Shown one piece after another: positions 1 through 64,000 of a stretch of 64,000 bases of DNA. Position numbers and translations under genes: made by a program. The stretch is from positions 310,001 through 374,000 of the forward strand of contig NZ_PGEZ01000001.1 of NCBI RefSeq assembly GCF_002797495.1, given 5' to 3'. Below the pieces are notes generated by a model. The model had not been told where the DNA came from, did not search any database, and was given only the letters and a program-made list of their open reading frames with translations. This stretch comes from Mumia flava (GTDB lineage: Bacteria > Actinomycetota > Actinomycetes > Propionibacteriales > Nocardioidaceae). The number at the start of each line of letters is the position of its first letter. Positions within the stretch are counted from its first letter, which is position 1.

Positions 1-38
1 CGCGTCCGCGTCCGCTTCTTGCGCCCGAACAGGCCCAT
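1..38 (-). CDS. 5' end of an unknown gene leaving the window on the left
   Basis: Only the first twelve codons are present, reading MGLFGRKKRTRT. The ATG is at 36-38 on the minus strand and is preceded by an AGGAG Shine-Dalgarno sequence about nine bases upstream, so the start is credible. The basic N-terminus gives no family assignment. It is transcribed away from the sucB region. Confidence 0.5.
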   Translation of the reverse strand, partial: MGLFGRKKRTRT

Positions 39-207
39 CAGGTGCGCTCCTGTGCTCTCGTGGCAACCGGTTGGCCACCAGGGTAGGCACCCAGTGTGCC
101 GTACTGACGGGTAGCGACCCACATGTGCGTCGCAGGGATCGCAGTGACAAGATGATGACGGCCCCACGGCGAAGATCTCGCCGCCCGCTGCACGCCCGGA
201 GGCACCC

Positions 208-423
208 GTGATCCAGTCCGCTCGCCACGACGTCGTCGTGGCTCGCGGGTTCGGTGACGACGCCCCCGTCGGCCGGCTCGGGGCCCGCGCGCTCGACGAC
301 GTCGTCGGCGAGTCGGACGCAACCCGCGGCCAGGACCCGGGTGTCCGCCCGACGAAGCACCCCCTCGCCACCGCAGCGGCCTACCCCGCGGCGGCCGGTA
401 CACCACGTCACGCACACGCCTGA
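208..423 (+). CDS. Candidate 71-aa ORF upstream of sucB, unknown function
   Basis: A GTG start at 208 has a good Shine-Dalgarno (CGGAGG, six bases upstream). Third codon positions are mostly G or C, as in the real genes nearby, and the stop falls 20 bases before sucB. Against it, I recognise no domain, composition is biased, and other frames are also open here. It could be a small leader gene for sucB or chance. The rest of 39-443 shows no other convincing gene. Confidence 0.3.
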
Positions 424-443
424 GATCAGACAGGGGTCCACCC

Positions 444-2333
444 ATGGCAACGCCCGTCACGCTTCCGGAGCTCGGTGAGAGCGTCACCGAAGGCACCGTC
501 ACCCGCTGGCTCAAGCAGGTCGGCGACACGATCGCCGTCGACGAGCCGCTGCTGGAGGTCTCGACCGACAAGGTCGACACCGAGATCCCGTCGCCGGTGG
601 CCGGAACGCTCCTGGAGATCAAGGCGGACGAGGACGAGACCGTCGAGGTCGGCGCCGTCCTCGCCGTCGTCGGGGACGAGGGCGAGTCCGCGGGAGACGA
701 CGCTCCGGAGCAGTCGTCGGACGAGAGCGCTCAGGACGGGCAGCCGTCCGACGACGACGGCCAGGAGCAGGTCCCGGACGACCAGACGCCCGCAGAGGCC
801 GCCGACGACGGCTCCGCCGCAGAGGCCGCGGACGCGTCGCCCGCAGAGGCGTCGGAGGAGGCGCCGGCCGACGACCAGAACGAGGCGGAGACGACGTCGT
901 CGGACGCCGGCTCGAGCGGGTCGGACGACGGCGGGTCCACCGGCGGCGAGACGTCGGAGGTCACCCTCCCCGAGCTCGGCGAGAGCGTCACCGAGGGCAC
1001 CGTGACCCGCTGGCTGAAGCAGGTCGGAGACTCGGTCGAGGTCGACGAGCCGCTGCTCGAGGTCTCGACCGACAAGGTCGACACCGAGATCCCCTCCCCC
1101 GTCGCCGGCACGCTCGTCGAGATCAAGGCCGACGAGGACGAGACCATCGAGGTCGGCGCCGTGCTCGCCCTGATCGGGAGCGGCGACGGCGGTGGGACCT
1201 CGGCACCCGAGCCCGAGCAGAAGTCGGAGCCCGAGCCCGAGCAGAAGTCGGAGCCGGAGCCCGAGCCCGAGCCGGAGCCCGAGCCGGCGCCCGAGCCGGA
1301 GCCCGAGCCCGAGCCCGAGCAGAAGTCCGAGCCGGAGCCGGAGCCCGCCCAGGCGACGTCCGAGCAGCCCACCACCGGGCCGAGCGCGGTCAAGCCGGAC
1401 GGACGTCAGTACGTGACCCCGATCGTTCGCAAGCTCGCCGACCAGCACGGCGTCTCGCTCGACGACGTGACCGGCACCGGCGTCGGTGGGCGCGTGCGCA
1501 AGCAGGACGTGCTCGATGCCGCCGAGGCGAAGAAGAAGGCGGCCGAGCCCGCGCCCGCGTCGGCTCCGGCTGCCGCTCCCGCCGCTGCCTCGTCGGGCCC
1601 CGACCTGTCCGGGCTCGTCGGCACGACGCAGAAGGCCAGCCGGATCCGTCAGCTCACCGCGACGAAGACCAAGGAGTCGCTGCAGATCGCGGCCCAGCTC
1701 ACCCAGGTCCACGAGGTCGACCTGACCCGGATCGCGCGGCTGCGTGACCGCTTCAAGGCCGGGTTCCTCGAGCGCGAGGGCGTCAAGCTGACGTACCTGC
1801 CGTTCATCGCGAAGGCGACCGTCGAGGCGCTGAAGGCGCACCCCAACATCAACGCCTCGTACGACGAGGACGCGAAGGAGATCACGTACCACCCGGACGT
1901 GAACCTCGGCGTCGCCGTCGACACCGAGCGCGGTCTGCTCTCGGTCGTCGTCCACGACGCCGGCGACCTGAGCCTGGCCGGTCTCGCGCAGCGGATCAAC
2001 GATCTCGCGAGCCGGGCGCGCAGCGGCGACATCAAGCCGAACGAGCTGTCGGGCGGGACGTTCACGATCACGAACATCGGCAGCTTCGGTGGCCTGTTCG
2101 ACACCCCGATCCTCGTGCAGCCGCAGGCGGCGATGCTCGCGACCGGTGCGGTCGTGAAGCGTCCGGTGGTCGTCACCGACGAGGTCGGCGGCGACACGCT
2201 CGCGATCCGCTCGATGGCGTACCTCCCGATGACCTACGACCACCGCCTGGTGGACGGCGCGGACGCCGGTCGGTTCCTCTCGACCGTGAAGAAGCGGCTC
2301 GAGGAGGGTGCGTTCGAGTCCGAGCTCGGCTGA
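444..2333 (+). CDS. sucB: 2-oxo acid dehydrogenase E2 component (dihydrolipoamide succinyl/acyltransferase), two lipoyl domains
   Basis: E2 core of a 2-oxo acid dehydrogenase complex: carries lipoate on a swinging arm and transfers the acyl group to CoA. The 629 residues contain lipoyl domain 1 (about 1-77), an acidic linker, lipoyl domain 2 (about 171-247), a Glu-Pro repeat linker, the E3-binding domain (about 321-355, [10 protein letters not shown]) and the catalytic acyltransferase domain (about 393-629) with the active-site [13 protein letters not shown] near 598. Each lipoyl domain has the lipoylated lysine in [12 protein letters not shown]. The two domains are almost identical, implying recent duplication or conversion. 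In Actinobacteria this type of E2 can serve both pyruvate and 2-oxoglutarate complexes, so the substrate is not settled by sequence. lipB and lipA, which make its cofactor, lie 3 kb downstream. ATG 444 follows AGGGG. Confidence 0.95.
1204..1350 (+). repeat. In-frame Glu-Pro coding repeat in the E2 linker
   Basis: Short tandem codon repeats (GAGCCC/GAGCCG, interrupted four times by CAGAAGTC) encode an EPEP...EQKSEPEP linker between the second lipoyl domain and the E3-binding domain. Such charged, proline-rich linkers keep the swinging arm extended. The near-perfect DNA repeat is likely to vary in length between strains. Confidence 0.8.
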
Positions 2334-2409
2334 TCCGAGGGCCGGCAGGCCGTACGGTCGGCTGTTCGGCGACACGACAGGACCTCGTGCCCCCAGGCAG
2401 GATGGGGGC

Positions 2410-3309
2410 ATGAGGTTCTGCATCGCCGGAGCGTCCGGATTCCTCGGACAGGCGCTCGCCGCGCGCCTGGAGTCCGACGGCCACACCGTCGTACGGCTCG
2501 TGCGACGCGCGGCCGAGGGACCCGGCGAGTCGCGCTGGGACCCGGCGAAGGGCGTCGTCGACCACGGCGTGATCGCCCGGTCGCACGTCGTCGTGAACCT
2601 CTCGGGCGCGCCGATCGCGCACTGGCCGTGGACCGAGGCGTACCGTCGCGAGCTGGTCGAGTCACGCCTGCGGAGCACCGAGACGCTCGCCCGCGCGGTC
2701 GCTCAGGCCCGCCGCCCGCCCGTCCTGCTGTCGTCGAGCGGGATCAACGCGTACGGGGACGACCGCGGCACCGCGGTGCTCGACGAGAGCAGCGACCGGG
2801 GCGCCGGCTTCCTCGCGGACCTCGTCCGACGGTGGGAGGAGACCACCGGGCTCGCCGATCGGGCGGGTGCCCGGGTCTGCCTGCTGCGGACCTCCCCCGT
2901 GCTCGACCGGTCCGGAGGGCTGCTCCGGCTGATGCTCATCCCGTTCCGGCTCGGCCTCGGCGCCAGGCTCGGGTCGGGCGAGCAGTACTTCCCGATGATC
3001 TCGCTGCGCGACTGGGTCGGTGCAGTCCAGCACCTCGCGACCACCGACGACGCGCGTGGCCCCTACAACCTGGTCGCGCCGACGCCGGCGACGAACGCCC
3101 AGTTCACCGCGGCTCTCGCCGCTGCGCTGCATCGTCCGGCCGTGCTCCGCGCCCCCTCCTTCGCCCTGCGGGCGGCGCTCGGCGGGCTGTCCGTCCAGGC
3201 CCTCGGCTCGTTGCGATCGGTCCCCGACCGCCTGCAGGCGTCGGGCTACACGTTCGCCGACACCGACGTCGACGCGGTGATCGCCTCGGCGTTGGCGGAC
3301 CCTGCGTGA
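2410..3309 (+). CDS. TIGR01777-family SDR epimerase-like protein
   Basis: A 299-residue Rossmann protein of the NAD(P)-dependent epimerase-like family TIGR01777 (YfcH/SDR39U type); the biochemical role of this family is not established. The N-terminus has the nucleotide-binding GASGFLGQALA (residues 7-17), followed by the family's VNLSGAPIA and SSSGINAYGD blocks. The ORF is open upstream into sucB's end, but the ATG at 2410 places the dinucleotide-binding strand right at the N-terminus (MRFCIAGASG) and follows a GGATGGGGGC Shine-Dalgarno. It lies 76 bp after sucB on the same strand and converges with the secreted-protein genes to its right. Confidence 0.85.
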   Translation: MRFCIAGASGFLGQALAARLESDGHTVVRLVRRAAEGPGESRWDPAKGVVDHGVIARSHVVVNLSGAPIAHWPWTEAYRRELVESRLRSTETLARAVAQARRPPVLLSSSGINAYGDDRGTAVLDESSDRGAGFLADLVRRWEETTGLADRAGARVCLLRTSPVLDRSGGLLRLMLIPFRLGLGARLGSGEQYFPMISLRDWVGAVQHLATTDDARGPYNLVAPTPATNAQFTAALAAALHRPAVLRAPSFALRAALGGLSVQALGSLRSVPDRLQASGYTFADTDVDAVIASALADPA

Positions 3310-3312
3310 GGC

Positions 3313-4272
3313 TCAGTCGATCCGGGTGACCAGGGACTGCGCCTCGTCGACCACCAGCGCCGCGGTCGCGGGCGGGCCGTCGAGCGTGGGCGGTGCACCC
3401 GGAATCTCTCCCTCGACCGGAACTCCGTTCACCTCGAACCGCAGGTCGTAGACCGTAGTGATCCTCACCGGGTACGCGCGCTTGCCGTCGACGTTCGCGG
3501 ACCCGCGGACCGACGCACGGTGATAGGTGTAGGTGCAGTCGGACTCCGCCTGTGCGCGACTCGTGGTCCACGGGCAGCTCATGCCGCCCGAGCCGTCACC
3601 GGGATCGACGGACATCGACTGGAACGTCGCGATCGCCACGAGGCCGAACGCCGACGACCCGGTGACCTCCTCCGGCACCCCGTCGAGCCAGTACCAGGTG
3701 TCGAGGTTGACCAGGCTGCGGGTCTGCGGGCTCGTCTTGATCTCGGGGTTGCCGAGGTCGATGTTGCCGATCGCCTCCTGCGCCTGCTCGGCCAGCGACG
3801 GGGGCTGCGGCTCGGCGTCATCGCTCCAGTACGAAGGTCCCGCCTCCCAGGAGAACCCGTTGAAGCACACCTGGGCCAACGCCTTCGAGTCCTCCTCGGG
3901 CTTCTCGCCCTCGGGCAACGCGATCGGGGGAAGGATCTCCCCGGTGAAGCACGGCTGGGTCCCGACGCAGTAGAGCGCCGTGGGGTTCCAGTTCTCCCAG
4001 CCGGTCAGGTCCGCGCTGTCCAGGTCGCAGGTCGGCTCGGACGGTCCGCCGCCGTCACCGCCGCCGTTGTCGCCACCGCCGTCGTTGCCGCCGCCCCCGC
4101 CTCCGCCGGGCACCACGCAGGTGTAGCTGAAGCCGTTCCACTGCGCCTGCGCGGGGGGTTCGCAGGTCGGTTCGGCGCCGGACGCCGAGGTCGCCGTTGC
4201 CAGCGTCAGCCCGACGGTCGAGGCGAGCGCGAGCAGCGCGCCCGCGAGCACGGCAGCGAGTCGATTCAGCAT
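3313..4272 (-). CDS. Secreted protein with Gly/Asn-rich linker, unknown function
   Basis: I do not recognise a family. The 319-residue product has a clear Sec signal peptide (basic MLNR start, hydrophobic stretch to about residue 28, small residues before EPTC). A Cys-containing segment follows (CEPPAQAQWNGFSYTC), then a pure Gly/Asn/Asp linker, then a larger domain with paired cysteines. The motif Trp-Asn-Gly-Phe recurs later as CFNGFSWE, so a short Cys module may be repeated. The ATG at 4272 has a strong AGGAGG. Its start overlaps the stop of the upstream lipoprotein gene by 7 bp, so the two are translationally coupled. Confidence 0.75.
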   Translation of the reverse strand: MLNRLAAVLAGALLALASTVGLTLATATSASGAEPTCEPPAQAQWNGFSYTCVVPGGGGGGGNDGGGDNGGGDGGGPSEPTCDLDSADLTGWENWNPTALYCVGTQPCFTGEILPPIALPEGEKPEEDSKALAQVCFNGFSWEAGPSYWSDDAEPQPPSLAEQAQEAIGNIDLGNPEIKTSPQTRSLVNLDTWYWLDGVPEEVTGSSAFGLVAIATFQSMSVDPGDGSGGMSCPWTTSRAQAESDCTYTYHRASVRGSANVDGKRAYPVRITTVYDLRFEVNGVPVEGEIPGAPPTLDGPPATAALVVDEAQSLVTRID

Positions 4273-4820
4273 GACCCCTCCTGGGTCTCCGGCGTGGCGA
4301 CCAGCCACGTGTCGTCTCCACGCTCCAGCGTGACCTTCAGGGGCGTCCGCATGCCGCCGGTCGCGGCGCCCCTCACCTCGGTGTCGCCGGCGTCGACGAT
4401 GAACGAGCGAGCCGTGTCCATGCACCCCGTGACCACGGCCTCGTCCCCGTCGATCGTCACCGACTCGGGCTCGAACGTCGCCTCACCGATCCGCCACTTC
4501 CCCGCGTCCTCGGTGATCGCCTGCTCGTCCGGCACGATCGCGGCGTACAGCTCGTCGGTGACCGTGCCCTCCAGCGACTCCTCGATCGGCTGGTCGCCGC
4601 GGTCGAAGACCGCCGCGCGGTACGCGTCGACGGCGTCGATCGCCTCGCGCTCCTCGGGGGTGTAGCCGTCCGCGTCGGTGCTCGCGGCCGCCGACGGGCT
4701 CTCGGCGCTCGAGGACGCGTCGATGTCCACCTCGTCGTCGCCGCCGCACGCGCCGAGGAACAGCACGAGCGCGGTCGTCAGCGCCACGCCGGCGGCGCGC
4801 GCACGCGTACGTGGAGTCAT
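4266..4820 (-). CDS. Predicted lipoprotein, unknown function
   Basis: A 184-residue protein with a lipoprotein signal: basic N-terminus, hydrophobic core and lipobox LFLGAC at about residues 20-25, followed by a GGDDE-rich low-complexity stretch. The rest (YTPEEREAIDAVDAYRAAVFD onward) resembles small exported proteins of NTF2-like shape with an N-terminal helix, but I cannot name a family. The start is set at ATG 4820 because the signal peptide begins there; the reading frame is open further upstream. It is the first gene of a coupled pair with the secreted protein downstream. Confidence 0.75.
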   Translation of the reverse strand: MTPRTRARAAGVALTTALVLFLGACGGDDEVDIDASSSAESPSAAASTDADGYTPEEREAIDAVDAYRAAVFDRGDQPIEESLEGTVTDELYAAIVPDEQAITEDAGKWRIGEATFEPESVTIDGDEAVVTGCMDTARSFIVDAGDTEVRGAATGGMRTPLKVTLERGDDTWLVATPETQEGSC

Positions 4821-4919
4821 GAGGGTGGGGGCTTCCCTTCGGTCGTCCGTCGGTCCCGGATCCGGGCGGACCGCGATCACCTTATCGAATGCGGATGTCA
4901 GGAGGGACACGGCGCGATC

Positions 4920-5357
4920 TCATCCGGCCAACCTCTCGATCGCGGCGATCCGCCAGCCCCGTGCCGTGCGACGGAGCGCGACGCGCCGCTCGGTCGGCGC
5001 GTCGGCCGGCAGGGTGGTCCACCGACCGCCCGGTGAGCGCACGCGGACCGGTGCAAGGCGGTCGACCACACGGAGGACGGTCGTCCGGTCGCCCCGACGC
5101 TCCACGACCACGGACCGCACCTCGAGCCGCACCTGGTCGAGCTCGAGGTCGCGGTCGCGGTAGCGCCGCAGGAGTCGCGCGTCGGCCCTCCGCTCGGTCG
5201 ACCCCGCGACGTACACGCGGTCCAGCAGGGACGCGTCGGCCTGGACGAACGCGCGGCCCCGGGCGGCGTCGAGCTCCGCGAGCCGCTCGGGCCACGGAGC
5301 GGCGTCGGCCGTCTGGAGGATCCCGAGCACGGCGAGCAGCCAGGCGATCAGCGTCAT
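4920..5357 (-). CDS. Small exported or membrane-anchored protein, unknown function
   Basis: A 145-residue protein beginning with a hydrophobic segment (MTLIAWLLAVLGIL) that may be a signal peptide or anchor, followed by a charged alpha/beta domain with many Arg and Val residues. The layout (short helix, LDRVYVAGS, then VRSVVVERRGDRTTVLRVVDR) suggests an NTF2-like fold similar to its left neighbour, but this is only an impression. It is divergent from lipB (97 bp between starts) and in the same orientation as the lipoprotein and secreted gene to the left. Confidence 0.65.
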   Translation of the reverse strand: MTLIAWLLAVLGILQTADAAPWPERLAELDAARGRAFVQADASLLDRVYVAGSTERRADARLLRRYRDRDLELDQVRLEVRSVVVERRGDRTTVLRVVDRLAPVRVRSPGGRWTTLPADAPTERRVALRRTARGWRIAAIERLAG

Positions 5358-5454
5358 GGCGCACCACTGTGGCAGGACGGGCCGACGTCACGCGTTCGTC
5401 GTCCACAGGCACGATCACGACGGGGGATCACGATCACGGGGATACGCTGGCCGG

Positions 5455-6174
5455 GTGAGCCCTCTCGAGATCCGACGACTCGGCCTCGGCGACGACCAGC
5501 TCGACTTCGCGTCCGTCTGGCAGCACCAGCGGGACCTGCACGCGCAGCGCTGCGCCGAGGAGATCGGCGACGTCGCGCTGATGCTGGAGCACACGCCGGT
5601 CTTCACCGCCGGCACCCGTACGGAGCCGCACGAGCGTCCGAGCGACGGCAGCCCGGTGATCGACATCGACCGCGGCGGCAAGATCACCTTCCACGGACCG
5701 GGGCAGCTGGTCGCGTACCCGATCGTCGCCCTCCCCGCCCACGTGCTCGTGGTGGACTACGTACGGCGGGTCGAGGAGGCGATGATCCGCACCGTCACCG
5801 ACCTCGGCGTCGCGTGCGGCCGGGTGCCGGGACGGTCCGGGGTGTGGCTGCCCGCGGACGACCGCGGCCCGGATCGCAAGGTCGCGGCGATCGGCATCCG
5901 CGTGGCACGCGGCGTGACGATGCACGGACTGGCGATCAACGGCGACGTCGACCTCGCGTGGTACGGCCGGATCGTGCCGTGCGGGATCGCCGACGCCGGC
6001 GTGACGTCGCTGGCGCGTGAGCTCGGGCGCCCCGTGCCGTCGACCGAGATCGCCGACGTCCTCGAGCCGCACCTGGTCGAGCTGCTGGACTGGCAGCCGT
6101 ACCGCCCCTCGGAGGACCTGAGCGTCGTGCCGGACGACGGCGTCCGCTACGGCCTCGCCGGTCACCTGGCGTGA
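5455..6174 (+). CDS. lipB: Octanoyl-[ACP]:protein N-octanoyltransferase
   Basis: LipB moves octanoate from acyl carrier protein to the lipoyl lysine of E2 and GcvH proteins, the first step of lipoate assembly. The 239-residue product shows the family blocks GGKITFHGPGQLVAYPI, DRKVAAIGIRV with catalytic Lys142, and PCGI with catalytic Cys176. The GTG at 5455 is preferred because the family begins a few residues before the first strand (here IRRLGLGDDQLDF) and the upstream frame is Arg/His-rich filler. It is followed by lipA with 60 bp between them and sits 3 kb from the E2 substrate gene sucB. Confidence 0.93.
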   Translation: MSPLEIRRLGLGDDQLDFASVWQHQRDLHAQRCAEEIGDVALMLEHTPVFTAGTRTEPHERPSDGSPVIDIDRGGKITFHGPGQLVAYPIVALPAHVLVVDYVRRVEEAMIRTVTDLGVACGRVPGRSGVWLPADDRGPDRKVAAIGIRVARGVTMHGLAINGDVDLAWYGRIVPCGIADAGVTSLARELGRPVPSTEIADVLEPHLVELLDWQPYRPSEDLSVVPDDGVRYGLAGHLA

Positions 6175-6234
6175 CGACGCCGACGGCCCGCGGCGCGCGT
6201 TGCCCGGCTGTGGCCACGGCGTAGGGTGGGCGTC

Positions 6235-7185
6235 GTGACCATCGCACCAGAAGGACGCAAGATGCTCCGGCTGGAGGTCCGCAACGCCGAGACCCCCATC
6301 GAGAAGAAGCCCGCGTGGATCAAGACCAGGGTCCGCAACGGTCCGGAGTACACCGAGCTGAAGAACCTCGTCAAGAGCGAGGGCCTGCACACGGTGTGTC
6401 AGGAGGCCGGCTGTCCCAACATCTTCGAGTGCTGGGAAGACCGTGAGGCGACGTTCCTGATCGGCGGTGAGCAGTGCACGCGGCGCTGCGACTTCTGCCA
6501 GATCGACACCGGCAAGCCCGCGCCGCTCGACCGCGACGAGCCCCGCCGCGTCGCCGAGTCCGTCCGCACGATGGGTCTGCGCTACGCGACGATCACCGGT
6601 GTGGCGCGCGACGACCTGCCGGACGGCGGCGCCTGGCTGTACGCCGAGACCGTGCGCAAGATCCACGAGCTCAACCCCGAGACGGGTGTCGAGAACCTCA
6701 TCCCCGACTTCAACGCGAAGCCGGACCTGCTCGCCGAGGTGTTCGAGTCCCGCCCGGAGGTCCTCGCGCACAACGTCGAGACCGTCCCGCGGATCTTCAA
6801 GCGCATCCGCCCGGCGTTCACGTACGACCGGTCGCTGTCGGTGCTCACCGCGGCCCGCGACTTCGGGCTGGTGACGAAGTCGAATCTCATCCTCGGGATG
6901 GGCGAGACGCCGCAGGAGGTCAGCCAGGCGCTGCGCGACCTGCACGACGCCGGGTGCGAGCTGATCACGATCACCCAGTACCTCCGCCCCAGCCCGCGCC
7001 ACCACCCGGTCGAGCGGTGGGTCAAGCCCGAGGAGTTCGTCGACTTCGCCGCCGAGGCCGAGCAGATCGGTTTCTCCGGCGTGATGTCGGGCCCGCTGGT
7101 CCGCTCGTCGTACCGCGCCGGTCGGCTGTACGCCCAGGCGCAGGAGGCACGCTCCGCCGCATCGACGTCGAGGGCGACGGCGTAG
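6235..7185 (+). CDS. lipA: Lipoyl synthase, radical SAM
   Basis: Inserts two sulfur atoms into octanoyl-lysine to make lipoate. The 316-residue product carries both iron-sulfur motifs: the auxiliary cluster cysteines 55, 60 and 66 ([12 protein letters not shown]) and the radical SAM cysteines 81, 85 and 88 (CTRRCDFC), plus the C-terminal RSSYRA serine motif that ligates the auxiliary cluster. The GTG at 6235 ([17 protein letters not shown]) lines up with the remembered start of mycobacterial LipA. An ATG at 6262 has a better Shine-Dalgarno (AGAAGGA) and would give 307 residues; a GTG at 6226 is also possible. Part of a lipB-lipA-DUF4191 cluster. Confidence 0.95.
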
Positions 7186-7194
7186 TCTGGACCC

Positions 7195-7911
7195 ATGTCC
7201 ACTCCCGAGGCTCCACCGCAGGGCCGGATCGCCCAGATCCGTCAGGCCTACACGATCACCAAGCGCACCGACCGCACGATCGGGCTCCGCCTGCTCGCGT
7301 GGTTCCTGCTGGTGGGTGGGATCGTCTTCGGGATCGGGTGGGTCGTCGGGGGCGGCAACAGCCTCCTCGGCATCATCCTGGTCAGCATCCTGTCCGTGCT
7401 CAGCGGTGTCCTCGCAGCGCTGATCGTCTTCGGCCGGCGCGCCGAGCGTGCCGCGTACTCCCAGGTGGAGGGCCAGGTCGGCGCCGCCGCAGGCGCCCTG
7501 AACATGCTGAAGCGCGGGTGGAAGGTCTCCCCCGCGGTCGGCTTCACCAAGAGCCAGGACGTGGTGCACCGCGTCGTCGGACCCCCGGGGATCGTGCTGG
7601 TCGGCGAGGGCAACCCGGCCCGGGTCCGCAACCTGCTCAACACCGAGCTGAAGAAGACCGCCCGGATCGTCGGCGAGGACGTCCCGGTCTCGACCGTCGT
7701 GGTGGGCAACGACAAGGACGCCGGCCAGGTCCCGCTGCCGAAGCTGGTCGCGAAGCTGCGCAAGATGCCGCGTGCCCTCAAGCCGGCGCAGATGACGCCG
7801 GTCCTGAACAAGCTCAAGGCGCTCGACGCCATGCGGCCGCAGATGCCGCTCCCGCGCGGCCCCGTACCGACGAGCGCCAAGGGCGCCCGCCGGATGATGC
7901 AGGGCCGCTGA
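7195..7911 (+). CDS. DUF4191 integral membrane protein
   Basis: A 238-residue protein with two adjacent transmembrane segments (about 30-52 and 55-80) near the N-terminus and a long basic cytoplasmic tail. It matches the actinobacterial DUF4191 family, which is regularly found directly after lipA and before an RDD protein and glnA; no biochemical function is known to me. It begins 9 bp after the lipA stop, so the two are probably co-transcribed. Confidence 0.85.
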   Translation: MSTPEAPPQGRIAQIRQAYTITKRTDRTIGLRLLAWFLLVGGIVFGIGWVVGGGNSLLGIILVSILSVLSGVLAALIVFGRRAERAAYSQVEGQVGAAAGALNMLKRGWKVSPAVGFTKSQDVVHRVVGPPGIVLVGEGNPARVRNLLNTELKKTARIVGEDVPVSTVVVGNDKDAGQVPLPKLVAKLRKMPRALKPAQMTPVLNKLKALDAMRPQMPLPRGPVPTSAKGARRMMQGR

Positions 7912-7927
7912 CCGCTCCGCACGACCG

Positions 7928-8037
7928 GCGAGTCATCCGCGGCGTGGTCGCGAGTCAGGCGTGGCGCCCTCGCGAGTCATCTGCGGCGTGGTCGCGAGTC
8001 ATCCGTGGCGCCCTCGAGAGTCACGCACGGCGCATCG
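7928..8037. repeat. Five tandem 22-bp repeats between convergent genes, covering a stop codon
   Basis: Five consecutive 22-bp units start at 7928, 7950, 7972, 7994 and 8016, each beginning GCGAGTCA or a near variant (the last is GAGAGTCA). Units 1 and 3 end GGCGTGGTC and units 2 and 4 end GGCGCCCTC, so a 44-bp higher-order unit is also visible. The fifth unit lies inside the 3' end of the RDD gene and includes its stop codon, suggesting the array grew from that end. Confidence 0.9.
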
Positions 8038-8416
8038 GCGTGATGACCGAGCCCGCGGCGATGTCGTGGAAGCCGCGGCCCTCGGAGTTCTGCAGGATCG
8101 CCGGGAGCACGAGGCACAGCAGGGCTGTCCTCAGGAACGCCATCACGCCGACCGGCCCGCCGTGCGGGCCGATCACGTGGATCCCGACGATCCGCTTGCC
8201 GATCGAGTAGCCCAGCGTCGCGTCGAGGATCGCCACCTCGACGAAGAACGCGAACAGGACCCACCACGAGCTCGCGGCCTCGGGACCGGCCAGCGGTGTC
8301 CCCGTGGCCAGCGCCACGGTCAGGCTGGCGACGATCCAGTCGATCAGCAGCGCCAGGAGGCGGCGCCCGAAGCCTGCGATCTCGGGCATGGTGGAGGGTT
8401 CGGAGGTGCCGGACAC
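8021..8416 (-). CDS. RDD family membrane protein
   Basis: An RDD-domain protein: FGRRLLALLIDWIVASL at the start holds the Arg and Asp residues that name the family, followed by a second transmembrane region and the conserved GYSIGKRIVGIHV. About three membrane segments are predicted in 131 residues. Function in this context is unknown; the family includes putative transporters. The start is uncertain. GTG 8416 is chosen since the longer ORF would run through the glnA regulatory region; an ATG at 8389 is the alternative. Divergent from glnA. Confidence 0.8.
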   Translation of the reverse strand: MSGTSEPSTMPEIAGFGRRLLALLIDWIVASLTVALATGTPLAGPEAASSWWVLFAFFVEVAILDATLGYSIGKRIVGIHVIGPHGGPVGVMAFLRTALLCLVLPAILQNSEGRGFHDIAAGSVITPMRRA

Positions 8417-8509
8417 GTCCGTCAGCGTACCTGCCGCCCGGGCTGCCCCCGGCGTACGGTTCGAGCCCGTGAGGCTCTTCTCACCCTGGTCAGACGACCT
8501 GCGAACTTC

Positions 8510-8547
8510 GTAACATGGGCGAAACACTTGGGTCACTGACGGGAAAC
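8510..8547 (+). promoter_or_regulatory. GlnR double binding site upstream of glnA
   Basis: GTAAC-N6-GAAAC-N6-GTCAC-N6-GAAAC, with elements at 8510, 8521, 8532 and 8543. This matches the actinobacterial GlnR a-site/b-site consensus with exact 11-bp phasing. It lies 100 bp before the glnA start and 94 bp before the RDD start, so nitrogen control of glnA is expected and of the RDD gene possible. Confidence 0.88.
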
Positions 8548-8646
8548 TACGCCTGCCTACGTTCGATCACGACACAGCGACGTGACTCCAGTTCGTCCCC
8601 GTACAAGACGGCCGCGACAGCCTGAGCGCCCGGCCGAGGAGGCTTT

Positions 8647-10065
8647 ATGTTCTCAAACCGCGACGAGCTCTTGGCCTACATCAAGGACGAGGGTGTTCAG
8701 TTCGTCGACGTCCGTTTCACCGATCTGCCCGGCATCCAGCAGCACTTCACGGTCCCGGCCGGCTCGTTCGACGAGTCGGTGTTCGAGGACGGGCTGATGT
8801 TCGACGGCTCCTCGGTGCGCGGTTTCCAGGCGATCCACGAGTCGGACATGGCGCTGTTCCCGGATCCCACCACGGCGTACCTCGACCCGTTCCGCCCGGA
8901 GAAGACCCTCGCGCTGGAGTTCTTCATCCACGACCCGCTGACCGGTGAGGCGTACTCGCGCGACCCGCGCAACATCGCCCGCAAGGCCGAGGCGTACCTC
9001 GCCAGCACCGGGATCGGCGACACCGCGTTCTTCGCTCCCGAGGCCGAGTTCTACGTCTTCGACAAGGCGCGCTTCGAGACGTCGGCGAACCGCGGCTTCT
9101 ACGAGATCGACTCGATCGCCGGCGCGTGGAACACGGGCGCCGAGGACGAGGCCCGCGGCTACAAGGTCCGCTACAAGGGCGGCTACTTCCCCGTCTCCCC
9201 CACCGACCACTTCGCCGACCTGCGCAACGACATGGTCCTCAACCTCGAGAGCTCCGGCCTCACGGTCGAGCGGGCGCACCACGAGGTCGGTACGGCCGGT
9301 CAGGCGGAGATCAACTACCGCTTCGACACGCTGCTCAAGGCCGCGGACGACGTGATGAAGTTCAAGTACATCATCCGCAACACCGCCTGGGCCGCCGGCA
9401 AGACCGCGACCTTCATGCCGAAGCCGATCTTCGGCGACAACGGCTCGGGCATGCACTGCCACCAGTCGATCTGGAAGAACGGCGAGCCGCTGTTCTACGA
9501 CGAGGCCGGCTACGGCGGTCTGTCGGACACCGCCCGCCACTACATCGGCGGCATCCTGAAGCACGCGCCGTCGCTGCTGGCGTTCACCAACCCGACGGTG
9601 AACTCCTACCACCGTCTGGTGCCGGGCTTCGAGGCCCCGATCGCGCTGGTCTACAGTTCGCGCAACCGCTCGGCCTGTGTCCGCATCCCGATCACCGGCT
9701 CGAACCCGAAGGCCAAGCGCATCGAGTTCCGCTGCCCCGACCCGTCGGCGAACCCGTACCTCGCGTTCTCTGCGCTGCTGCTCGCCGGCGTCGACGGCAT
9801 CAAGAACAAGATCGAGCCGCCGGAGCCGGTCGACAAGAACATCTACGAGCTGCCGCCGGACGAGTACGCGCAGATCGACTCGGTGCCGACCTCGCTCGGC
9901 GCCGTGCTCGACTCGCTCGAGTCCGACCACGAGTTCCTCACCCAGGGCGACGTCTTCACGCCGGACCTGATCGAGACGTGGATCGACTACAAGCGGACCG
10001 AGGAGATCGCTCCGCTGCAGCTCCGCCCGCACCCGCACGAGTTCGAGCTGTACTACGACATCTGA
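8647..10065 (+). CDS. glnA: Glutamine synthetase, type I
   Basis: Makes glutamine from glutamate, ammonia and ATP. The 472-residue length is usual for GSI-beta. Visible blocks include the N-terminal DVRFTDLPG and MFDGSS, the metal-binding [22 protein letters not shown], the ATP/Glu-binding [10 protein letters not shown] and [10 protein letters not shown], and the adenylylation loop NIYELPPDE with Tyr400, so control by GlnE adenylylation is expected. The ATG follows GGAGG. The GlnR double box upstream and a perfect hairpin downstream frame it as a single transcription unit. Confidence 0.97.
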
Positions 10066-10068
10066 TCG

Positions 10069-10097
10069 GCAGACTGAGCGAGATCTGCAGACTGAGC
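10069..10097 (+). repeat. Direct repeat after the glnA stop
   Basis: GCAGACTGAGC occurs at 10069-10079 and again at 10087-10097, an 18-nt offset, immediately after the glnA stop codon (10063-10065). Each copy is preceded by ATCTG. The offset equals the unit length of the tandem array at 38111, and both share CTGAGCGA. Confidence 0.6.
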
Positions 10098-10118
10098 ACG
10101 TCGCTCTGGCGTCGTGAG

Positions 10119-10152
10119 CGTCGATGGCCCCGGTTCGCCGGGGCCATCGACG
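10119..10152 (+). terminator. Perfect 15-bp hairpin downstream of glnA
   Basis: Arms 10119-10133 and 10138-10152 (CGTCGATGGCCCCGG and its exact complement) flank a TTCG loop. There is no real T tract, as is common in actinobacteria. Position suggests the glnA terminator. Confidence 0.75.
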
Positions 10153-10229
10153 TTGGGGAGCGCCTCCTCCAGGTACGCGCAGGTCCGCCGCTCGGGATGT
10201 CGCCGCCACGCATTCTGGCGTGGTCGACC

Positions 10230-10267
10230 CAGCCGCGTCGGTGTACTGCAGGACGCCGACGCGGCTG
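10230..10267 (-). terminator. 12-bp hairpin after the lipoprotein gene
   Basis: CAGCCGCGTCGG at 10230-10241 pairs exactly with 10256-10267 across a 14-nt loop, nine bases beyond the stop of the minus-strand gene at 10276. Probably that gene's terminator; the loop is long, so stability is less certain. Confidence 0.5.
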
Positions 10268-10275
10268 ACGGCCGG

Positions 10276-10887
10276 TCAGTCGTCCAGCGCCTCGACCCTC
10301 GCCGTGACGGAACCGGTGAGCTCGGAGATGCGCTGCGCAGCGTCCCCGTCGAGCCGGCCGAGGACGACGATGCCCGGGAAGTAGGACTGGTCACCGTAGT
10401 ACAGGACGAGATCGCTCCCCGGGGCGTAGTACCCCAGATCACCCACATCGGGATCCGCCCCGTCGGGCTGACCGTCCAGGGACAGCGGCGACGGAAGCGG
10501 ACCGGTCTTCTCCACCCCTCCGTGATCGATCATGTCGACCGTCACCGGCAGCTGCGCAACCAGGTCACGAGCTGCGGCGCTCTCGGCGAGGGTGGCACCG
10601 AACCGCTGCTCACCGATGGTGATCTGGATCCTCAACCTGTCCTCCTCACCTCGAGCGCCGCCCGCCGATTCCCGACCGGCCGACGCGCTGCCGCCCGGCT
10701 CACCGCTGGGTGATCCGCCTGCACCGTCCCCCGGGGACCTCGTCGGGCTGCTGCTGATCGATGTCTGCGGTGACGCGCCGTCGCCCGATCGTTCACCGGC
10801 GGTGTCGTCGGCGCCGCAGGCCACCACGAGCGAGCCGACGGCGACGAGCACCGCTGCCCGCAGCACACGAGCAGGATCGAGCGACAC
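10276..10887 (-). CDS. Lipoprotein with cyclophilin-like fold domain
   Basis: A 203-residue exported lipoprotein. The signal peptide ends in a lipobox (SLVVAC), followed by a Ser/Gly/Pro-rich linker. The last ~115 residues (IQITIGEQRFGATLAES ... GDLGYYAPGSDLVLYYGDQSYFPGIVVLGRL) match the small cyclophilin_like domain family, which has the cyclophilin barrel but not established isomerase activity. GTG 10887 is chosen because it gives a normal 20-25 residue lipoprotein signal; an ATG at 10965 would add an acidic 26-residue extension. No operon partner: a hairpin lies on its 3' side and a divergent region on the other. Confidence 0.8.
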   Translation of the reverse strand: MSLDPARVLRAAVLVAVGSLVVACGADDTAGERSGDGASPQTSISSSPTRSPGDGAGGSPSGEPGGSASAGRESAGGARGEEDRLRIQITIGEQRFGATLAESAAARDLVAQLPVTVDMIDHGGVEKTGPLPSPLSLDGQPDGADPDVGDLGYYAPGSDLVLYYGDQSYFPGIVVLGRLDGDAAQRISELTGSVTARVEALDD

Positions 10888-11078
10888 GAGTCCGAGTGAA
10901 CTCGCCGGCCGCACCGGCCGCAAGTCACCCTCGACCAGGGCACTCCCAGGGCCCCCCAGAGTCATGATCCTGGTTGTCCGCGACGATGGTCAGAACCCGA
11001 GCGTCGGGCGCCTGCTCTCGATCTGGGCTTTGGCAGTGTCGAGCAAACCCCGCGGTCACGGCTGGTGGCGCCGAGGCG

Positions 11079-11915
11079 TCAGCAGTCGATGCCGACGCGG
11101 CGTGCACTCGCGGCCCAGAATGCGTCAGCGAGAGCCGTGTCGTTCTGTTGCGGGTTGGGCTTCTTCGGCAGCTTGCGGCGGTCGGTGTAGTACTCCCCCG
11201 ACTCCCAGGTCTCACCCGGGGTGCCGTTGATCGCCCACAGGAGGTTGTCGGCTCCGGACTCGGGCGTCGACAAGAACCGGGCGAGCGGGCTCTTGTAGAT
11301 GGCCTTCATCATCGCGTTCCCGGTCTCCTTGCCGAAGTTGGACGCGATGTTGCCCGGGTGCAGCGCGACCGCGCTCAGACCCTGCTGGTGGTACCGCGAG
11401 TGGAGACCCTTGGCGAAGAGAATGTTCGCGAGCTTGGAGTCGCCGTAGGCCTTCATCGTCTTGTACTTCTTCGTGTGGTCGAGATCGTCCAGCTCGATCT
11501 TCCCGAACGCGTGGGCGCCGACGCTGGAGGTGTTGACGACCGTCCCCTCCCCAGCAAGGACGAGATCGAGCAGCAAGTGGGTCAGCAGGAAGCCGGCATA
11601 GTGGTTCACCTGCATCGTGCGCTCGTTGCCGTCCTCGGTCATCACGTACTCGGCGAACACACCACCGGCGTTGTTGACCAGCACGTCGATCCGGTCCGTG
11701 GCCTGACGAACTTCCCCGGCGAGCGCGCGCACCTCGGACAGGTGCTCGAAGTCGGCCACGAAGCTCTGGGCACCCAACGGCCGAGCGACGGCCTCGAGCT
11801 TGTCCCGGCGGCGCCCCACGAGCAGCAGACGCTCGCCCTGAGCGGCGAGCTTGCGCGCGGCGGCGGCGCCGATGCCGTCCGACGCCCCAGTGATCACGAT
11901 CGTTCGCTGTGCCAC
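11079..11915 (-). CDS. Short-chain dehydrogenase/reductase
   Basis: A classical SDR of 278 residues, NAD(P)-dependent. The cofactor motif TGASDGIG is at 9-16, NNAGG at 81-85, and the catalytic Ser (about 130), Tyr157 and Lys161 are present in AYGDSKLAN. The extended C-terminal half with LHPGNIASNFGKETG is like retinol dehydrogenase/protochlorophyllide reductase-type SDRs; substrate unknown. GTG 11915 is set by family alignment and a GAAGGA upstream. It is divergent from a TetR gene with two operators between, so it is very probably the TetR target. Confidence 0.88.
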   Translation of the reverse strand: MAQRTIVITGASDGIGAAAARKLAAQGERLLLVGRRRDKLEAVARPLGAQSFVADFEHLSEVRALAGEVRQATDRIDVLVNNAGGVFAEYVMTEDGNERTMQVNHYAGFLLTHLLLDLVLAGEGTVVNTSSVGAHAFGKIELDDLDHTKKYKTMKAYGDSKLANILFAKGLHSRYHQQGLSAVALHPGNIASNFGKETGNAMMKAIYKSPLARFLSTPESGADNLLWAINGTPGETWESGEYYTDRRKLPKKPNPQQNDTALADAFWAASARRVGIDC

Positions 11916-11943
11916 GACTGTTCCATCCTTCGGGATCTGATGC

Positions 11944-11977
11944 TTACACTCTACGTCAATTATGACACTCTGTGTCA
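11944..11977. promoter_or_regulatory. Tandem TetR-type operators between SDR and tetR
   Basis: Site 1 (11963-11977) is the perfect palindrome TGACAC-TCT-GTGTCA. Site 2 (11944-11958) is a weaker copy, TTACAC-TCT-ACGTCA, 19 bp away centre to centre. They fill the AT-rich core of the 86-bp divergent region, where a bound repressor would block both promoters. Confidence 0.8.
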
Positions 11978-12001
11978 AAATCGCACCGTTAGGCTGCCTC
12001 C

Positions 12002-12604
12002 ATGTCCTCGTCACCCCGTCGTACGGTCCGCGACGTCGCCCGTCGTGCCGTCCAGGCAGAGCTGGTCTCCGTCGCCCAGGAGCTCTTCGACGAATTCGGC
12101 TACGAGGACACGACCGTCGACGCCATCGCCACGGCAGCGGGCATGAGCCGGCGGACCTTCTTCCGCTACTTCGCTTCCAAGGAGGAACTGGTCCTGGGCA
12201 AGTACGACCTCCTCGGCGAGCAGCTCCTTGAGGCGTTCCGGGCCAGGGCCGACGACGAGCCGTTGTGGACAGCGCTTCGCGGGATGTTCGAGACGGTGGT
12301 CAGTGCCGCCGGCGGCGTCAACGACGACATCCCGGTCCATGCCATCGAGCGCATCGTCGACGAGACACCCGCCCTGCGCGGCGGCTATCTATACCGGCTC
12401 GAGTCGATCCAGACGACCATCGCCGCCGAAGCACGCCAGCGAGCCGCACGGATCGGAGCGGCGTACGCGCCCGACGACCCCGCGCCCGAGGCCATGGTCG
12501 GCGCCGCGTTCGCCTGCATGAGCGCCGCACGCGCGATCTCGTCAGCATTCGATGTGCCCCTGACGACTACGGCCGACCGCGCCATGCGTGCCATGCACCC
12601 CTGA
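12002..12604 (+). CDS. TetR/AcrR family repressor
   Basis: A 200-residue TetR regulator. The N-terminal HTH spans about residues 20-65 (AQELFDEFGYEDTTVDAIATAAGMSRRTFFRYFASKEEL); the ligand-binding C-terminal part is unassigned. It is divergent from an SDR gene and close to a double operator, so autoregulation and control of the SDR gene are likely. The ligand is probably a hydrophobic substrate of the SDR (inference). Confidence 0.9.
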   Translation: MSSSPRRTVRDVARRAVQAELVSVAQELFDEFGYEDTTVDAIATAAGMSRRTFFRYFASKEELVLGKYDLLGEQLLEAFRARADDEPLWTALRGMFETVVSAAGGVNDDIPVHAIERIVDETPALRGGYLYRLESIQTTIAAEARQRAARIGAAYAPDDPAPEAMVGAAFACMSAARAISSAFDVPLTTTADRAMRAMHP

Positions 12605-12751
12605 GCGATCGGCCGTGCGGGAGGTCGTCCGCCGAGGCCGAGCGGCTGGGTAGGACGTACTTCCGGGGGATCTCGCCCGCGGGCCGTGAGGTCACGGTGT
12701 CCCACAGGGGCCATTCGCACTTCCAGGTCGGAGGTTGTAGCCCTTGTTGGA

Positions 12752-13372
12752 TCAAGCGCTGTCGGATGCTGGCCTCCGCTTACGTGTCGCGATGCGGAGT
12801 GCTGCCCGGGGCATCTTCTCGCCGTGCTGGCTCAGGAATTCGGTCAGTCGCTCTGGCAGCCGCTCACCGGCGTAGGCGAGATAGATGCCGACCGGTTTGT
12901 GGACGACGGGATCGGGGTCTGCGTGCAGCACTTCTGCGATCGAGATACCTTCCTCGACATCGCTGTCGTCGCCGTACTTCACGAACCACAGTGGTGCAGT
13001 CATGGCGGTGCGCCGGCGATGTGGATCCGGCGAGGCCGCGAGGTCGTGCAGCAGGTCGTACGGGCCGCCTGCGAGGGTGGCGCCGATGACGCGGGGTGCG
13101 GCCCTGTCGACCATGCCCCAGTCATCGATCCGGTCGTGGTGCCTCAGGTAGATGTCGCGGAGCTCGGGGTCGCCTAGCCGTTGGCGAGCCTGGAAGTCGA
13201 GGATGCAGCACGCAGTCATGCGCGCCTCGTAGGAGCTGTCGGCGAGGAGCAGCTCCAGCTCATGGGGCGCAATCGAGGTTGCCGCCTTCGCTGTGTCGAA
13301 CAAGGTCCGCATGCGCATCCCAGGCGACAGCTCGGCCCGTACTCGCTCAGCCGTCCACTCCGCGCCGCTCAT
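12752..13372 (-). CDS. DNA alkylation repair protein, AlkD-like HEAT-repeat glycosylase
   Basis: A 206-residue all-helical protein of the DNA alkylation repair family (AlkD/AlkC superfamily), whose members excise N3- and N7-alkylated bases. Seen: HEAT-like helices from about residue 30 on, the conserved RMTACCILDFQAR block and the WGMVDRAAPRV segment holding the family's conserved Trp-Asp region. ATG 13372 overlaps the stop of a 23-codon ORF upstream by 4 bp, so translation is coupled. The longer ORF to 13504 is rejected because its extra residues are unlike the family. The 147 bp between tetR and this gene hold nothing I can name. Confidence 0.78.
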   Translation of the reverse strand: MSGAEWTAERVRAELSPGMRMRTLFDTAKAATSIAPHELELLLADSSYEARMTACCILDFQARQRLGDPELRDIYLRHHDRIDDWGMVDRAAPRVIGATLAGGPYDLLHDLAASPDPHRRRTAMTAPLWFVKYGDDSDVEEGISIAEVLHADPDPVVHKPVGIYLAYAGERLPERLTEFLSQHGEKMPRAALRIATRKRRPASDSA

Positions 13373-13440
13373 GTTGCGCTCTTCTCGGCGTTCAAGGCGT
13401 TCTGGTGGGTGACGGCTGTGGCGGTCGGCTGGTTGCCCAT
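13369..13440 (-). CDS. 23-aa small ORF coupled to the AlkD-like gene
   Basis: Below usual gene-finding length. ATG 13440 has a near-perfect Shine-Dalgarno (AAGGAGGT, five bases away), the best in this region. The peptide starts MGNQPTATAV and ends NAEKSAT. Its TGA overlaps the ATG of the alkylation repair gene (ATGA). It may be a small protein or serve to deliver ribosomes to the downstream gene. No family recognised. Confidence 0.6.
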   Translation of the reverse strand: MGNQPTATAVTHQNALNAEKSAT

Positions 13441-13527
13441 GGAAACCTCCTTGTGCTGGTCGTGAGGTCTTGCGAGTAGGACGACGCGGCTGCGGGGGGC
13501 TCATCGGTGCCAGCCGCCCGGTTCGGG

Positions 13528-13923
13528 TCAGAACTTGTCGCCTGTGCGCCAGGCCATCTCCTGCAGCAGCAGGCGGTTGCCGTCGGGGTCGGTGATCTCG
13601 GCGAACTGGACGCCGCCGCCGATGTCTCGGATCTGGGCGACCTGGACCCCGCGCGAGACGAGCTCGTCGCGGACTGCCGCGATGTCGTCCACCACCAGGT
13701 GGACGCCCAGCAAGGATCCCGGTGTCATGCCGGTGATGGAGGGCAGGTTGGTGCCGAGGACGATCGAGCAGCTGGATCCGGGCGGAGTCAGCTGCACGAA
13801 CCGGACGCCGTCGGCGGGTCGGACGTCGACGTCCTCGACGAACCCGACCTGGTCGACGTAGAAGGTCTTAGCCCGATCGATGTCGACGACCGGGACGGGG
13901 ATCAGTTCCAGCTTCATCTCCAT
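13528..13923 (-). CDS. VOC/glyoxalase superfamily protein
   Basis: A 131-residue vicinal oxygen chelate fold protein: two beta-alpha-beta-beta-beta modules, with VPVVDIDRAKTFYVDQVGF starting the first and LGVHLVVDDIAAVRDELVSRG starting the second, and the closing FAEITDPDGNRLLLQE bearing the last metal Glu. The group includes lactoylglutathione lyases, dioxygenases and resistance proteins; substrate cannot be read. Start ATG 13923 follows AAAGGA. Confidence 0.85.
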   Translation of the reverse strand: MEMKLELIPVPVVDIDRAKTFYVDQVGFVEDVDVRPADGVRFVQLTPPGSSCSIVLGTNLPSITGMTPGSLLGVHLVVDDIAAVRDELVSRGVQVAQIRDIGGGVQFAEITDPDGNRLLLQEMAWRTGDKF

Positions 13924-13987
13924 GGTGCCTTGTCCTTTCGTGTGGGTGAGTGCAGCGGCACGGCGAGGCCGCCGGTGCCGACTGACG

Positions 13988-14839
13988 TCATGCGTGGCGC
14001 CGACGGGCATGGGCTCGCAGCGCGACCTCCGTGGGGCTGCCCGGCTCGCAGTGGAAGACGATGAGTGACTGGTCCTCGTCCTCGACCGAGCGGAGGACCG
14101 TGTCGGTGAGCTCGAGGTGGCCGAGAAGCGGATGCTCGATCACGGTGCCGCCGAGCGGGTGCTCGCGGGCGGGGTGGAGGTCCCATGCGGCCCGGAACTC
14201 CGGGCTCACCCGCGCCAGCCGTTCGATCAGTTCGGTGACCTCCGGGTCGCCCGGTCGCCGGGCCGCGTCCACGCGCAACCGGCCGACGATGTCCTCCACC
14301 ACGAGCGGCCAGTCCGCGAAGTGCCCGCGCGAGGAGGGATCGAGCAGCAGCACCTCGGCCCAGTTCAGGCCACGATCCACGAAGGGCTCCTCGAACCCCC
14401 GGTGGGGTGCGAAGACGTGGTGGGCGAGCCGGTTCCACGCGAGCACCCGCATGCCGCGGCCGAGCACGGCCACGGGTACGTCGTCGTGGAGGTGGTTCAT
14501 CACCGCGGCGATGCTCGGCAGCAGGACCTGGCCCTGCGCGGCCGGACGGGCGAGAGTCACGCGTGTCAGGCGTGCCACGTGGGAACGGTCGTCGTGATCG
14601 AGCTGCAACGCGTCCGCGAGGGCGGACAGGACGGAGGCGGACACAGCGCCTGCGGTCCCCTGCTCGATCCGGGTGTAGTACGACGTGCTGACACCGGCGA
14701 GGAAGGCCACCTCCTCCCGACGCAGCCCGGGCACGCGCCGACGACCGTACGTCGGCACGTTGACGTCGCCAGGACACAGGGCGCCGCGTCGGGAACGCAG
14801 GAAGTCGCCGAGCTCGATGTCGGCTGCGGTCGGTCGCAC
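13988..14839 (-). CDS. XRE/MmyB-type transcription regulator
   Basis: Helix-turn-helix regulator of 283 residues: ELGDFLRSRR at the start, HTH in VPGLRREEVAFLAGVSTSYYTRIEQG, then the MmyB-like ligand-binding domain (ADWPLVVEDIVGRLRVDAARRPGDPEVTELIERL). Such regulators commonly control an adjacent oxidoreductase or NTF2-like gene and may bind fatty-acid-type ligands. GTG 14839 puts the family N-terminus close to the start and follows GGGGAGAGGA; an ATG at 14872 is the alternative. Same strand as the two small genes to its right, 88 bp away. Confidence 0.88.
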   Translation of the reverse strand: MRPTAADIELGDFLRSRRGALCPGDVNVPTYGRRRVPGLRREEVAFLAGVSTSYYTRIEQGTAGAVSASVLSALADALQLDHDDRSHVARLTRVTLARPAAQGQVLLPSIAAVMNHLHDDVPVAVLGRGMRVLAWNRLAHHVFAPHRGFEEPFVDRGLNWAEVLLLDPSSRGHFADWPLVVEDIVGRLRVDAARRPGDPEVTELIERLARVSPEFRAAWDLHPAREHPLGGTVIEHPLLGHLELTDTVLRSVEDEDQSLIVFHCEPGSPTEVALRAHARRRHA

Positions 14840-14927
14840 TGCAACACCGTCCTCTCCCCTCGGGATTGCCACCAGTGCCGGAAGTCACGACCGTGCCCGC
14901 CACCCGCGGGGTGGCAGGCACGGTCGT

Positions 14928-15329
14928 TCACCGCAGGGCGCGCAGCTGGAGCGCCGCGAGACCACCGACGACCACGGCCTGGGCCACCGCCCACGCAGAC
15001 CCCGCAGTGGTGAGCTCCAGGCTGCCCATCACAACCACGGCCAGCGAGACGACGGTCCAGATCGCGTTGCCCGCCACCACTGCCCACGCGAGACCGGGCG
15101 TACGCCCGGCCCGCGCGGCGGCGGCTACGACCACGAGGGTGAACAGCAGCAGGAACGCTCCGATGCCCCGCACGATGCCCTCCGTCGACCCGAGCAAGTC
15201 CACCACCAGCGGCGCCGCGACCAGGTAGGCCAGAGCGTTGACCCCGGTGACGACAGCGTCGATCTGCAGCCACATGCGGAGCTCGCTGCTGCCCGTGCCC
15301 TGCGAGGACACCGATGCGTCGCTGGTCAT
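14928..15329 (-). CDS. Small four-helix membrane protein
   Basis: A 133-residue protein with four predicted transmembrane helices (about 20-42, 53-74, 82-102, 107-128) and short loops. It resembles small hydrophobic proteins encoded next to SnoaL-type and MmyB-type genes, function unknown. Its ATG overlaps the stop of the NTF2-like gene by 4 bp, so they form a coupled pair. Confidence 0.75.
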   Translation of the reverse strand: MTSDASVSSQGTGSSELRMWLQIDAVVTGVNALAYLVAAPLVVDLLGSTEGIVRGIGAFLLLFTLVVVAAAARAGRTPGLAWAVVAGNAIWTVVSLAVVVMGSLELTTAGSAWAVAQAVVVGGLAALQLRALR

Positions 15330-15742
15330 CGGCCCGCTCCCGTGCCGTCGGCGTCCTGAGAGGCGTCGAAGAAGCCGGTGACCCGTGCGATCCGGCCACC
15401 GTCACCTACGAGGCCGTAGTCGACTCCGGTGAGGGCGTCGGTACCGTCCGGCCCCACCAGCCGCCACCGGAAGCGGAATGCGTCGTGGTGGGACTCCACC
15501 TCCCCGCAGCGGACGAATCGGTGGCGGGGGTAGTGCTCGTGCAGTGCGCGGACCAAGGCGTCGATCCCTGCGTGGCCCTGCCCGTCCATGGGCGGGTCCA
15601 CCAGGGCGCCGTCGACCTCCCAGCACTGCTCGATGATCTGGATCCGCTCCGTGTGGTCGACCTCGTTCCACGCGTTCAGGTAGCCGTCCACCAGGCGGGT
15701 GACCTCGGCTGCTGCGGGCTGGTCGTGCATCGTCTTGCTCAT
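15326..15742 (-). CDS. NTF2-like/SnoaL-family protein
   Basis: A 138-residue cone-shaped NTF2-like domain: N-terminal helix with LVDGYLNAWNEVDHTERIQIIEQCW, then MDGQGHAGIDALVRALHEHYP and three long strands ending GGRIARVTGFFD. The family includes isomerases, hydrolases and ligand binders. ATG 15742 follows GAGAGGAAC. First gene of a minus-strand pair, with the MmyB regulator downstream. The 159 bp to its right show only a 6-bp hairpin. Confidence 0.85.
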   Translation of the reverse strand: MSKTMHDQPAAAEVTRLVDGYLNAWNEVDHTERIQIIEQCWEVDGALVDPPMDGQGHAGIDALVRALHEHYPRHRFVRCGEVESHHDAFRFRWRLVGPDGTDALTGVDYGLVGDGGRIARVTGFFDASQDADGTGAGR

Positions 15743-15901
15743 TGAGGTTCCTCTCGATGACGTCCCGGTGCGGGACGGCCGGGGTGCCCCGACAGCTTCA
15801 TCGTGGGTTCGGTCCCGCCGCCGTACCACGCCCGGTCCTGCCTACCCCTGGCGTTGTCACCCACCCGTCGGCTGATGGTCTGCCCCTGCGCCCAGGACGG
15901 C

Positions 15902-16486
15902 TCAGCGGACGCGGTCGTAGATGAGCCAGACGGACCCCGAGTCGCTGGTGGCGAGGTCGGTCAGGGTCCAGGAGGAGGCCTGCAGGCCGTCCTCGAAGAG
16001 CCGGGCGCCCCCTCCCACGACCTCGGGAGCGAGGTTGATGCTCAGCCGGTCCACCTCTCCTGCGTCGAGCAGATGCCGGATGATCGACTGGCTCGCGAGG
16101 ACGTAGATGTCCCGTCCCTCCTCCTCGCGGAGCTGTCGGATCATCTCTGCCGGCTCGCGGTCCGCGGCGCGGGAGTTCTCCCACGGCAGCTCCTCGAGGG
16201 TGTGGCTGAAGACGACCTTCTCCGTCTTGTTCAGCCACTCGGCGAACTGGCGGTCCCGCTCGTCCGCGCTCTCGTCGTCGACCACCGTCGGCCAGAACCC
16301 GCCGAAGCCTTCGTAGTTGCTGCGACCGAGGACGGCCGTCGTGGCGTCGGTGATGGCGACCAGGTGGTCACGCGCCATGTCCGTGATGCTGTGGGGCACG
16401 ATCCACCCCATGTCGTAGGGGCCGGCGGGGCCGGTGGTCCGGCCGTCGAGGGAGAGGGTGATGTTGGCGACTACCTTGCGTGCCAT
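15902..16486 (-). CDS. Dihydrofolate reductase-family protein (RibD C-terminal type)
   Basis: A 194-residue RibD-C/DHFR fold protein: VVANITLSLDGRTTG at the start, AVLGRSNYEGFGGFWP, and the conserved GRDIYVLASQSIIRHLLDAGEVDRLSINLAPEVVGGG motif near the end. Stand-alone members are abundant in Actinobacteria and their substrates are mostly unknown; it is not a likely true folA. Divergent from the large LuxR gene (114 bp), which could regulate it. Confidence 0.85.
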   Translation of the reverse strand: MARKVVANITLSLDGRTTGPAGPYDMGWIVPHSITDMARDHLVAITDATTAVLGRSNYEGFGGFWPTVVDDESADERDRQFAEWLNKTEKVVFSHTLEELPWENSRAADREPAEMIRQLREEEGRDIYVLASQSIIRHLLDAGEVDRLSINLAPEVVGGGARLFEDGLQASSWTLTDLATSDSGSVWLIYDRVR

Positions 16487-16600
16487 CGGGATTCTCCTTG
16501 GGTGAGGGCCGCCGGGGCTGGTCCGCGGCGGTGGTACGAGTCTTCGGCCGTGGGCGCGCAAGAACATCTGCCACCTGGCAGATCTCGCGCGCGTACCGGG

Positions 16601-19294
16601 ATGATCCGTGCCAGACTCGCCGTCGTGGCTGCCGCAGGACCCCCGCACTACGCCTCAACCTTCGTCGGCCGTGAGGGTGAGATCGAGGACATGCGCGCAG
16701 CACTCGGGTCCGGTGTGCTGGTGACCCTCCTCGGACCCGGAGGGGTCGGCAAGACCAGGCTCGCGGCGATGCTCGCCACCGCGACGGCCACCGAAGGGGT
16801 CGACCCCTGCTGGGTCGAGCTAGGACCCGCACGGTCGTTCAACGACGTCGTCGACGCGGTCGGCGCCGCGGTCGGCGCCCCGACCTCACGCAGCGACCCA
16901 CTGGCCTCGGTCGTGGCGGCCATGACCGGACCCGCGACGCTGCTCGTCCTGGACGAGTGCGAGCACGTCGCGGCCCACCTCGGCCGGCTCGTCCACGCCT
17001 TGCGGGCCGGCGACGCGCCGCGGTTCCTGGCAACGAGCCGGGTGCGGCTCGGGATCGAGGGTGAGCGGCCGATACGGCTCCTCGGTCTGCGACCGGACGA
17101 GGCCGTGGCCCTCTTCACCGACCGCGTCGGCGCGCTGTCGGAGGTCACGGTCGCTCCCGGTCCCGTACGTCAGATGTGCGACCGCATCGATCGCCTGCCG
17201 CTGGCGCTGGAGCTGGCGGCAGGCTGGGCGACGACGCTGTCCGTCGAGGAGATCGCGGCACGAGTTCGGGAGCCCCTGGACCTTCTGGCCGACACGCCAG
17301 GCCCGTCGTTCCATCTGGAGGGCCTGGAGTCGTCCATCCGCCGCAGCCACGACCTCCTCGAGAGCGAGCACCAGGTCGTGTTCCGACGGCTGTCGGTGTT
17401 CCGGGCCGGCTTCACGGCGGAGCAGGCACAGTCGGTCTGCTGTGGCTCCTCGGTCGAGGCAGCCCGCGTCGTCCCCGCGCTGCGGAGGCTCGTCGACGCC
17501 TCCCTGCTGTCGTCGGACACGACAGGACCGGTGGCCAGGTACCACCTGCTGCACACGATCCACGCCGTCGCAGCGCAACGGTTGGCGGAGGCCGGTGAGG
17601 AGGACGAGGTACGACGGCGCCACGTCACCGTGATGCTCGATCTCCTCGAGAGTGCTGCACCTCTGCGCGAGAAGGACAAGGACCTGTGGCGATCGGTCGT
17701 CGCGGCGGAGTACAGCAACCTGTCCTGGGCGATCGAGCAGGGCCTCGCCGGGCCCGCCCCGGTGGCGGCCCGCACGATCGCGGCTCACCTGGGGTGGTGG
17801 TGGCATCTGGAGTCGCACCGGCGAGACGGCCTCCGACTCGCCAGGGCGGCCATCGAGGCGGGCGCCGGTGAACGTACGCCCCTCCACGCGAGGGTTCTGC
17901 TCTCGGCCGCGCTCGCGGCCGACACGGCCGACCCTCTGCACGCCCCGGGGTGGGCGGCTGAGGCGGCGCAGGCCGCTCGCGTGGCCGGGGACGGCGAATC
18001 CGACCGGCTCGCGCGGACCCTCGAGGCGGTGTACGTGATGTGGCGCGACCTCGACGAGGCGACGCTACGGGCGACGGCTCTGCAGGCCGAGGCGACAGCC
18101 CGGGGTGACCGGCTGGTGCAGCACGCGTCGGCCGTGCTCCTGGGGGTCGTCGCCTACCTGCGCGACGACTACCGACGGAGCACGGCCCTCCTGCCCGACC
18201 CCTGCGCAGCCCTGGTCGCGACGGGAGACCGGGGCATCGCGTCGACCGGTCTGGCCTATCTCGCCCTCGCACGTGCGCGTTCCGGCGACCTCATCACCGC
18301 CGAGGCGGACGCGCGTCGTGCCTGCTCGGTCGCCGAACCGCTCCGGGACCTCCACCGGCGCGGGGTCGCTGCCGCGTCTCTGGCCGAGGTCCTGGCGCTC
18401 CAGGGGCGGCTCGACGAAGCCACCGCCGTGATGCGTCCTGTCCAGGACGTCCTGGACCGTCTGCCCGATCCCGTCCTGGTGCCCGGTTGGGAACGCACCG
18501 CGGCACGGGTGTCGCTGTGGTCCGGGAACATCGACGACTGCCTCCAGTGGTGCGAACGTGAGGCTGCATGGTGGGGCCGGCTCTCCGGCCTCGGCGACGA
18601 CGTCTCACCCGAGACCCGCGTGATCCAGTCGCAGGCCCTGCGGGTGGTGGGCCGCTTCGAGGACGCGCGAGTCCTGGTCGACGGGGTCTTGGAGGAGACG
18701 GCGCAGGGCCGGTTCCCCCGTGCCCGCGCAGCCGCATGTGCCGAGCGGGGACACCTCCTCGTGGCCGAGGACGACGACGCCGCGTTCGAGGCCTTCCACG
18801 AGTCCCTGGCCGTCGCTGACCAGATCGGAGCCGTGCTCGGTTGCGTGACGGCCGTCGAGAGCCTCGCGAGACTCCTGCCTGGCCGCGGCTCGGCGGACCT
18901 GGCCGTGGTGCTGGTGGCGGCGACGGCCGCCGCCCGGGACACGATCGGTTTTCGGGTGGACGCGGGCCCACCGCCCGATGTCGAGCCGGATCCGGCCCTG
19001 GTCGCTCGTGGCAAGGGCCTCGGCCTGGCGGCAGTCGAGCTCGCGCGTCGCATGCGCGGGACCCGCACCCACCGCCCCAGCTCGGGGTGGGGCAGCCTCA
19101 CTCCGACCGAGGAGACGGTCGTCGCCCTGGCCGTGCAAGGACTCACCAATCCCGAGATCGGTACCCGGCTCTTCATCAGTCGCGGCACCGTGAAGACCCA
19201 CCTCGCTCACGTCTACGCCAAGCTAGGGGTGAGCAACCGCACCGCGCTCGCCGCCTACGTCGAGAGCACGCGAGGGCGCGAGGAGTCGCAGTAG
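16601..19294 (+). CDS. LuxR-family ATPase regulator (NB-ARC/AfsR-like helicase-style ATPase plus TPR)
   Basis: An 897-residue regulator. Near the N-terminus is FVGREGEIE, Walker A in LLGPGGVGKTRL (about 44-55) and Walker B in LLVLDECEHV. A long helical TPR-like middle follows, and a GerE/LuxR HTH occupies about 833-890 (LTPTEETVVALAVQGLTNPEIGTRLFISRGTVKTHL). These proteins usually sense a signal via the helical region and activate nearby genes. The ATG at 16601 lacks a strong Shine-Dalgarno; GTG 16625 is an alternative. The long open frame upstream is antisense to the reductase gene and rejected. Confidence 0.88.
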   Translation: MIRARLAVVAAAGPPHYASTFVGREGEIEDMRAALGSGVLVTLLGPGGVGKTRLAAMLATATATEGVDPCWVELGPARSFNDVVDAVGAAVGAPTSRSDPLASVVAAMTGPATLLVLDECEHVAAHLGRLVHALRAGDAPRFLATSRVRLGIEGERPIRLLGLRPDEAVALFTDRVGALSEVTVAPGPVRQMCDRIDRLPLALELAAGWATTLSVEEIAARVREPLDLLADTPGPSFHLEGLESSIRRSHDLLESEHQVVFRRLSVFRAGFTAEQAQSVCCGSSVEAARVVPALRRLVDASLLSSDTTGPVARYHLLHTIHAVAAQRLAEAGEEDEVRRRHVTVMLDLLESAAPLREKDKDLWRSVVAAEYSNLSWAIEQGLAGPAPVAARTIAAHLGWWWHLESHRRDGLRLARAAIEAGAGERTPLHARVLLSAALAADTADPLHAPGWAAEAAQAARVAGDGESDRLARTLEAVYVMWRDLDEATLRATALQAEATARGDRLVQHASAVLLGVVAYLRDDYRRSTALLPDPCAALVATGDRGIASTGLAYLALARARSGDLITAEADARRACSVAEPLRDLHRRGVAAASLAEVLALQGRLDEATAVMRPVQDVLDRLPDPVLVPGWERTAARVSLWSGNIDDCLQWCEREAAWWGRLSGLGDDVSPETRVIQSQALRVVGRFEDARVLVDGVLEETAQGRFPRARAAACAERGHLLVAEDDDAAFEAFHESLAVADQIGAVLGCVTAVESLARLLPGRGSADLAVVLVAATAAARDTIGFRVDAGPPPDVEPDPALVARGKGLGLAAVELARRMRGTRTHRPSSGWGSLTPTEETVVALAVQGLTNPEIGTRLFISRGTVKTHLAHVYAKLGVSNRTALAAYVESTRGREESQ

Positions 19295-19332
19295 GTCTCG
19301 TGTCCCTGCACGAGGCCGTGCACGCGGGTGGC

Positions 19333-20538
19333 TCACCGCAGGCGGCCGCGTACGACGCGCCGTCGAGGCGGTGCTGCGACCACCGCCTCGGCGGCGCATG
19401 ACGACGGGACCAGGATCAGGTCCGCTCGCCGACCTTCGACGATCCCACCCGCCTCGCCGACCAGGAGCCGGCGTCCGCCGCTGGTGGCCGCCGCCAGCAC
19501 CAGCTCGATGTCCGCGTCGCTCCGGTAGCCGCTGCGCATGGCGATGTGGCGCGTGCGGTCGAGCATGTCGCCCGTCCCGTACGGCCCCCACAGGTCCCGG
19601 ATGCCGTCGTGTCCGCATCCCACCACCACGCCCGCCGCCATGAGCTCCCGGATCGGTGGCACCGGAAAGCTGTACGGCGCCGCCGTCACGACCCCGACGC
19701 CGGCCGAGGCGAGCTTGTCGGCCAGCGCCCGCACGCCGTCGAGATCGAGATCTCCGACGCAGTACAGGTGGCTGACGGCGACCCGCCCCGCCATGTGCAG
19801 CGTCTTCGTGCGCTCGATCACCAGATCGAGCTCCTGAAGGCCGACGTCGCCCCGCGCATGCAGGTGCAGGTCGACCTTCGCGCCGTGGCGCTCTGCCAGC
19901 GCGAAGATCGCATCGAGGTAGTCCCGCGCGTCCCCGTCCGAGGTGGGATCGAGTCCTCCCACCACCTGGGCCCCTTCAGCCAGGGCGGCTGCCATCAGGT
20001 CGAGCGTCCCGGGGTTGGCGTGCAAGCCGTGCTGCGGGAACGCCACCTGCTGCACCTCGATCACGTGCGCCACCTCGCTGGCGACGTCACGCACCCGCTC
20101 GATGCCCAGCAACCCCACCTCGGGATCCACGTCGGTGTGGCTGCGGACGAGGCTGGTGCCCGTGGCCGCCATCTGGGCCAGGAGCGCCCGCATCGCGATC
20201 GGGTCGGGGATGCCCAGCCGCGCGCGATGGGTTCGGTCGGTGGTGACGCGGGAGGTCAGTGAGTCCTCCGCCAGGTGCGGGACCCATGGTCGCCCGAACA
20301 ACGTCTTGTCGAGGTGGCAATGAGCCTCCACCAGCCCGGGCAGTGCCACCAGGCCGCGCCCGTCGAGCACGGGAAGGGACCCGCCGACGGCACCGTCCGG
20401 TGATACGCGCGCGCGGATCAGCACGCCGCCTTCGATGGTCAGATCCCGCAGGCGCCCGTCGACGCAGGTGACGCCGCGGATCCGCAGGTCGTCAACCGGG
20501 TCGAGGCCGGTGTGGCCCGGCTCCTCGTCAGTAGTCAT
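19333..20538 (-). CDS. Amidohydrolase, cytosine deaminase-like
   Basis: A 401-residue metal-dependent amidohydrolase. Metal ligands are visible in EAHCHLDKT (His73, His75), a third His in VDLHLHARGD and the catalytic Asp in GCGHDGIRD; this layout is that of the CodA/N-isopropylammelide group. The Glu that CodA places after its third His (HCDE) is not found in that position, so cytosine is not assured as substrate. Starts three bases after the stop of the membrane protein gene, so they are co-transcribed. Confidence 0.82.
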   Translation of the reverse strand: MTTDEEPGHTGLDPVDDLRIRGVTCVDGRLRDLTIEGGVLIRARVSPDGAVGGSLPVLDGRGLVALPGLVEAHCHLDKTLFGRPWVPHLAEDSLTSRVTTDRTHRARLGIPDPIAMRALLAQMAATGTSLVRSHTDVDPEVGLLGIERVRDVASEVAHVIEVQQVAFPQHGLHANPGTLDLMAAALAEGAQVVGGLDPTSDGDARDYLDAIFALAERHGAKVDLHLHARGDVGLQELDLVIERTKTLHMAGRVAVSHLYCVGDLDLDGVRALADKLASAGVGVVTAAPYSFPVPPIRELMAAGVVVGCGHDGIRDLWGPYGTGDMLDRTRHIAMRSGYRSDADIELVLAAATSGGRRLLVGEAGGIVEGRRADLILVPSSCAAEAVVAAPPRRRVVRGRLR

Positions 20539-20541
20539 CGG

Positions 20542-21105
20542 TCATCCGATCATCCACCCGATGCCGAACAGCAGCACCGTCCCCGCAACCGTCCCCACCA
20601 GCGGCCACCACCCCGCACTCCCCCGGCGACTCACGTACGATCGCGCGGCGGCGACGAACAGGAGGCCGGGAACGCCGAAGACGAGCCAGGCCATCGAGAA
20701 GTTGAACCAACCGGTTGCGCTCATGTTGCCGATGCCCGTGGGAGGAAGGTCGAGCAGCCCGAGCAGGACGGCCACCTTCACGACCAGCTCGGTGGCAGGG
20801 TAGACGATCTGCGCGGCGGCACACCCCCACAGACCCGTCAGGACCAGCGCGTTCGGGAGCGCCCTGCCCCACGCCTGAACACTGGCGAGCGCGATACCGA
20901 TGGTGAGGATCCGGAGCAGGGTCGCGCCCAGGATGATCCACGCCGTGCCGTCGATCGGCCGACCGTGGACGACGTGGTCGACCACCCACATCGCGCCGAC
21001 CACCACGCAGAAGAGTCCTACACCTCCCGCGATGGCATACGCAGGCCATCGGGCGGCCGGTCCTGGACGGGCGTCGAGGGACGCCTCAACGGCCGGGAGC
21101 GACAT
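20542..21105 (-). CDS. Integral membrane protein, unknown function
   Basis: A 187-residue protein with five likely transmembrane helices (from about residues 20, 50, 75, 105 and 160). No family recognised. ATG 21105 has a GAAGGA Shine-Dalgarno. It directly precedes the amidohydrolase gene, so it could be a permease-like partner, but it is too small for the usual cytosine permeases. Confidence 0.65.
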   Translation of the reverse strand: MSLPAVEASLDARPGPAARWPAYAIAGGVGLFCVVVGAMWVVDHVVHGRPIDGTAWIILGATLLRILTIGIALASVQAWGRALPNALVLTGLWGCAAAQIVYPATELVVKVAVLLGLLDLPPTGIGNMSATGWFNFSMAWLVFGVPGLLFVAAARSYVSRRGSAGWWPLVGTVAGTVLLFGIGWMIG

Positions 21106-21221
21106 GTCGAGTCCTTCAGGTGGCGGGCGTCTTACGTCCGACCTTAGGAAACACGGGCGGACTGCGGGCGTGCCGAAAGTCACGGTTGTGGTCGCGCAAC
21201 GCCACTCCGCGAGGAGTACGC

Positions 21222-21941
21222 TCACGGCGCTTCGGCGCTCGACGCGGGCGCGAGCAGTCCCTCTTCGAGTGCACGCAGGACCGCCCTCGTCCGGTCGCGG
21301 ACTCCCAGCTTCACCAGGGCGGCCGACATGTGGTTCTTGACGGTGCCCTCGGCCAGATGCAGACCCGCCGCGATCTCTCGGTTCGACCAGCCCGAGGCCG
21401 CGAGTCGGAGGACGTCCACCTCGCGCGCGGTGAGGGGCACCGGGTTCGGCGTCGCGTCCAGATCCGTCCGGCGCGTCCTCACGACGCGCAGCAGCCGTTC
21501 GGTCACGACCGGTTGGAGAAAGGTGCCGCCGTTCGCGAGGCAGCGGATCGCTCCGACGAGCTGGGCCAAGGACACGTCCTTGAGCAGGTATCCACGAGCA
21601 CCCGCCTGGAGCGCGTCACCCGCCTGCCGCTCGTCGTAGACGGTGGTGAGCAGCAGGACGGGAACGTCGAACCCCCGCGCCTTCAGGTCGGCAAGTGCGG
21701 AGAGCCCGTCGCAGCCTGACGTACGCAGGTCGAGCAGCACGACGTCCACCGCGATCTCCGCGAGCCTCGCCATGGCCTCGTCGCCATCGGCGGCCTCCGC
21801 CACCACAGCCACCTCACTGCTGAGATCCAGCAACGCACGGATGCCTTGCCGCACCAACGTCTGGTCGTCCACGACCATCACACGCGGCGGTCGCGTCACA
21901 GCGCCTCCCCGACCGGACGGCGGCGTCGTGCCGAAGGTCAT
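21222..21941 (-). CDS. NarL/FixJ-type response regulator without adjacent kinase
   Basis: A 239-residue two-component regulator: receiver domain with acidic pair Asp25-Asp26, phosphoacceptor Asp71 (VVLLDLR), LLTT and LLKD motifs, then a LuxR-type HTH (LTAREVDVLRLAASGWSNREIAAGLHLAEGTVKNHM). Its ATG overlaps the stop of the MFS gene by 4 bp, so they are translationally coupled. No histidine kinase lies next to it, unusual for this class. GTG 21899 is an alternative start. Confidence 0.9.
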   Translation of the reverse strand: MTFGTTPPSGRGGAVTRPPRVMVVDDQTLVRQGIRALLDLSSEVAVVAEAADGDEAMARLAEIAVDVVLLDLRTSGCDGLSALADLKARGFDVPVLLLTTVYDERQAGDALQAGARGYLLKDVSLAQLVGAIRCLANGGTFLQPVVTERLLRVVRTRRTDLDATPNPVPLTAREVDVLRLAASGWSNREIAAGLHLAEGTVKNHMSAALVKLGVRDRTRAVLRALEEGLLAPASSAEAP

Positions 21942-23446
21942 GCCCTGTCCCTCACGGCCGAGAAGGCTCGCCAGGTCACCCCGGCCGCGAGCACGAGGAG
22001 GGCCGCCGCGACCCAGCTGGCGGTGGTCATCCCGTCGACGAAGGCCGCTTGGGCGACGCCGACGGCACCGCTCGCCTCCGCCGATCGGCCGGCCTGCGCC
22101 GCCACCGCGCTCAGGGAGTCCAGTCCACCGTCCACGTCAGCTCCGGCACGCGCGGCGAACACCGCCGTGCCGAGGGATCCGAGCATCGCCACGCCCAACG
22201 AGATGCCGAGCTCGCTGCCGGTCTCGCTCAGTGCAGCCGCCCCGCCGGCCCGCGCGGGCGGAGCGGACGCGACCACCAGATCCGTTCCCAGAGCCATCAC
22301 CGGGCCGACTCCGGCGTAGACGACGGCGAACCCGGCCACCACCCACCAGTGGGAGCTGCCGGCCGAGGTGGCGGCCAGCGCCACGAATCCCGCCGCGGAG
22401 ATCGCCAGTGCGCCTGCCAGCACCCGACCCGCGCCGATGCGCGCAGCCAGGCTCGGAGCCAGCACCGAGGTCGCGATCAGCACGGCCGTTGCCGGTACGA
22501 GGCTGAGCCCCGCAGGCAGCGGGTCGAGCCCGGCGACGAGCTGGAGGAACTGGGTGACGAACAGGTAGATCCCGCCGACGGCGCCGACGCTGACCAGCAG
22601 GGACACCAGGGTGGCTCGGACCCGGCGCTCACCGAACAGGGACAGGTCGAGCAGCGGCGAGGACGCCGAACGCTGCTGGACCACGAAGGCGGTGCCGAGG
22701 ACGAGTGCGGCCACGACGCCGAGCAGGGCTGGGGCGCCAGCTCCGTGCGACGCCGCGTCCTTGAGTGCGTACGTGGCAGCCAACAACGCGCCCATGAGGA
22801 GCAGCACGCTCGACGGCCGTACCTGGACCCGTGCGTCGGTGGCCGGCTCGGGCAGGAGTCGGGGCCCGGCCAGCAGCAGGAGCACCATCACGGGGACGCC
22901 CAGCAAGAACACCGAACCCCACCAGAAGTGCTCCAGCATGACGCCGCCCAGGACCGGCCCCAAGGCGATCCCCACGGAGAACATCGCCGCCCAGATCCCG
23001 ATGGCCGTGCCCCGCTGACGAGCATCGGGGAAGAGGCTCGCGATGAGCGAGAGAGTTGACGGCATGATCGCAGCGCCCGCGATGCCCATGGTGGCCCGCG
23101 CGGCGATCAGGGCTTCGGGGGTCTGCGCGAAGGCGGCAGCGGTCGAGGCCGCCCCGAAGGCGAGCGCTCCGACGAGGAGGAGTCGACGCCTTCCCCAGCG
23201 ATCGCCGACGGCGCCCATCGCGATGAGCAGGCTCGCCAGCAGGAACCCGTAGATGTCGATGATCCACAGGGTCTGGCTGGCGGTGGGGTCGAGGTCGGCA
23301 GACAGATGAGGCACCGCCAAGTGGAGCACGGTGATGTCGAGCGACAGCAGCAGCGTGGGCAGTGCCAGGACGGCGAGACCAGCCCAGGGGCGCCACGCGC
23401 GCGGTGTCGTGCCGGATGGAGCGGTGGAGGGACCGTGAAGGCTCAT
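21938..23446 (-). CDS. MFS drug efflux transporter, DHA2 (14-TM)
   Basis: A 502-residue proton-driven exporter of the DHA2 group with about 14 hydrophobic helices. Motif A-like GAVGDRWGRRRLLLVG lies between helices 2 and 3, and LGPVLGGVMLEHFWWGSVFLLGVPV is motif C and the following segment. An ATG at 23458 would add four residues. It is divergent from an HxlR regulator with a 16-bp palindrome between, and overlaps a response regulator gene downstream. Likely an HxlR-controlled multidrug or quinone-stress exporter (inference). Confidence 0.88.
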   Translation of the reverse strand: MSLHGPSTAPSGTTPRAWRPWAGLAVLALPTLLLSLDITVLHLAVPHLSADLDPTASQTLWIIDIYGFLLASLLIAMGAVGDRWGRRRLLLVGALAFGAASTAAAFAQTPEALIAARATMGIAGAAIMPSTLSLIASLFPDARQRGTAIGIWAAMFSVGIALGPVLGGVMLEHFWWGSVFLLGVPVMVLLLLAGPRLLPEPATDARVQVRPSSVLLLMGALLAATYALKDAASHGAGAPALLGVVAALVLGTAFVVQQRSASSPLLDLSLFGERRVRATLVSLLVSVGAVGGIYLFVTQFLQLVAGLDPLPAGLSLVPATAVLIATSVLAPSLAARIGAGRVLAGALAISAAGFVALAATSAGSSHWWVVAGFAVVYAGVGPVMALGTDLVVASAPPARAGGAAALSETGSELGISLGVAMLGSLGTAVFAARAGADVDGGLDSLSAVAAQAGRSAEASGAVGVAQAAFVDGMTTASWVAAALLVLAAGVTWRAFSAVRDRA

Positions 23447-23485
23447 GGCACTTACCATCCACTCATACAGACCCGAGCGCTAGTA

Positions 23486-23501
23486 TGCACTTTAAAGTGC
23501 A
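23486..23501. promoter_or_regulatory. 16-bp perfect palindrome, putative HxlR operator
   Basis: TGCACTTTAAAGTGCA sits in the 78-bp AT-rich gap between the divergent MFS and HxlR starts, 24 bases before the HxlR ATG. It has the size and position of an operator for the adjacent regulator. Confidence 0.7.
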
Positions 23502-23524
23502 GTACTTACCAAAAAGGAAGTGTC

Positions 23525-23854
23525 ATGGACGGCTACTCATGCGGTCTCGACCTCGCGGTCGACCTCATCGGCGGGAAGTGGAAGGCGCTGATCCTGTGGG
23601 AGCTGCGCGAGGGACCACAGCGGTTCAACTCCTTGGGGCGCAGCCTCGAGAAGGTCTCCGCGAAGATGCTCACGCAACAGCTCAAGGAGATGCAGCACGA
23701 TGGCCTGGTGCTCCGGCACAGCTACGGCGAGGTCCCGCCCCGAGTGGAGTACTCCATGACCGACCTGGGCCAGCAGCTCCTGGCCCTGCTCGAGCCCGTG
23801 GGCGACTGGGCCGAGGCCAACTACCCGTCCATCCGGGCCGCACGGAGCGCTTAG
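23525..23854 (+). CDS. HxlR-family winged-helix regulator
   Basis: A 109-residue HxlR/DUF24 protein: LAVDLIGGKWKALILWELREGPQRFNSLGRSL at the start, then the winged helix (SAKMLTQQLKEMQHDGLVLRHSYGEVPPRVEYSMTDLG). Cys6 is in the place of the conserved N-terminal cysteine used as thiol/quinone sensor in YodB, HypR and QorR relatives; it is the only cysteine. ATG 23525 follows AAAAAGGAAG. Likely repressor of the divergent MFS gene. Confidence 0.9.
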   Translation: MDGYSCGLDLAVDLIGGKWKALILWELREGPQRFNSLGRSLEKVSAKMLTQQLKEMQHDGLVLRHSYGEVPPRVEYSMTDLGQQLLALLEPVGDWAEANYPSIRAARSA

Positions 23855-23979
23855 GCCGGAGCGCCTCGACCTCGAACGGTTCGCGGTCCCCGGTGCGACC
23901 CGCCCTTCGGTTGCCGGGCCCGCCCGATGGGTCCACGCTTCGGTGAACAGGACCGCTCGAGTCCACGGGGAGACACGGG

Positions 23980-25038
23980 ATGGGCGCAGACCCGACCACC
24001 GACGGCGACGGCTCCGGTCAGCCGGCCGGTCCCTCCCCACGACCGAGGCGCTCCGCCGTACGCCGCGTCCTCCGCTGGACCGGGGTCGCACTGCTCGCGT
24101 TCATCCTCCTCACGCTCGGCCTGGCCCTCGTCCCCGTCGACGTCAGCGCGCTGGAGGAGTCGCACGGGGAGCCGGCGACGAACCGCGGCGAGGCCGTGGA
24201 GCTGTTCGAGGCGTGGGCAGCTCCGGAGGACGAGGAGAACGTCTTCGAGCCGTGCCGCAGCGCGCTCTACGACACGGGCGCGCGTACGCAGGTCGCGGTC
24301 GTGCTGTTCCACGGCCTGACCAACTGTCCGCGGCAGTTCCGCGAGATCGCCGAGTCGCTCCGGACGGAGGGGATGAACGTCGTGGTGCTGCGAGCGCCCA
24401 AGCACGGGATCGCCGACGAGAGCGGCACCGGGATCGGCCCGGTCTCCGAGGCATCCTCGTTCTCCGCCGAGGACATGGTCCGCTGGGCCGACGCGTCGGT
24501 GGACGTGGCCGCCGGCCTCGGTGACTCGGTCCGGGTGATGGGCATCTCGATGGGCGGGCTGGTCGCAGCCTGGACGGCCCAGAACCGCGAGGTCGAGCGC
24601 GTCGTCGCCGTCGCCCCCGCGGTCGGACTGCGCGTCCTGCCGGGCCCGCTCGGCTGGGCGGCGCCGAACCTCGTCTCCCGCCTCCCGGACTTCTCCGTGT
24701 CGGCGACCGGCGACCTCGACCACGCGTACGGGGGCGAGACGATCAGCGGCGCGGCGGAGATGATGCTGCTGTCGCGTGCGATCCTGGCCGAGTCGGACCG
24801 CGAACCACCGCAGACCGTGGACGTCACGGTCGTCACGAACGCAGCGGACACCGAGGTCGCGAACGCTCGCACGGAGGTCCTCGTACGGCAGTGGCGCGAG
24901 CAGGGCGCCCACGTCATCGCACGGGCCTTCCCGGCACGCCTCGGCCTCCCGCACGACGTGGTCGACGTCGCGAACCCGTCACAGCAGACGTCGGTCACCT
25001 ATCCGGTGCTCCTCGGGCTGCTGAACGCCGGCGGCTGA
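23980..25038 (+). CDS. Membrane-anchored alpha/beta hydrolase
   Basis: A 352-residue protein: short cytoplasmic Arg-rich tail, one transmembrane helix (about 30-52), then an extracytoplasmic alpha/beta hydrolase domain. Visible are the oxyanion HGLTNCP, the nucleophile elbow GISMGG with Ser190, and a late catalytic His in LGLPHDVVD. It resembles lipase/serine aminopeptidase-type (Hydrolase_4) esterases; substrate unknown. It is 45 bp upstream of the M20 gene on the same strand and may share its transcript. Confidence 0.82.
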   Translation: MGADPTTDGDGSGQPAGPSPRPRRSAVRRVLRWTGVALLAFILLTLGLALVPVDVSALEESHGEPATNRGEAVELFEAWAAPEDEENVFEPCRSALYDTGARTQVAVVLFHGLTNCPRQFREIAESLRTEGMNVVVLRAPKHGIADESGTGIGPVSEASSFSAEDMVRWADASVDVAAGLGDSVRVMGISMGGLVAAWTAQNREVERVVAVAPAVGLRVLPGPLGWAAPNLVSRLPDFSVSATGDLDHAYGGETISGAAEMMLLSRAILAESDREPPQTVDVTVVTNAADTEVANARTEVLVRQWREQGAHVIARAFPARLGLPHDVVDVANPSQQTSVTYPVLLGLLNAGG

Positions 25039-25083
25039 GCGAACGGCATGCCAGGGACGGCTCCGGATCCGTAGGCTCGCACC

Positions 25084-26223
25084 ATGCACGAGGCGGAGAT
25101 CAGCGCCGTCGAGCTGCTGGCCGAGCTCGTGGCGATCGACAGCGTCAACCCCGGACTGGTGCCCGGAGCTGCCGGAGAGACGCGGATCGTCGAGCACGTC
25201 CGCACGCGACTCGACGCCACCGGGTTCGCTACGACGGTGGTGGACGCGCCGGGCGTCGCGGATCGACCGAGCCTGCTCGCCGTGGCGCCCGGCCCGGAGG
25301 ACCAGCCGACGATCGTGTTCGTCGGTCATCTCGACACGGTCGGTGTCGACGGGATGGCGCACCCGTTCGTGCCCCACGTCGACGGAGACCGGCTCAGCGG
25401 CCGCGGCGCCGCCGACATGAAGGGCGGTGTCGCTGCGATGGTCGCCGCGGCGGAGCACCTGTCATCAGCCGGCGCGGCCGTACGGCCGGTGCTCGCGCTC
25501 GTCTCCGACGAGGAGCACGCCTGCCTCGGCAGCGAGGCCGTCATCGCCGCGCTCCCGACGCTCGGGATCCGGCCTGACGTCTGCCTGATCGCCGAACCGA
25601 CCGACCTCGCCCCGTGCCGGTCGTTGCGCGGCTTCGCCGTGGTGCGCGTGACCTTCGAGGGCGTGGCGGCGCACAGCTCGCAGGCGGAGCTCGGCGTCAA
25701 CGCCGTGACCCACCTCGGTCGCCTGCTCCACGCCGTGGACGCCCGCGCCGACGCCGTCCGCGAGTCCGGCGGCGACCTCGTGGCGACCGTTGCCGCCGGC
25801 GGCTCCTCCGCGTTCGTCGTGCCCGACCACGCCGAGTGCCTCGTCGAGATGCGGACCCGGCCCGAGCTGGCCAGCGCCGCAGCACTCGACGAGGTCCGAT
25901 CCCTGATCGCTCCCGGGTGGCGCGCCGACGCCGCGCTGCTCGCGCACCGGGACGGCTGGCGGATGGACCCGGCCGGGCCGGCCGCAGACCTCGCCGGCCG
26001 GCTCTGCGACGTGCTGGGGACGACGCCGACGTTCGACGCCCCGTACTGGATGGAGGCACCGTTGTGGCAGCAGGTCTGCCCGACTCTGGTCTGCGGACCC
26101 TCCGGCGGTGGGCTGCACGCGGTCGACGAGTGGGTCGACCTCGGCCAGGTCAGGGCCCTCACGACCGCACTCATCACGGTCCTGAGCACGACGCCGACCG
26201 ACTGGAGGCCCGATGCCGACTGA
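25084..26223 (+). CDS. M20 metallopeptidase (ArgE/DapE/CPG2-type deacetylase)
   Basis: A 379-residue M20 hydrolase of the acetylornithine deacetylase/succinyl-diaminopimelate desuccinylase group. Metal and catalytic motifs: VGHLDTV, GRGAADMKGG and SDEEHACLGSEAV with the catalytic Glu pair, then the dimerisation domain (RSLRGFAVVRVTFEGVAAHSS). It overlaps the decarboxylase gene by 11 bp, so the two products probably act in sequence on an N-acylated basic amino acid or an amide (inference). Confidence 0.88.
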   Translation: MHEAEISAVELLAELVAIDSVNPGLVPGAAGETRIVEHVRTRLDATGFATTVVDAPGVADRPSLLAVAPGPEDQPTIVFVGHLDTVGVDGMAHPFVPHVDGDRLSGRGAADMKGGVAAMVAAAEHLSSAGAAVRPVLALVSDEEHACLGSEAVIAALPTLGIRPDVCLIAEPTDLAPCRSLRGFAVVRVTFEGVAAHSSQAELGVNAVTHLGRLLHAVDARADAVRESGGDLVATVAAGGSSAFVVPDHAECLVEMRTRPELASAAALDEVRSLIAPGWRADAALLAHRDGWRMDPAGPAADLAGRLCDVLGTTPTFDAPYWMEAPLWQQVCPTLVCGPSGGGLHAVDEWVDLGQVRALTTALITVLSTTPTDWRPDAD

Positions 26224-27634
26224 CCCCCGCGGCCTGCGACACGACGCGCCGCTCCTCGATGCCTGGCTGCGGTTCCGCGAGGAGCCGCCGACGCCGTTCA
26301 CCATCCCCGGGCACAAGCAGCGCACCGATCTCGTGGGCGACGTGGTCGCCGGCGACGTCCCGCTCTACGCCGGCCTGGACACGATGAAGCTCACCGGCGG
26401 CACCCTGACCCAGGCCGAGCGCCGTGCCGCACGGCTGTGGGCCGCGGACGTCTGCCGCTTCTCGACCGGCGGTGCGACGCACGCCAACCAGGCGGTCGCG
26501 CTCGCGGTGGCGGGCGACGGCGACGAGGTCGTCGTCAGCCGTACGCTGCACCGCTCGCTGCTGCTCGGGCTCGTGCTCGCCGGCCTGACGCCGGTCTGGG
26601 TCCGGCCGGACATCGATGCGGAGACCGGGCTGCCGCTCGGCGTACCACCGACGGCCGTACGCGAGGCGCTGACCGACCATCCCGACGCACGGGCCGTGTT
26701 CGTCGGCGACCCGTCGTACGTCGGCACGGTCGGCGACGTCGCCGGGATCGCCGACGCCGCTCACGACCACGGCGTCCCGCTGATCGTCGACGCGGCCTGG
26801 GCGGCACACTTCGGCTTCCACCCCGACCTGCCGCGCCACCCGCTCCAGCTCGGCGCCGACGTGATGATCACCAGTGCGCACAAGACGCTGCCGGCGTGGA
26901 GCCAGGCCGCGCTCGTCCTCGCACGCACCGAGCGGATCGATGCGGCCCGCCTCGACGCCGGTGTGGAGGCGACCGCGACCACGAGCCCCGCCGGCGCGAT
27001 CCTGGCCAGCACGGACGCCGCCCGCGCGCTGCTCGAGCGTGACGGCGAGGAGCTGCTGGGCGGCGCGATCGCCGCCACCAGGGCAGCACGCGACCGGCTG
27101 CGGGCCGTCGACGGGCTGGCCGTCCTCGACGGCGCAGCGATGGATCCGCTCAAGCTGGCCCTCGTTCTCAGCGGCACGGGCGCCGACGGCAACGCCGTCG
27201 AGCGCGACCTGCTGGCCGCCGGGCTGCCCGTCGAGTCCGCCGACCGCGACGTGATCGTCGCCGTGGTGTCGCTGGCCGACACCGCGCAGTCGCTGGACCG
27301 GCTCGCCGGCGAGATCGTCGCGTCCGTCGCGCGACACCGCAGCGCGCCCCGACCCGTCGTCGGGCCGTCGACCTACCGGGTCGAGGCGGTGACCGCGACG
27401 CCTCCCCGGCAGGCGTTCTTCGCAGCGGCCGAGGCTGTGCCCCTGGAGGACGCCGTCGGCCGGGTCAGCGCCGAGCTCGTCGCGCCGTACCCTCCCGGCA
27501 TCCCGGTGCTCGCCCCCGGGGAACGCGTGACCGCCGAGACCCGCGCGGCCCTTCGCGACGCTCAGCACGCCGGCGTGCGCATCGCGTACGCAGCCGACCC
27601 GACCCTGCGTACCCTGCGGGTGACCCGGGGCTGA
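26213..27634 (+). CDS. Orn/Lys/Arg decarboxylase-family PLP enzyme
   Basis: A 473-residue fold-type I PLP enzyme of the Orn/Lys/Arg decarboxylase major-domain family: IPGHKQRTDLVGD at the start, FSTGGATHANQAV, VDAAWAAHFGFHP and the PLP lysine Lys224 in TSAHKTLPAWSQ. It lacks the N-terminal wing domain of E. coli inducible decarboxylases, as do the short arginine/lysine decarboxylases of Gram-positive bacteria. Start ATG 26213 has GGAGG and lies inside the end of the M20 gene. Polyamine formation is a plausible role; the substrate is not readable. Confidence 0.85.
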   Translation: MPTDPRGLRHDAPLLDAWLRFREEPPTPFTIPGHKQRTDLVGDVVAGDVPLYAGLDTMKLTGGTLTQAERRAARLWAADVCRFSTGGATHANQAVALAVAGDGDEVVVSRTLHRSLLLGLVLAGLTPVWVRPDIDAETGLPLGVPPTAVREALTDHPDARAVFVGDPSYVGTVGDVAGIADAAHDHGVPLIVDAAWAAHFGFHPDLPRHPLQLGADVMITSAHKTLPAWSQAALVLARTERIDAARLDAGVEATATTSPAGAILASTDAARALLERDGEELLGGAIAATRAARDRLRAVDGLAVLDGAAMDPLKLALVLSGTGADGNAVERDLLAAGLPVESADRDVIVAVVSLADTAQSLDRLAGEIVASVARHRSAPRPVVGPSTYRVEAVTATPPRQAFFAAAEAVPLEDAVGRVSAELVAPYPPGIPVLAPGERVTAETRAALRDAQHAGVRIAYAADPTLRTLRVTRG

Positions 27635-27682
27635 GGCGGTGACGTCGCTGCGCCGGATCCCGACGCGGCCGCCGGCGAGGAG

Positions 27683-30451
27683 TCAGGAGAGCGGCAGCTC
27701 CCTGAGCTGTCGGCGTGAGGTGATCCCCAGCTTGCGGAAGATGTTGCGGAGGTGGGCCTCGATCGTGCGAGGGCTGAGGAACAGCTGCGCCGCCACCTCA
27801 CGGGACGTCGCTCCCGTGGCCACCAGTCTCGCGATCTGCAGCTCGTGGGGCGTGAGTGCGTCGGTGGGCTGGGCGGTGCGTTTCCGTGGGTGCTCGCCGG
27901 TGGCACGCAGCTCGCGTGCAGCGCGGGCGGCGAACCCCTCCGCGCCCATGTCGGACAACAGCTCGTGGGCCGTCCGGAGCTGCACGCGGGCGTCCTGGCG
28001 CCGACGTGCGCGGCGGAGCCACTCGCCGTACACGAGGTGGGTGCGGGCGAGGTAGACGGCCATCCGGCACCTGCTCAGGTGCTCGATCGCCTCGAGATAG
28101 TGGCTCTCGGCGCCCGGGCCGGTGGTCGTCAAGGCCCGGGAGCGCGCCTCGAGCCCGAGTGCCCACGGGGTCCCGGCGGCGCGGGCCCGCGCGCCGAGCT
28201 CGTGCTGCGCACGAGCCGCGCGATCCTGCTGGCCGGTGCGACACGCAGCCTCGACGAGCTCGGGCAGAGCCAGGTTGCTGTGGTTCAGCTCAGCCGACTC
28301 GCAGGCGCGCGCGGCGGCGTCCGACGCGGCACGGTAGTCGCCCGTGCCGTTGTGGAGCACCGCCAGGGCGTACTGGCCGAGTGAGACCTCGGTGCCGCGC
28401 CCTCGAGGGCCGGCCCCGCTGACGATGGCGGCGGAGATCTCGGCCGTCTGCTCCGGGCGGCCGCGCCAGGCCGCCAGGATGAGCTCGGCGTGGAGCAAGG
28501 GCATCGCCCTGGTCGCCGCCGCGATCGCGACTCCTTCGTCGGCGAGCTCGGTCGCGCGGGCCAGGTCGCCGGCGAGCACCAGCGACACGGAACGGAAGAG
28601 GAGCGCCGCGGGGAGGGTGGCCAGCGCGCCCGACTCGCGTGCGAGGTCCACGTGGCGACGACCCAGCTCGTGGACCGCCTCGTCGTCGAAGAGCGCCGTC
28701 GCCGTGCGGCTGGCGTGCCACAGCCAGCGCTGGCCGTCGCTCGAGCCCTCGCCGTCAGCGCGTGGCTCGCGGGTGCGGAACGTCTCCACCGCGCGCCGAA
28801 GTCCGGGCACGCCCGCTTCGTACCCCAGGGTGAACGTCGTCACCAGCCCGTCGAGCAGCAGGTCAGCCGGTCGCGCCGGGCCCGGTGGTGCGGGCGCGGC
28901 TCGAGCAGCTTCGGCCACCTCCAGCACCCGTCCACCGGGACCCGCGTCGCCCGTGACGATCGCGGCGTCGAGCGCGCGGAGGTAGCTCTCGCGGGCCAGG
29001 CCCGCGTCGAGCGGCGTGAGCGTCCTGGCTACGTCGACGAGCATCCCCACCGCGTCGCTGGTCCGCGTCAGATGGAACGCGATCTCGGCGCGGAGCAGGT
29101 CGAGGCGAGCGCGTTGCATGGCCGCCAACGGCCCGGTCGCAGCGACGGCGAGCAGCTCCAGCGCAGCCTCGGACGCACCGGCCTCGTGCTCGGCGTGGGC
29201 AGCGTCCAGCGCACGACCGGCCCGGACGGCCGGGTCAGGCGTGAGCTCGGCCGCGTGCCGGAGGAACGCCGCCGAGGCGGCCAACCCGCCGCGGGACTGC
29301 GCTCGCCCGGCTGAGCGCACCAGCTCCGCGGCGACGTCCTCGTCGGCTCCCAGGAGCGCCCGTGCACGGTGCCACGCACGCCGATCGGGATCGAGCCGAG
29401 GATCGGTGGCAGCCGCCAGCGCACCGTGCACGCGCCGACGGTCCGGCTCGGTCGCGTTCTGGTACACGGCCGAGCGCGCCAGCGGATGCCGGAACCGGAC
29501 TCGGCTGTCGATCTCCAGCATCCCGGCAGCTTCTGCGGGCGCAACGGTCTCGGGATCGATGCCCAGGTGAGCGGCTGCGCGCCACAGCAGAGCCGCGTCC
29601 CCGGTCGGCTCGGCCGCTGCGAGCAGCAGAAGCAGCTGGGTCTCGGTCGGCAGGTTCACGGAGCGCCGCCGGAAGCTGTCCTCGATGCGGCGCGGGACGC
29701 TCGACGCGTCCGGCAGGTCGAACCCGCCGGCCAGCCGCGTCGGAGGCGCACCGCGCGGCAGCTCCAGCAACGCGAGGGGGTTGCCGCGTGCCTCGGCGAT
29801 GATCCGGTGGCGCACGCCGTCGTCGAGCGGCGTCGGGAGCGTCGCGGCCAGCAGCGCTCGTGCGCTGGTGTCGTCCAGCCCGTCGAGGCGCAGCTCGGGC
29901 AGTCCGACGAACGAGCTCAGGTCGCCGCCGTCGGCGGGATCGCGCATCGAGAAGAGCAGGGCGATCCGCTCGGCGGCCACGCGCCGCGCCACGAAGGCCA
30001 GCACCTGACCCGACGCCTCGTCCAGCCACTGCGCATCGTCGACGACGCACATCAGCGGCTGCTCCTCGGCAACCTCGGCCAGCAGGTTGAGGACGGCCAG
30101 CCCGATCAGGAAGCGGTCCGGAGCAGCTCCCTCGCGCTGCCCGAACGCCACAGCCAGAGCGACCCGCTGCGGCTCGGGCAACGCGTCGAGCTGCGTCAGG
30201 AGAGGCGCGCACAGCTGGTGGAGAGCGCCGAACGCGAACTGCATCTCGGCCTCCACCCCGACCGAGGTCTCCACCCGGAACCCGGATCGTGCTGCGACCG
30301 CGCGGGCGTGCTCGAGCAGCGCCGTCTTCCCGATCCCGGCTTCGCCGAGCACCGCGAGCGCCCCGCTCCGCCCGGCCCGCGCCTCGGCGAGCAGGTGGTC
30401 GACCGCTTCGCGCTCCGCGCGCCGGCCCACGAGGTCCACGCGCTCTCCCAT
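27683..30451 (-). CDS. LAL-type LuxR regulator, 922 aa
   Basis: Large ATP-binding LuxR regulator of the MalT/LAL kind: LVGRRAEREAVDHLL, Walker A VLGEAGIGKTALL (about 34-46), Walker B around LMCVVDDAQWLDEAS, long helical middle, and a C-terminal LuxR HTH at about 866-922 (LTPHELQIARLVATGATSREVAAQLFLSPRTIEAHL). Divergent from an ABC exporter operon (178 bp apart), which it may activate. The intergenic region shows no clear palindrome to me. Confidence 0.9.
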   Translation of the reverse strand: MGERVDLVGRRAEREAVDHLLAEARAGRSGALAVLGEAGIGKTALLEHARAVAARSGFRVETSVGVEAEMQFAFGALHQLCAPLLTQLDALPEPQRVALAVAFGQREGAAPDRFLIGLAVLNLLAEVAEEQPLMCVVDDAQWLDEASGQVLAFVARRVAAERIALLFSMRDPADGGDLSSFVGLPELRLDGLDDTSARALLAATLPTPLDDGVRHRIIAEARGNPLALLELPRGAPPTRLAGGFDLPDASSVPRRIEDSFRRRSVNLPTETQLLLLLAAAEPTGDAALLWRAAAHLGIDPETVAPAEAAGMLEIDSRVRFRHPLARSAVYQNATEPDRRRVHGALAAATDPRLDPDRRAWHRARALLGADEDVAAELVRSAGRAQSRGGLAASAAFLRHAAELTPDPAVRAGRALDAAHAEHEAGASEAALELLAVAATGPLAAMQRARLDLLRAEIAFHLTRTSDAVGMLVDVARTLTPLDAGLARESYLRALDAAIVTGDAGPGGRVLEVAEAARAAPAPPGPARPADLLLDGLVTTFTLGYEAGVPGLRRAVETFRTREPRADGEGSSDGQRWLWHASRTATALFDDEAVHELGRRHVDLARESGALATLPAALLFRSVSLVLAGDLARATELADEGVAIAAATRAMPLLHAELILAAWRGRPEQTAEISAAIVSGAGPRGRGTEVSLGQYALAVLHNGTGDYRAASDAAARACESAELNHSNLALPELVEAACRTGQQDRAARAQHELGARARAAGTPWALGLEARSRALTTTGPGAESHYLEAIEHLSRCRMAVYLARTHLVYGEWLRRARRRQDARVQLRTAHELLSDMGAEGFAARAARELRATGEHPRKRTAQPTDALTPHELQIARLVATGATSREVAAQLFLSPRTIEAHLRNIFRKLGITSRRQLRELPLS

Positions 30452-30629
30452 CCCCGTTCGCCCCGGTCTAGGCGATTGTCACCGATGCCGACGGCACCTG
30501 TCAGGCCTGGTGCCTGGCGCCGGGGCACGTGACCGGCGGCGAGATCAGGGCCTTCTACCGATGCGACGCCGCAGGCTCGCGCGAGAACCTGATCGCACGG
30601 CACCGACCCGAACACGAGAGGAGTGCTCG

Positions 30630-31508
30630 ATGCCCGGTTCTCCCGTCATCGACGTCGAGCGTCTGCACGTCACGTACGGCGACTTCGAGGCCGTACGCGA
30701 CCTGTCGCTGCAGGTCCGACCCGGTGAGCTCTACGCACTGCTCGGCACGAACGGAGCAGGCAAGACGTCCACGCTGGAGGTCGTCGAAGGTCACCGTCGC
30801 GCGGCCTCCGGGGCCGTACGGATCTTCGGCAGGAGCCCGCAGGACCGGCGAGCGGTGCGGCCGCGGATGGGCATCATGCTGCAGGAGAGCGGCTTCTCGC
30901 CCGATCTGACGGTGGAGGAGTCGGTCGGCCTGTTCGGTGCGTTGAGCGGACGGGACGACGACGTCGGCCGCGTGCTCGGAGTCTCCGGGCTCACGCGGAA
31001 GAAGGATGCGAGCGTGTCACAGCTGTCCGGTGGGGAGAAGCGTCGCCTGGACTTCGCCACGGCTGTCTTCGGCGGCCCCGAGCTGGTGATCCTGGACGAG
31101 CCCACGACGGGCCTCGACATCCAGTCGCGGGATGCACTCTGGGCCGCGGTGGACCGCCTCCGTGAGGACGGCTCCACGGTCGTGCTCACCACCCACTACC
31201 TGGAAGAGGCCCAGCAGCGAGCCGACCGGATCGGGCTCATGCACGACGGCACCCTGCGCCGCGAGGGAACCGTCGTCGAGCTGACGCAGACCCTGCCGTC
31301 GGTGATCACCTTCGCCCTCCCACCCGGGGCGCCCGAGCCCCCGACCGTCGGAGCGCGCAACGGGGCCTTCCACGTCGAGACGTTCGACCTGCAGGGCGAC
31401 CTCTACCGGCTGCTGGACTGGGCGCACGGCGCCGGGGTCGAGCTGGAGGAGCTGGAAGCCGGTCCGACCCGTCTGGACGACGTCTTCCGCGCCCTCGAAG
31501 CCGCCTGA
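30630..31508 (+). CDS. ABC transporter ATP-binding subunit (ABC-2 exporter)
   Basis: A 292-residue ATPase of the DrrA/CcmA-like group: Walker A LGTNGAGKTS (39-48), Q-loop in MLQESGF, signature LSGGE (132-136), Walker B LVILDEP (152-158) and the switch His in TTHYLEEA. The C-terminal extension with VVELTQTLPSVITF is that of drug and polyketide exporters. ATG 30630 follows GAGAGGAG. Followed 46 bp later by its permease. Exported compound unknown. Confidence 0.92.
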   Translation: MPGSPVIDVERLHVTYGDFEAVRDLSLQVRPGELYALLGTNGAGKTSTLEVVEGHRRAASGAVRIFGRSPQDRRAVRPRMGIMLQESGFSPDLTVEESVGLFGALSGRDDDVGRVLGVSGLTRKKDASVSQLSGGEKRRLDFATAVFGGPELVILDEPTTGLDIQSRDALWAAVDRLREDGSTVVLTTHYLEEAQQRADRIGLMHDGTLRREGTVVELTQTLPSVITFALPPGAPEPPTVGARNGAFHVETFDLQGDLYRLLDWAHGAGVELEELEAGPTRLDDVFRALEAA

Positions 31509-31554
31509 GCCCACCGACCGACGGCCACCGGCCTCCCCACGAGAGGAACGACCC

Positions 31555-33205
<1,651 letters not shown>

Positions 33206-33209
33206 GCCG

Positions 33210-33644
33210 ATGCCCACCCAGATCCGGGTCACCCAGCGGCTCGAGGCGGGTGCGGCCGCTCTCCTCGCCCTCACCGCGGCCGTCGTGCTGTATCCCGGCT
33301 GGTGGTGGGTGGTCCTCGCGGCGTTCCTCGCCTTCGACCTCTCGATGCTCGGCTACCTGCGGTCGTCCGCCGTCGGCGCCACGACGTACAACCTGGTCCA
33401 CAACTTCGTCGCCCCCGCCGTGGCTGCGGTTGCCGCGGTCGTCGTGGCACCGGCGGATCCGGTCGCCTCGACGGCCGTCGGCGTCGTCGCGTGCGCGTGG
33501 GCCTTCCACGTCGGCGTCGATCGCGCTCTCGGGTACGGCCTGAAGCTGCCGGACTCGTTCAGGAGCACCCATCTCGGCGCGATCGGCACGACCCCGTCGG
33601 CGAGACGGGGTCGTGCGGCGCGACCACGCGAGGGCTCTCTCTGA
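33210..33644 (+). CDS. DUF4260 small membrane protein
   Basis: A 144-residue protein with three to four transmembrane helices and the DUF4260 landmarks FDLSMLGYL, TYNLVHNFVAP and WAFHVGVDRALGYGLKLPDSF. Function of the family unknown. It begins four bases after the hydrolase stop, suggesting coupling. The last ~20 codons are Arg-rich and overlie a perfect hairpin, so the tail is probably recent read-in beyond the conserved domain. Confidence 0.8.
   Translation: MPTQIRVTQRLEAGAAALLALTAAVVLYPGWWWVVLAAFLAFDLSMLGYLRSSAVGATTYNLVHNFVAPAVAAVAAVVVAPADPVASTAVGVVACAWAFHVGVDRALGYGLKLPDSFRSTHLGAIGTTPSARRGRAARPREGSL
33586..33616 (+). terminator. 13-bp perfect hairpin inside the 3' end of the DUF4260 gene
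   Basis: GCACGACCCCGTC at 33586-33598 pairs exactly with 33604-33616 around a five-base loop. It lies 26 bp before the stop codon, between convergent genes. Likely terminator for the ABC-hydrolase operon, sitting within coding sequence. Confidence 0.6.
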
Positions 33645-33651
33645 ACGCCGG

Positions 33652-34065
33652 TCAGCCGCCGGCAGCGAACAGCGCGTCGGTCGCGCGCGAGTCGGCGTAC
33701 TCCTCGAAGCGGGCGATCCGCCCGTCGCGCACCGTCACCACGAGGCAGGACGCGATCCGGACGGGCTCGCCCTCCGGGTTCGTCCCGACCGTCCGGGACT
33801 GGACGACCCACCCGCCGTCGAAGATCCGCACCCGTACGTCCTCGACCCTCAGGTCTGCCCCGTCGGCCACCCGACGGGCACGCGACGGCGTCCGCTCGAT
33901 CGCCGCCTCCCACTCCCCCGTGTTGTGCCAGGTGCTGACGGCGTCGGCGTACACGTCCTCCGGCGCGCGCCGGCCTGCGAGGAACGCCGGCAGCCACCGG
34001 CGCGCGAGCGCCTCGGCCTGGGCGATCCCGGCAGGGTCCGGCCTCTCGATCACGGCCTCGGTCAT
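33652..34065 (-). CDS. NTF2-like/SnoaL-family protein
   Basis: A 137-residue NTF2-like domain: helix ALARRWLPAFLAGRRAPEDVYADAVSTWHN, then strands with VRVRIFDGGWVVQSRTVG and VTVRDGRIARFEEYADS typical of ketosteroid isomerase-like proteins. Enzyme role unknown. ATG 34065 with GGAGGACC is preferred over an ATG 12 bp upstream. Converges with the DUF4260 gene. Confidence 0.82.
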   Translation of the reverse strand: MTEAVIERPDPAGIAQAEALARRWLPAFLAGRRAPEDVYADAVSTWHNTGEWEAAIERTPSRARRVADGADLRVEDVRVRIFDGGWVVQSRTVGTNPEGEPVRIASCLVVTVRDGRIARFEEYADSRATDALFAAGG

Positions 34066-34116
34066 CGGTCCTCCCACCGGATGCGTCGTCGGCGCACGAC
34101 CCTAGCGCCTCAGCCG

Positions 34117-34138
34117 CGGCCGTACGGCCGTACGGCCG
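34117..34138. repeat. 22-bp palindromic repeat CGGCCGTACGGCC...
   Basis: The 8-bp word GTACGGCC is repeated within a 22-bp palindrome (CGGCCGTA/CGGCCGTACGGCCG) in the 103-bp gap between two minus-strand genes. It may fold as a terminator for the HxlR gene to its right. Role not proven. Confidence 0.45.
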
Positions 34139-34168
34139 TCGACGCCTCGTGCGGACTCTGCCTCCTGC

Positions 34169-34648
34169 TCACCCGTCGTCGGTCAGCAGGATCCCGCCGT
34201 CCGGAGCACCCGGCCCGTGCCGGAGCGACACCTCCGACCGCTGCAGCGCCTCACCGCACCCCGAGCACATCAGCTCGGCGTGCACGACCTCGCCGCAGGT
34301 GTCGTGCACGAGCTCGACCGGGGCGCCGTCGGGTGCGAGCCAGCGGTCGCCCCACTGCAGCAGCATCGTCATCACGGTCCACAGCTCGCGCCCCATCTCG
34401 GTGAGGACGTACTCGTGCCGGACCGGACGGTCGGAGTACGGGACCTCCTCCAGCACGCCGCGCTCGACCAACGTCTGCAGCCGGGTCGCCAGGACGTTCC
34501 GGGCGATCCCGAGCCGGCTCTGGAACTGCTCGAAGCGGCGCACCCCCATGAGTGCGTCGCGCAGGATCAGCGGGGTCCACCACTCGCCGACGATCTCCAG
34601 GCTCTGGGCGATCGAGCAGTTCATGTCCTCGAAGCTGGTGCGGCGCAT
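34169..34648 (-). CDS. HxlR-family regulator with C-terminal Cys cluster
   Basis: A 159-residue HxlR winged-helix protein: Cys11 in FEDMNCSIAQSLEIVGEWW is the family's conserved cysteine; PLILRDALMGVRRFEQFQSRLGIARNVLATRLQTL forms the HTH. Unlike minimal members it carries a tail with Cys118, Cys128 and Cys131 (CSGCG), like a half zinc ribbon. Divergent from an MFS exporter; the 54-bp gap is filled by an operator-like palindrome. Likely repressor of the MFS-thioesterase pair. Confidence 0.9.
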   Translation of the reverse strand: MRRTSFEDMNCSIAQSLEIVGEWWTPLILRDALMGVRRFEQFQSRLGIARNVLATRLQTLVERGVLEEVPYSDRPVRHEYVLTEMGRELWTVMTMLLQWGDRWLAPDGAPVELVHDTCGEVVHAELMCSGCGEALQRSEVSLRHGPGAPDGGILLTDDG

Positions 34649-34656
34649 GCCGCCAG

Positions 34657-34701
34657 CCTAGTGCGTTGCTTCAAACAACGCACTAGGTCTAGTGTGCGTT
34701 G
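34657..34701. promoter_or_regulatory. HxlR operator: 12-bp inverted repeat plus extra half-site
   Basis: CCTAGTGCGTTG (34657-34668) and its exact complement CAACGCACTAGG (34676-34687) are separated by 7 bp. A third, direct half-site CTAGTGTGCGTTG follows at 34689, ending just before the MFS ATG at 34703. The arrangement blocks both divergent promoters. Confidence 0.82.
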
Positions 34702-34702
34702 C

Positions 34703-36064
34703 ATGACACAACTGACCACTCCTCGACCAACGGCACAGCGGCTGGTCCTGCCGATCGTGGCCGTCGGCGTCCTGCTCTCCGGATTCGACCTGTTCATCGT
34801 CAACGTCGCGCTCGGCGACATCGCCGCCGCGATGGACGTCGCCGACCTCTCCGACCTCTCCTGGGTGCTGAACGCGTACACGATCGCGTTCGCCGCCCTG
34901 CTCGTCCCGGCCGGCCGGATCGGCGACCTGATCGGCGCCCGACGCGGTTTCCTCGCCGGTCTCGCGCTGTTCACGGCGGCGTCCGCCCTGTGTGCCGCGA
35001 GCCCGACCCTGGCGAGCCTGGTCGCGTTCCGGGTCGTGCAGGCCGTCGGCGCGGCGCTCATGATCCCGTCGTCGCTCGGCCTCGTGATCGCCACCGCACC
35101 TCCCGAGCGCCGCGCGGGCTCCGTACGACTGTGGGCGGGGCTCGGCGGGCTCGGCGCGGCGCTCGGACCGGTGGTCGGCGGACTGCTCGTGCACGCCGAC
35201 TGGCGGTGGGTGTTCCTGATCAACATCCCGGTCGGCGTCGCGGCGCTGGTGATCGGGATGCGGGTCCTCCCCCAGACCCCACGGCACCCGGACCGCCGGC
35301 CGGGCCTCGCGGGCGCGCTCGCGCTGGTCGCCACCGTGGCAGCGCTCGTGACCGCGCTGGTGAACGGGCCGGAGTGGGGCTGGTCGTCGCCGGCCACGCT
35401 CGGCCTGTTCGCGCTCGCCGCCGTCGGGGTGGGCGTGAACGGGCGGCTGATCGTACGGTCCGCCTCGCCGATCGTCGACGTCACGCTTCTGCGGGTGCCT
35501 CAGTTCGCGGCGATGAGCACGAGCCTCTTCGTGTTCCACGTCGCGTTCGGCGCGATGCTGCTGTCCGCCGTGCTGTGGCTGCAGGACGTCTGGGGCTACT
35601 CGGCCCTGGAGACGGGCCTGGGCATCGCGCCGGGTCCGCTGCTGGTGCCGTTCGTCGCGGTCGGCGCCGGGCGGGTGGTCGCGCAGATCGGTGCACGACC
35701 GACCGTCACGGCCGGCGCCATGGTGTTCGCCACGGGCGTGGCGGCGTGGGCCCTCCTGGCCGACGGCGCGGGAAGCTACGTGACGGGGTTCCTACCCGGG
35801 ATCCTGCTCACCGGGATCGGGGTCGGGCTCACGGTCCCGACCGCCGTCGCGCTCGGATCGGGCGACCTGCCACCGACACGGTTCTCGACCGGCTCCGCCG
35901 TCTTGACGACCGCACGCCAGATCGGGATCGCCGTCGGAGTCGCGATCGTGGTCGCCGTCCTCGGCAGCGCGGCCGGGACCGACGCGTTCCGGGCGGCCTG
36001 GTGGGTCACCGCCGTGGTCGCCGTGCTCGCCGCAGGCACAGCCGTCGAGCGGAGGCGCGCATGA
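34703..36064 (+). CDS. MFS drug efflux transporter, DHA2
   Basis: A 453-residue MFS exporter: VGVLLSGFDLFIVNVALGDI in helix 1, motif A GRIGDLIGARRGFLAG, LGAALGPVVGGLLVHADWRWVFLINIPVG after. About 13-14 helices. ATG 34703 is the first after the operator; there is no obvious Shine-Dalgarno, so a short or leaderless mRNA is possible. Overlaps the thioesterase gene by 4 bp. Controlled, I infer, by the divergent HxlR. Confidence 0.9.
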   Translation: MTQLTTPRPTAQRLVLPIVAVGVLLSGFDLFIVNVALGDIAAAMDVADLSDLSWVLNAYTIAFAALLVPAGRIGDLIGARRGFLAGLALFTAASALCAASPTLASLVAFRVVQAVGAALMIPSSLGLVIATAPPERRAGSVRLWAGLGGLGAALGPVVGGLLVHADWRWVFLINIPVGVAALVIGMRVLPQTPRHPDRRPGLAGALALVATVAALVTALVNGPEWGWSSPATLGLFALAAVGVGVNGRLIVRSASPIVDVTLLRVPQFAAMSTSLFVFHVAFGAMLLSAVLWLQDVWGYSALETGLGIAPGPLLVPFVAVGAGRVVAQIGARPTVTAGAMVFATGVAAWALLADGAGSYVTGFLPGILLTGIGVGLTVPTAVALGSGDLPPTRFSTGSAVLTTARQIGIAVGVAIVVAVLGSAAGTDAFRAAWWVTAVVAVLAAGTAVERRRA

Positions 36065-36855
36065 CCACCCTCGCCGCCCCGACCCTCTCCGACGCGCTGG
36101 CCCGCACGGGCGAGGTCGACCTGCGGGCGTTCCACGGGTTCGGCGGACTGCACGGCGGGCTCACGACCGCGCTCCTGCTGCGCGCGATGCGGAGCGCAGC
36201 TGCTCGGGCGCTCAGGCCCGTCGAGGTCACCGCGCACCTCGTCCGGCCGATCACCGAGAGTCCGCAGCTCGACACCGCGATCGCCCACACGGGCCGCGCC
36301 CTCACGCTCGCGTCCGCCGCCGCCACGAGCGGCGAGCGCCCGGCCGCCCACGCGACCGCAGTGCTGGCTGCACCGCTCGACCCACGGGCGCCGGGAGGGC
36401 CGGCCGCGTGGGCCGAGCCGCGACCGACCGACGTACGGCCGGTGGCGAACGCCGAACGCTTCGCGATCCCCCCGGAGCTCGTCCCGATCGCCACGCGCTT
36501 CGAGATCCGTCCCGCGACCGCGCGCCTGCCGTTCTCCGCCGCGGACGCACCCGAGCTGTGCGCGTGGATCCGCCTGACCGATCCCGTCGAGGACCCGTGG
36601 GAGCGCCTGCTGGTCCTGGCGGACGCGCTCGCCCCCTCGTACGCGGCGGTGCTGGCGGCACCGCGACCGGTCCCGACGGTCCGGACGAGCGTGCGGTTCG
36701 TGCCCGAGGCAGCGACCACCGTGTTCGACTGGGTCCTCGTCCGAGCCACGACGACCCACGCAGGGGCGGACGGCTGGCTCACCGAGACGATCCACGTCTG
36801 GTCACCCGACGGCACGACGCTGGCGACGGCGTCGCAGCTGCGGCTGCTGGTCTGA
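36061..36855 (+). CDS. Acyl-CoA thioesterase-like double-hotdog protein
   Basis: A 264-residue protein of the thioesterase family (TesB-like double hotdog): FHGFGGLHGGLTTALLLRAM in the first hotdog, VTAHLVRPI strand, a proline-rich linker, and a second hotdog with ELCAWIRLTDP and LADALAPSYAAVL. The substrate is unknown. ATG overlaps the MFS stop (ATGA), so export and thioester hydrolysis are coupled in one operon. Confidence 0.82.
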   Translation: MTTLAAPTLSDALARTGEVDLRAFHGFGGLHGGLTTALLLRAMRSAAARALRPVEVTAHLVRPITESPQLDTAIAHTGRALTLASAAATSGERPAAHATAVLAAPLDPRAPGGPAAWAEPRPTDVRPVANAERFAIPPELVPIATRFEIRPATARLPFSAADAPELCAWIRLTDPVEDPWERLLVLADALAPSYAAVLAAPRPVPTVRTSVRFVPEAATTVFDWVLVRATTTHAGADGWLTETIHVWSPDGTTLATASQLRLLV

Positions 36856-36958
36856 GCAGGCTCGGCCGGTCGGTCGTCGTGGAGAAACCCAGCGGCCGGC
36901 CGGCCGGGCCGCCAGACTGTCCCTCGACGGCGTGGTGCGAACGGCGAGGGGGACGACC

Positions 36959-37597
36959 GTGGACGGTGGACAGGCGCGTCTGTGGATCGACGCCGCGGCG
37001 GACGTCGTCCAGATCGTCGCCATCGCCGTCGGCGGCGTCTGGACGTACTGGAAGTTCTTCCGCGGTCGCACGTTCCACCGCCGTGGACAGCTGACGGTCG
37101 ACGCCCGGCTCCACACCTTCAGCGGCGAGCCTGCGCTGGTGGTCCGGCTGGCGTTCACCAACGCCGGGCTGTCCAAGGTCGACCTGACCTCCCCACCCAA
37201 CGTGCTGGTGACGCGCCTGACCAGCGGAGCGTGGGACGACGGCCCGGCGGTCTGGTCGCCGCCGGCGCCGGACGACCGGGCCGAGGAGGCTGACGGCTCT
37301 CCGGCCACGCCGTCGCGGGCGACGCGGGACGAGCTGGTCGCCCACACGGTCACGCTGCTCGAGACCCAGGAGACCGTCGAGCCGGGCGAGACGGTCGTCG
37401 ACGAGCAGGTCTTCGTGCCGCCCCTGGCCGACCGCGGCGGGCTCACCGTCGCGTACCGCCTGCGCGCGGCGTTGATGACGCGACACGGGCGGCGACGCCG
37501 GCCCATGATGTGGACCGCGTACACGGTGGTCCCGGCCGAGGCGCTGCGGCCGGTCGCCCCCACCGAACCGGCGCCTGCGACCGAGAGCGAGGCCTGA
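36959..37597 (+). CDS. Membrane-anchored protein, unknown function
   Basis: A 212-residue protein with a single N-terminal transmembrane helix (VVQIVAIAVGGVWTYWKFF) and a mostly beta cytosolic or external domain. The layout (short helix, then a TYWKFFRGR border) is seen in many small bacterial proteins of unknown role. GTG 36959 has GAGGGGGAC upstream; GTG 36932 is an alternative. Two bases before the next gene: one operon. Confidence 0.65.
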   Translation: MDGGQARLWIDAAADVVQIVAIAVGGVWTYWKFFRGRTFHRRGQLTVDARLHTFSGEPALVVRLAFTNAGLSKVDLTSPPNVLVTRLTSGAWDDGPAVWSPPAPDDRAEEADGSPATPSRATRDELVAHTVTLLETQETVEPGETVVDEQVFVPPLADRGGLTVAYRLRAALMTRHGRRRRPMMWTAYTVVPAEALRPVAPTEPAPATESEA

Positions 37598-37599
37598 CG

Positions 37600-38118
37600 A
37601 TGCCGCACATGGGCCCGAACGAGATGCAGGCGAAGCTCGAGGCGTCCCGGGCAGCCGAGGCGCGGGCGGCGCGGCTGGCGCGGGAGCACGACGAGCTGCG
37701 CGGGCCGCTCGCCAAGGCCGCGGAGCGTGGGCTCGGTGACCTGATGGACTCGGTGCACGCCACGCTCGGCCCGTACTTCCATGCCGTCGCACCCTTCCGC
37801 GGCTCGCTCGCGTTCTTCGACTCGTCCTCGCGGGCGGTCCTGCGGGTCCGGCCCGACGGGCACCCGGACGGCCTGCCGTTCGAGATCGACCTCCTCGCGA
37901 CGGCAACGGCCCTGCGGCTGGACACCGGGGAGCTCGAGTCCGCACTGCCCGCGCTCGCACCGACGAGCACCGCCGGCTGGTACGCCGGGGTCCTCGGCGA
38001 CGACGCAGCGATCGCGCCGTTGCGCGGACTGCTCGGCGGGCGCGAGGCGCGGGAGCACGCCGAGCACATCCAGGCGGCCATCCAGTTCGACGCGATGGAC
38101 GACCCCTTCCTGCCCTGA
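37600..38118 (+). CDS. Hypothetical protein, 172 aa
   Basis: No family recognised. The N-terminal 35 residues (MQAKLEASRAAEARAARLAREHDELRGPLAK) are a likely amphipathic or coiled-coil helix; the remainder is an alpha/beta domain with LAFFDSSSRAVLRVRPDG. It starts two bases after the preceding gene. Its stop codon lies within the first unit of a tandem repeat array. Confidence 0.65.
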   Translation: MPHMGPNEMQAKLEASRAAEARAARLAREHDELRGPLAKAAERGLGDLMDSVHATLGPYFHAVAPFRGSLAFFDSSSRAVLRVRPDGHPDGLPFEIDLLATATALRLDTGELESALPALAPTSTAGWYAGVLGDDAAIAPLRGLLGGREAREHAEHIQAAIQFDAMDDPFLP

Positions 38119-38180
38119 GCGATCAGCCTGCCCTGAGCGATCAGCCTGCCCTGAGCGATCAGCCTGCCCTGAGCGATCAC
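38111..38180 (+). repeat. Four tandem 18-bp repeats starting at a stop codon
   Basis: Units of 18 bp (TGCCCTGAGCGATCAGCC) begin at 38111, 38129, 38147 and 38165; the last diverges in its final bases. The first unit contains the TGA (38116-38118) of the gene upstream. Three near-perfect copies lie in the 3' untranslated region. Confidence 0.9.
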
Positions 38181-38346
38181 CGCCGCACCGGAGCACGCAC
38201 GAAGTGAATCCTTCTGCTCGTTCTTTCTGATCTCGCTGAAGGATCATCCGCTCCTTGGCGAACGGGCCGTCCGGGCGCCGATCGTTGTCTTTTCAGCGTT
38301 CTAGCCCACCCTGTCGGCAGGAACACACGCGTGCATCTCGGGGTTG

Positions 38347-38362
38347 CGTGATGTCGCTCACA
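38347..38362 (+). promoter_or_regulatory. Crp/GlxR-like site upstream of the rubber oxygenase gene
   Basis: CGTGATGTCGCTCACA fits the Crp-family pattern TGTGA-N6-TCACA with one mismatch (C for T at the first base). It lies about 115 bp before the gene. The rest of 38183-38475 contains an AT-rich stretch around 38367-38395 that is probably the promoter; nothing else is evident there. Confidence 0.45.
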
Positions 38363-38475
38363 CCTCTATGTTAATGGCGAATCACACAAATGGTGGATGG
38401 TTGCGGGGACCGGAGCAGCGAGCACGATCGCGGCGGCGGTGATGCCCATCCCCTTCTGGAGGAGAGGTGGATCAC

Positions 38476-39684
38476 GTGCCCGAGATCAACAGACGCCGTG
38501 TGCTCACGGTAGGAGCCGCGCTCGGACTCGCGAGCGTCGTCAACCCGTCGGCCGCCTGGTCCTGGTCGCCGTCGGCGTCCGTGTCCGGAAGCGGCTCGGG
38601 AGTCGACCCGCAGTGGGTGTGGGACGACGACATCGACCGGATCATGGCCTCGGTCATCGACAACGGCCAGGTCCCGTCGGTGAACAACGCCATCGAGTCG
38701 TGGGTCCACAACCACCAGCCCGTGCCGTCCGGCCTCCCGCCGGAGCTCGCCGCGTTCCTCGAGGACGCCACGCAGCTGCCACCGTGGGCCGACGTCGCCA
38801 AGCTCCGCCGCGCAGCCGACTTCAACCGCCGCAAGGACACGTACCTCTTCATGATCTACGGGATCGGCGGCGGGATCATGAGCACGGTGATCCCCCGCGA
38901 GGCCCGCTCGGTCTACTGGTCGAAGGGCGGCGCCGACATGCAGGACCGCGCGGCGAAGACCTTCACGTTCGGCTACGACCAGAGCGACATCAACGCCTTC
39001 GAGCCGAACGGCGAGATGCTCGTGACGGCGAACAAGACCCGGATGGTGCACGCAGCGGTCCGCCACATGCTGCCGAACTCTCCGTACTGGAGCGCGGTCG
39101 CCGACGAGGAGATCCCGATCAGCAACGCCGACATCCTCGTCACCTTCCACAGCACCGGGACGTTCGCGCACAAGAAGCTCAAGGACTGGCGCGTCCCGAT
39201 GTCGCCGGCCGACGAGGAGGCGTTCCTGCACCTGTGGCAGGTCTCGCTCCACCTTCTCGGCGTGCGGGACGAGTACATCCCGGCCACCTGGGCCGCGGCC
39301 CACGCCCAGTCGGAGCAGGTCCTCACCCCGATCCTCGCCCCCACGCCGGAAGGCAAGGAGCTCGCGGAGGTGCTGCTCGGGCTCACGGCGCAGATCGACC
39401 TCGGGGTCACGCGCGGGTTCCTCAACGAGTTCGTGCGCTACCAGCTCGGCAACGACGTGGGCGACTGGCTCGGGCTGCGCCGCGACTACGTGTCCGCCGG
39501 GGTGATCCGGGCGGGCTGGCCGACCTACATCGCCTTCCGCGAGGGACTCCTGCCGATCATGCCCCGCACGTTCTACATGTTCGACCAGTTCGTGCGCGCC
39601 ATCGCCATGGCGTTCCTCAACCGGGGCGAGTCCGGCACGACGACGGCGATCACGATTCCCGACATGAACCGACCGGGCGTCTGA
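38476..39684 (+). CDS. lcp: Latex-clearing protein-like haem oxygenase (Lcp/DUF2236), Tat-exported
   Basis: Lcp cleaves the double bonds of poly(cis-1,4-isoprene) with O2 outside the cell. The 402-residue product starts with a twin-arginine signal (NRRRVLTVGAALGLASVV). All functionally important positions of Streptomyces sp. K30 Lcp (E148, R164, K167, T168, R195 and axial His198) have counterparts with identical spacing: Glu142, Arg158, Lys161, Thr162, Arg189, His192 (DRAAKTFTF and TRMVHAAVRH). Length also fits. GTG 38476 is preferred by Shine-Dalgarno distance (GGAGGAGAGG); GTG 38467 would add three residues. A double-TetR gene converges downstream. True rubber cleavage versus another polyprenoid or MpaB-type substrate is not settled. 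Confidence 0.85.
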   Translation: MPEINRRRVLTVGAALGLASVVNPSAAWSWSPSASVSGSGSGVDPQWVWDDDIDRIMASVIDNGQVPSVNNAIESWVHNHQPVPSGLPPELAAFLEDATQLPPWADVAKLRRAADFNRRKDTYLFMIYGIGGGIMSTVIPREARSVYWSKGGADMQDRAAKTFTFGYDQSDINAFEPNGEMLVTANKTRMVHAAVRHMLPNSPYWSAVADEEIPISNADILVTFHSTGTFAHKKLKDWRVPMSPADEEAFLHLWQVSLHLLGVRDEYIPATWAAAHAQSEQVLTPILAPTPEGKELAEVLLGLTAQIDLGVTRGFLNEFVRYQLGNDVGDWLGLRRDYVSAGVIRAGWPTYIAFREGLLPIMPRTFYMFDQFVRAIAMAFLNRGESGTTTAITIPDMNRPGV

Positions 39685-39723
39685 CCGTCGTCGGCGGGTG
39701 GGTCCGAGCCGTGCTCGGAGAGG

Positions 39724-40935
39724 CTAGGGCCCACCTGCCGGCAGTCGGTCCCCCGGCATCCCCAACGCCGAGACCAGCAGCGCGGTGACCGTGCGGCGGT
39801 GCTCGTCGGTGTCCTCCCAGTGCAGCCGCCGGCCGGCCTCCACGACGACTCCCAGCCCGGCGTGGACCAGCACCCGCGCCTGCCGGCCGTTGAGGTCCTG
39901 CCGCACGGCGCGCAGCTGCTGCTCCCAGATCGCGATGTGCTCGCGCTGCGCCAGGATCAGCGGACGCTGGAGCTCGGCGGGGAGACCGGCCAGCTCCGCC
40001 TCGGCGACGCTCGTGAGCGCGCGGTGCTCGAAGCTGTACGCGACGTAGGTCGCCGCGAGCGCGACCACGGCGTCCTCGGGATCGGCACAGCCCGTGAGCG
40101 CCTGCTCCACCGCCTGCGACAGCAGACCGGCAGCCTGCATGCACGCCGCGGCCAGGATGTCGACCTTGCCGGGATAGTGGCGGTAGATGGCCGACGGGAC
40201 GATCCCGACGGACTCGGCGATCCGGCCCAGCGAGACGTTCGCGAACCCGTCGCGCTCGAACAGCGGGATCGCTGCCGCCAGGATCTGCGCGCGACGGGTC
40301 CTCGCGACCGGCTGCGCCGGAACCCCCACCGCCGACGACGGCGCCGCCCGACGCAGGTCCGCCTCCACGACCCGGGTCGACGCCTCGACCAGGAGGGCCT
40401 CGGCCCGCTGCGAGGAGATCCGGGTCCGGTGGGTGGTGATCGACCCGATCGCGCCGAGCGCAGCCGCGGCCCGCAGGTGACCGTCGGAGACGGCGTGCTC
40501 GGCCTGCACCGCGACCGCCACCCGGTCGAGGACGTGCCCGAACTTGCGGCGCAGCACCCGCCGGTCGTCGGCGTTCAGGTAGCGCGCCTCCCACCGGTAC
40601 ACGCCGCCGGTGTCACGGTGGGCGATCGTCACCCGGGTCGCCGCGATCATGAGCTCCTCGACGCTCGCGTCGTCAGGCAGCGCATCGAGGGCCTCGACGA
40701 GTCCGTCGGCCATGAAGTTCGCGCACTCGCTGAAGAGGGCGTACTTGTTCGGGAAGTGCCGGTAGAGCGCCGGGGCGGTGATCCCGACCCGGAGGGCGAT
40801 CTCCTCCATCGAGGCCGCGTGGTAGCCGCGCTCGTTGAAGACCCGCCCGGCCGCGTCGATGATGAGCTGCCGACGGTTCCGCGGCCGGGTGGGCGCGGTG
40901 GACGCCGGGGTGGGTTCGGTGCGCAACGGGGTCAC
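39724..40935 (-). CDS. Double TetR-family regulator (two fused TetR units)
   Basis: A 403-residue protein with two complete TetR repressor units in tandem. HTH 1 is near residues 25-70 (AAGRVFNERGYHAASMEEIALRVGITAPALYRHF) and HTH 2 near 215-260 (IPLFERDGFANVSLGRIAESVGIVPSAIYRHYPGK), each followed by its own helical C-terminal part. Such fusions behave as a covalent dimer. GTG 40935 with GGGGAC is preferred to a TTG at 40977. It converges on lcp with 39 bp between the stops. Confidence 0.88.
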   Translation of the reverse strand: MTPLRTEPTPASTAPTRPRNRRQLIIDAAGRVFNERGYHAASMEEIALRVGITAPALYRHFPNKYALFSECANFMADGLVEALDALPDDASVEELMIAATRVTIAHRDTGGVYRWEARYLNADDRRVLRRKFGHVLDRVAVAVQAEHAVSDGHLRAAAALGAIGSITTHRTRISSQRAEALLVEASTRVVEADLRRAAPSSAVGVPAQPVARTRRAQILAAAIPLFERDGFANVSLGRIAESVGIVPSAIYRHYPGKVDILAAACMQAAGLLSQAVEQALTGCADPEDAVVALAATYVAYSFEHRALTSVAEAELAGLPAELQRPLILAQREHIAIWEQQLRAVRQDLNGRQARVLVHAGLGVVVEAGRRLHWEDTDEHRRTVTALLVSALGMPGDRLPAGGP

Positions 40936-41057
40936 ACCGTCCCCAGGCCCGGCAGCAGCTTCATGGCGCCCAGTCAATCACCTGCCGGAGGCCGCCGACC
41001 ACGAACCGCCGCAGAAGACGCGGGCCCGGCACCGGCGGACGCCGAAGCGGAGCACGA

Positions 41058-42101
41058 TCAAGGCCTGCGCCGCTGAGCGACCGGGCCCCTCCGCCATGCC
41101 CGGCGCACACCGTCGAGGACGGTGCGTGGGCGCAGAACCGGGCTGGGTCCGTGGTCGGCCGCCGCGAGGCCCTCGATCATCTCGGCCAGCACCGACGGCG
41201 CCGTGTGCGCGGGAGCCCAGCCGAGCACGCTGCGGGCCCTCGAGGTGTCGAGGATCGGCACGGTGGCCGCGAGATCGACCCATCCGGGGTCGACCCCCTG
41301 GAGGCGCGCCCGCCAGGACAGGTCCGCGACCGCGCGCAGCACCGGCATGGGGACGTGCAGAGGCACGGCATCGAGTGCCGTCGCGACGTCGTCACGGCTG
41401 AGGACCGGATCGGCCGCGAGGTTGAAGGGACCCGGCGCCTCCGACTCCAGAGCACGGGCGATCGCCTCGGCCACGTCGTCGGCGTGGACGACCTGCAGCG
41501 TGAGGTCCCGGTCCAGCGGCAGCACCGGAACGCGACGCAGGACGGCCGCCGGCACCACGGTGGGAAGGAAGTACCGCAGCTGAGCGGACCCGGCGGAGGA
41601 CTGGCCGATGATCCCCGGTCTCATCCGGGTCACGATCGTCTCGCTGCGCGCCTCGAAGGCGTCGAGCAGCCGTTCCGCGGCCACCTTGTGCCGGCTGTAG
41701 GGCGAGGAGGAGATCCCGGTCGTGGGCCAGTCCTCGGCGACCGGAGCCCGGTCGCGGCGCGGGGCGTACGCACCGATCGACGACTGGTGCACCACGTGCC
41801 GCACCCCGGCCTCGCTCACCGCGTCCAGCATCCTGCGAGTTCCACCGACGCCCAGGCTCTCCAGGTAGTCGGGCCGGTGCGTCGGCTGGAACCCCCAAGC
41901 CAGGTGCACCACGGCGTCCGCGCCTCGGAACGCGTCGACCAGCACCTGGTGGCAGTCGCGCGACAGGTCGGCCACGACCCAGTCGATCGGCTGGCCCCCC
42001 GGTCTGCGGACCACGCCCACGACGTCGTGGCCGGCCCGACGCAGTCGTCGCACGACCGCGCTGCCCACGTTCCCGCTGGCTCCGGTCACCGCGATCCTCA
42101 C
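41058..42101 (-). CDS. NAD-dependent epimerase/dehydratase-family protein
   Basis: Extended SDR of 347 residues: VTGASGNVGSAVVRRL at the N-terminus, AVVHLAWGFQP, SSIGAYAPRRD and the catalytic Tyr-Lys in SPYSRHKVAAERLL. Resembles nucleoside-sugar epimerase-like proteins of unknown substrate. GTG 42101 is set by the Rossmann start. Downstream of the zinc dehydrogenase on the same strand (58 bp), so probably the same transcript. Confidence 0.87.
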   Translation of the reverse strand: MRIAVTGASGNVGSAVVRRLRRAGHDVVGVVRRPGGQPIDWVVADLSRDCHQVLVDAFRGADAVVHLAWGFQPTHRPDYLESLGVGGTRRMLDAVSEAGVRHVVHQSSIGAYAPRRDRAPVAEDWPTTGISSSPYSRHKVAAERLLDAFEARSETIVTRMRPGIIGQSSAGSAQLRYFLPTVVPAAVLRRVPVLPLDRDLTLQVVHADDVAEAIARALESEAPGPFNLAADPVLSRDDVATALDAVPLHVPMPVLRAVADLSWRARLQGVDPGWVDLAATVPILDTSRARSVLGWAPAHTAPSVLAEMIEGLAAADHGPSPVLRPRTVLDGVRRAWRRGPVAQRRRP

Positions 42102-42159
42102 GACCGCGTCCCGTCGTCGAAGGGCCAGGCCCGCCGCCGTGCCGTGGGGCGGGTCGCCG

Positions 42160-43341
42160 TCACGGCTTGAACACGACCTTGACCATCCCGTCCTGCTTCT
42201 CACGGAAGCTCGCGTACGCCTGGGGCGCGTCGTCGAGCGGGAGGCGGTGGGTGGCGAACTCCTCCACACCGAGAACGTCGTCGTCGCGCCCCAGCAGATC
42301 GAGGATGTCGTCGGTCCACGCCCGCACGTTCGCCTGGCCCATCCGCAGCTGCACCTGCTTGTCGAACAGCTGCATCATCGGCATCGGGTCGGCAGCGCCG
42401 CCGTACACCCCCGAGATCGAGATCGTGCCGCCACGCCGGACCGCGTCGACGGCCGTGTGGAGCGCGCCGAGCCGGTCGACTCCGGCCTTCGTCATCACGG
42501 CGGCCTGGGCGCTCTTCGGCAGCAGGCTCAGGCCCTTCTGGGCGAGCTCCGCGACCGGCGACCCGTGAGCCTCCATCCCGACGGCGTCGAGGACGCTGTC
42601 GGCGCCGCGGCCGTCCGTGAGCTCCCGCACCCGCTCGGCCACGTCGTCGCAGGCCGCGAGGTCGATGGTCTCCGCGCCCCGCGCCACGACCCGGGACAGC
42701 CGCTCCGGCACGCGGTCGACCACGATCACCCGGACACCCCGCTCGAGAGCGATCCGCGCTGCCATGTCACCGATCGGGCCGGCACCCAGCACCAGCAGCG
42801 TCCCGCCCTCGGGCACGGAGGCGTACTCCACGCCCTGCCACGCGGTCGGCAGGACGTCGGAGAGGTAGAGGAAGCGCTCGTCCGGCGGCCCCTCCGGCAC
42901 ACGGACCGGGAGGAAGTCGGCGAACGGCACGCGCAGGAGCTCGGCCTGCCCGCCCGGCACCTGCCCGTACAGGCTGCTGTAGCCGAACAGGCTCGCCCCC
43001 GTCCCCTGGTCGCGGTTCTGGGTGGTCTCGCACTGGCTGTGGAGGTTGCGCTCACACATCCAGCACGAGCCACAGCTGACGTTGAACGGCACCACGACGC
43101 GGTCGCCCACCGTGAGGTCCCGAACCTCCGGGCCGACCTCCTCTACGACGCCCATCGGCTCGTGCCCGACGATGTCGCCCGGGGTCATGAACGGAGCCAG
43201 CGGGTCGTACAGGTGCAGGTCCGAGCCGCACAACCCGGTGCTCGTGACGCGTACGATCGCGTCCGTCGGCTGCTGGATGACGGGGTCGGGGACCTCCTCG
43301 ACCCGCATGTCCTTGCGTCCCTGCCACGTGACGGCCTTCAT
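42160..43341 (-). CDS. Zinc-dependent alcohol/aldehyde dehydrogenase (FdhA-like MDR)
   Basis: A 393-residue zinc MDR dehydrogenase. Catalytic zinc site: Cys38, His60, Glu61 (GLCGSD, GHEPMG). Structural zinc: Cys90, Cys93, Cys96, Cys104. NAD binding: LGAGPIGDMAARIA. The subfamily is that of glutathione-independent formaldehyde dehydrogenase-like enzymes in stress-related clusters; the substrate is not fixed. Upstream is a GAAT-N16-GGGTAC element, so stress-sigma control is proposed. It precedes the epimerase gene. Confidence 0.9.
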   Translation of the reverse strand: MKAVTWQGRKDMRVEEVPDPVIQQPTDAIVRVTSTGLCGSDLHLYDPLAPFMTPGDIVGHEPMGVVEEVGPEVRDLTVGDRVVVPFNVSCGSCWMCERNLHSQCETTQNRDQGTGASLFGYSSLYGQVPGGQAELLRVPFADFLPVRVPEGPPDERFLYLSDVLPTAWQGVEYASVPEGGTLLVLGAGPIGDMAARIALERGVRVIVVDRVPERLSRVVARGAETIDLAACDDVAERVRELTDGRGADSVLDAVGMEAHGSPVAELAQKGLSLLPKSAQAAVMTKAGVDRLGALHTAVDAVRRGGTISISGVYGGAADPMPMMQLFDKQVQLRMGQANVRAWTDDILDLLGRDDDVLGVEEFATHRLPLDDAPQAYASFREKQDGMVKVVFKP

Positions 43342-43376
43342 CTCGTACCTCCTGTTGGTGGTCGGACGACACTCCC

Positions 43377-43402
43377 GTACCCACCGAGGCGGCAGACGAT
43401 TC
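43377..43402 (-). promoter_or_regulatory. Candidate SigF/SigB-type promoter of the zinc dehydrogenase
   Basis: Read on the minus strand: GAAT (43402-43399), 16-nt spacer, GGGTAC (43382-43377), 35 bp before the ATG. It matches GNNT-N14-16-GGGTAY, the consensus I recall for streptomycete SigB. Confidence 0.5.
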
Positions 43403-43429
43403 GGCCGGTCCCGACATTCGACGCATCGA

Positions 43430-44191
43430 TGCCCGACCCTGCGCTACCACCCAGCGATCGTGGCGCAGAAGGCCGCGACGCTCCAGATCCTCGCCGAGGG
43501 ACGGTTCGTCCTCGGTCTCGGCAGCGGGGAGAACCTCAACGAGCACGTCGTGGGTGAGCGCTGGCCGGCGATCCGGGACCGTCACGCCCAGCTGGCCGAG
43601 GCCGTCGGCGTGATTCGGTCCCTGCACACCGGGGAGCTGGTCGACCACCGCGGCGAGTACTTCCAGGTCGACTCGGCGCGGATCTGGGACCTGCCGGACG
43701 ATCCCGTCGAGATCGGCATCGCGGTCGCGGGAGGCCGTGCGATCGAGACCTTCGCGCCGCTCGGCGACCACCTCATCGGGGTCGAACCCGACCCGTCCCT
43801 GGTCACGAGGTGGAACGACGTCCCCGACGCCCCGCGGGTCGGCGACGGAGCGCGCGCGATCGGCCAGATCCCGATCTGCTGGGACCCCGACGAGGAGACG
43901 GCCGTGAAACGCGCACACGAGCAGTTCCGATGGTTCGCCGGTGGTTGGTCGGTGAACGCCGACCTGCCGACACCGGCCGGATTCGCCGGCGCGACCCAGT
44001 TCGTCAGGCCCGAGGACGTCGCCGCGTCGATCCCGTGCGGGCCCGACCTGGACCGCGCTGCCGACGCGATCCGCGCGTACGTCGACGCCGGGTTCACCGA
44101 CGTCGCGATCGTCCAGGTCGGCGACGAGGACCAGGACCGCTTCCTCGACGAGGCGGCCGGTCCCCTGCTGGAGCGTCTGCGGTCGACGTGA
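43430..44191 (+). pseudogene. N-terminally deleted F420-dependent LLM-class oxidoreductase
   Basis: From CPTLRYHPAIVAQKAATLQ onward this is a typical TIGR03557-type F420 enzyme (GRFVLGLGSGENLNEHVVGERWP, ARIWDLPDD). It lacks the first ~75 residues, which carry the opening strand, the SDHFHPW-type motif and cofactor contacts seen in the full copy at 47733-48680. Upstream bases are unrelated and overlap the divergent dehydrogenase. No start with a Shine-Dalgarno precedes the homologous part. Remaining frame is intact (254 codons), so the deletion is recent or the remnant is under some constraint. Confidence 0.75.
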
Positions 44192-44218
44192 CGGTCGCTC
44201 TGCCCGACGGTGCCGCAC

Positions 44219-44244
44219 GCATGATGCCGTCGGCTGGCGGGTAC
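44219..44244 (+). promoter_or_regulatory. Candidate stress-sigma promoter of the flavin-fold gene
   Basis: CGCATG (GCAT at 44219-44222), 16-nt spacer, GGGTAC at 44239-44244. The -10 ends nine bases before the ATG and no Shine-Dalgarno is present, so the mRNA would be leaderless. Confidence 0.5.
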
Positions 44245-44253
44245 CCCGGTGCC

Positions 44254-44865
44254 ATGAGCAACTCACTGAAAGCGCTCGTCCTCGTGTGCACGCTGAAGCC
44301 CTCACCGGCGCCGTCGAGCTCGGACCTGCTCGGTCGTCAGGTGCTCGACGAGCTGGAGCAGCTCGGAGTGACCGGCGAGGTCGTGCGCGTCGTGGACCAC
44401 GACGTGAGGTTCGGTGTGAGCACGGACGAGGGCGACGGCGACGCCTGGCCGCCGATCCGGGCCAAGCTCCTCGACAGCGACGTCCTGGTCGTCGCGACCC
44501 CCATCTGGCTGGGACAGCCGTCGTCGGTCTGCAAGATGGCGATGGAGCGCCTCGACGCCGAGATCAGCGAGACCGACGAGCAGGGCCGCATGCTCACCTA
44601 CGACAAGGTGGCGCTGGTGGCCGCCGTCGGCAACGAGGACGGCGCCCACCACGTCGTCGCCGAGGTGCTGCAGTGCCTCAACGACACCGGCTTCAGCATC
44701 CCGCCCAACGCCGGCACGTACTGGGTCGGTGAGGCGATGGGATCGACCGACTACCGAGACGTGGACCCGTCCCCGTCCGCCACCGTGCAGAGCACACGCG
44801 ACGCCGCGCTCGCGGCCACGCACCTCGCGACGCTCCTCCAGCAACGGCCGTACCCGCCGAGCTGA
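44254..44865 (+). CDS. NADPH-dependent FMN reductase/flavodoxin-fold protein
   Basis: A 203-residue flavodoxin-like protein: LKALVLVCTLKPSPAPSSSDLLG (phosphate loop), VLVVATPIWLGQPSSVCKMAMERLD and LVAAVGNEDGAHHVVAEVLQCL. It belongs to the NAD(P)H-dependent reductase/WrbA-like group. ATG 44254 (MSNSLKALVL) sits directly after a candidate promoter, consistent with leaderless translation. Member of the proposed stress regulon. Confidence 0.85.
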   Translation: MSNSLKALVLVCTLKPSPAPSSSDLLGRQVLDELEQLGVTGEVVRVVDHDVRFGVSTDEGDGDAWPPIRAKLLDSDVLVVATPIWLGQPSSVCKMAMERLDAEISETDEQGRMLTYDKVALVAAVGNEDGAHHVVAEVLQCLNDTGFSIPPNAGTYWVGEAMGSTDYRDVDPSPSATVQSTRDAALAATHLATLLQQRPYPPS

Positions 44866-44913
44866 CGGCCGGCGTGATGCACGAGACCCGGCCGACCGCA
44901 CGTCCTCACTCGC

Positions 44914-45504
44914 TCACTCGTCCTCCAGGTCCTCGTTCGTGCGGCCGGTCAGCACCGACTCGTTCTGCGTCGAGGTCGGGCGCCGGCGGCGATCAGCACC
45001 GTCGTCGTCGATCTTGACGAGGATCCACTGCTCCTTGCCGTCCCGTGAGCCGGTGCGGGTGAGGGCGAACGCCCCGGTGAGCTTCGAGCCGTGGAGCCTC
45101 ACCTTGAGATGCCCCGCCCGTACGGCAGCGTCCGCGTCGATCGGCTCGCCGTCCCGTTGGGTCAGGCTCTCGTACGGGCCGGTGTCCCACACGATCACGG
45201 TGCCCTCGCCGTAACCCTCCCCGATCCGACCCTCGAAGTCCGCGTAGTCGAGCGGATGGTCCTCGACGCGCACCGCGAGCCGCTTCTCCCGCGGGTCCAC
45301 GGAGGGTCCCTTCGGTACCGCCCAGGACACGAGCACCCCGGCGATCTCGAACCTCAGGTCGAAGTGCAGGCGCGAGGCGTCGTGCCGCTGGACCACGAAC
45401 ACGGGCCGGTCGTCCGACGTCGGGGCGCTGCCTTTCCCGCTCGGTTCGCCCGAAGCGTCGGTGTCTCGCTTGTCGCGATACGCGTGCAGCTTCTCGTCGG
45501 TCAT
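44914..45504 (-). CDS. LigD-type 3'-phosphoesterase domain protein (stand-alone)
   Basis: A 196-residue DNA ligase D 3'-phosphoesterase (PE) domain. Motifs: VVQRHDASRLHFDLRFE with the catalytic His and Asp, WAVPKGPSVDPREKRLAVRVEDHPLDYADFEG, and LTGAFALTR. In NHEJ, PE trims 3'-phosphates and ribonucleotides. Here it is not fused to polymerase or ligase; a separate polymerase-domain gene lies 17 kb away. ATG 45504 begins the family's N-terminus. Confidence 0.85.
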   Translation of the reverse strand: MTDEKLHAYRDKRDTDASGEPSGKGSAPTSDDRPVFVVQRHDASRLHFDLRFEIAGVLVSWAVPKGPSVDPREKRLAVRVEDHPLDYADFEGRIGEGYGEGTVIVWDTGPYESLTQRDGEPIDADAAVRAGHLKVRLHGSKLTGAFALTRTGSRDGKEQWILVKIDDDGADRRRRPTSTQNESVLTGRTNEDLEDE

Positions 45505-45608
45505 GGCGACCGCCTTCCTGCGGCGGGCAGTTCGTTCGACATTCCGTGGCGCCAGCCTCGCACGGCCGTCCCGTCCGGGCTGGTCGCCACCGGATCTCTC
45601 GAGGCGAC

Positions 45609-45634
45609 GCATGCCCGGGCGTCCGACGGGGTAC
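45609..45634 (+). promoter_or_regulatory. Candidate stress-sigma promoter facing a gene-free stretch
   Basis: CGCATG (GCAT at 45609-45612), 16-nt spacer, GGGTAC at 45629-45634, same form as four others here. No plausible plus-strand gene follows before the hairpin at 45796. Confidence 0.45.
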
Positions 45635-45640
45635 TGGGGA

Positions 45641-45835
45641 GGTGATCGCGGGGGTCGGGACCGGGTGTCGGAGTCTCCCGCTCCAGCATCCGGTCCCGCG
45701 CATCAACCAGAAGGACGAGGACGTGCGAAGCCGGCCGGCCGCCTCGGCGGCTGACCACCCAGGACGGCGACGCCCGGAGGGGTCGGGCGCCGCCCCGTAT
45801 GACCCCCGGCCCTACGCGGAGCCGGGGGTCATACG
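45641..45835 (+). ncRNA. Candidate stress-induced small RNA (about 195 nt)
   Basis: Inferred from a promoter-like element at 45609-45634 and a perfect 15-bp hairpin at 45796-45835 in the 364-bp gap between the LigD-PE and TPP-enzyme genes. An open GTG frame at 45722 with an AAGGACGAGGAC leader exists but runs antisense into the next gene, so a short mRNA is less likely than a non-coding transcript. Expression is not shown. Confidence 0.3.
45796..45835. terminator. 15-bp perfect hairpin after the TPP-enzyme gene
   Basis: CGTATGACCCCCGGC at 45796-45810 pairs fully with 45821-45835 around a ten-base loop. It is 34 bp past the stop of the minus-strand TPP enzyme and would end plus-strand transcripts too. 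Confidence 0.75.
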
Positions 45836-45868
45836 CTGGTGCGGCGCGCCCGACCGCAGGGGCGCGGC

Positions 45869-47659
45869 TCACCCGTCGCGGTCCGGCAGCAGTTCCTGGG
45901 CCTTCGTCTTGATGCCCTGCTTGATGACGCCCCAGCGGGACGAGTCACCCTTCGCCAGCGCTGCGGCGAGATTCGTCATCTGCTCGAGGTCGGCGTGCGG
46001 CGGGATCGGCGGCACGTCGGCGTCGCAGTGCACGTCGAGGACGAACGGCCGATCGGCCGACAGCGCCGTCTCCCACGCGCCGGCCAGGTCATCGGGATCG
46101 GTGACGGTGGCCGAGCCGAGTCCGATCGACGCCGCGAAGTCGGCGTAGGACATCGACGGGAGCGCCTGCGACTCGACGAAGGTCGGCGTCCCGCCCATCG
46201 CACGGAGCTCCCAGGTCACCTGGTTGAGGTCGTCGTTGTGGAGCACGGCCACGACCAGACGCGGGTCGTCCCACTCCTCCCAGTACCGTGCGACCGTCAG
46301 GAGCTCGGCCATCCCGTTCATCTGCATCGCGCCGTCACCCTCGAAGGCGATCGCCGGTCGGTCAGGATGCGCGAACTTCGCTCCGATCACGTACGGCACG
46401 GCCGGTCCCATCGTCGCGAGCGTGCCGGACAGCGACCCGCGCATCGAGGCGCGCATCCTGATCTGTCGGGCGTACCAGTTGGCGGCCGACCCGCTGTCGG
46501 CGGCGACGATCGCGTCGGGCGGCGCCTGGGCGGAGAACTCGCTGAAGAGCCGCATCGGGTTGATCGGGTCGGCATCGACCCGGGCCTCGGCGTCCATCAC
46601 CTCCCACCACCGCGCGACCTTCTCCTCCAGGTCGCGGCGCCAGCCGCGGTCCTCCTTGTGGTCCAGCAGGGGGACGAGCGCTCGCAACGTAGCGGCGGCG
46701 TCGCCGACGAGATTCACCTCGTACGGGTAGCGCATCCCGATCATGGTGGGGTCGATGTCGATCTGCACCGCTCGGGCCTGGTCCAGCTCGGGCATGAACT
46801 GCGTGTACGGAAAGCTCGACCCGACGGTCAGCAGGGTGTCGCAGTCACGCATCATCTCGTAGCTCGGTCGGGTGCCGAGCAGGCCGATCGAGCCGGTGAC
46901 GAACGGCAGCTCGTCGCTGAGCACGTCCTTGCCGAGCAGGGCCTTCGCCACGCCGGCGCCGAGCAGGTCGGCGACCCGGACGACCTCGTCGGCAGCCCCA
47001 CGGGCACCCTGCCCGACCAGCATCGCGACCTTCTCCCCGGAGTTGAGGATCTCGGCCGCGCGACGGACCGCCTCGTCGTCCGGCACGGCTTCGGGCCAGC
47101 TGATGCCGAGGCTCGACGGCACCATCTTGAAGGCATGCTCGGGCGGCTGGTAGTCGAGCTCCTGGACGTCGTTGGGGATGATGATCGCGGTCGGCGCCCC
47201 CCGTCCCATCGCGACGCGCATCGCACGGTCGAGGACGTTCGGCAGCTGCTCGGGGACGGTCACCATCTGCACGTAGTCGCTGGCGACGTCCTTGAACAGG
47301 CTGAGCAGATCGATCTCCTGCTGGTAGCTGCCTCCCATCGCCGTGCGGTTGGTCTGGCCGACGATCGCGACGACCGGGACGTGGTCGAGCTTGGCGTCGT
47401 ACAGGCCGTTGAGAAGATGCACCGCACCCGGACCGGAGGTCGCCATGCACACCCCCGGCCGGCCGCTGAACTTCGCGTAGCCGACCGCCTCGAAGGCCGA
47501 CATCTCCTCGTGCCGTGCCTGGATGAAGCGTGGCCGGTCGTCGGCGCGGGAGAAGGCGCCCAGGATCCCGTTGATCCCGTCGCCGGGATAGCCGAAGACC
47601 TGGTGCACCCCCCACTCCCGCAGGCGCTCCAGCAGATGGTCGGAGACAGTCGTCGTCAT
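45869..47659 (-). CDS. ThDP-dependent enzyme, pyruvate oxidase/dehydrogenase-like (PoxB/YdaP)
   Basis: A 596-residue three-domain TPP enzyme: PYR domain with GYPGDGINGILGAF and catalytic Glu in ARHEEMSAFEAVGY, central FAD/nucleotide domain, PP domain with the ThDP motif GDGAMQMNGMAELLT...N (VLHNDDLNQ). The best match I recall is PoxB or YdaP (general-stress protein of B. subtilis). It decarboxylates pyruvate or a related 2-oxo acid. Same strand as and 73 bp after the F420-type oxidoreductase gene; both would come from the promoter at 48713-48737. Confidence 0.88.
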   Translation of the reverse strand: MTTTVSDHLLERLREWGVHQVFGYPGDGINGILGAFSRADDRPRFIQARHEEMSAFEAVGYAKFSGRPGVCMATSGPGAVHLLNGLYDAKLDHVPVVAIVGQTNRTAMGGSYQQEIDLLSLFKDVASDYVQMVTVPEQLPNVLDRAMRVAMGRGAPTAIIIPNDVQELDYQPPEHAFKMVPSSLGISWPEAVPDDEAVRRAAEILNSGEKVAMLVGQGARGAADEVVRVADLLGAGVAKALLGKDVLSDELPFVTGSIGLLGTRPSYEMMRDCDTLLTVGSSFPYTQFMPELDQARAVQIDIDPTMIGMRYPYEVNLVGDAAATLRALVPLLDHKEDRGWRRDLEEKVARWWEVMDAEARVDADPINPMRLFSEFSAQAPPDAIVAADSGSAANWYARQIRMRASMRGSLSGTLATMGPAVPYVIGAKFAHPDRPAIAFEGDGAMQMNGMAELLTVARYWEEWDDPRLVVAVLHNDDLNQVTWELRAMGGTPTFVESQALPSMSYADFAASIGLGSATVTDPDDLAGAWETALSADRPFVLDVHCDADVPPIPPHADLEQMTNLAAALAKGDSSRWGVIKQGIKTKAQELLPDRDG

Positions 47660-47732
47660 CGCTTCCTCCTCGTGGTCTCGGATGAGGGCCTCGTGGCGTC
47701 GGACGGCGCCTCGGCAGGCTCCGGGCGGCGGG

Positions 47733-48680
47733 TCATGAGACCTCCGGGAGCACCTTCTGCCCGTAGAACTCGATCATCTCGAGGAAGTGCGGACCCATGT
47801 TCGCGATGTAGAGCTCGTCGTAGCCGGCGTCGGCGTACGAGCGGATCTGCTCGAGGTGCTGGGCCGGGTCGTTGCCGGCGACGACGGACTCGCGGGTGGA
47901 GTCGATCGTCACGAGCTGCGTGGCCTGCTCGAAGTGCTCCGGTGTCGGCAGGATCTGCGCCAGCTCCCCCGGGAGCCCGGCGTTCGGCCAGAGCCGGTAC
48001 GCGTGCTCCCACCCCTCGTCCTGGGTCTGCGCGTACGCGACCTTCGCTCCTGCCTGGGCCGGCTTGCCCGACGACCCCTCCTTGAAGCGTGCGACCAGCT
48101 CGGCGTCCGGCGACGTGCTGATGTAGCCGTCGCCGATCCGTGCCGCCAGGTCGGTCGCCTTCGGGCCGAAGCCCGAGACGTAGATCTCCGGCGGAGTGGC
48201 CGGGACGTTGTAGAGCCTGGCGTGCTCGACCGTGTAGTGCCGACCGCGGAAGGTGACGACCTCGCCGGTGAACAGCCTCCGGATCAGCTCGAGCGACTCC
48301 TCGAGCATCTCCAGCCGTACGTCCGCGGTCGGCCAGGCGCCGCCGAGAATGCTCTCGTTGAGCGCCTCACCGGACCCGACCCCGAGCCGGAAGCGGCCGT
48401 CCAGCAGCACCCCCGAGGTCGCCGCCGCCTGGGCGACGATCGCCGGGTGCACGCGCACGGTGGGGCAGGTGACCGCAGTCGTCACCGGCAGGTTGCAGAC
48501 CTGGCTGATCGCTCCGATCACGCTCCACACGAACGGGCTGTTGCCCTGCTCGTCGTTCCAGGGGTGGAAGTGGTCGCTGATCCACAGTCCGCTGAAGCCC
48601 GCCTCCTCCGCCGCGCGCGCCTGCGCGAGCAGGTCGGCCGGCCCGTACTCCTCGGTGGACAGGAAGTATCCGACACGCAT
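47733..48680 (-). CDS. LLM-class F420-dependent oxidoreductase (TIGR03557 type)
   Basis: A 315-residue TIM-barrel enzyme: MRVGYFLSTEEYG, WISDHFHPWNDEQGNSPFVWSVIGA, VTCPTVRVHPAIVAQAAAT, LGVGSGEALNES. The family uses coenzyme F420. A deleted paralogue sits at 43430-44191. ATG 48680 follows GAGGAGG. Divergent from katE over a shared region holding two stress-type promoters. Role possibly detoxification of aldehydes or quinones (inference). Confidence 0.9.
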   Translation of the reverse strand: MRVGYFLSTEEYGPADLLAQARAAEEAGFSGLWISDHFHPWNDEQGNSPFVWSVIGAISQVCNLPVTTAVTCPTVRVHPAIVAQAAATSGVLLDGRFRLGVGSGEALNESILGGAWPTADVRLEMLEESLELIRRLFTGEVVTFRGRHYTVEHARLYNVPATPPEIYVSGFGPKATDLAARIGDGYISTSPDAELVARFKEGSSGKPAQAGAKVAYAQTQDEGWEHAYRLWPNAGLPGELAQILPTPEHFEQATQLVTIDSTRESVVAGNDPAQHLEQIRSYADAGYDELYIANMGPHFLEMIEFYGQKVLPEVS

Positions 48681-48712
48681 GGGTGCCTCCTCACCTCGTC
48701 GACACCCCGGCT

Positions 48713-48737
48713 GTACCCAGCCCGAGACGGGGCATGC
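48713..48737 (-). promoter_or_regulatory. Candidate stress-sigma promoter of the LLM-TPP enzyme operon
   Basis: Minus strand: CGCATG (GCAT 48737-48734), 15-nt spacer, GGGTAC (48718-48713), 32 bp before the ATG. Spacer is one shorter than the others. Confidence 0.5.
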
Positions 48738-48752
48738 GTACGGCCTGCACCC

Positions 48753-48778
48753 GTTTGCCGATCCCGCGATCCGGGTAC
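48753..48778 (+). promoter_or_regulatory. Candidate stress-sigma promoter of katE
   Basis: GTTT (48753-48756), 16-nt spacer, GGGTAC (48773-48778), 29 bp before the katE ATG. Identical form to the dps site; matches SigB/SigF GTTT-GGGTAT. Confidence 0.7.
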
Positions 48779-48807
48779 GCCCACGGCACGCCACCCGAGG
48801 AGTCATC

Positions 48808-50946
48808 ATGCAGCCGGACGACGCGACCAGCCGACGGTCCACCGACGACATCGGCACCCCACCGCCCGCGCCACCGTCGCCGACGGGCGCAGAGCCCGGC
48901 GGTCGCGACACGCTGCAGCAGCAGGGGGAACGTCTGACGACGGCGCACGGCACTCCGCTGCCCGACACCGACCACTCGCTCAAGGTGGGTCCGCGGGGTC
49001 CGACGCTGCTCCAGGACCACCACCTGCGGGAGAAGATCACCCACTTCGACCACGAGCGCATCCCCGAACGTGTCGTGCACGCGCGTGGCGCGGCAGCGCA
49101 CGGCGTCTTCACCGGCTACGGCGCGGCGTCGGACTTCACCCGGGCCACGTTCCTGGAGAAGGACCGTGAGACTCCGGTCTTCGTCCGGTTCTCCACCGTG
49201 CTCGGGTCCCGCGGATCGGCCGACACCGTGCGCGACACCCGCGGCTTCGCGACGAAGTTCTACACCGACGAGGGGACCTTCGACCTCGTCGGCAACAACA
49301 TCCCGGTCTTCTTCATCCAGGACGGGATCAAGTTCCCCGACATCATCCACGCCGCGAAGCCGCACCCCGACCGCGAGATCCCCCAGGCGCAGAGCGCGCA
49401 CGACACGTTCTGGGACTTCGTGTCGCTCCACACCGAGGCGCAGCACCACACGATCTGGAACATGTCCGACCGCGGCATCCCCCGCTCGTACCGCATGATG
49501 GAGGGCTTCGGCGTCCACACCTTCCGGACGAGGACCGCCGAGGGGCACACGTCACTGGTGAAGTTCCACTGGAAGCCCACTCTCGGCGTGCACTCGCTGA
49601 CGTGGGAGGAGGCTCAGCTCCTCGGCGGGATCGACCCGGACTTCCACCGACGCGACCTCGCCGACGCCATCGACGCCGGCGCCTTCCCCTCCTGGGAGCT
49701 CGGGATCCAGGTGTTCCGTGACACACCGGACCAGAGCTTCGAGGACATCGACCTGCTGGATCCGACCAAGCTGGTCCCCGAGGAGCTCGCCCCGATCCAG
49801 CCGATCGGGCGGATGGTCCTGACGGCCAACCCCACGAACTACTTCGCCGAGACCGAGCAGGTGGCGTTCCACGTCGGTCATCTGCCGCCGGGCATCGACG
49901 CGACCGACGACCCGCTGATGCAGACACGGCTCTTCTCGTACGTCGACACCCAGCTCACGCGGCTCGGCGGGCCCAACTTCTCCCAGCTGCCGATCAACCG
50001 GCCGCGGACCCCGGTGAACGACATGCTCCGCGACGGGTTCGGTCAGCAGGCGGTGCACTCCGGCGTCGCGCCGTACCGCCCGAACTCCCTCGACGGAGGC
50101 TGCCCGGTGCAGGTCCCGCCGGCCGACGGCGGGCGCGAGGACATCCCCGTCACGGTCGAGGCCGGGCCGAAGATCCGCGCGGTGCCGACGTCGTTCTCCG
50201 ACCACTTCACCCAGCCGCGCCAGTTCTGGCTGAGCATGTCCGCCGTGGAGCAGCAGCACATCGTGGCGGCCTACAGCTTCGAGCTCCTGAAGTGCTCGGA
50301 CCGCACCGTCCAGGAACGACAGGTCGCGTGCCTCGCCCGGATCGACCCGTCGTTGTGCGCGCAGGTCGCGGACGCACTCGGCATGCCGGTCCCCGACCCG
50401 GACGATCCTCTCGCCGAGCCCGACCCCTCGCCGGCCCTCTCCCAGCTCGGTGACCGATGGCCGGTCGACGGGCGTCGCGTCGGCGTCGTGGTCGACGGGG
50501 ACGACGAGGAGGCGCAGAGCGTCGTCGCCGCGCTGAGCAGCGCGCAGGCGACCCCGCTCGTCATCGCGGCCCACGGCGGCCGCGTCGGTCGCCTCCCGGT
50601 CGCCCACGCGTTCTCGTCGGTGCGCTCCGTCGAGCTCGACGCCCTCATCGTCCTCGGCAGGCCCGCACCCGCAGCCGATGCCGACCCCGTCGGCGATGCC
50701 AAGGCGGGCGTCGGCAGCCGGGACGAGGATGCGATCGACCCGCGCGTGCTGCTGCTCGTCCAGGAGTGCTACCGCCACGCGAAGCCCCTCGCCGCACTCG
50801 GAGCCGGCATCGACGTGCTCGACGCAACCGGCTGCGAAGGCCCCGGCGTCGCCCGTGCGGACTCGGGGCCGGACGCGGTGGCCGCCACCACCGATGCCCT
50901 CGCCTCCCACCGCGTCTGGGACAGGTTCTCGAGCAGCGCGAACTGA
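48808..50946 (+). CDS. katE: Large-subunit (clade 2, HPII-type) monofunctional catalase
   Basis: Dismutates H2O2. The 712-residue length, an N-terminal extension and a C-terminal flavodoxin/class I amidotransferase-like domain (about 560-710) mark clade 2. Active site: His91 in [11 protein letters not shown], Asn in [11 protein letters not shown], haem-ligand Tyr378 in [14 protein letters not shown] 48808 follows CGAGGAG. Divergent from the LLM-class gene, behind a GTTT-N16-GGGTAC promoter; catalases of this kind are classical stress-sigma targets. Upstream of the ANTAR gene by 49 bp. Confidence 0.95.
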
Positions 50947-50995
50947 GCGCGAGCAGCAGGATGGAGACCCCATCCCTGAAGGAACGGAGCAGATC

Positions 50996-51748
50996 ATGGC
51001 GACCGAGCACGAGCTCGCAGCCCGCTTCGCGGCGCTCGGGCGCCAGCTCTTCCGCGAGGACGACGCGGTGCCGACCGTCGAGCGCGTCGTCCAGCTCGCG
51101 ATCGAGCTGGTCCCCGCCTGCGACGACTGCGGGTTGATGCTGCGTCGACGGCGTGCCACGGTCGTCACCGCCTCAGCCAGCTCGCCCCGCGGGGAGCGGT
51201 GCGACAACCTGCAGTACCAGCTCGACGAGGGCCCGTGCCTGGAGGCGATCTGGGAGGACGAGTCGTACCTGTCCGGTGACCTCGAGAACGATCCGCGGTG
51301 GCGACGCTGGGGTCCCGCTGCCGCCGCCGAGGGGATCCACTCGGTCCTCAGCATCCGCCTGGTCAGCGACGACGAGACGATCGGGTCGCTCAACCTGTAC
51401 GCGGAGGAGTACGACGCGTTCTCGGCCGACGACGTGGACACGGCGCTGATCTTCGCCTCCCACGCCACGCTCGCCATGAGCTCGGCGCGGCTGGTGACCG
51501 GGTTGCGGACCGCCATGCAGAGCCGCCACCTCATCGGGATCGCCCAAGGCATCCTCGTCGCCCGCTACGAGATCGACGTGGAGAGCGCGTTCGACGTCCT
51601 GCGCCGCTGCTCCAACGACACCAACATCCGCTTGAGCGACATCGCCGCCCAGGTCGTCGCAGCGGGCGCGCTCCCACCCGACCTGCTGGATCGCTCGCTC
51701 GCCCAGGAGACCGGGCGCCGCGGCCACGACTCGCCGGACCCGCCATGA
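50996..51748 (+). CDS. GAF-ANTAR regulator
   Basis: A 250-residue protein: GAF domain (about 15-150, with ERCDNLQYQLDEGPCLEAI), then an ANTAR RNA-binding domain (about 165-225, LRTAMQSRHLIGIAQGILVARYEIDVESAFDVLRRCSNDTNIRLSDIA). ANTAR proteins act by antitermination at paired hairpins in mRNA leaders. ATG 50996 has GGAACGGAG upstream. The stop overlaps the next gene's ATG by 4 bp, so it is coupled to the phosphatase/kinase/STAS protein. Confidence 0.9.
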   Translation: MATEHELAARFAALGRQLFREDDAVPTVERVVQLAIELVPACDDCGLMLRRRRATVVTASASSPRGERCDNLQYQLDEGPCLEAIWEDESYLSGDLENDPRWRRWGPAAAAEGIHSVLSIRLVSDDETIGSLNLYAEEYDAFSADDVDTALIFASHATLAMSSARLVTGLRTAMQSRHLIGIAQGILVARYEIDVESAFDVLRRCSNDTNIRLSDIAAQVVAAGALPPDLLDRSLAQETGRRGHDSPDPP

Positions 51749-53646
51749 GCGATCAGGACCGACACGACGAGCGCGCCCGGCCGGACGCCGCGACCATCGC
51801 CTTCGAGCAGAGTCCCGACCTGATCCTCGTGACCGAGGGCGAGGATCACCTCCTGGTCGGCTCCAACCTGTCGGCGGCGGCATTGCCTGGGCCCACCCCG
51901 ACGCCAGGCCGCCCGCTCCAGGAGACGGTCGGCGGATCCGCAGCGAGCGTCGGGCTGATCCGCCTCTTCGACGACACGATCGAGGGCGGTCACGCCTTCA
52001 CGTGGGAGACGCGACGCGTCGACGTCGGCGGGACGGCGGAGACGCCTCGGTTGTTCGACGTGTCGGCCTGCCGCTGGTCGGACCGTGACGCCGGGCGCGC
52101 CGGGGTGGTCGCCCGCGCGGTCCCGGTCGGTTCGCACGGCCGACGGGGCCAGCCCCAGGAGATCCGCCGCGAGCGGCGACCGCACCATCTGGCCGGGGAC
52201 GCAGACCTTCGCACCGCGGTGCACGACGAGGTCCTGCCCGACGAGCTGCCGCTCGTACCAGGCGTCGACGTCGCCGCCGGCTACGTCTTCGCGGGAGCGG
52301 AGATCCCGGTGAGGGGCGACTGGTTCGATGCCGTGCCGCGTGCCGACGGCACCGTCGCGCTCGTCATCGGCGACGTCGTCGGCCGCGGGGTCTCGGCATC
52401 GGTGACGGCATGTCGTCTCCGCGCCGCATCGGCGGCCTCTCTGCTCGAGGGCGCCCCGCCGGGCGACGTCCTGGAGCGGATCGACCGCTTCGCGTCGACG
52501 AGCCCGACCGCGATCGGCGCACGGATGGCGGTCGTGGTCGTCGATCCCCGTGACGGCCGCCTCGAGTACGCCACCGCGGGGCACCCGGACCCAGTCGTGG
52601 TGACGTCGGAGGCTCAGGTGCGGCCGCTCACCGAGGCGCGCTCGCCGGTCCTCGGGCGCTCCCGAGCGCACACGACGGCCACCGACGCCCTGGCGCCCGG
52701 CGACGTCCTGATCCTCTGCACCGACGGGATCCTCGACCGACAGCACGTGGGGCCGGCCCGCTCCGTGGAGGAGCTGGCGCAGCTGCTGGCCCCCCACGTC
52801 TCCGGCCGCGCCCCCGACGACCGAGCACGTCTGGTCGACAGGGTCGCGCGGCTCGGACTCGAGACCTTCGGCCGTGGTTCCGTGCCCGTCGACGACCTCG
52901 CGCTGCTCGTCGCTGCGCGCGCGCCGCACCCACCCGGGCTCGACATCGGCGTCGGAGAAGCGGCCGAGACCCCGGTGCACGCCCGTACGGCCTTGGCGCG
53001 GTGGCTCGAGTCGTTCCAGGTGCGCGCGGTCGACCAGATCGCCGTCCTGCACGCCGTCCACGAGCTCGTCGTCAACGCCCTCGAGCACGCCTATCCGTCG
53101 GGCGACGGGACGGTCCGGGTCACGGCCGAGGTGGCGCCCGACGGCACCCTCACCTGCCGCGTGGCGGATCACGGGCGGTGGGCGGCCCGCGCGGGCGACG
53201 GAGGCGGGCGCGGGCTCGCGATGGCCAGCGGGCTGGTCGACGAGCTCGTGATCGACCGCACCGCCGACGGGACCACCGCCACGGTCCGCCACCGTCTGAC
53301 ACGTCCCGCTCACCTCTTCCTCGCGGCGACCGACGACCGGCGAGGAGAGAACGCCGACATGCCCTTCACGGCCGCGATCGAGGATCGTCGGATCCGCCTC
53401 GTCGGCGCCGTCGACGAGTCCGCCGCGGACGAGCTCGGCGTGATCCTGCGGGCGCACGCCGGGAACGCCGACCCGGTCACGATCGACCTCACGGCTGTCG
53501 ACCTGCTCGGCAGCGCTGCCCTCCGACTGATCGACGACGCCCTGGTCACCGGTCCCGAGCTCCGGGTGGTCGCCCCCGCCGGCTCGGTCGCCGAGCAGGT
53601 GCTGGACGCGAGCGGCCTGCCCTGGCGACGGCCGGACTCGGTCTAG
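51745..53646 (+). CDS. PAS-SpoIIE phosphatase-RsbW kinase-STAS fusion (Rv1364c-like sigma-factor regulator)
   Basis: A 633-residue partner-switching module. PAS-like N-terminus (about 18-110); SpoIIE/PP2C phosphatase (about 157-392, metal residues in RGDWFDA, GDVVGRG near 209, CTDGILDR near 326); GHKL kinase like RsbW (about 400-530, N-box HELVVNALEHA, G1 VADHGRWAAR, GRGLAMA); STAS antagonist (about 539-633) with candidate phospho-Ser590 in DLLGSAAL. Architecture equals M. tuberculosis Rv1364c. It overlaps the ANTAR gene (ATGA) and ends tail to tail with the sigma gene, overlapping it by 4 bp, so its most likely client is that sigma factor. Confidence 0.9.
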   Translation: MSDQDRHDERARPDAATIAFEQSPDLILVTEGEDHLLVGSNLSAAALPGPTPTPGRPLQETVGGSAASVGLIRLFDDTIEGGHAFTWETRRVDVGGTAETPRLFDVSACRWSDRDAGRAGVVARAVPVGSHGRRGQPQEIRRERRPHHLAGDADLRTAVHDEVLPDELPLVPGVDVAAGYVFAGAEIPVRGDWFDAVPRADGTVALVIGDVVGRGVSASVTACRLRAASAASLLEGAPPGDVLERIDRFASTSPTAIGARMAVVVVDPRDGRLEYATAGHPDPVVVTSEAQVRPLTEARSPVLGRSRAHTTATDALAPGDVLILCTDGILDRQHVGPARSVEELAQLLAPHVSGRAPDDRARLVDRVARLGLETFGRGSVPVDDLALLVAARAPHPPGLDIGVGEAAETPVHARTALARWLESFQVRAVDQIAVLHAVHELVVNALEHAYPSGDGTVRVTAEVAPDGTLTCRVADHGRWAARAGDGGGRGLAMASGLVDELVIDRTADGTTATVRHRLTRPAHLFLAATDDRRGENADMPFTAAIEDRRIRLVGAVDESAADELGVILRAHAGNADPVTIDLTAVDLLGSAALRLIDDALVTGPELRVVAPAGSVAEQVLDASGLPWRRPDSV

Positions 53647-54446
53647 GCCACGCCCAGCTCGTCGGCCCCGGCGCCCTGAGGTTCGCTCCGCGCGCCGTGC
53701 TCGGTCGCCGACGCGGCCACCTCGGGATCCGCGACGTCGTCGATCTCGTCCCGGAGCTGCGTCAGGATGCGGTTGAGCAGCCGGGACACCTGCATCTGCG
53801 TGATCCCGAGGTCCTGACCGATCTCGCGCTGCGTCCGGTCCTCGAAGAAGCGGAGGAACAGGATGCGGCGGTCCCGCGAGGACAGACGTCGCACGACGGG
53901 GGCGAGCACGGCGCGCGCCTCGCCCGCGTCGGTTCCGTCCTCCCCCTTGATCACCTCGAGCAGAGCACCCTCCCCGTCGCCCTCGACCGGTTGGTCCAGC
54001 GATACGCCGTGGAAGCATCCGCTCGCGGCCATGCACTCGTGGTACTCGTCCTCGTCGATGCCCACGTCCTCGACCACCTCCGCGCGGGTCGGCTCCCGAC
54101 CACGCTCGGCCCGGATCCGTTCGACCGCGCGGTTGACGGCCCACTGTCGCTCCTGGATCCGCCGCGGCGGGCGGACCAGCCAGCCGTCGTCACGGAAGTG
54201 CTTGCGCAGCTCCCCCCGGATCGTCGGCACGGCGAAGGCGCCGAATCCCACGCCTCGCTGCGGGTCGAAGCGCGAAGCCGCCTTGATCAGCGCCTCGTAG
54301 GCGACCTGCACGAGATCATCGACGTCGATGCCCCGATCGCGGAAGCGCAGGGCGACGGAGTGCGCCAGCGGGATGTGCTCGAGAACCAGCTTCTCGACTG
54401 CGGCACCGCCGGACGCGGCGGACGGAATGGTCGACGTGCGAGACAT
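53643..54446 (-). CDS. RNA polymerase sigma factor, SigB/SigF/SigG subfamily
   Basis: A 267-residue group 3 sigma-70 factor: region 2 (LVLEHIPLAHSVALRFRDRGIDVDDLVQVAYEALIKAASRFDPQRGVGFGAFAVPTIRGELRKHFRD), region 3 (ERIRAERGREPTRAEVVEDVGI), region 4 (RILFLRFFEDRTQREIGQDLGITQMQVSRLLNRILTQLR). It would recognise GTTT/GGGTAT-type promoters and be held by an RsbW-type kinase such as the convergent fusion protein. Divergent from an FAD reductase. Confidence 0.93.
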   Translation of the reverse strand: MSRTSTIPSAASGGAAVEKLVLEHIPLAHSVALRFRDRGIDVDDLVQVAYEALIKAASRFDPQRGVGFGAFAVPTIRGELRKHFRDDGWLVRPPRRIQERQWAVNRAVERIRAERGREPTRAEVVEDVGIDEDEYHECMAASGCFHGVSLDQPVEGDGEGALLEVIKGEDGTDAGEARAVLAPVVRRLSSRDRRILFLRFFEDRTQREIGQDLGITQMQVSRLLNRILTQLRDEIDDVADPEVAASATEHGARSEPQGAGADELGVA

Positions 54447-54575
54447 ACGACGCTCCCAAGGAAACGGTCGTGCGGCTCGCCGGCTTCTTCAGCGAAGGGT
54501 GCTACTCCTGCGACCCTAGCGGCATCACCGTCCGAACTCCACACTCGGCCTCCGCACCACCTGCCCGCCACCGGC

Positions 54576-54601
54576 GCATGAGCGGCGCTCGCGGCGGGTA
54601 C
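54576..54601 (+). promoter_or_regulatory. Candidate stress-sigma promoter of the FAD reductase
   Basis: CGCATG (GCAT at 54576-54579), 16-nt spacer, GGGTAC (54596-54601), 51 bp before the GTG. Within the 206-bp divergent gap between sigma factor and reductase. Confidence 0.5.
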
Positions 54602-54652
54602 GGGGCCTGTGACGTGGCACGACGCGGTCACGCCGACCCGAGGAGGTGGCGC

Positions 54653-55837
54653 GTGCGGAGCTCGACGTCGGCCGGTCTCCTCGTCGTCGGAGGCGGTCCC
54701 GCGGGCCACGCCGCCGCGCGGTCGTACCGTGAGTCGGGCGGCGACGGACGCGTCCTGGTGGTCTCCCAGGACGCGTACCCGCCCTACGCGCGGCCGCCCC
54801 TGACGAAGGAGCATCTCCGCGGAGAGACCGCCTCCGACGAGCTCGCGCTCTCCGGACCGGACTTCTACACCGACCACCGCATCGAGCTCACCCTGCGGCG
54901 GACGGTGACCGCGATCCACCGTGATCGGGACCGGGCCACGATGCACGGCGGCGAGACGGTCGACTTCCGGTCCTGCGTGGTGGCGACCGGCAGCCGGCCC
55001 GTCAGCCTGCCGGTCCCCGGGGCGCACGATCCACGCGTCCTGGAGGTCCGGTCCCTCGACGACGGGATCGCCCTGCGCCAGGCCGCGGAGTCGGCCGGGT
55101 CCGCGGTCGTGATCGGGTCGGGGTTCATCGGGTGCGAGGCCGCGGCGTCGCTGTGCGCCCGGGGGGTCACCACGACGCTGATCACGATGGAGCGGGCGCC
55201 GCAGCGCGCGCGGCTCGGCGACGAGGTGGCCGCCAGGATCGCCGGTTGGCTCGACGACGCGGGCGTACGCCTCGTCACCAGCGCGACGGTCCGCTCGATC
55301 GTCGAGGCGCGGACGGTCTGCACCTCGGCCGGCGCGTACTCGGGCGACATGGTCCTGCTCGCCACCGGGGTCGCGCCCGACAACGCGCTCGCGGCCGCCG
55401 GACGGATCGCGTGCGCCGACGGCCGGGTCCTCGCGGACTCACGGATGCGGACCAGCCGGGCGAACGTGCTGGCCGCCGGCGACGTCGCCCTCGCGACGAA
55501 CCACGCGGCAGGGCGGCGGCTCGCCGTGGAGCACTGGGGCGACGCCGTCAGGATGGGCGAGGTCGCCGGAGCCAACGCCGCCGGCGTGCAGGACCGCTGG
55601 GCGCAGGCGCCGGGATTCTGGAGCGGGATCGGTGATCGGGTCCTGAAGTACGCCGCCTGGGGCGACGGCTACGACGCCGTCCTCCTGAGCGACCACGGCG
55701 AGGGCGCCTTCACCGCATGGTACGGCGCCGGCGGTCGGGTGGTCGGGGTCCTGACCCACCGGCACGACCCGGACTACGAGCGTGGTCGCACGCTGGTCGA
55801 GTCCGGCGCCGACTGGAGCGACGTGGCGGCCGCGTGA
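54653..55837 (+). CDS. FAD-dependent pyridine nucleotide-disulfide-type (ferredoxin) reductase
   Basis: A 394-residue NAD(P)H:FAD oxidoreductase: FAD motif LLVVGGGPAGHAAARSY (9-25), PPYARPPLTKEHL, NAD motif VVIGSGFIGCEAAASL, second FAD motif LAAGDVA. It belongs to the ferredoxin/rubredoxin reductase group, with no redox-active CxxC. GTG 54653 has a perfect AGGAGGT. Electron acceptor unknown. Next to the sigma gene and behind a candidate stress promoter. Convergent with the glycosyltransferase, 7 bp apart. Confidence 0.9.
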   Translation: MRSSTSAGLLVVGGGPAGHAAARSYRESGGDGRVLVVSQDAYPPYARPPLTKEHLRGETASDELALSGPDFYTDHRIELTLRRTVTAIHRDRDRATMHGGETVDFRSCVVATGSRPVSLPVPGAHDPRVLEVRSLDDGIALRQAAESAGSAVVIGSGFIGCEAAASLCARGVTTTLITMERAPQRARLGDEVAARIAGWLDDAGVRLVTSATVRSIVEARTVCTSAGAYSGDMVLLATGVAPDNALAAAGRIACADGRVLADSRMRTSRANVLAAGDVALATNHAAGRRLAVEHWGDAVRMGEVAGANAAGVQDRWAQAPGFWSGIGDRVLKYAAWGDGYDAVLLSDHGEGAFTAWYGAGGRVVGVLTHRHDPDYERGRTLVESGADWSDVAAA

Positions 55838-55844
55838 GCCGTCC

Positions 55845-56552
55845 TCAGCCCGCTTCGGGCGCCGCGGCGAGGTCGCGGAGATAGCCGGCGAAGCCACCGT
55901 TCGTGCGCCCGCGCAGCCGCGCCGACGTCCGCACCCGGCTCCCCTGGTTCGTCCACCGACACCCGGCCGCGATCGCCGAGCGGACGAACACGACGTCCTC
56001 GTGCTCGTCCAAGGCGCTGAAGCCACCGGCGAGACGGTGCGCAGCCAGGGTGAAGCCGAGGTTCGCGCCGTGGACGTGCAGCCCGTCGCGGTGACGGTCG
56101 TCCCAGGAGCGCGCCAGCGCCGGGTCGATCTCGTCGGGATCGGGGCGGACCCGGCCGACCACCAGCGCGAACCCGTCCGATGCCAGGACGTGCTGACGGA
56201 CGAGCCATCCCGGCCCGACCAGGCAGTCGGCGTCGGTCATCGCGACCCACACCCGATCGTGCTCGCGCCCCCGGGCCAGCCGCGCCACCCGGTCGACGCC
56301 GGCCTCGCGCGCCACGCCGACGCACCCGGCACCGGAGATGACCGTGTCGACGTCGTGCCGTGCGGCCACGGCCGCCGACCCGTCGCGACAGCGATCGAGC
56401 ACCACCGTGATGCGGGCGCCGATCCCCGTCGCCTGGTGCAGCCTGATCACCGCCTGCTCGATCGCCGTCAGGCACCGTCCGAGCCGCTGCTCCTCGTCGT
56501 GCACGGGAACCACGACGTGCACGACCTCCGGCGCGGCGGCGTCGAGGCTCAC
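55845..56552 (-). CDS. Family 2 glycosyltransferase
   Basis: A 235-residue GT-A glycosyltransferase: VHVVVPVHDEEQRLGRCLTAI at the start, metal motif TDAD in VWVAMTDADCLV, and a late GANLGFTLAAHRLAGGF with EHEDVVF. GTG 56552 overlaps the stop of the PIG-L fusion by 4 bp. No membrane anchor. Last gene of the dps operon. Donor and acceptor unknown. Confidence 0.87.
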   Translation of the reverse strand: MSLDAAAPEVVHVVVPVHDEEQRLGRCLTAIEQAVIRLHQATGIGARITVVLDRCRDGSAAVAARHDVDTVISGAGCVGVAREAGVDRVARLARGREHDRVWVAMTDADCLVGPGWLVRQHVLASDGFALVVGRVRPDPDEIDPALARSWDDRHRDGLHVHGANLGFTLAAHRLAGGFSALDEHEDVVFVRSAIAAGCRWTNQGSRVRTSARLRGRTNGGFAGYLRDLAAAPEAG

Positions 56553-57877
56553 GCGTGCGGCTCCGGCCAGGCGGCATCCGCCCCGAGGACGACGATCTCG
56601 ACGTCGCGGTCGACGTACGACGCATGCTCGACCCACCCCCGCCGGTCCCGTACCGCCGCGTGGACCGCCGGCCCGTCCATCGGCCACCCGTCCACCTCGT
56701 GGCGCCAGTGGCACAGCACGATCGTCCCCCGCGGGGACAGGGACGACGTGATCCGGTCGAGGAGTCCGTCGAGGCCGGCCGGGCTGAGGAAGTACCCGAT
56801 CTCCGACAGCACCACCAGATCGAACCTGCCGTCGACCCACTCCCGAGGGACGCGCGCCTGGATCACCTCCACCTCCGTGCCCGCGAGCCGCTCGCGCGCC
56901 GCGCGCACGGCAGCCTCGCTCGAGTCGACGGCAACGACCTGGTCGCACCGCTCCGCCAGCGCGACGGTCAGCTCACCGATCGAGCACCCGACCTCGAGGG
57001 CCCGCCCGAACCGCGGCCACGGAAGGGCCGCCAGGAGCAGATCGCGCTTGCGGCGTTCGTACCACCGGTCCCGTACGCCCCAGGGGTCCGCGGCGCGTGC
57101 GTGCAACGTCTCCAGCGCGTCGTCGTGGGTGTCCTCGGAGACGAAGTACTCCGACTCCCCACGGAAGTGCTCCAGCACCTCGCGGGTGAGCAGCGCCTCG
57201 TCGCCCGGCTCCGCCGACAGGGGCTGGATCTGGCTGCGATGGCTCCGGATCGCGGCCGACCGTCGCTGCTGCGCCTCGTCGGACAGCGCGAAGCGGCACA
57301 TCCGCTCCCAGGGCGCGGACTCGGGACGAGCCCAGTGCCACCACCAGATCGGGAACTCCAGCAAGGTGGCGTCCGTACGGGCAGCGGCCACTCCTGCCGC
57401 GCGCCCGGCAGCCTCGTGGTCGCTGTGCCCGTCGTGGCGCCACGGTGCGAGCACGAGCGTCCGGCGCCCGTCACCGATCACCTCGACCACGCGCTCGACC
57501 AGCGTCGACTCCGCGAGGGCGACCTCGGCGTCGGCAAGTCCGAGGAAGGTGCACGACGATCCCGGGGCGAGAACGCCGACGGCCTCCTCCAGCTCGGCCA
57601 GACGCCGCCGCGCGAGCCCGATCGGCCCGAGCGTCGGGGATCGCGGGTGGCTGCGCTCACCGGCGGTGGCCACCAGCACCTCGACCTCGAGCCCGACGGT
57701 GTGCGCGGTCGCGATCAGCCCGCCGGCGCCGAGCGTCTCGTCGTCAGGGTGGGCGGCGAGCACGACCAGTCGGTCGAACCGGTCCAGCTCGAGCTCGGGG
57801 CACGCCCGCGCGGCCGGGTGCCCGCGCCACGCCGAGGCGGGCGTACCGGGCTGGTCGTGGGTGAACGACGCGGTCAT
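56549..57877 (-). CDS. PIG-L deacetylase/class I methyltransferase fusion
   Basis: A 442-residue fusion. N-terminal PIG-L/LmbE zinc deacetylase (about 30-245): AAHPDDETLGAGG with His43, Asp45 and Asp46, and zinc His154 in HDGHSDHEAAG. C-terminal Rossmann methyltransferase (about 255-440): ALEVGCSIGELTVALA (SAM loop 293-308), VVAVDSSEAAV, and a NodS-like end. A sugar would be de-N-acetylated and then methylated. Overlaps both neighbours by 4 bp; part of the dps-ACAD-PIG-L/MT-GT2 operon. Confidence 0.9.
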   Translation of the reverse strand: MTASFTHDQPGTPASAWRGHPAARACPELELDRFDRLVVLAAHPDDETLGAGGLIATAHTVGLEVEVLVATAGERSHPRSPTLGPIGLARRRLAELEEAVGVLAPGSSCTFLGLADAEVALAESTLVERVVEVIGDGRRTLVLAPWRHDGHSDHEAAGRAAGVAAARTDATLLEFPIWWWHWARPESAPWERMCRFALSDEAQQRRSAAIRSHRSQIQPLSAEPGDEALLTREVLEHFRGESEYFVSEDTHDDALETLHARAADPWGVRDRWYERRKRDLLLAALPWPRFGRALEVGCSIGELTVALAERCDQVVAVDSSEAAVRAARERLAGTEVEVIQARVPREWVDGRFDLVVLSEIGYFLSPAGLDGLLDRITSSLSPRGTIVLCHWRHEVDGWPMDGPAVHAAVRDRRGWVEHASYVDRDVEIVVLGADAAWPEPHA

Positions 57878-58917
57878 CGCGAGCCCCCGTGCACGAGGTG
57901 GCGGCCGAGGGCCGCGGCGTCCCGTTCGGCGTGGTGCTGACGCAGGTACACCCGCAGGTCCGAGACCCGGGCGACGTGCTCGGGCTCGCTGACGAGCGGA
58001 CCCGGTCCGAGCGCGTGGTCGACGCTGCGGAGGACCCGCTCGGCGGAGTCGGCGACCACCTGACGCACCCGCAGGGCGAGGACGGCTCCGGCGTCGCCCC
58101 GGGCCTCACCGGCGTCGACGAGGCGAGCTGCACGGCTCAGCGCGCTCGCCGCCGCGTACAGCGCCGCGTCGGTCGCGCCCAGGTGGGCGAGCCCGATCTG
58201 GTCGGGCTCGCGCTTCGCGGCCGCGTCGGTCAGGCGCCGGACGAGCCCGACCGCTCCCCCGTACCAGACGGCGGCGACGCCGATGCCGCCCCACGCGAAG
58301 CCGTCCCGCTCGAGGTACCAGCCGGGACCACCGACCGGCACCGCCTCCGCCTCCGCGAAGCGCACCGACGTGCTGCGGATCCGGCGCAGACCGTGCGGCA
58401 CCCAGGGCTCGTCCGCCGTCTGGATGCCGGGTTGGTCGAGCGCCACCGCGAACAGACCACGCCGCTCCTCGTCGATCCAGGCGGTGACCAGCGCATGGGT
58501 GACGTCGTCGGCGAGCGAGCACCACGGCTTCGTCCCGCCGAGGGCCCAGCGTCCGGGCGCGCCGCCGGAGGGCAGGGGCCGCGCGACCACGCGCGTGCCG
58601 GGACCCTCGGCGGCCCACACCCCCAGCACGGCGTCCGCCGGAACCGTCTCCTCCCCCGCCTGAGCCTCGGCGAGGATGGCCAACGCGTCCAGGTGCGGCT
58701 CCACCGCACGGGCGACGGTGAGATCACAGGCTCCCAGCGACGCGAGGCACGACCACCGCGCGGCGGTGTCGACGCCCGGCAGAGCACAGTCCTGGCCGAG
58801 CTCACGGCCGAGGCGCAGGGCACCCTGCACGTCGCCGGCGACACGCGCGCAGCGCGTGGCGACCTCGTCGAGCCACGGGTCCGGCTCCGCCGTGACCCCG
58901 ACCCTGACACCCGCCAC
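57874..58917 (-). CDS. Acyl-CoA dehydrogenase-family protein, atypical short
   Basis: A 347-residue acyl-CoA dehydrogenase-like flavoprotein: DLTVARAVEPHLDALAILAEA, the middle beta domain with LGGTKPWCSLADDVTHALVTA (substrate/FAD-binding), helical C-terminus ending in LRVYLRQHHAERDAAALGRH. It is shorter than the usual ~380 and the catalytic Glu cannot be placed, so the reaction may differ. Start is GTG 58917. Lies 28 bp after dps and overlaps the PIG-L fusion. Confidence 0.82.
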   Translation of the reverse strand: MAGVRVGVTAEPDPWLDEVATRCARVAGDVQGALRLGRELGQDCALPGVDTAARWSCLASLGACDLTVARAVEPHLDALAILAEAQAGEETVPADAVLGVWAAEGPGTRVVARPLPSGGAPGRWALGGTKPWCSLADDVTHALVTAWIDEERRGLFAVALDQPGIQTADEPWVPHGLRRIRSTSVRFAEAEAVPVGGPGWYLERDGFAWGGIGVAAVWYGGAVGLVRRLTDAAAKREPDQIGLAHLGATDAALYAAASALSRAARLVDAGEARGDAGAVLALRVRQVVADSAERVLRSVDHALGPGPLVSEPEHVARVSDLRVYLRQHHAERDAAALGRHLVHGGSR

Positions 58918-58945
58918 GCGCTGCGTCCGCCCGTCCGTGACCGCG

Positions 58946-59497
58946 TCAGCCGTCGGCGCGAGCGTCGTCGGCCGCGGCGGACTCGGAGTCCGCGCCCGCG
59001 GTGGACAGCCGGCCCCGCATGTCCTCGAGGTGCGCCCGCACGAACCACTGGAACTTCTCGAGCTCCGCGGTGTGCGCGATGATCATGTCCTGCGTCACCA
59101 GGTCGAGGTCGTCGGTCAGCGCCATCACCTCGCGGTTCGCCTCGATCACGCCGTTGTAGACGAGGTCGAGCGCGCCGAGGTGAGCGAGCACGGTGTCGCG
59201 GCCGACCGAGTAGTCGTCCCAGGTGCGGTCCGCGATGATCGCGCCCGGCGTGCCCTTCGGCGACGCACCCAGCGTCGCGATCCGCTCGGCGACCTCGTCG
59301 GCGTACCCGCGGACCAGGTCGACCTGGGGGTCGATCATCTCGTGCACGGCGATGAAGTGCGGCCCGACGACGTTCCAGTGCACGTGCTTGAGGGTGAGGT
59401 GGAGATCGTTGTACGCGCTCAGCCGCCCCTGCAGTGCGGCCACGACCTGCTCGGCATCGTCCGTCGACAGGCCCGGAACGGTGTACGACACGGTCAT
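58946..59497 (-). CDS. dps: Dps-family ferritin-like protein
   Basis: Iron-storing, DNA-protecting mini-ferritin. The 183-residue product keeps the ferroxidase ligands with E. coli Dps spacing: His40, His52, Asp56, Asp67, Glu71 (KHVHWNVVGPHFIAVHEMID, YADEVAERI). An acidic/Ala tail follows. Preceded at 59534-59559 by GTTT-N16-GGGTAC. First gene of an operon that continues into the ACAD, PIG-L/MT and GT2 genes. Confidence 0.95.
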   Translation of the reverse strand: MTVSYTVPGLSTDDAEQVVAALQGRLSAYNDLHLTLKHVHWNVVGPHFIAVHEMIDPQVDLVRGYADEVAERIATLGASPKGTPGAIIADRTWDDYSVGRDTVLAHLGALDLVYNGVIEANREVMALTDDLDLVTQDMIIAHTAELEKFQWFVRAHLEDMRGRLSTAGADSESAAADDARADG

Positions 59498-59533
59498 TCG
59501 TCTGCTCCTCGACTCGGGATTCTGGGTTCAGCC

Positions 59534-59559
59534 GTACCCTAAGACGGGTCGCGCCAAAC
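59534..59559 (-). promoter_or_regulatory. Candidate stress-sigma promoter of the dps operon
   Basis: Minus strand: GTTT (59559-59556), 16-nt spacer, GGGTAC (59539-59534), 36 bp before the dps ATG. Same sequence and spacing as at katE. Confidence 0.7.
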
Positions 59560-59586
59560 GTCCGGTCGAGCCGAGTCGGCGCGGAC

Positions 59587-62037
59587 TCAGCCGCCTTCCG
59601 GAGCGCCACCCGGTCCCGCGGCGTGAGGTTTCCGTACCCGCTCGAGGGCGTCGGCCCAGTCCGGCCCGCGCCAGTAGTGCCCGTGCTTGAGCAGGCCGGT
59701 CACCGCACCGTCGTTCATCTCCTGGTCGTACGGCGTGGGGTCGAGCACCCGCCAGTCGTCGCCGCACTCGTGGCGCCCGGTCGAGGGCACGTGCACGTCC
59801 GGCCGCGCCCCGTCCAGGGCCCCCGGCAGGTGACCGGAGGTCGTGCTGGGACCCTCCGCCCCGTGCCGCCACGACAGCACGGGGCCGGCCAGGGGATCGG
59901 TCTCGCGGTAGAGGTTGATCCAGGCCCCGCCGAGCACGTCGTGCACGTCGCCGACCGCGTCGAGGTTCACGTACTCGGGGAAGGCCCGCGGGAAGATCAC
60001 CTGCAGCTGCGACCCGAACGTGAGCAGCGAGATCCCGTCGCGCTCCTCACGGTGCAGCGCCGCGAGCGCACCGAACGCGATCAGGCTGCCCTGGCTGTGT
60101 CCGCAGACGACGACGTGGGGAGCCGGCTGAGCACGGCGGTACCAGCGCAGCCGGTTGCGCAGATCGGTCACGCACCGCATCGAGTACGGGCGGGGCGCGT
60201 ACGGGTGCACCGCGTGCGGCCAGAACGCGATCACGTCCCAGACGACATTGAGACTGCGGCGCGTCCCCTGCTCGGAGACCGCCGACCGTCCCGTGGCGAG
60301 CAGCGCCGCCGCCGCCGTGATCAGCGCCCACGCCCCGATCAGGGCCACGACGTTGGAGACCCAGATGACCGCGGCGGAGCCGGTCACGTACTTCGGCTGG
60401 CTCAGCAGGTCCAGCGGGCCCGGCAGCGACCGGCAGGTCCCGAAATCCTGGCCGCCCTGGCAGCCGGCCAGCTCGAGCGCGAGCGCGATCCCCAGCAGCG
60501 TCCCGAAGAGGACGAAGACGGTGCCGCCGACCGGGATCAGGTTCTTGAGGCGCGCGGTGCCGATCGCGCGCGCGACCGTCTCCAACCAGCCCGCCGAGAG
60601 CCGCGGGCCGCCGTCGGCCGCGGCGAACATCCCGGCGGCGCGTGCACGGTCCGCTCGGCGTCGGGCCATCATCCAGATGCCGGCCCCGGTGGCGAGCAGC
60701 GCGAACAGCAGGAGGTTCAGGCCCCACGCGTACGAGACCCGGTCGAGCATCGGCGTCGTCCCGACATCGACCTCGATCCCCTCGGCCGTGGTGCGCGTCC
60801 GGACCGACAGATCGAGCAGCGAGGAGACGCCGGTCGCCGCCGCCGCCGAGAGCCCGACCCCGAGGAACGCGGCGATGCTCGCCACGAGGTAGGCGGTCAT
60901 CCCGAGGGCGTACGGACGGAACGCACGGTGGCCCGGGGTCGTCCCCCAGGAGCCGCGCACGCTGAGGACCAGCGCGAGGTTGGCGAACCCGAGGAGGATC
61001 AGCGCTGCCAACCCGGCCCACAGCAGGCCGTTCGCGACGTCGTCGAACATCACCGGCCGCTCGGCGGCCGCCCGGTCGACGTCGCTCGCTCCCCACGCCG
61101 ACAGGGCGAGGAGGACGACGGCGACCGCGATCGCACCGCGGGCGATCCAGACCATCGTCACGTGCCACCACAGCCGGAACGCCGCGATCCGGCCGGACAG
61201 CGGCAGGCTCGCGGTCCCTTCCGGGTCGCCGAGCAGCGTCGTCAGCACGACGACGAGGACCAGGGCGATCGTCGACGCGAGCAGGACCGGGTCGCGGTCC
61301 ACCCACCCGTCGGGGTGGACCGCCCACGCACCCATGCTCGCGACCGTGAGCACCGCGGCCGCGAGGTGCAGGTTGCGCAGGACCGGTGCGTCGGTGTCGC
61401 CCCGGTAGAACCGGTCGCGGGCCAGCGGGGTCCGAGGCTCCCCGGGCTCGACCGCGTCGACGTAGCGCCCCTCGGTCCGCTTGCGCGGCTCGGCGTCGTC
61501 CACCACGCCGTATCCGCGGCCCAGCCGGTAGAGCACGTACGAGACCAGCGCCGTCGCGACGATCGCGAGACCGACCGTCCACGTCTCGGGGAAGGACCCG
61601 AGCTGGCGCGAGCCGGGAGCCCACCGCCAGGCCAGCAGGTCGATCAGGATCAGCCCGGCGGCGAACGTCAGCAGCAGCGTCAGCATCAGGGCGACGAAGC
61701 GCAGCAGAGCACCGCACAGCAGGTGCCAGATCCGCGCGAGCAGGCCCGGTCCGGCGGCGGGCAGCATGAACTGCGCGGCGTTGACCATGCCGAACGGCAG
61801 CAGCACCATCCACAGCGCCTGGAGCCAGCTGCCGGAGGTGAAGCGGCCCCAGTGGTAGGCCTCCACGACGTGGCCGTCCGCGCCCCGCAGCTCGTGACCC
61901 GACGAGTCGACCGCGCGGAAGTAGCGGGAGTCGGCGTCGCCTGCGACCTGCGTGCAGTACGGCCGGTCGAGGATCGACTCCGGCGGCGCACCGCTCACCC
62001 CGTGCACCCGCAGCTCGACCCAGTCCGCACCGGACAT
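59587..62037 (-). CDS. Large multi-spanning membrane protein with split alpha/beta hydrolase domain
   Basis: An 816-residue protein. The N-terminal strand and loop (WVELRVHGVSGAPPES, His12) look like the oxyanion part of a lipase; then about ten transmembrane helices and loops; at the C-terminus the nucleophile elbow CGHSQGS with Ser648 and later LLKHGHYW. A hydrolase core seems interrupted by a membrane domain. ATG 62037 has GGAGGT; a GTG 15 bp upstream is less likely. No characterised relative known to me. Divergent from the LigD polymerase gene. Confidence 0.8.
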   Translation of the reverse strand: MSGADWVELRVHGVSGAPPESILDRPYCTQVAGDADSRYFRAVDSSGHELRGADGHVVEAYHWGRFTSGSWLQALWMVLLPFGMVNAAQFMLPAAGPGLLARIWHLLCGALLRFVALMLTLLLTFAAGLILIDLLAWRWAPGSRQLGSFPETWTVGLAIVATALVSYVLYRLGRGYGVVDDAEPRKRTEGRYVDAVEPGEPRTPLARDRFYRGDTDAPVLRNLHLAAAVLTVASMGAWAVHPDGWVDRDPVLLASTIALVLVVVLTTLLGDPEGTASLPLSGRIAAFRLWWHVTMVWIARGAIAVAVVLLALSAWGASDVDRAAAERPVMFDDVANGLLWAGLAALILLGFANLALVLSVRGSWGTTPGHRAFRPYALGMTAYLVASIAAFLGVGLSAAAATGVSSLLDLSVRTRTTAEGIEVDVGTTPMLDRVSYAWGLNLLLFALLATGAGIWMMARRRADRARAAGMFAAADGGPRLSAGWLETVARAIGTARLKNLIPVGGTVFVLFGTLLGIALALELAGCQGGQDFGTCRSLPGPLDLLSQPKYVTGSAAVIWVSNVVALIGAWALITAAAALLATGRSAVSEQGTRRSLNVVWDVIAFWPHAVHPYAPRPYSMRCVTDLRNRLRWYRRAQPAPHVVVCGHSQGSLIAFGALAALHREERDGISLLTFGSQLQVIFPRAFPEYVNLDAVGDVHDVLGGAWINLYRETDPLAGPVLSWRHGAEGPSTTSGHLPGALDGARPDVHVPSTGRHECGDDWRVLDPTPYDQEMNDGAVTGLLKHGHYWRGPDWADALERVRKPHAAGPGGAPEGG

Positions 62038-62123
62038 CCGCGCCACCTCCACCGAGCAGGCTAGGGCGCCGCGGGGTGCGCTGCCGTGCTGCTTGCAGCC
62101 CCGCGCGGTGGGATGGTGGTGCG

Positions 62124-63011
62124 ATGGCGGGAAACGTGCTGGAGATCGACGACCGGACGGTCAAGGTCTCCAACCTCGACAAGGTCCTCTATCCGTCCGA
62201 CGGCACCACGAAGTACGACGTCATCCAGTACGTGCTCGCGGTCGCCGACCCGCTGCTCGCCCAGCTCGCCGACCGCCCCTGCACCCGCAAGCGCTGGCCC
62301 GACGGCGTCGACGCGGACAGCTTCTTCGAGAAGAACGCGCCCCGCGGGACGCCGGAGTGGGTCCGGGTCGTCGAGGTGGCGACGCCCGGGTCGTCGCGGG
62401 GCCGGGACTCCGCCGACTTCCCGGTGCTCGCGCACCGGGCGGACCTGGTCTGGGTGGCCAACCTCGCGGCGCTGGAGCTGCACACGCCGCAGTGGACCGT
62501 CGGGCCGCGCGGCGGCATCCACGACGCCGACCGGCTCGTGATCGACCTCGACCCGGGCGCACCGGCCGGGCTGGCCGAGGCCGTCGAGGTCGCGCACCTC
62601 GTCCGCGACCGCCTCACCGACGACGGCTGGACGGTCGTGCCCGTGACCAGCGGGAGCAAGGGCGTCCACCTGTACGCCGGCCGGGGCGCGACCGCCCCGT
62701 CCGACACGCTGCGCGACTACGCCCACGGCATCGCCGACGAGCTCGCCGCTGCGCACCCGAAGCGCGTGCTGTCGGTGATGCGCAAGGCGGAGCGGCGCGG
62801 GAAGGTCTTCCTCGACTGGAGCCAGAACGTCGCGGCGAAGACGACCGTCACTCCGTACTCGCTGCGTGGGCGCGAGCGACCCTGGGTGGCGGCGCCGCGG
62901 GTCTGGGAGGAGCTGGACGATCCCTCGGAGGTGACGCAGGTCCTGGCGCACGAGATGCCCGGCCGGCTGGAGACCTACGGCGACCCGATGGCCGCCCTTC
63001 GCGCTGTGTGA
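62124..63011 (+). CDS. LigD-type polymerase/primase domain protein (stand-alone)
   Basis: A 295-residue archaeo-eukaryotic primase-type polymerase domain of LigD: KVSNLDKVLYP at the start, VIDLDPG with two metal Asp residues, TSGSKGVHLYA, and KVFLDWSQN with the third acidic residue. Fills gaps with ribonucleotides in NHEJ. No ligase or Ku gene in the window; PE domain gene lies at 44914. ATG 62124 is preceded by GGGATGG. Its neighbour 62 bp downstream converges. Confidence 0.93.
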   Translation: MAGNVLEIDDRTVKVSNLDKVLYPSDGTTKYDVIQYVLAVADPLLAQLADRPCTRKRWPDGVDADSFFEKNAPRGTPEWVRVVEVATPGSSRGRDSADFPVLAHRADLVWVANLAALELHTPQWTVGPRGGIHDADRLVIDLDPGAPAGLAEAVEVAHLVRDRLTDDGWTVVPVTSGSKGVHLYAGRGATAPSDTLRDYAHGIADELAAAHPKRVLSVMRKAERRGKVFLDWSQNVAAKTTVTPYSLRGRERPWVAAPRVWEELDDPSEVTQVLAHEMPGRLETYGDPMAALRAV

Positions 63012-63072
63012 CGCCGACACCGGAAGGCCGAGCGGAAACGTCGCCGGCGTCGCGCAGCGGGACGAGGCGCCG

Positions 63073-63468
63073 TCAGAGGTGGTCCGGGACCGTCAGCGCG
63101 TCCGGGTCCGAGCGCGGGGGGACGTGGGAGAGCGCGACCTTGACGAGGGCGACGCGTGCCTTGGCGAGGGCCTTGCGGCGGATCCCCCGCTCCCCACCCA
63201 TCCGGGCCTCGACGGACGCGGCGATCTGCTCGTCGGTGAACGTCGGCCGCGTGCCCGACTCGACCTCGACGTCCGGCAGGTCGACGAGCACGGGCAGGAG
63301 CTGGTCTCCCAGCCCCGAGACGATCTGGAACCGCTCGTAGCGCGACAACGCGCTCCACGCGTCCTCGGCGTCGCGCCGACCGCGTCGTACGTCCTTGTCC
63401 TTCGCGGCCACGATGCTCTTCGCCGCCCCGGTGAGCGCCGCGGTCAGCTCGTGCTCGGTGAACCTCAT
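63073..63468 (-). CDS. Conserved hypothetical protein
   Basis: A 131-residue, mostly helical soluble protein (MRFTEHELTAALTGAAKSIVAAK, AWSALSRYERFQIVSGLGDQLLPVLVDLPDVEV). I recall similar ORFs in Nocardioidaceae without a function. Same strand as the B12-binding protein to its right. Confidence 0.6.
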   Translation of the reverse strand: MRFTEHELTAALTGAAKSIVAAKDKDVRRGRRDAEDAWSALSRYERFQIVSGLGDQLLPVLVDLPDVEVESGTRPTFTDEQIAASVEARMGGERGIRRKALAKARVALVKVALSHVPPRSDPDALTVPDHL

Positions 63469-63510
63469 CCCCCGATCATGCCTGGCCGGCCGCGGCGGCC
63501 GCGGGGCAGG

Positions 63511-64000
63511 TCATCCGGGCTGCGGCGTGGTCTGCATCATCGTGATCAGCCGGTCGGTGGTGGCGAGCAGGTCGGGCGCCCGCTCGGCCTCCCGCCCGCC
63601 CTCGCCGACGACCGGCCGCGACGGTGCCCAGCCCTCGCCGCCGAGCAGGAAGCTCGTCGTCGGCGGGGCGTCCGCGACCACCGCATCCAGCCAGTCGACG
63701 TCCTCGGTCATCGACCAGACGTAGACCGCCGCCGGGGCCAGGCGCCCGACCGCGGCCCCGAGCGCGCCCGGTGTGATCGCGCAGCCGAGGTTGACGGCCG
63801 CGACGCCCTTGGCGGCGAGCGCCGCCTCCAGGGCCAGGAGCGTCAGCGACTCCCGCTCGGGCTCGACGGAGGTGAGCACGACCGGGCGTACGCCCGTGAA
63901 GCGCGCACCGAACCCGCGCGACAACGACCGCAGCTCCGACTCCACCCGGTCGCGCGCCAGCCGTCGGACCTCCTCGCCGGCCGCACCGACCGCGACCTGC
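63511..64000 (-). CDS. B12-binding domain protein, C-terminal part (MerR/CarH-like)
   Basis: Partial; the N-terminus lies beyond 64000. The 163 visible codons begin ...VAVGAAGEEVRRLARDRVESELRSL and continue into a cobalamin-binding Rossmann fold (VVLTSVEPERESLTLLALEAALAAKGVAAVNLGCAITPGALGAAV, YVWSM). In full-length relatives this follows a MerR HTH and a helical domain (CarH/LitR photoreceptor type or methylmalonyl-type sensors). The His ligand region is not visible. Confidence 0.75.
   Translation of the reverse strand, partial: QVAVGAAGEEVRRLARDRVESELRSLSRGFGARFTGVRPVVLTSVEPERESLTLLALEAALAAKGVAAVNLGCAITPGALGAAVGRLAPAAVYVWSMTEDVDWLDAVVADAPPTTSFLLGGEGWAPSRPVVGEGGREAERAPDLLATTDRLITMMQTTPQPG

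Follow-up and report, generated by a model that had tools for sequence, protein, structure and literature searches.

What do the genes behind dps in the actinobacterium Mumia flava make? Within the window (the whole 64,000-nucleotide stretch analyzed here, positions 310,001 to 374,000 of contig NZ_PGEZ01000001.1), the original prediction described four same-strand genes spaced by 28, -4 and -4 bp and read them as a dps-led operon with a stress-type promoter, encoding a pathway for a modified amino sugar or glycoconjugate. The coordinates confirm this layout, with all four genes intact on the minus strand (Table 1). With modest confidence, we favor reading the last three genes, which carry four activities, as a module for the biosynthesis of a small amino-sugar glycoside in the stress response.

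Table 1 Features of the dps operon and its neighborhood (window positions).
Feature	Position	Strand	Details
Second perfect SigF-type promoter	48753..48777	+	30 nt before catalase ATG
Long catalase	48808..50946	+	PF00199 542 bits, PF18011 78 bits
GAF-ANTAR regulator, flanked by catalase and sigma-circuit genes	51002..51748	+	PF13185, PF03861
SpoIIE-type phosphatase with HATPase domain	51802..53646	+	PF07228 118 bits, PF13581 65 bits; start nominal, picked merely to keep frame
SigB/SigF/SigG-family sigma factor, 1.4 kb past operon end	53643..54446	-	sigma-70 regions 2, 3, 4
FAD-dependent pyridine-nucleotide reductase, convergent with operon	54575..55837	+	PF07992 167 bits, Reductase_C 27 bits
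GT2 glycosyltransferase	55845..56552	-	235 aa, GTG start; GT-A fold, TDAD motif
Fusion of PIG-L deacetylase (aa 38-161) and NodS-like SAM methyltransferase (aa about 260-442)	56549..57877	-	442 aa
ACAD-fold flavoenzyme-like protein	57874..58917	-	347 aa, GTG start
dps, first gene of operon	58946..59497	-	183 aa; Ferritin PF00210 E=4.5e-24
SigF-type promoter GTTT-N16-GGGTA	59535..59559	-	37 nt before dps ATG

A widely shared enzyme set

To judge from gene content and order, the ACAD-like, PIG-L, methyltransferase and GT2 genes are a real module, widely shared though patchily distributed. Among 80 actinobacterial loci chosen via the ACAD-like gene alone, 76 contained all genes in this order, which bears out the expected co-occurrence across genomes and, given how the loci were picked, places the enzyme set far beyond chance. 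PIG-L and methyltransferase form a single reading frame at 78 of 79 actinobacterial loci, overlaps between module genes are mostly -7/-4 and -4 bp, and the gene distances correlate with one another (Mantel r 0.66-0.77, 58 loci). The module also occurs in Proteobacteria and Deinococcus. Of the 24 best further Actinomycetota loci (window excluded, short flanks), 21 have a methyltransferase close to the ACAD gene and 19 have PIG-L close to it; the genes are arranged in at least seven ways, some of them only partly visible. Some relatives have no GT2 or no PIG-L nearby. A compact enzyme set present in three phyla, whose genes stay together despite shuffled order and frequently have stress genes next to them, points to an unrecognized stress metabolite, and our survey of the open-licence literature found no paper describing the module as such.

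Dps, SigF-type promoters and stress-gene neighbors

The dps-led layout holds in the window, where dps is the first gene of the putative operon (97 bits against NCBIfam Dps PRK09448, under the 114-bit cut-off), but Dps lies outside the conserved core. We rejected it as a core member, a Dps-family gene being present in 12 of the 80 loci; in seven of these 12, all Cryobacterium, it sits directly upstream on the same strand. We also searched 22 genomes of the window's family, a choice partly made after Dps had been seen beside the module. Eight carry the module (G009, G010, G021, G024, G025, G027, G032 with weak matches, and G034), and a close Dps (E below 1e-60) was found in six of these eight and in three of the 14 genomes without the module (G012, G033 and G031). 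Only three carriers have Dps close to the module (G021, G034 and, at a distance of about 4 kb, G009); it is hundreds of kb away in G025 and G027 and on another contig in G010. The Dps gene of G031 comes after a lone methyltransferase match, and a search of that genome for an ACAD-like gene found none; the five same-genus genomes yielded neither a close Dps nor an ACAD-like match. From these counts in 80 loci and 22 family genomes, uncorrected for genome kinship, we therefore conclude that Dps is a recurrent, optional neighbor in several arrangements, its link to the module real but loose.

A stress-type promoter had been expected before dps and is there: a search for GTTT-N15-17-GGGTA near the start codon of the first gene gave a perfect SigF-type motif, from which the operon may be transcribed. 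The window holds two perfect sites against 0.01 expected, the other preceding a catalase gene in the same neighborhood, and the 4.4-Mb genome holds six against two for a reversed control pattern. The nearby sigma factor scored 223.6 bits against TIGR02980, slightly under the 234.35 cut-off, and the SpoIIE-type phosphatase is a possible partner-switching regulator.

We rejected the SigF-type promoter as a feature common to all relatives, upstream of which it is rare. A perfect motif occurred in one of 79 upstream regions (background about 0.1%) and a motif with at most one mismatch in four of 79 (background about 2%). A looser test found it at nine of 109 loci against 0.95 expected; these were 120 listed loci minus 11 duplicates, one of which (L133, from G024) was left out though its twin is absent from the set, and has a perfect match overlapping its estimated start. 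No such promoter was found in the 14-kb stretch from G009, and presumed mycobacterial loci had no consistent promoter. MSMEG_1097 of M. smegmatis is a candidate for the GT2 of this module: an excerpt of one report gives it as a SigF-dependent GT2 (PMC4694148), microarray data in the appendix to a spray-drying study list it with an intensity ratio of 1.5 (PMC5445863), and it appears at -6.5 in an excerpt of a zinc study (PMC7174638).

Many copies of the module have stress genes beside them. Two Comamonas have the arrangement otsA-[module]-otsB, Acinetobacter loci have catalase and otsA/otsB nearby, and catalase and treZ (Paracoccus), catalase (Sulfitobacter) and Ku/LigD (Bradyrhizobium) accompany others; the Roseomonas and two Deinococcus islands had no recognizable stress neighbors. 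In the 80 actinobacterial loci such neighbors are weakly represented; we counted catalase in six, treZ in three and GH15 in four (one being the query's own locus), and queries for otsA, otsB, Ku, LigD, CsbD, two ferritin-like proteins and an iron redox enzyme all gave zero, alongside control neighbors ABC-ATPase (14), SDR (5), RND (1), MFS (0) and LysR (0). Because these counts have no random background, they are no proof of stress-gene enrichment. Co-expression of module genes is reported for A. baumannii only: the part of PMC5660220 consulted lists ACICU_02432-02435 (adjoining genes for a glycosyltransferase, a SAM methyltransferase, LmbE and an ACAD-related protein) as a single operon whose expression falls 31-62-fold, alongside that of otsA/otsB and a catalase gene. 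That operon differs in having four separate genes with, as listed there, no dps among them. Acinetobacter loci carrying these four genes were also among those examined here.

Enzyme families and the predicted pathway

The PIG-L half of the fusion scored 83 bits against PF02585, over the cut-off, and its HPDD and HxDH motifs are intact, with H43, D45, D46, D153 and H154 invariant in 32 sequences (the window and a chosen 31 of 67). Its profile matched diacetylchitobiose deacetylase (8bgn, E=2.5e-16) and the BshB and MshB structures. The BshB and MshB matches, together with BshB1 as best NCBIfam match and with catalase and Dps as neighbors, would suit a mycothiol- or bacillithiol-like redox cofactor, in which a glucosaminide carrier made by glycosyltransferase and PIG-L is then tailored. 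We think this quite unlikely: the BshB1 score (52.3 bits) falls far under the 182.5 equivalog cut-off, a cysteine ligase is not among the annotated names in 13 regions, and the thiol pathways use glycosyltransferases of the GT4 family where the module has a GT2.

The methyltransferase half is a clear homologue of NodS rather than an equivalog, to judge from its scores against Pfam NodS (PF05401, 47.3 bits, above the 24-bit cut-off) and the NCBIfam equivalog (52 bits, under the cut-off of 300). The methyltransferase profile matched the NodS structure 3ofj (E=1e-27), and the structure 4isc was a further profile match of the fusion (E=2.5e-63); the DPW motif aligns with 3ofj, and P265 and W266 are invariant in 32/32 sequences.

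The glycosyltransferase scored 31.9 bits against PF00535 (cut-off 23.3), and its structure model (pLDDT 94.1) has a GT-A fold backed by Foldseek. D107 and D109 (the DXD) and E185 and D186 are invariant in 44 sequences (the window and a chosen 43 of 65). Its nearest solved relatives by profile are ArnC (a lipid-phosphate sugar transferase), then PcManGT and dolichol-phosphate mannose synthase, and Foldseek matches include TarS, TarP and ArnC, as would be expected if the module modified a cell-envelope glycoconjugate (a glycolipid, a teichoic or a lipid-carrier-linked sugar) and made no free small molecule, the Dps link then reflecting shared stress control only. This is unlikely in our view, since the protein has 235 aa and is modeled as a GT-A domain without the long extra helices that membrane spans would need, no other gene family turned up in more than 16 loci when the ORFs of the 80 were roughly clustered (families unnamed), and the PIG-L relatives found act mostly, we presume, on small glycosides.

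The name acyl-CoA dehydrogenase given in the original prediction survives as a fold label, because the only Pfam ACAD match of the window protein (Acyl-CoA_dh_M, 24 bits) is under the 33.3 cut-off; a classical acyl-CoA dehydrogenase is probably not what this gene encodes. With its AlphaFold model (pLDDT 94.8), Foldseek placed DszC first and KijD3 second and also matched SCAD, at 16-21% identity. Among solved structures, a profile of 13 members matched TdsC best, and the nearest of a 55-sequence profile was an ACAD (7xp7); throughout, monooxygenases were interleaved with true ACADs at similar scores. The window protein lacks the conserved catalytic glutamate of ACADs and stands as close to DszC/SfnB/KijD3-type monooxygenases as to dehydrogenases. 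SfnB was the NCBIfam family matched by most members (10/13, best E 2.9e-12), with scores far under the 430.9-bit cut-off where given; no NCBIfam model matched the window protein. The Deinococcus homologue has an extra 380-aa N-terminal region, glycosidase-like by eye, which had no match in Pfam or among solved sequences.

On another reading, the gene encodes a true acyl-CoA or acyl-ACP dehydrogenase, which would provide the unsaturated acyl part of an acylated amino sugar. Besides the acyl-CoA dehydrogenase annotation in plasmid records and the closeness of ACAD and monooxygenase scores, this reading draws on the middle domain (Acyl-CoA_dh_M matched by 50/55 members at E up to 1e-3), on the Deinococcus homologue, which lies above three Pfam ACAD cut-offs, and on E331, which is conserved in 49/55, lies three residues beyond where ACADs have their base and could be a displaced catalytic base. 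It is nonetheless quite improbable. The catalytic Glu, which we take to be expected at MCAD Glu376 or the 254-type position, occupies the first (located by counting from a conserved Asp, without superposition) in 4/55 sequences (the window and a chosen 54 of 73 length-filtered loci) and in 0/13 of a wider alignment, the alternative position is an invariant glycine (G210, 55/55), the window protein is under the Pfam cut-off, and the module genes include no acyltransferase.

The families thus fit the amino-sugar tailoring that had been predicted (PIG-L resembling GlcNAc de-N-acetylases, the methyltransferase NodS), and from sequence we infer the sugar, acceptor, step order, N-oxidation and product. 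The soluble GT2 would move a sugar (the likeliest being an N-acetylhexosamine such as GlcNAc) onto an acceptor; PIG-L would take off the acetyl group; the NodS-like domain, fused to PIG-L in nearly all the 80 loci, would N-methylate the freed amine; and the ACAD-fold flavoenzyme would oxidize the product, plausibly acting not as an acyl-CoA dehydrogenase but as a flavin-dependent N- or C-monooxygenase. We find it hardly credible that the genes instead degrade or repair a stress-damaged glycoside. PIG-L deacetylases do serve in detoxification, as mycothiol conjugate amidase does, and the Deinococcus extension looks like a glycosidase, but that region lacks any Pfam or solved-sequence match, and the presence of a glycosyltransferase and a SAM methyltransferase in the same set argues for synthesis.

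The product of such a biosynthetic pathway may have a solute- or antioxidant-like role alongside Dps, catalase and trehalose. More tentatively, it might represent a novel class of stress metabolite in Actinomycetota, Proteobacteria and Deinococcus: an N-methylated, flavin-oxidized glucosaminide, possibly attached to a stress sugar such as trehalose, and made alongside Dps, catalase and trehalose so that cells survive drying or peroxide stress.

Comparison with known systems

The chemical hypothesis is concrete: a glucosaminide would be N-methylated in the manner of Nod factors and oxidized by a flavoenzyme. The core Nod factor pathway, in which NodC is a GT2, NodB a deacetylase and NodS an N-methyltransferase, shares with the module the logic of GT2, de-N-acetylation and NodS-like N-methylation. 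The module differs in that its deacetylase is a PIG-L enzyme, not the polysaccharide-deacetylase fold of NodB, and in that it has no NodA-type acyltransferase, an added flavoenzyme and a place beside stress genes. For that flavoenzyme the comparison is with the amino-sugar N-oxygenases KijD3, RubN8-type nitrososynthase and DnmZ and the FMN monooxygenases DszC/SfnB, which share the ACAD fold. KijD3, DszC and kin, which are not known to have the ACAD Glu, are among the best structural and profile matches of the window protein, which is shorter (347 aa) and of low identity to its structural matches. The mycothiol (MshA/MshB) and bacillithiol (BshA/BshB) pathways, which make a stress-linked glucosaminide, likewise use a glycosyltransferase and then a PIG-L de-N-acetylase; relative to them, the module has a GT2, scores under their family cut-offs and replaces the ligase step with a methyltransferase and a flavoenzyme.

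The dps-led operon and its stress neighbourhood

In the window, dps heads a set of three genes (the module), which encode an acyl-CoA-dehydrogenase-like (ACAD-like) protein, a PIG-L/methyltransferase fusion and a GT2 glycosyltransferase. The original prediction of four same-strand genes behind a stress-type promoter is borne out: the gaps between the genes are 28, -4 and -4 bp, and a putative SigF-type promoter, GTTT-N16-GGGTA, precedes dps. Across the M. flava genome, the fusion protein is matched over its full length once.

Positions of the operon and its neighbours in the window
Feature	Position	Strand	Remark
dps	58946-59497	(-)	
ACAD-like gene	57874-58917	(-)	
PIG-L/methyltransferase fusion gene	56549-57877	(-)	
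GT2 gene	55845-56552	(-)	
SigF-type promoter motif GTTT-N16-GGGTA	59535-59559	(-)	37 nt 5' of dps ATG
Second perfect SigF-type site	48753-48777		30 nt 5' of long catalase gene ATG
Long catalase gene, including own SigF-type promoter	48753-50946	(+)	
GAF-ANTAR regulator, SpoIIE/HATPase protein, SigB/F/G-type sigma factor	51002-54446		side by side, between catalase and operon

The promoter pattern occurs six times genome-wide (its reversed control twice), and two of these six perfect sites fall inside the window, where 0.01 would be expected. An ATG-started ORF of at least 80 codons begins within 60 nt of four of the six: the catalase gene lies 30 nt away, dps 37 nt, an ORF for a 170-aa protein 53 nt and one for a 90-aa protein 59 nt. 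No such ORF follows the remaining two sites. The last of these ORFs, behind the site at G000:C1:1591727-1591751 (locus L205 in the M. flava genome), encodes a lysine- and arginine-rich protein that is a possible further regulon member. With the catalase and these regulators close by, the operon lies in a stress neighbourhood that has a likely sigma circuit, and we infer that these sites are recognised by the neighbouring SigB/F/G-type sigma factor.

A gene for an 821-aa protein (59587-63011) with no Pfam or NCBIfam match, divergent from a LigD-type polymerase gene, is conserved in 5/5 same-genus genomes and forms one boundary of the variable block of dps and module genes.

Recurrence of the module in Actinomycetota

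The observation holds and reaches further than the original prediction. A scan of a genome-contig collection by the ACAD-like gene alone kept 80 actinobacterial loci, the best 80 of at least 539 confirmed, and among these the three-gene set recurs in the order ACAD-PIGL-MT-GT2 (MT, methyltransferase) in 76. Of the four exceptions, GT2 is missing in three, and one has neither PIG-L nor GT2 nearby; two of the four stop at a contig end or close to one. PIG-L and methyltransferase share a single reading frame in 78 of 79 of these best-ranked loci, and the overlaps are mostly -7 or -4 (ACAD to PIGL-MT) and -4 (to GT2), with starts picked by closeness to those of the window; in a few cases a gap of tens to hundreds of bases remains. 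Over the 58 of 80 usable loci, the distances of the three genes are correlated (Mantel r of 0.773, 0.655 and 0.708), in part through the shared ancestry of the hosts.

An ACAD-like match at E ≤1e-20 was found in 49 of 396 sampled Actinomycetota genomes: the window's own, 24 that reach about 5e-42 or better, and a further, weaker 24 that come mostly from one family. The 24 stronger loci (about 1.5 kb flanks) carry a methyltransferase in 21 cases and PIG-L in 19, in orders that include GT2-ACAD-PIGL-MT, MT-GT2-ACAD, GT2-PIGL-ACAD-MT, MT-PIGL-ACAD and ACAD-MT-PIGL; that order changes while proximity stays argues for selection on the gene set. At five weaker loci from one family (ACAD-like E about 1e-30), a NodS-like methyltransferase adjoins in 5/5, and tblastn found PIG-L in 0/5 of these short loci.

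Distribution within the window's family is patchy. Five same-genus genomes yielded no ACAD-like match at 1e-12, and the fusion protein matched none of them strongly. In 16-17 kb stretches from three of the five, the flanking 821-aa and LigD-type genes are there while dps and the module genes were not found; the block was therefore either gained here or lost by relatives.

Linkage to Dps is repeated in differing arrangements. Within the window's family, a close Dps is encoded in 6/8 module-bearing genomes versus 3/14 others (a non-random choice, uncorrected for kinship), and near the module in only three of the eight. A Dps-family gene lies directly upstream of the module in seven Cryobacterium loci among the best 80 of at least 539, and in genome G065 a weak Dps match precedes the ACAD-like gene in a short locus with no PIG-L or methyltransferase. 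This pattern suggests that Dps and the module have a stress function in common, rather than having been inherited as a single operon. A further check in the family for Dps and ACAD-like matches weakened the link to Dps; this leaves the odds of the best explanation as they were, since it stands independently of Dps.

Stress genes beside the module in other phyla

Matches to the fusion protein were present in 99 of 72,556 plasmid records, 49 of which cover at least 80% of its length; neighbours were read in 15 matching records, 13 of them annotated. Comamonas endophytica and C. antarctica carry otsA-ACAD-PIGL-MT-GT2-otsB with a ferritin-like gene, and in Acinetobacter ursingii genes for a catalase and an iron-containing redox enzyme come before the module and an MFS gene after it, followed by otsA and otsB on the opposite strand. 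A trehalose-6-phosphate synthase gene lies near the module in A. soli, catalase and treZ adjoin GT2-ACAD-PIGL-MT in Paracoccus, and catalase follows the module in Sulfitobacter. Other neighbours are Ku, LigD and RpoH (Bradyrhizobium), CsbD (two Pandoraea records) and a ferritin-like gene (Kitasatospora); no stress neighbours were recognised at the Roseomonas and two Deinococcus modules. The picture is weaker in the 80 actinobacterial loci (best 80 of at least 539), with catalase in 6 and Dps family in 12, counts that have no background figure for comparison. The module, a biosynthetic set not yet characterised, often lies next to stress genes; we found no description of it as such in the open-licence literature, and papers elsewhere could hold one.

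In two Deinococcus records, the gene annotated as acyl-CoA dehydrogenase encodes about 750-790 aa (locus L039, 7698-9947; L171, 5104-7476). The long D. radiophilus protein is extended at its N-terminus by some 380 aa that matched no Pfam family and no solved sequence. In D. wulumuqiensis, the ACAD-like and PIG-L genes are separated by a TnpB-type gene of opposite orientation (L171, 7484-8836).

Expression data exist for Acinetobacter baumannii, whose genes are equated with the module by annotation; the same four genes were read in other Acinetobacter loci, and LmbE is an older name for PIG-L. Table 2 of PMC5660220 lists genes changed >10-fold in two colistin-dependent mutants, 33 of them down. 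ACICU_02432 (glycosyltransferase), 02433 (SAM-dependent methyltransferase), 02434 (LmbE) and 02435 (putative acyl-CoA dehydrogenase-related protein) are assigned there to one operon by a common letter and are 31-62-fold down; the genes for trehalose-6-phosphate synthase, its phosphatase counterpart and a catalase fall alongside them (PMC5660220). That table shows the set expressed together with stress genes in a single, distant host and says nothing on function.

Enzyme families and the putative product

With moderate confidence, we favour reading the ACAD-like enzyme as a flavin-dependent oxygenase or oxidase rather than a classical dehydrogenase. Its model (pLDDT 94.8) ranks DszC first, KijD3 second, SCAD third, nitrososynthase 12th and DnmZ 15th in Foldseek, with TM-scores that fail to separate the groups. 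The best solved match of a profile of 13 diverse members is TdsC (E=4.4e-14), ACAD-named chains following closely, and the first match of a 55-member profile is an ACAD. The window protein has no NCBIfam match, SfnB is the family matched by most of the 13 (10/13, far under its cut-off), and the Deinococcus protein exceeds three ACAD cut-offs. Of the 55 members, 50 match the Pfam ACAD middle domain and 49 conserve E331; the ACAD catalytic Glu position, placed by counting from a conserved Asp and a helix break in the model rather than by superposition, is occupied by His (42 members), Gln (5), Glu (4) or another residue (4).

The GT2 protein has a GT-A domain with TDAD (model pLDDT 94.1), and its fold neighbours are WrtF, AvpGT, TarS and glucosyl-3-phosphoglycerate synthase. 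Motifs of the PIG-L half are intact, and its profile relatives include diacetylchitobiose deacetylase, BshB and MshB, with weaker scores for antibiotic deacetylases and a hydratase. The methyltransferase profile matches 4isc (2.5e-63) and NodS (3ofj, 1e-27), the latter with its DPW motif in common. The fusion protein reaches neither the NodS nor the BshB1 NCBIfam cut-off, and the relationship is therefore one of likeness, not membership. In Nod factor synthesis, NodS methylates the end sugar once it has been deacetylated. An amino-sugar pathway with a putative small product is the best-supported reading of the module.
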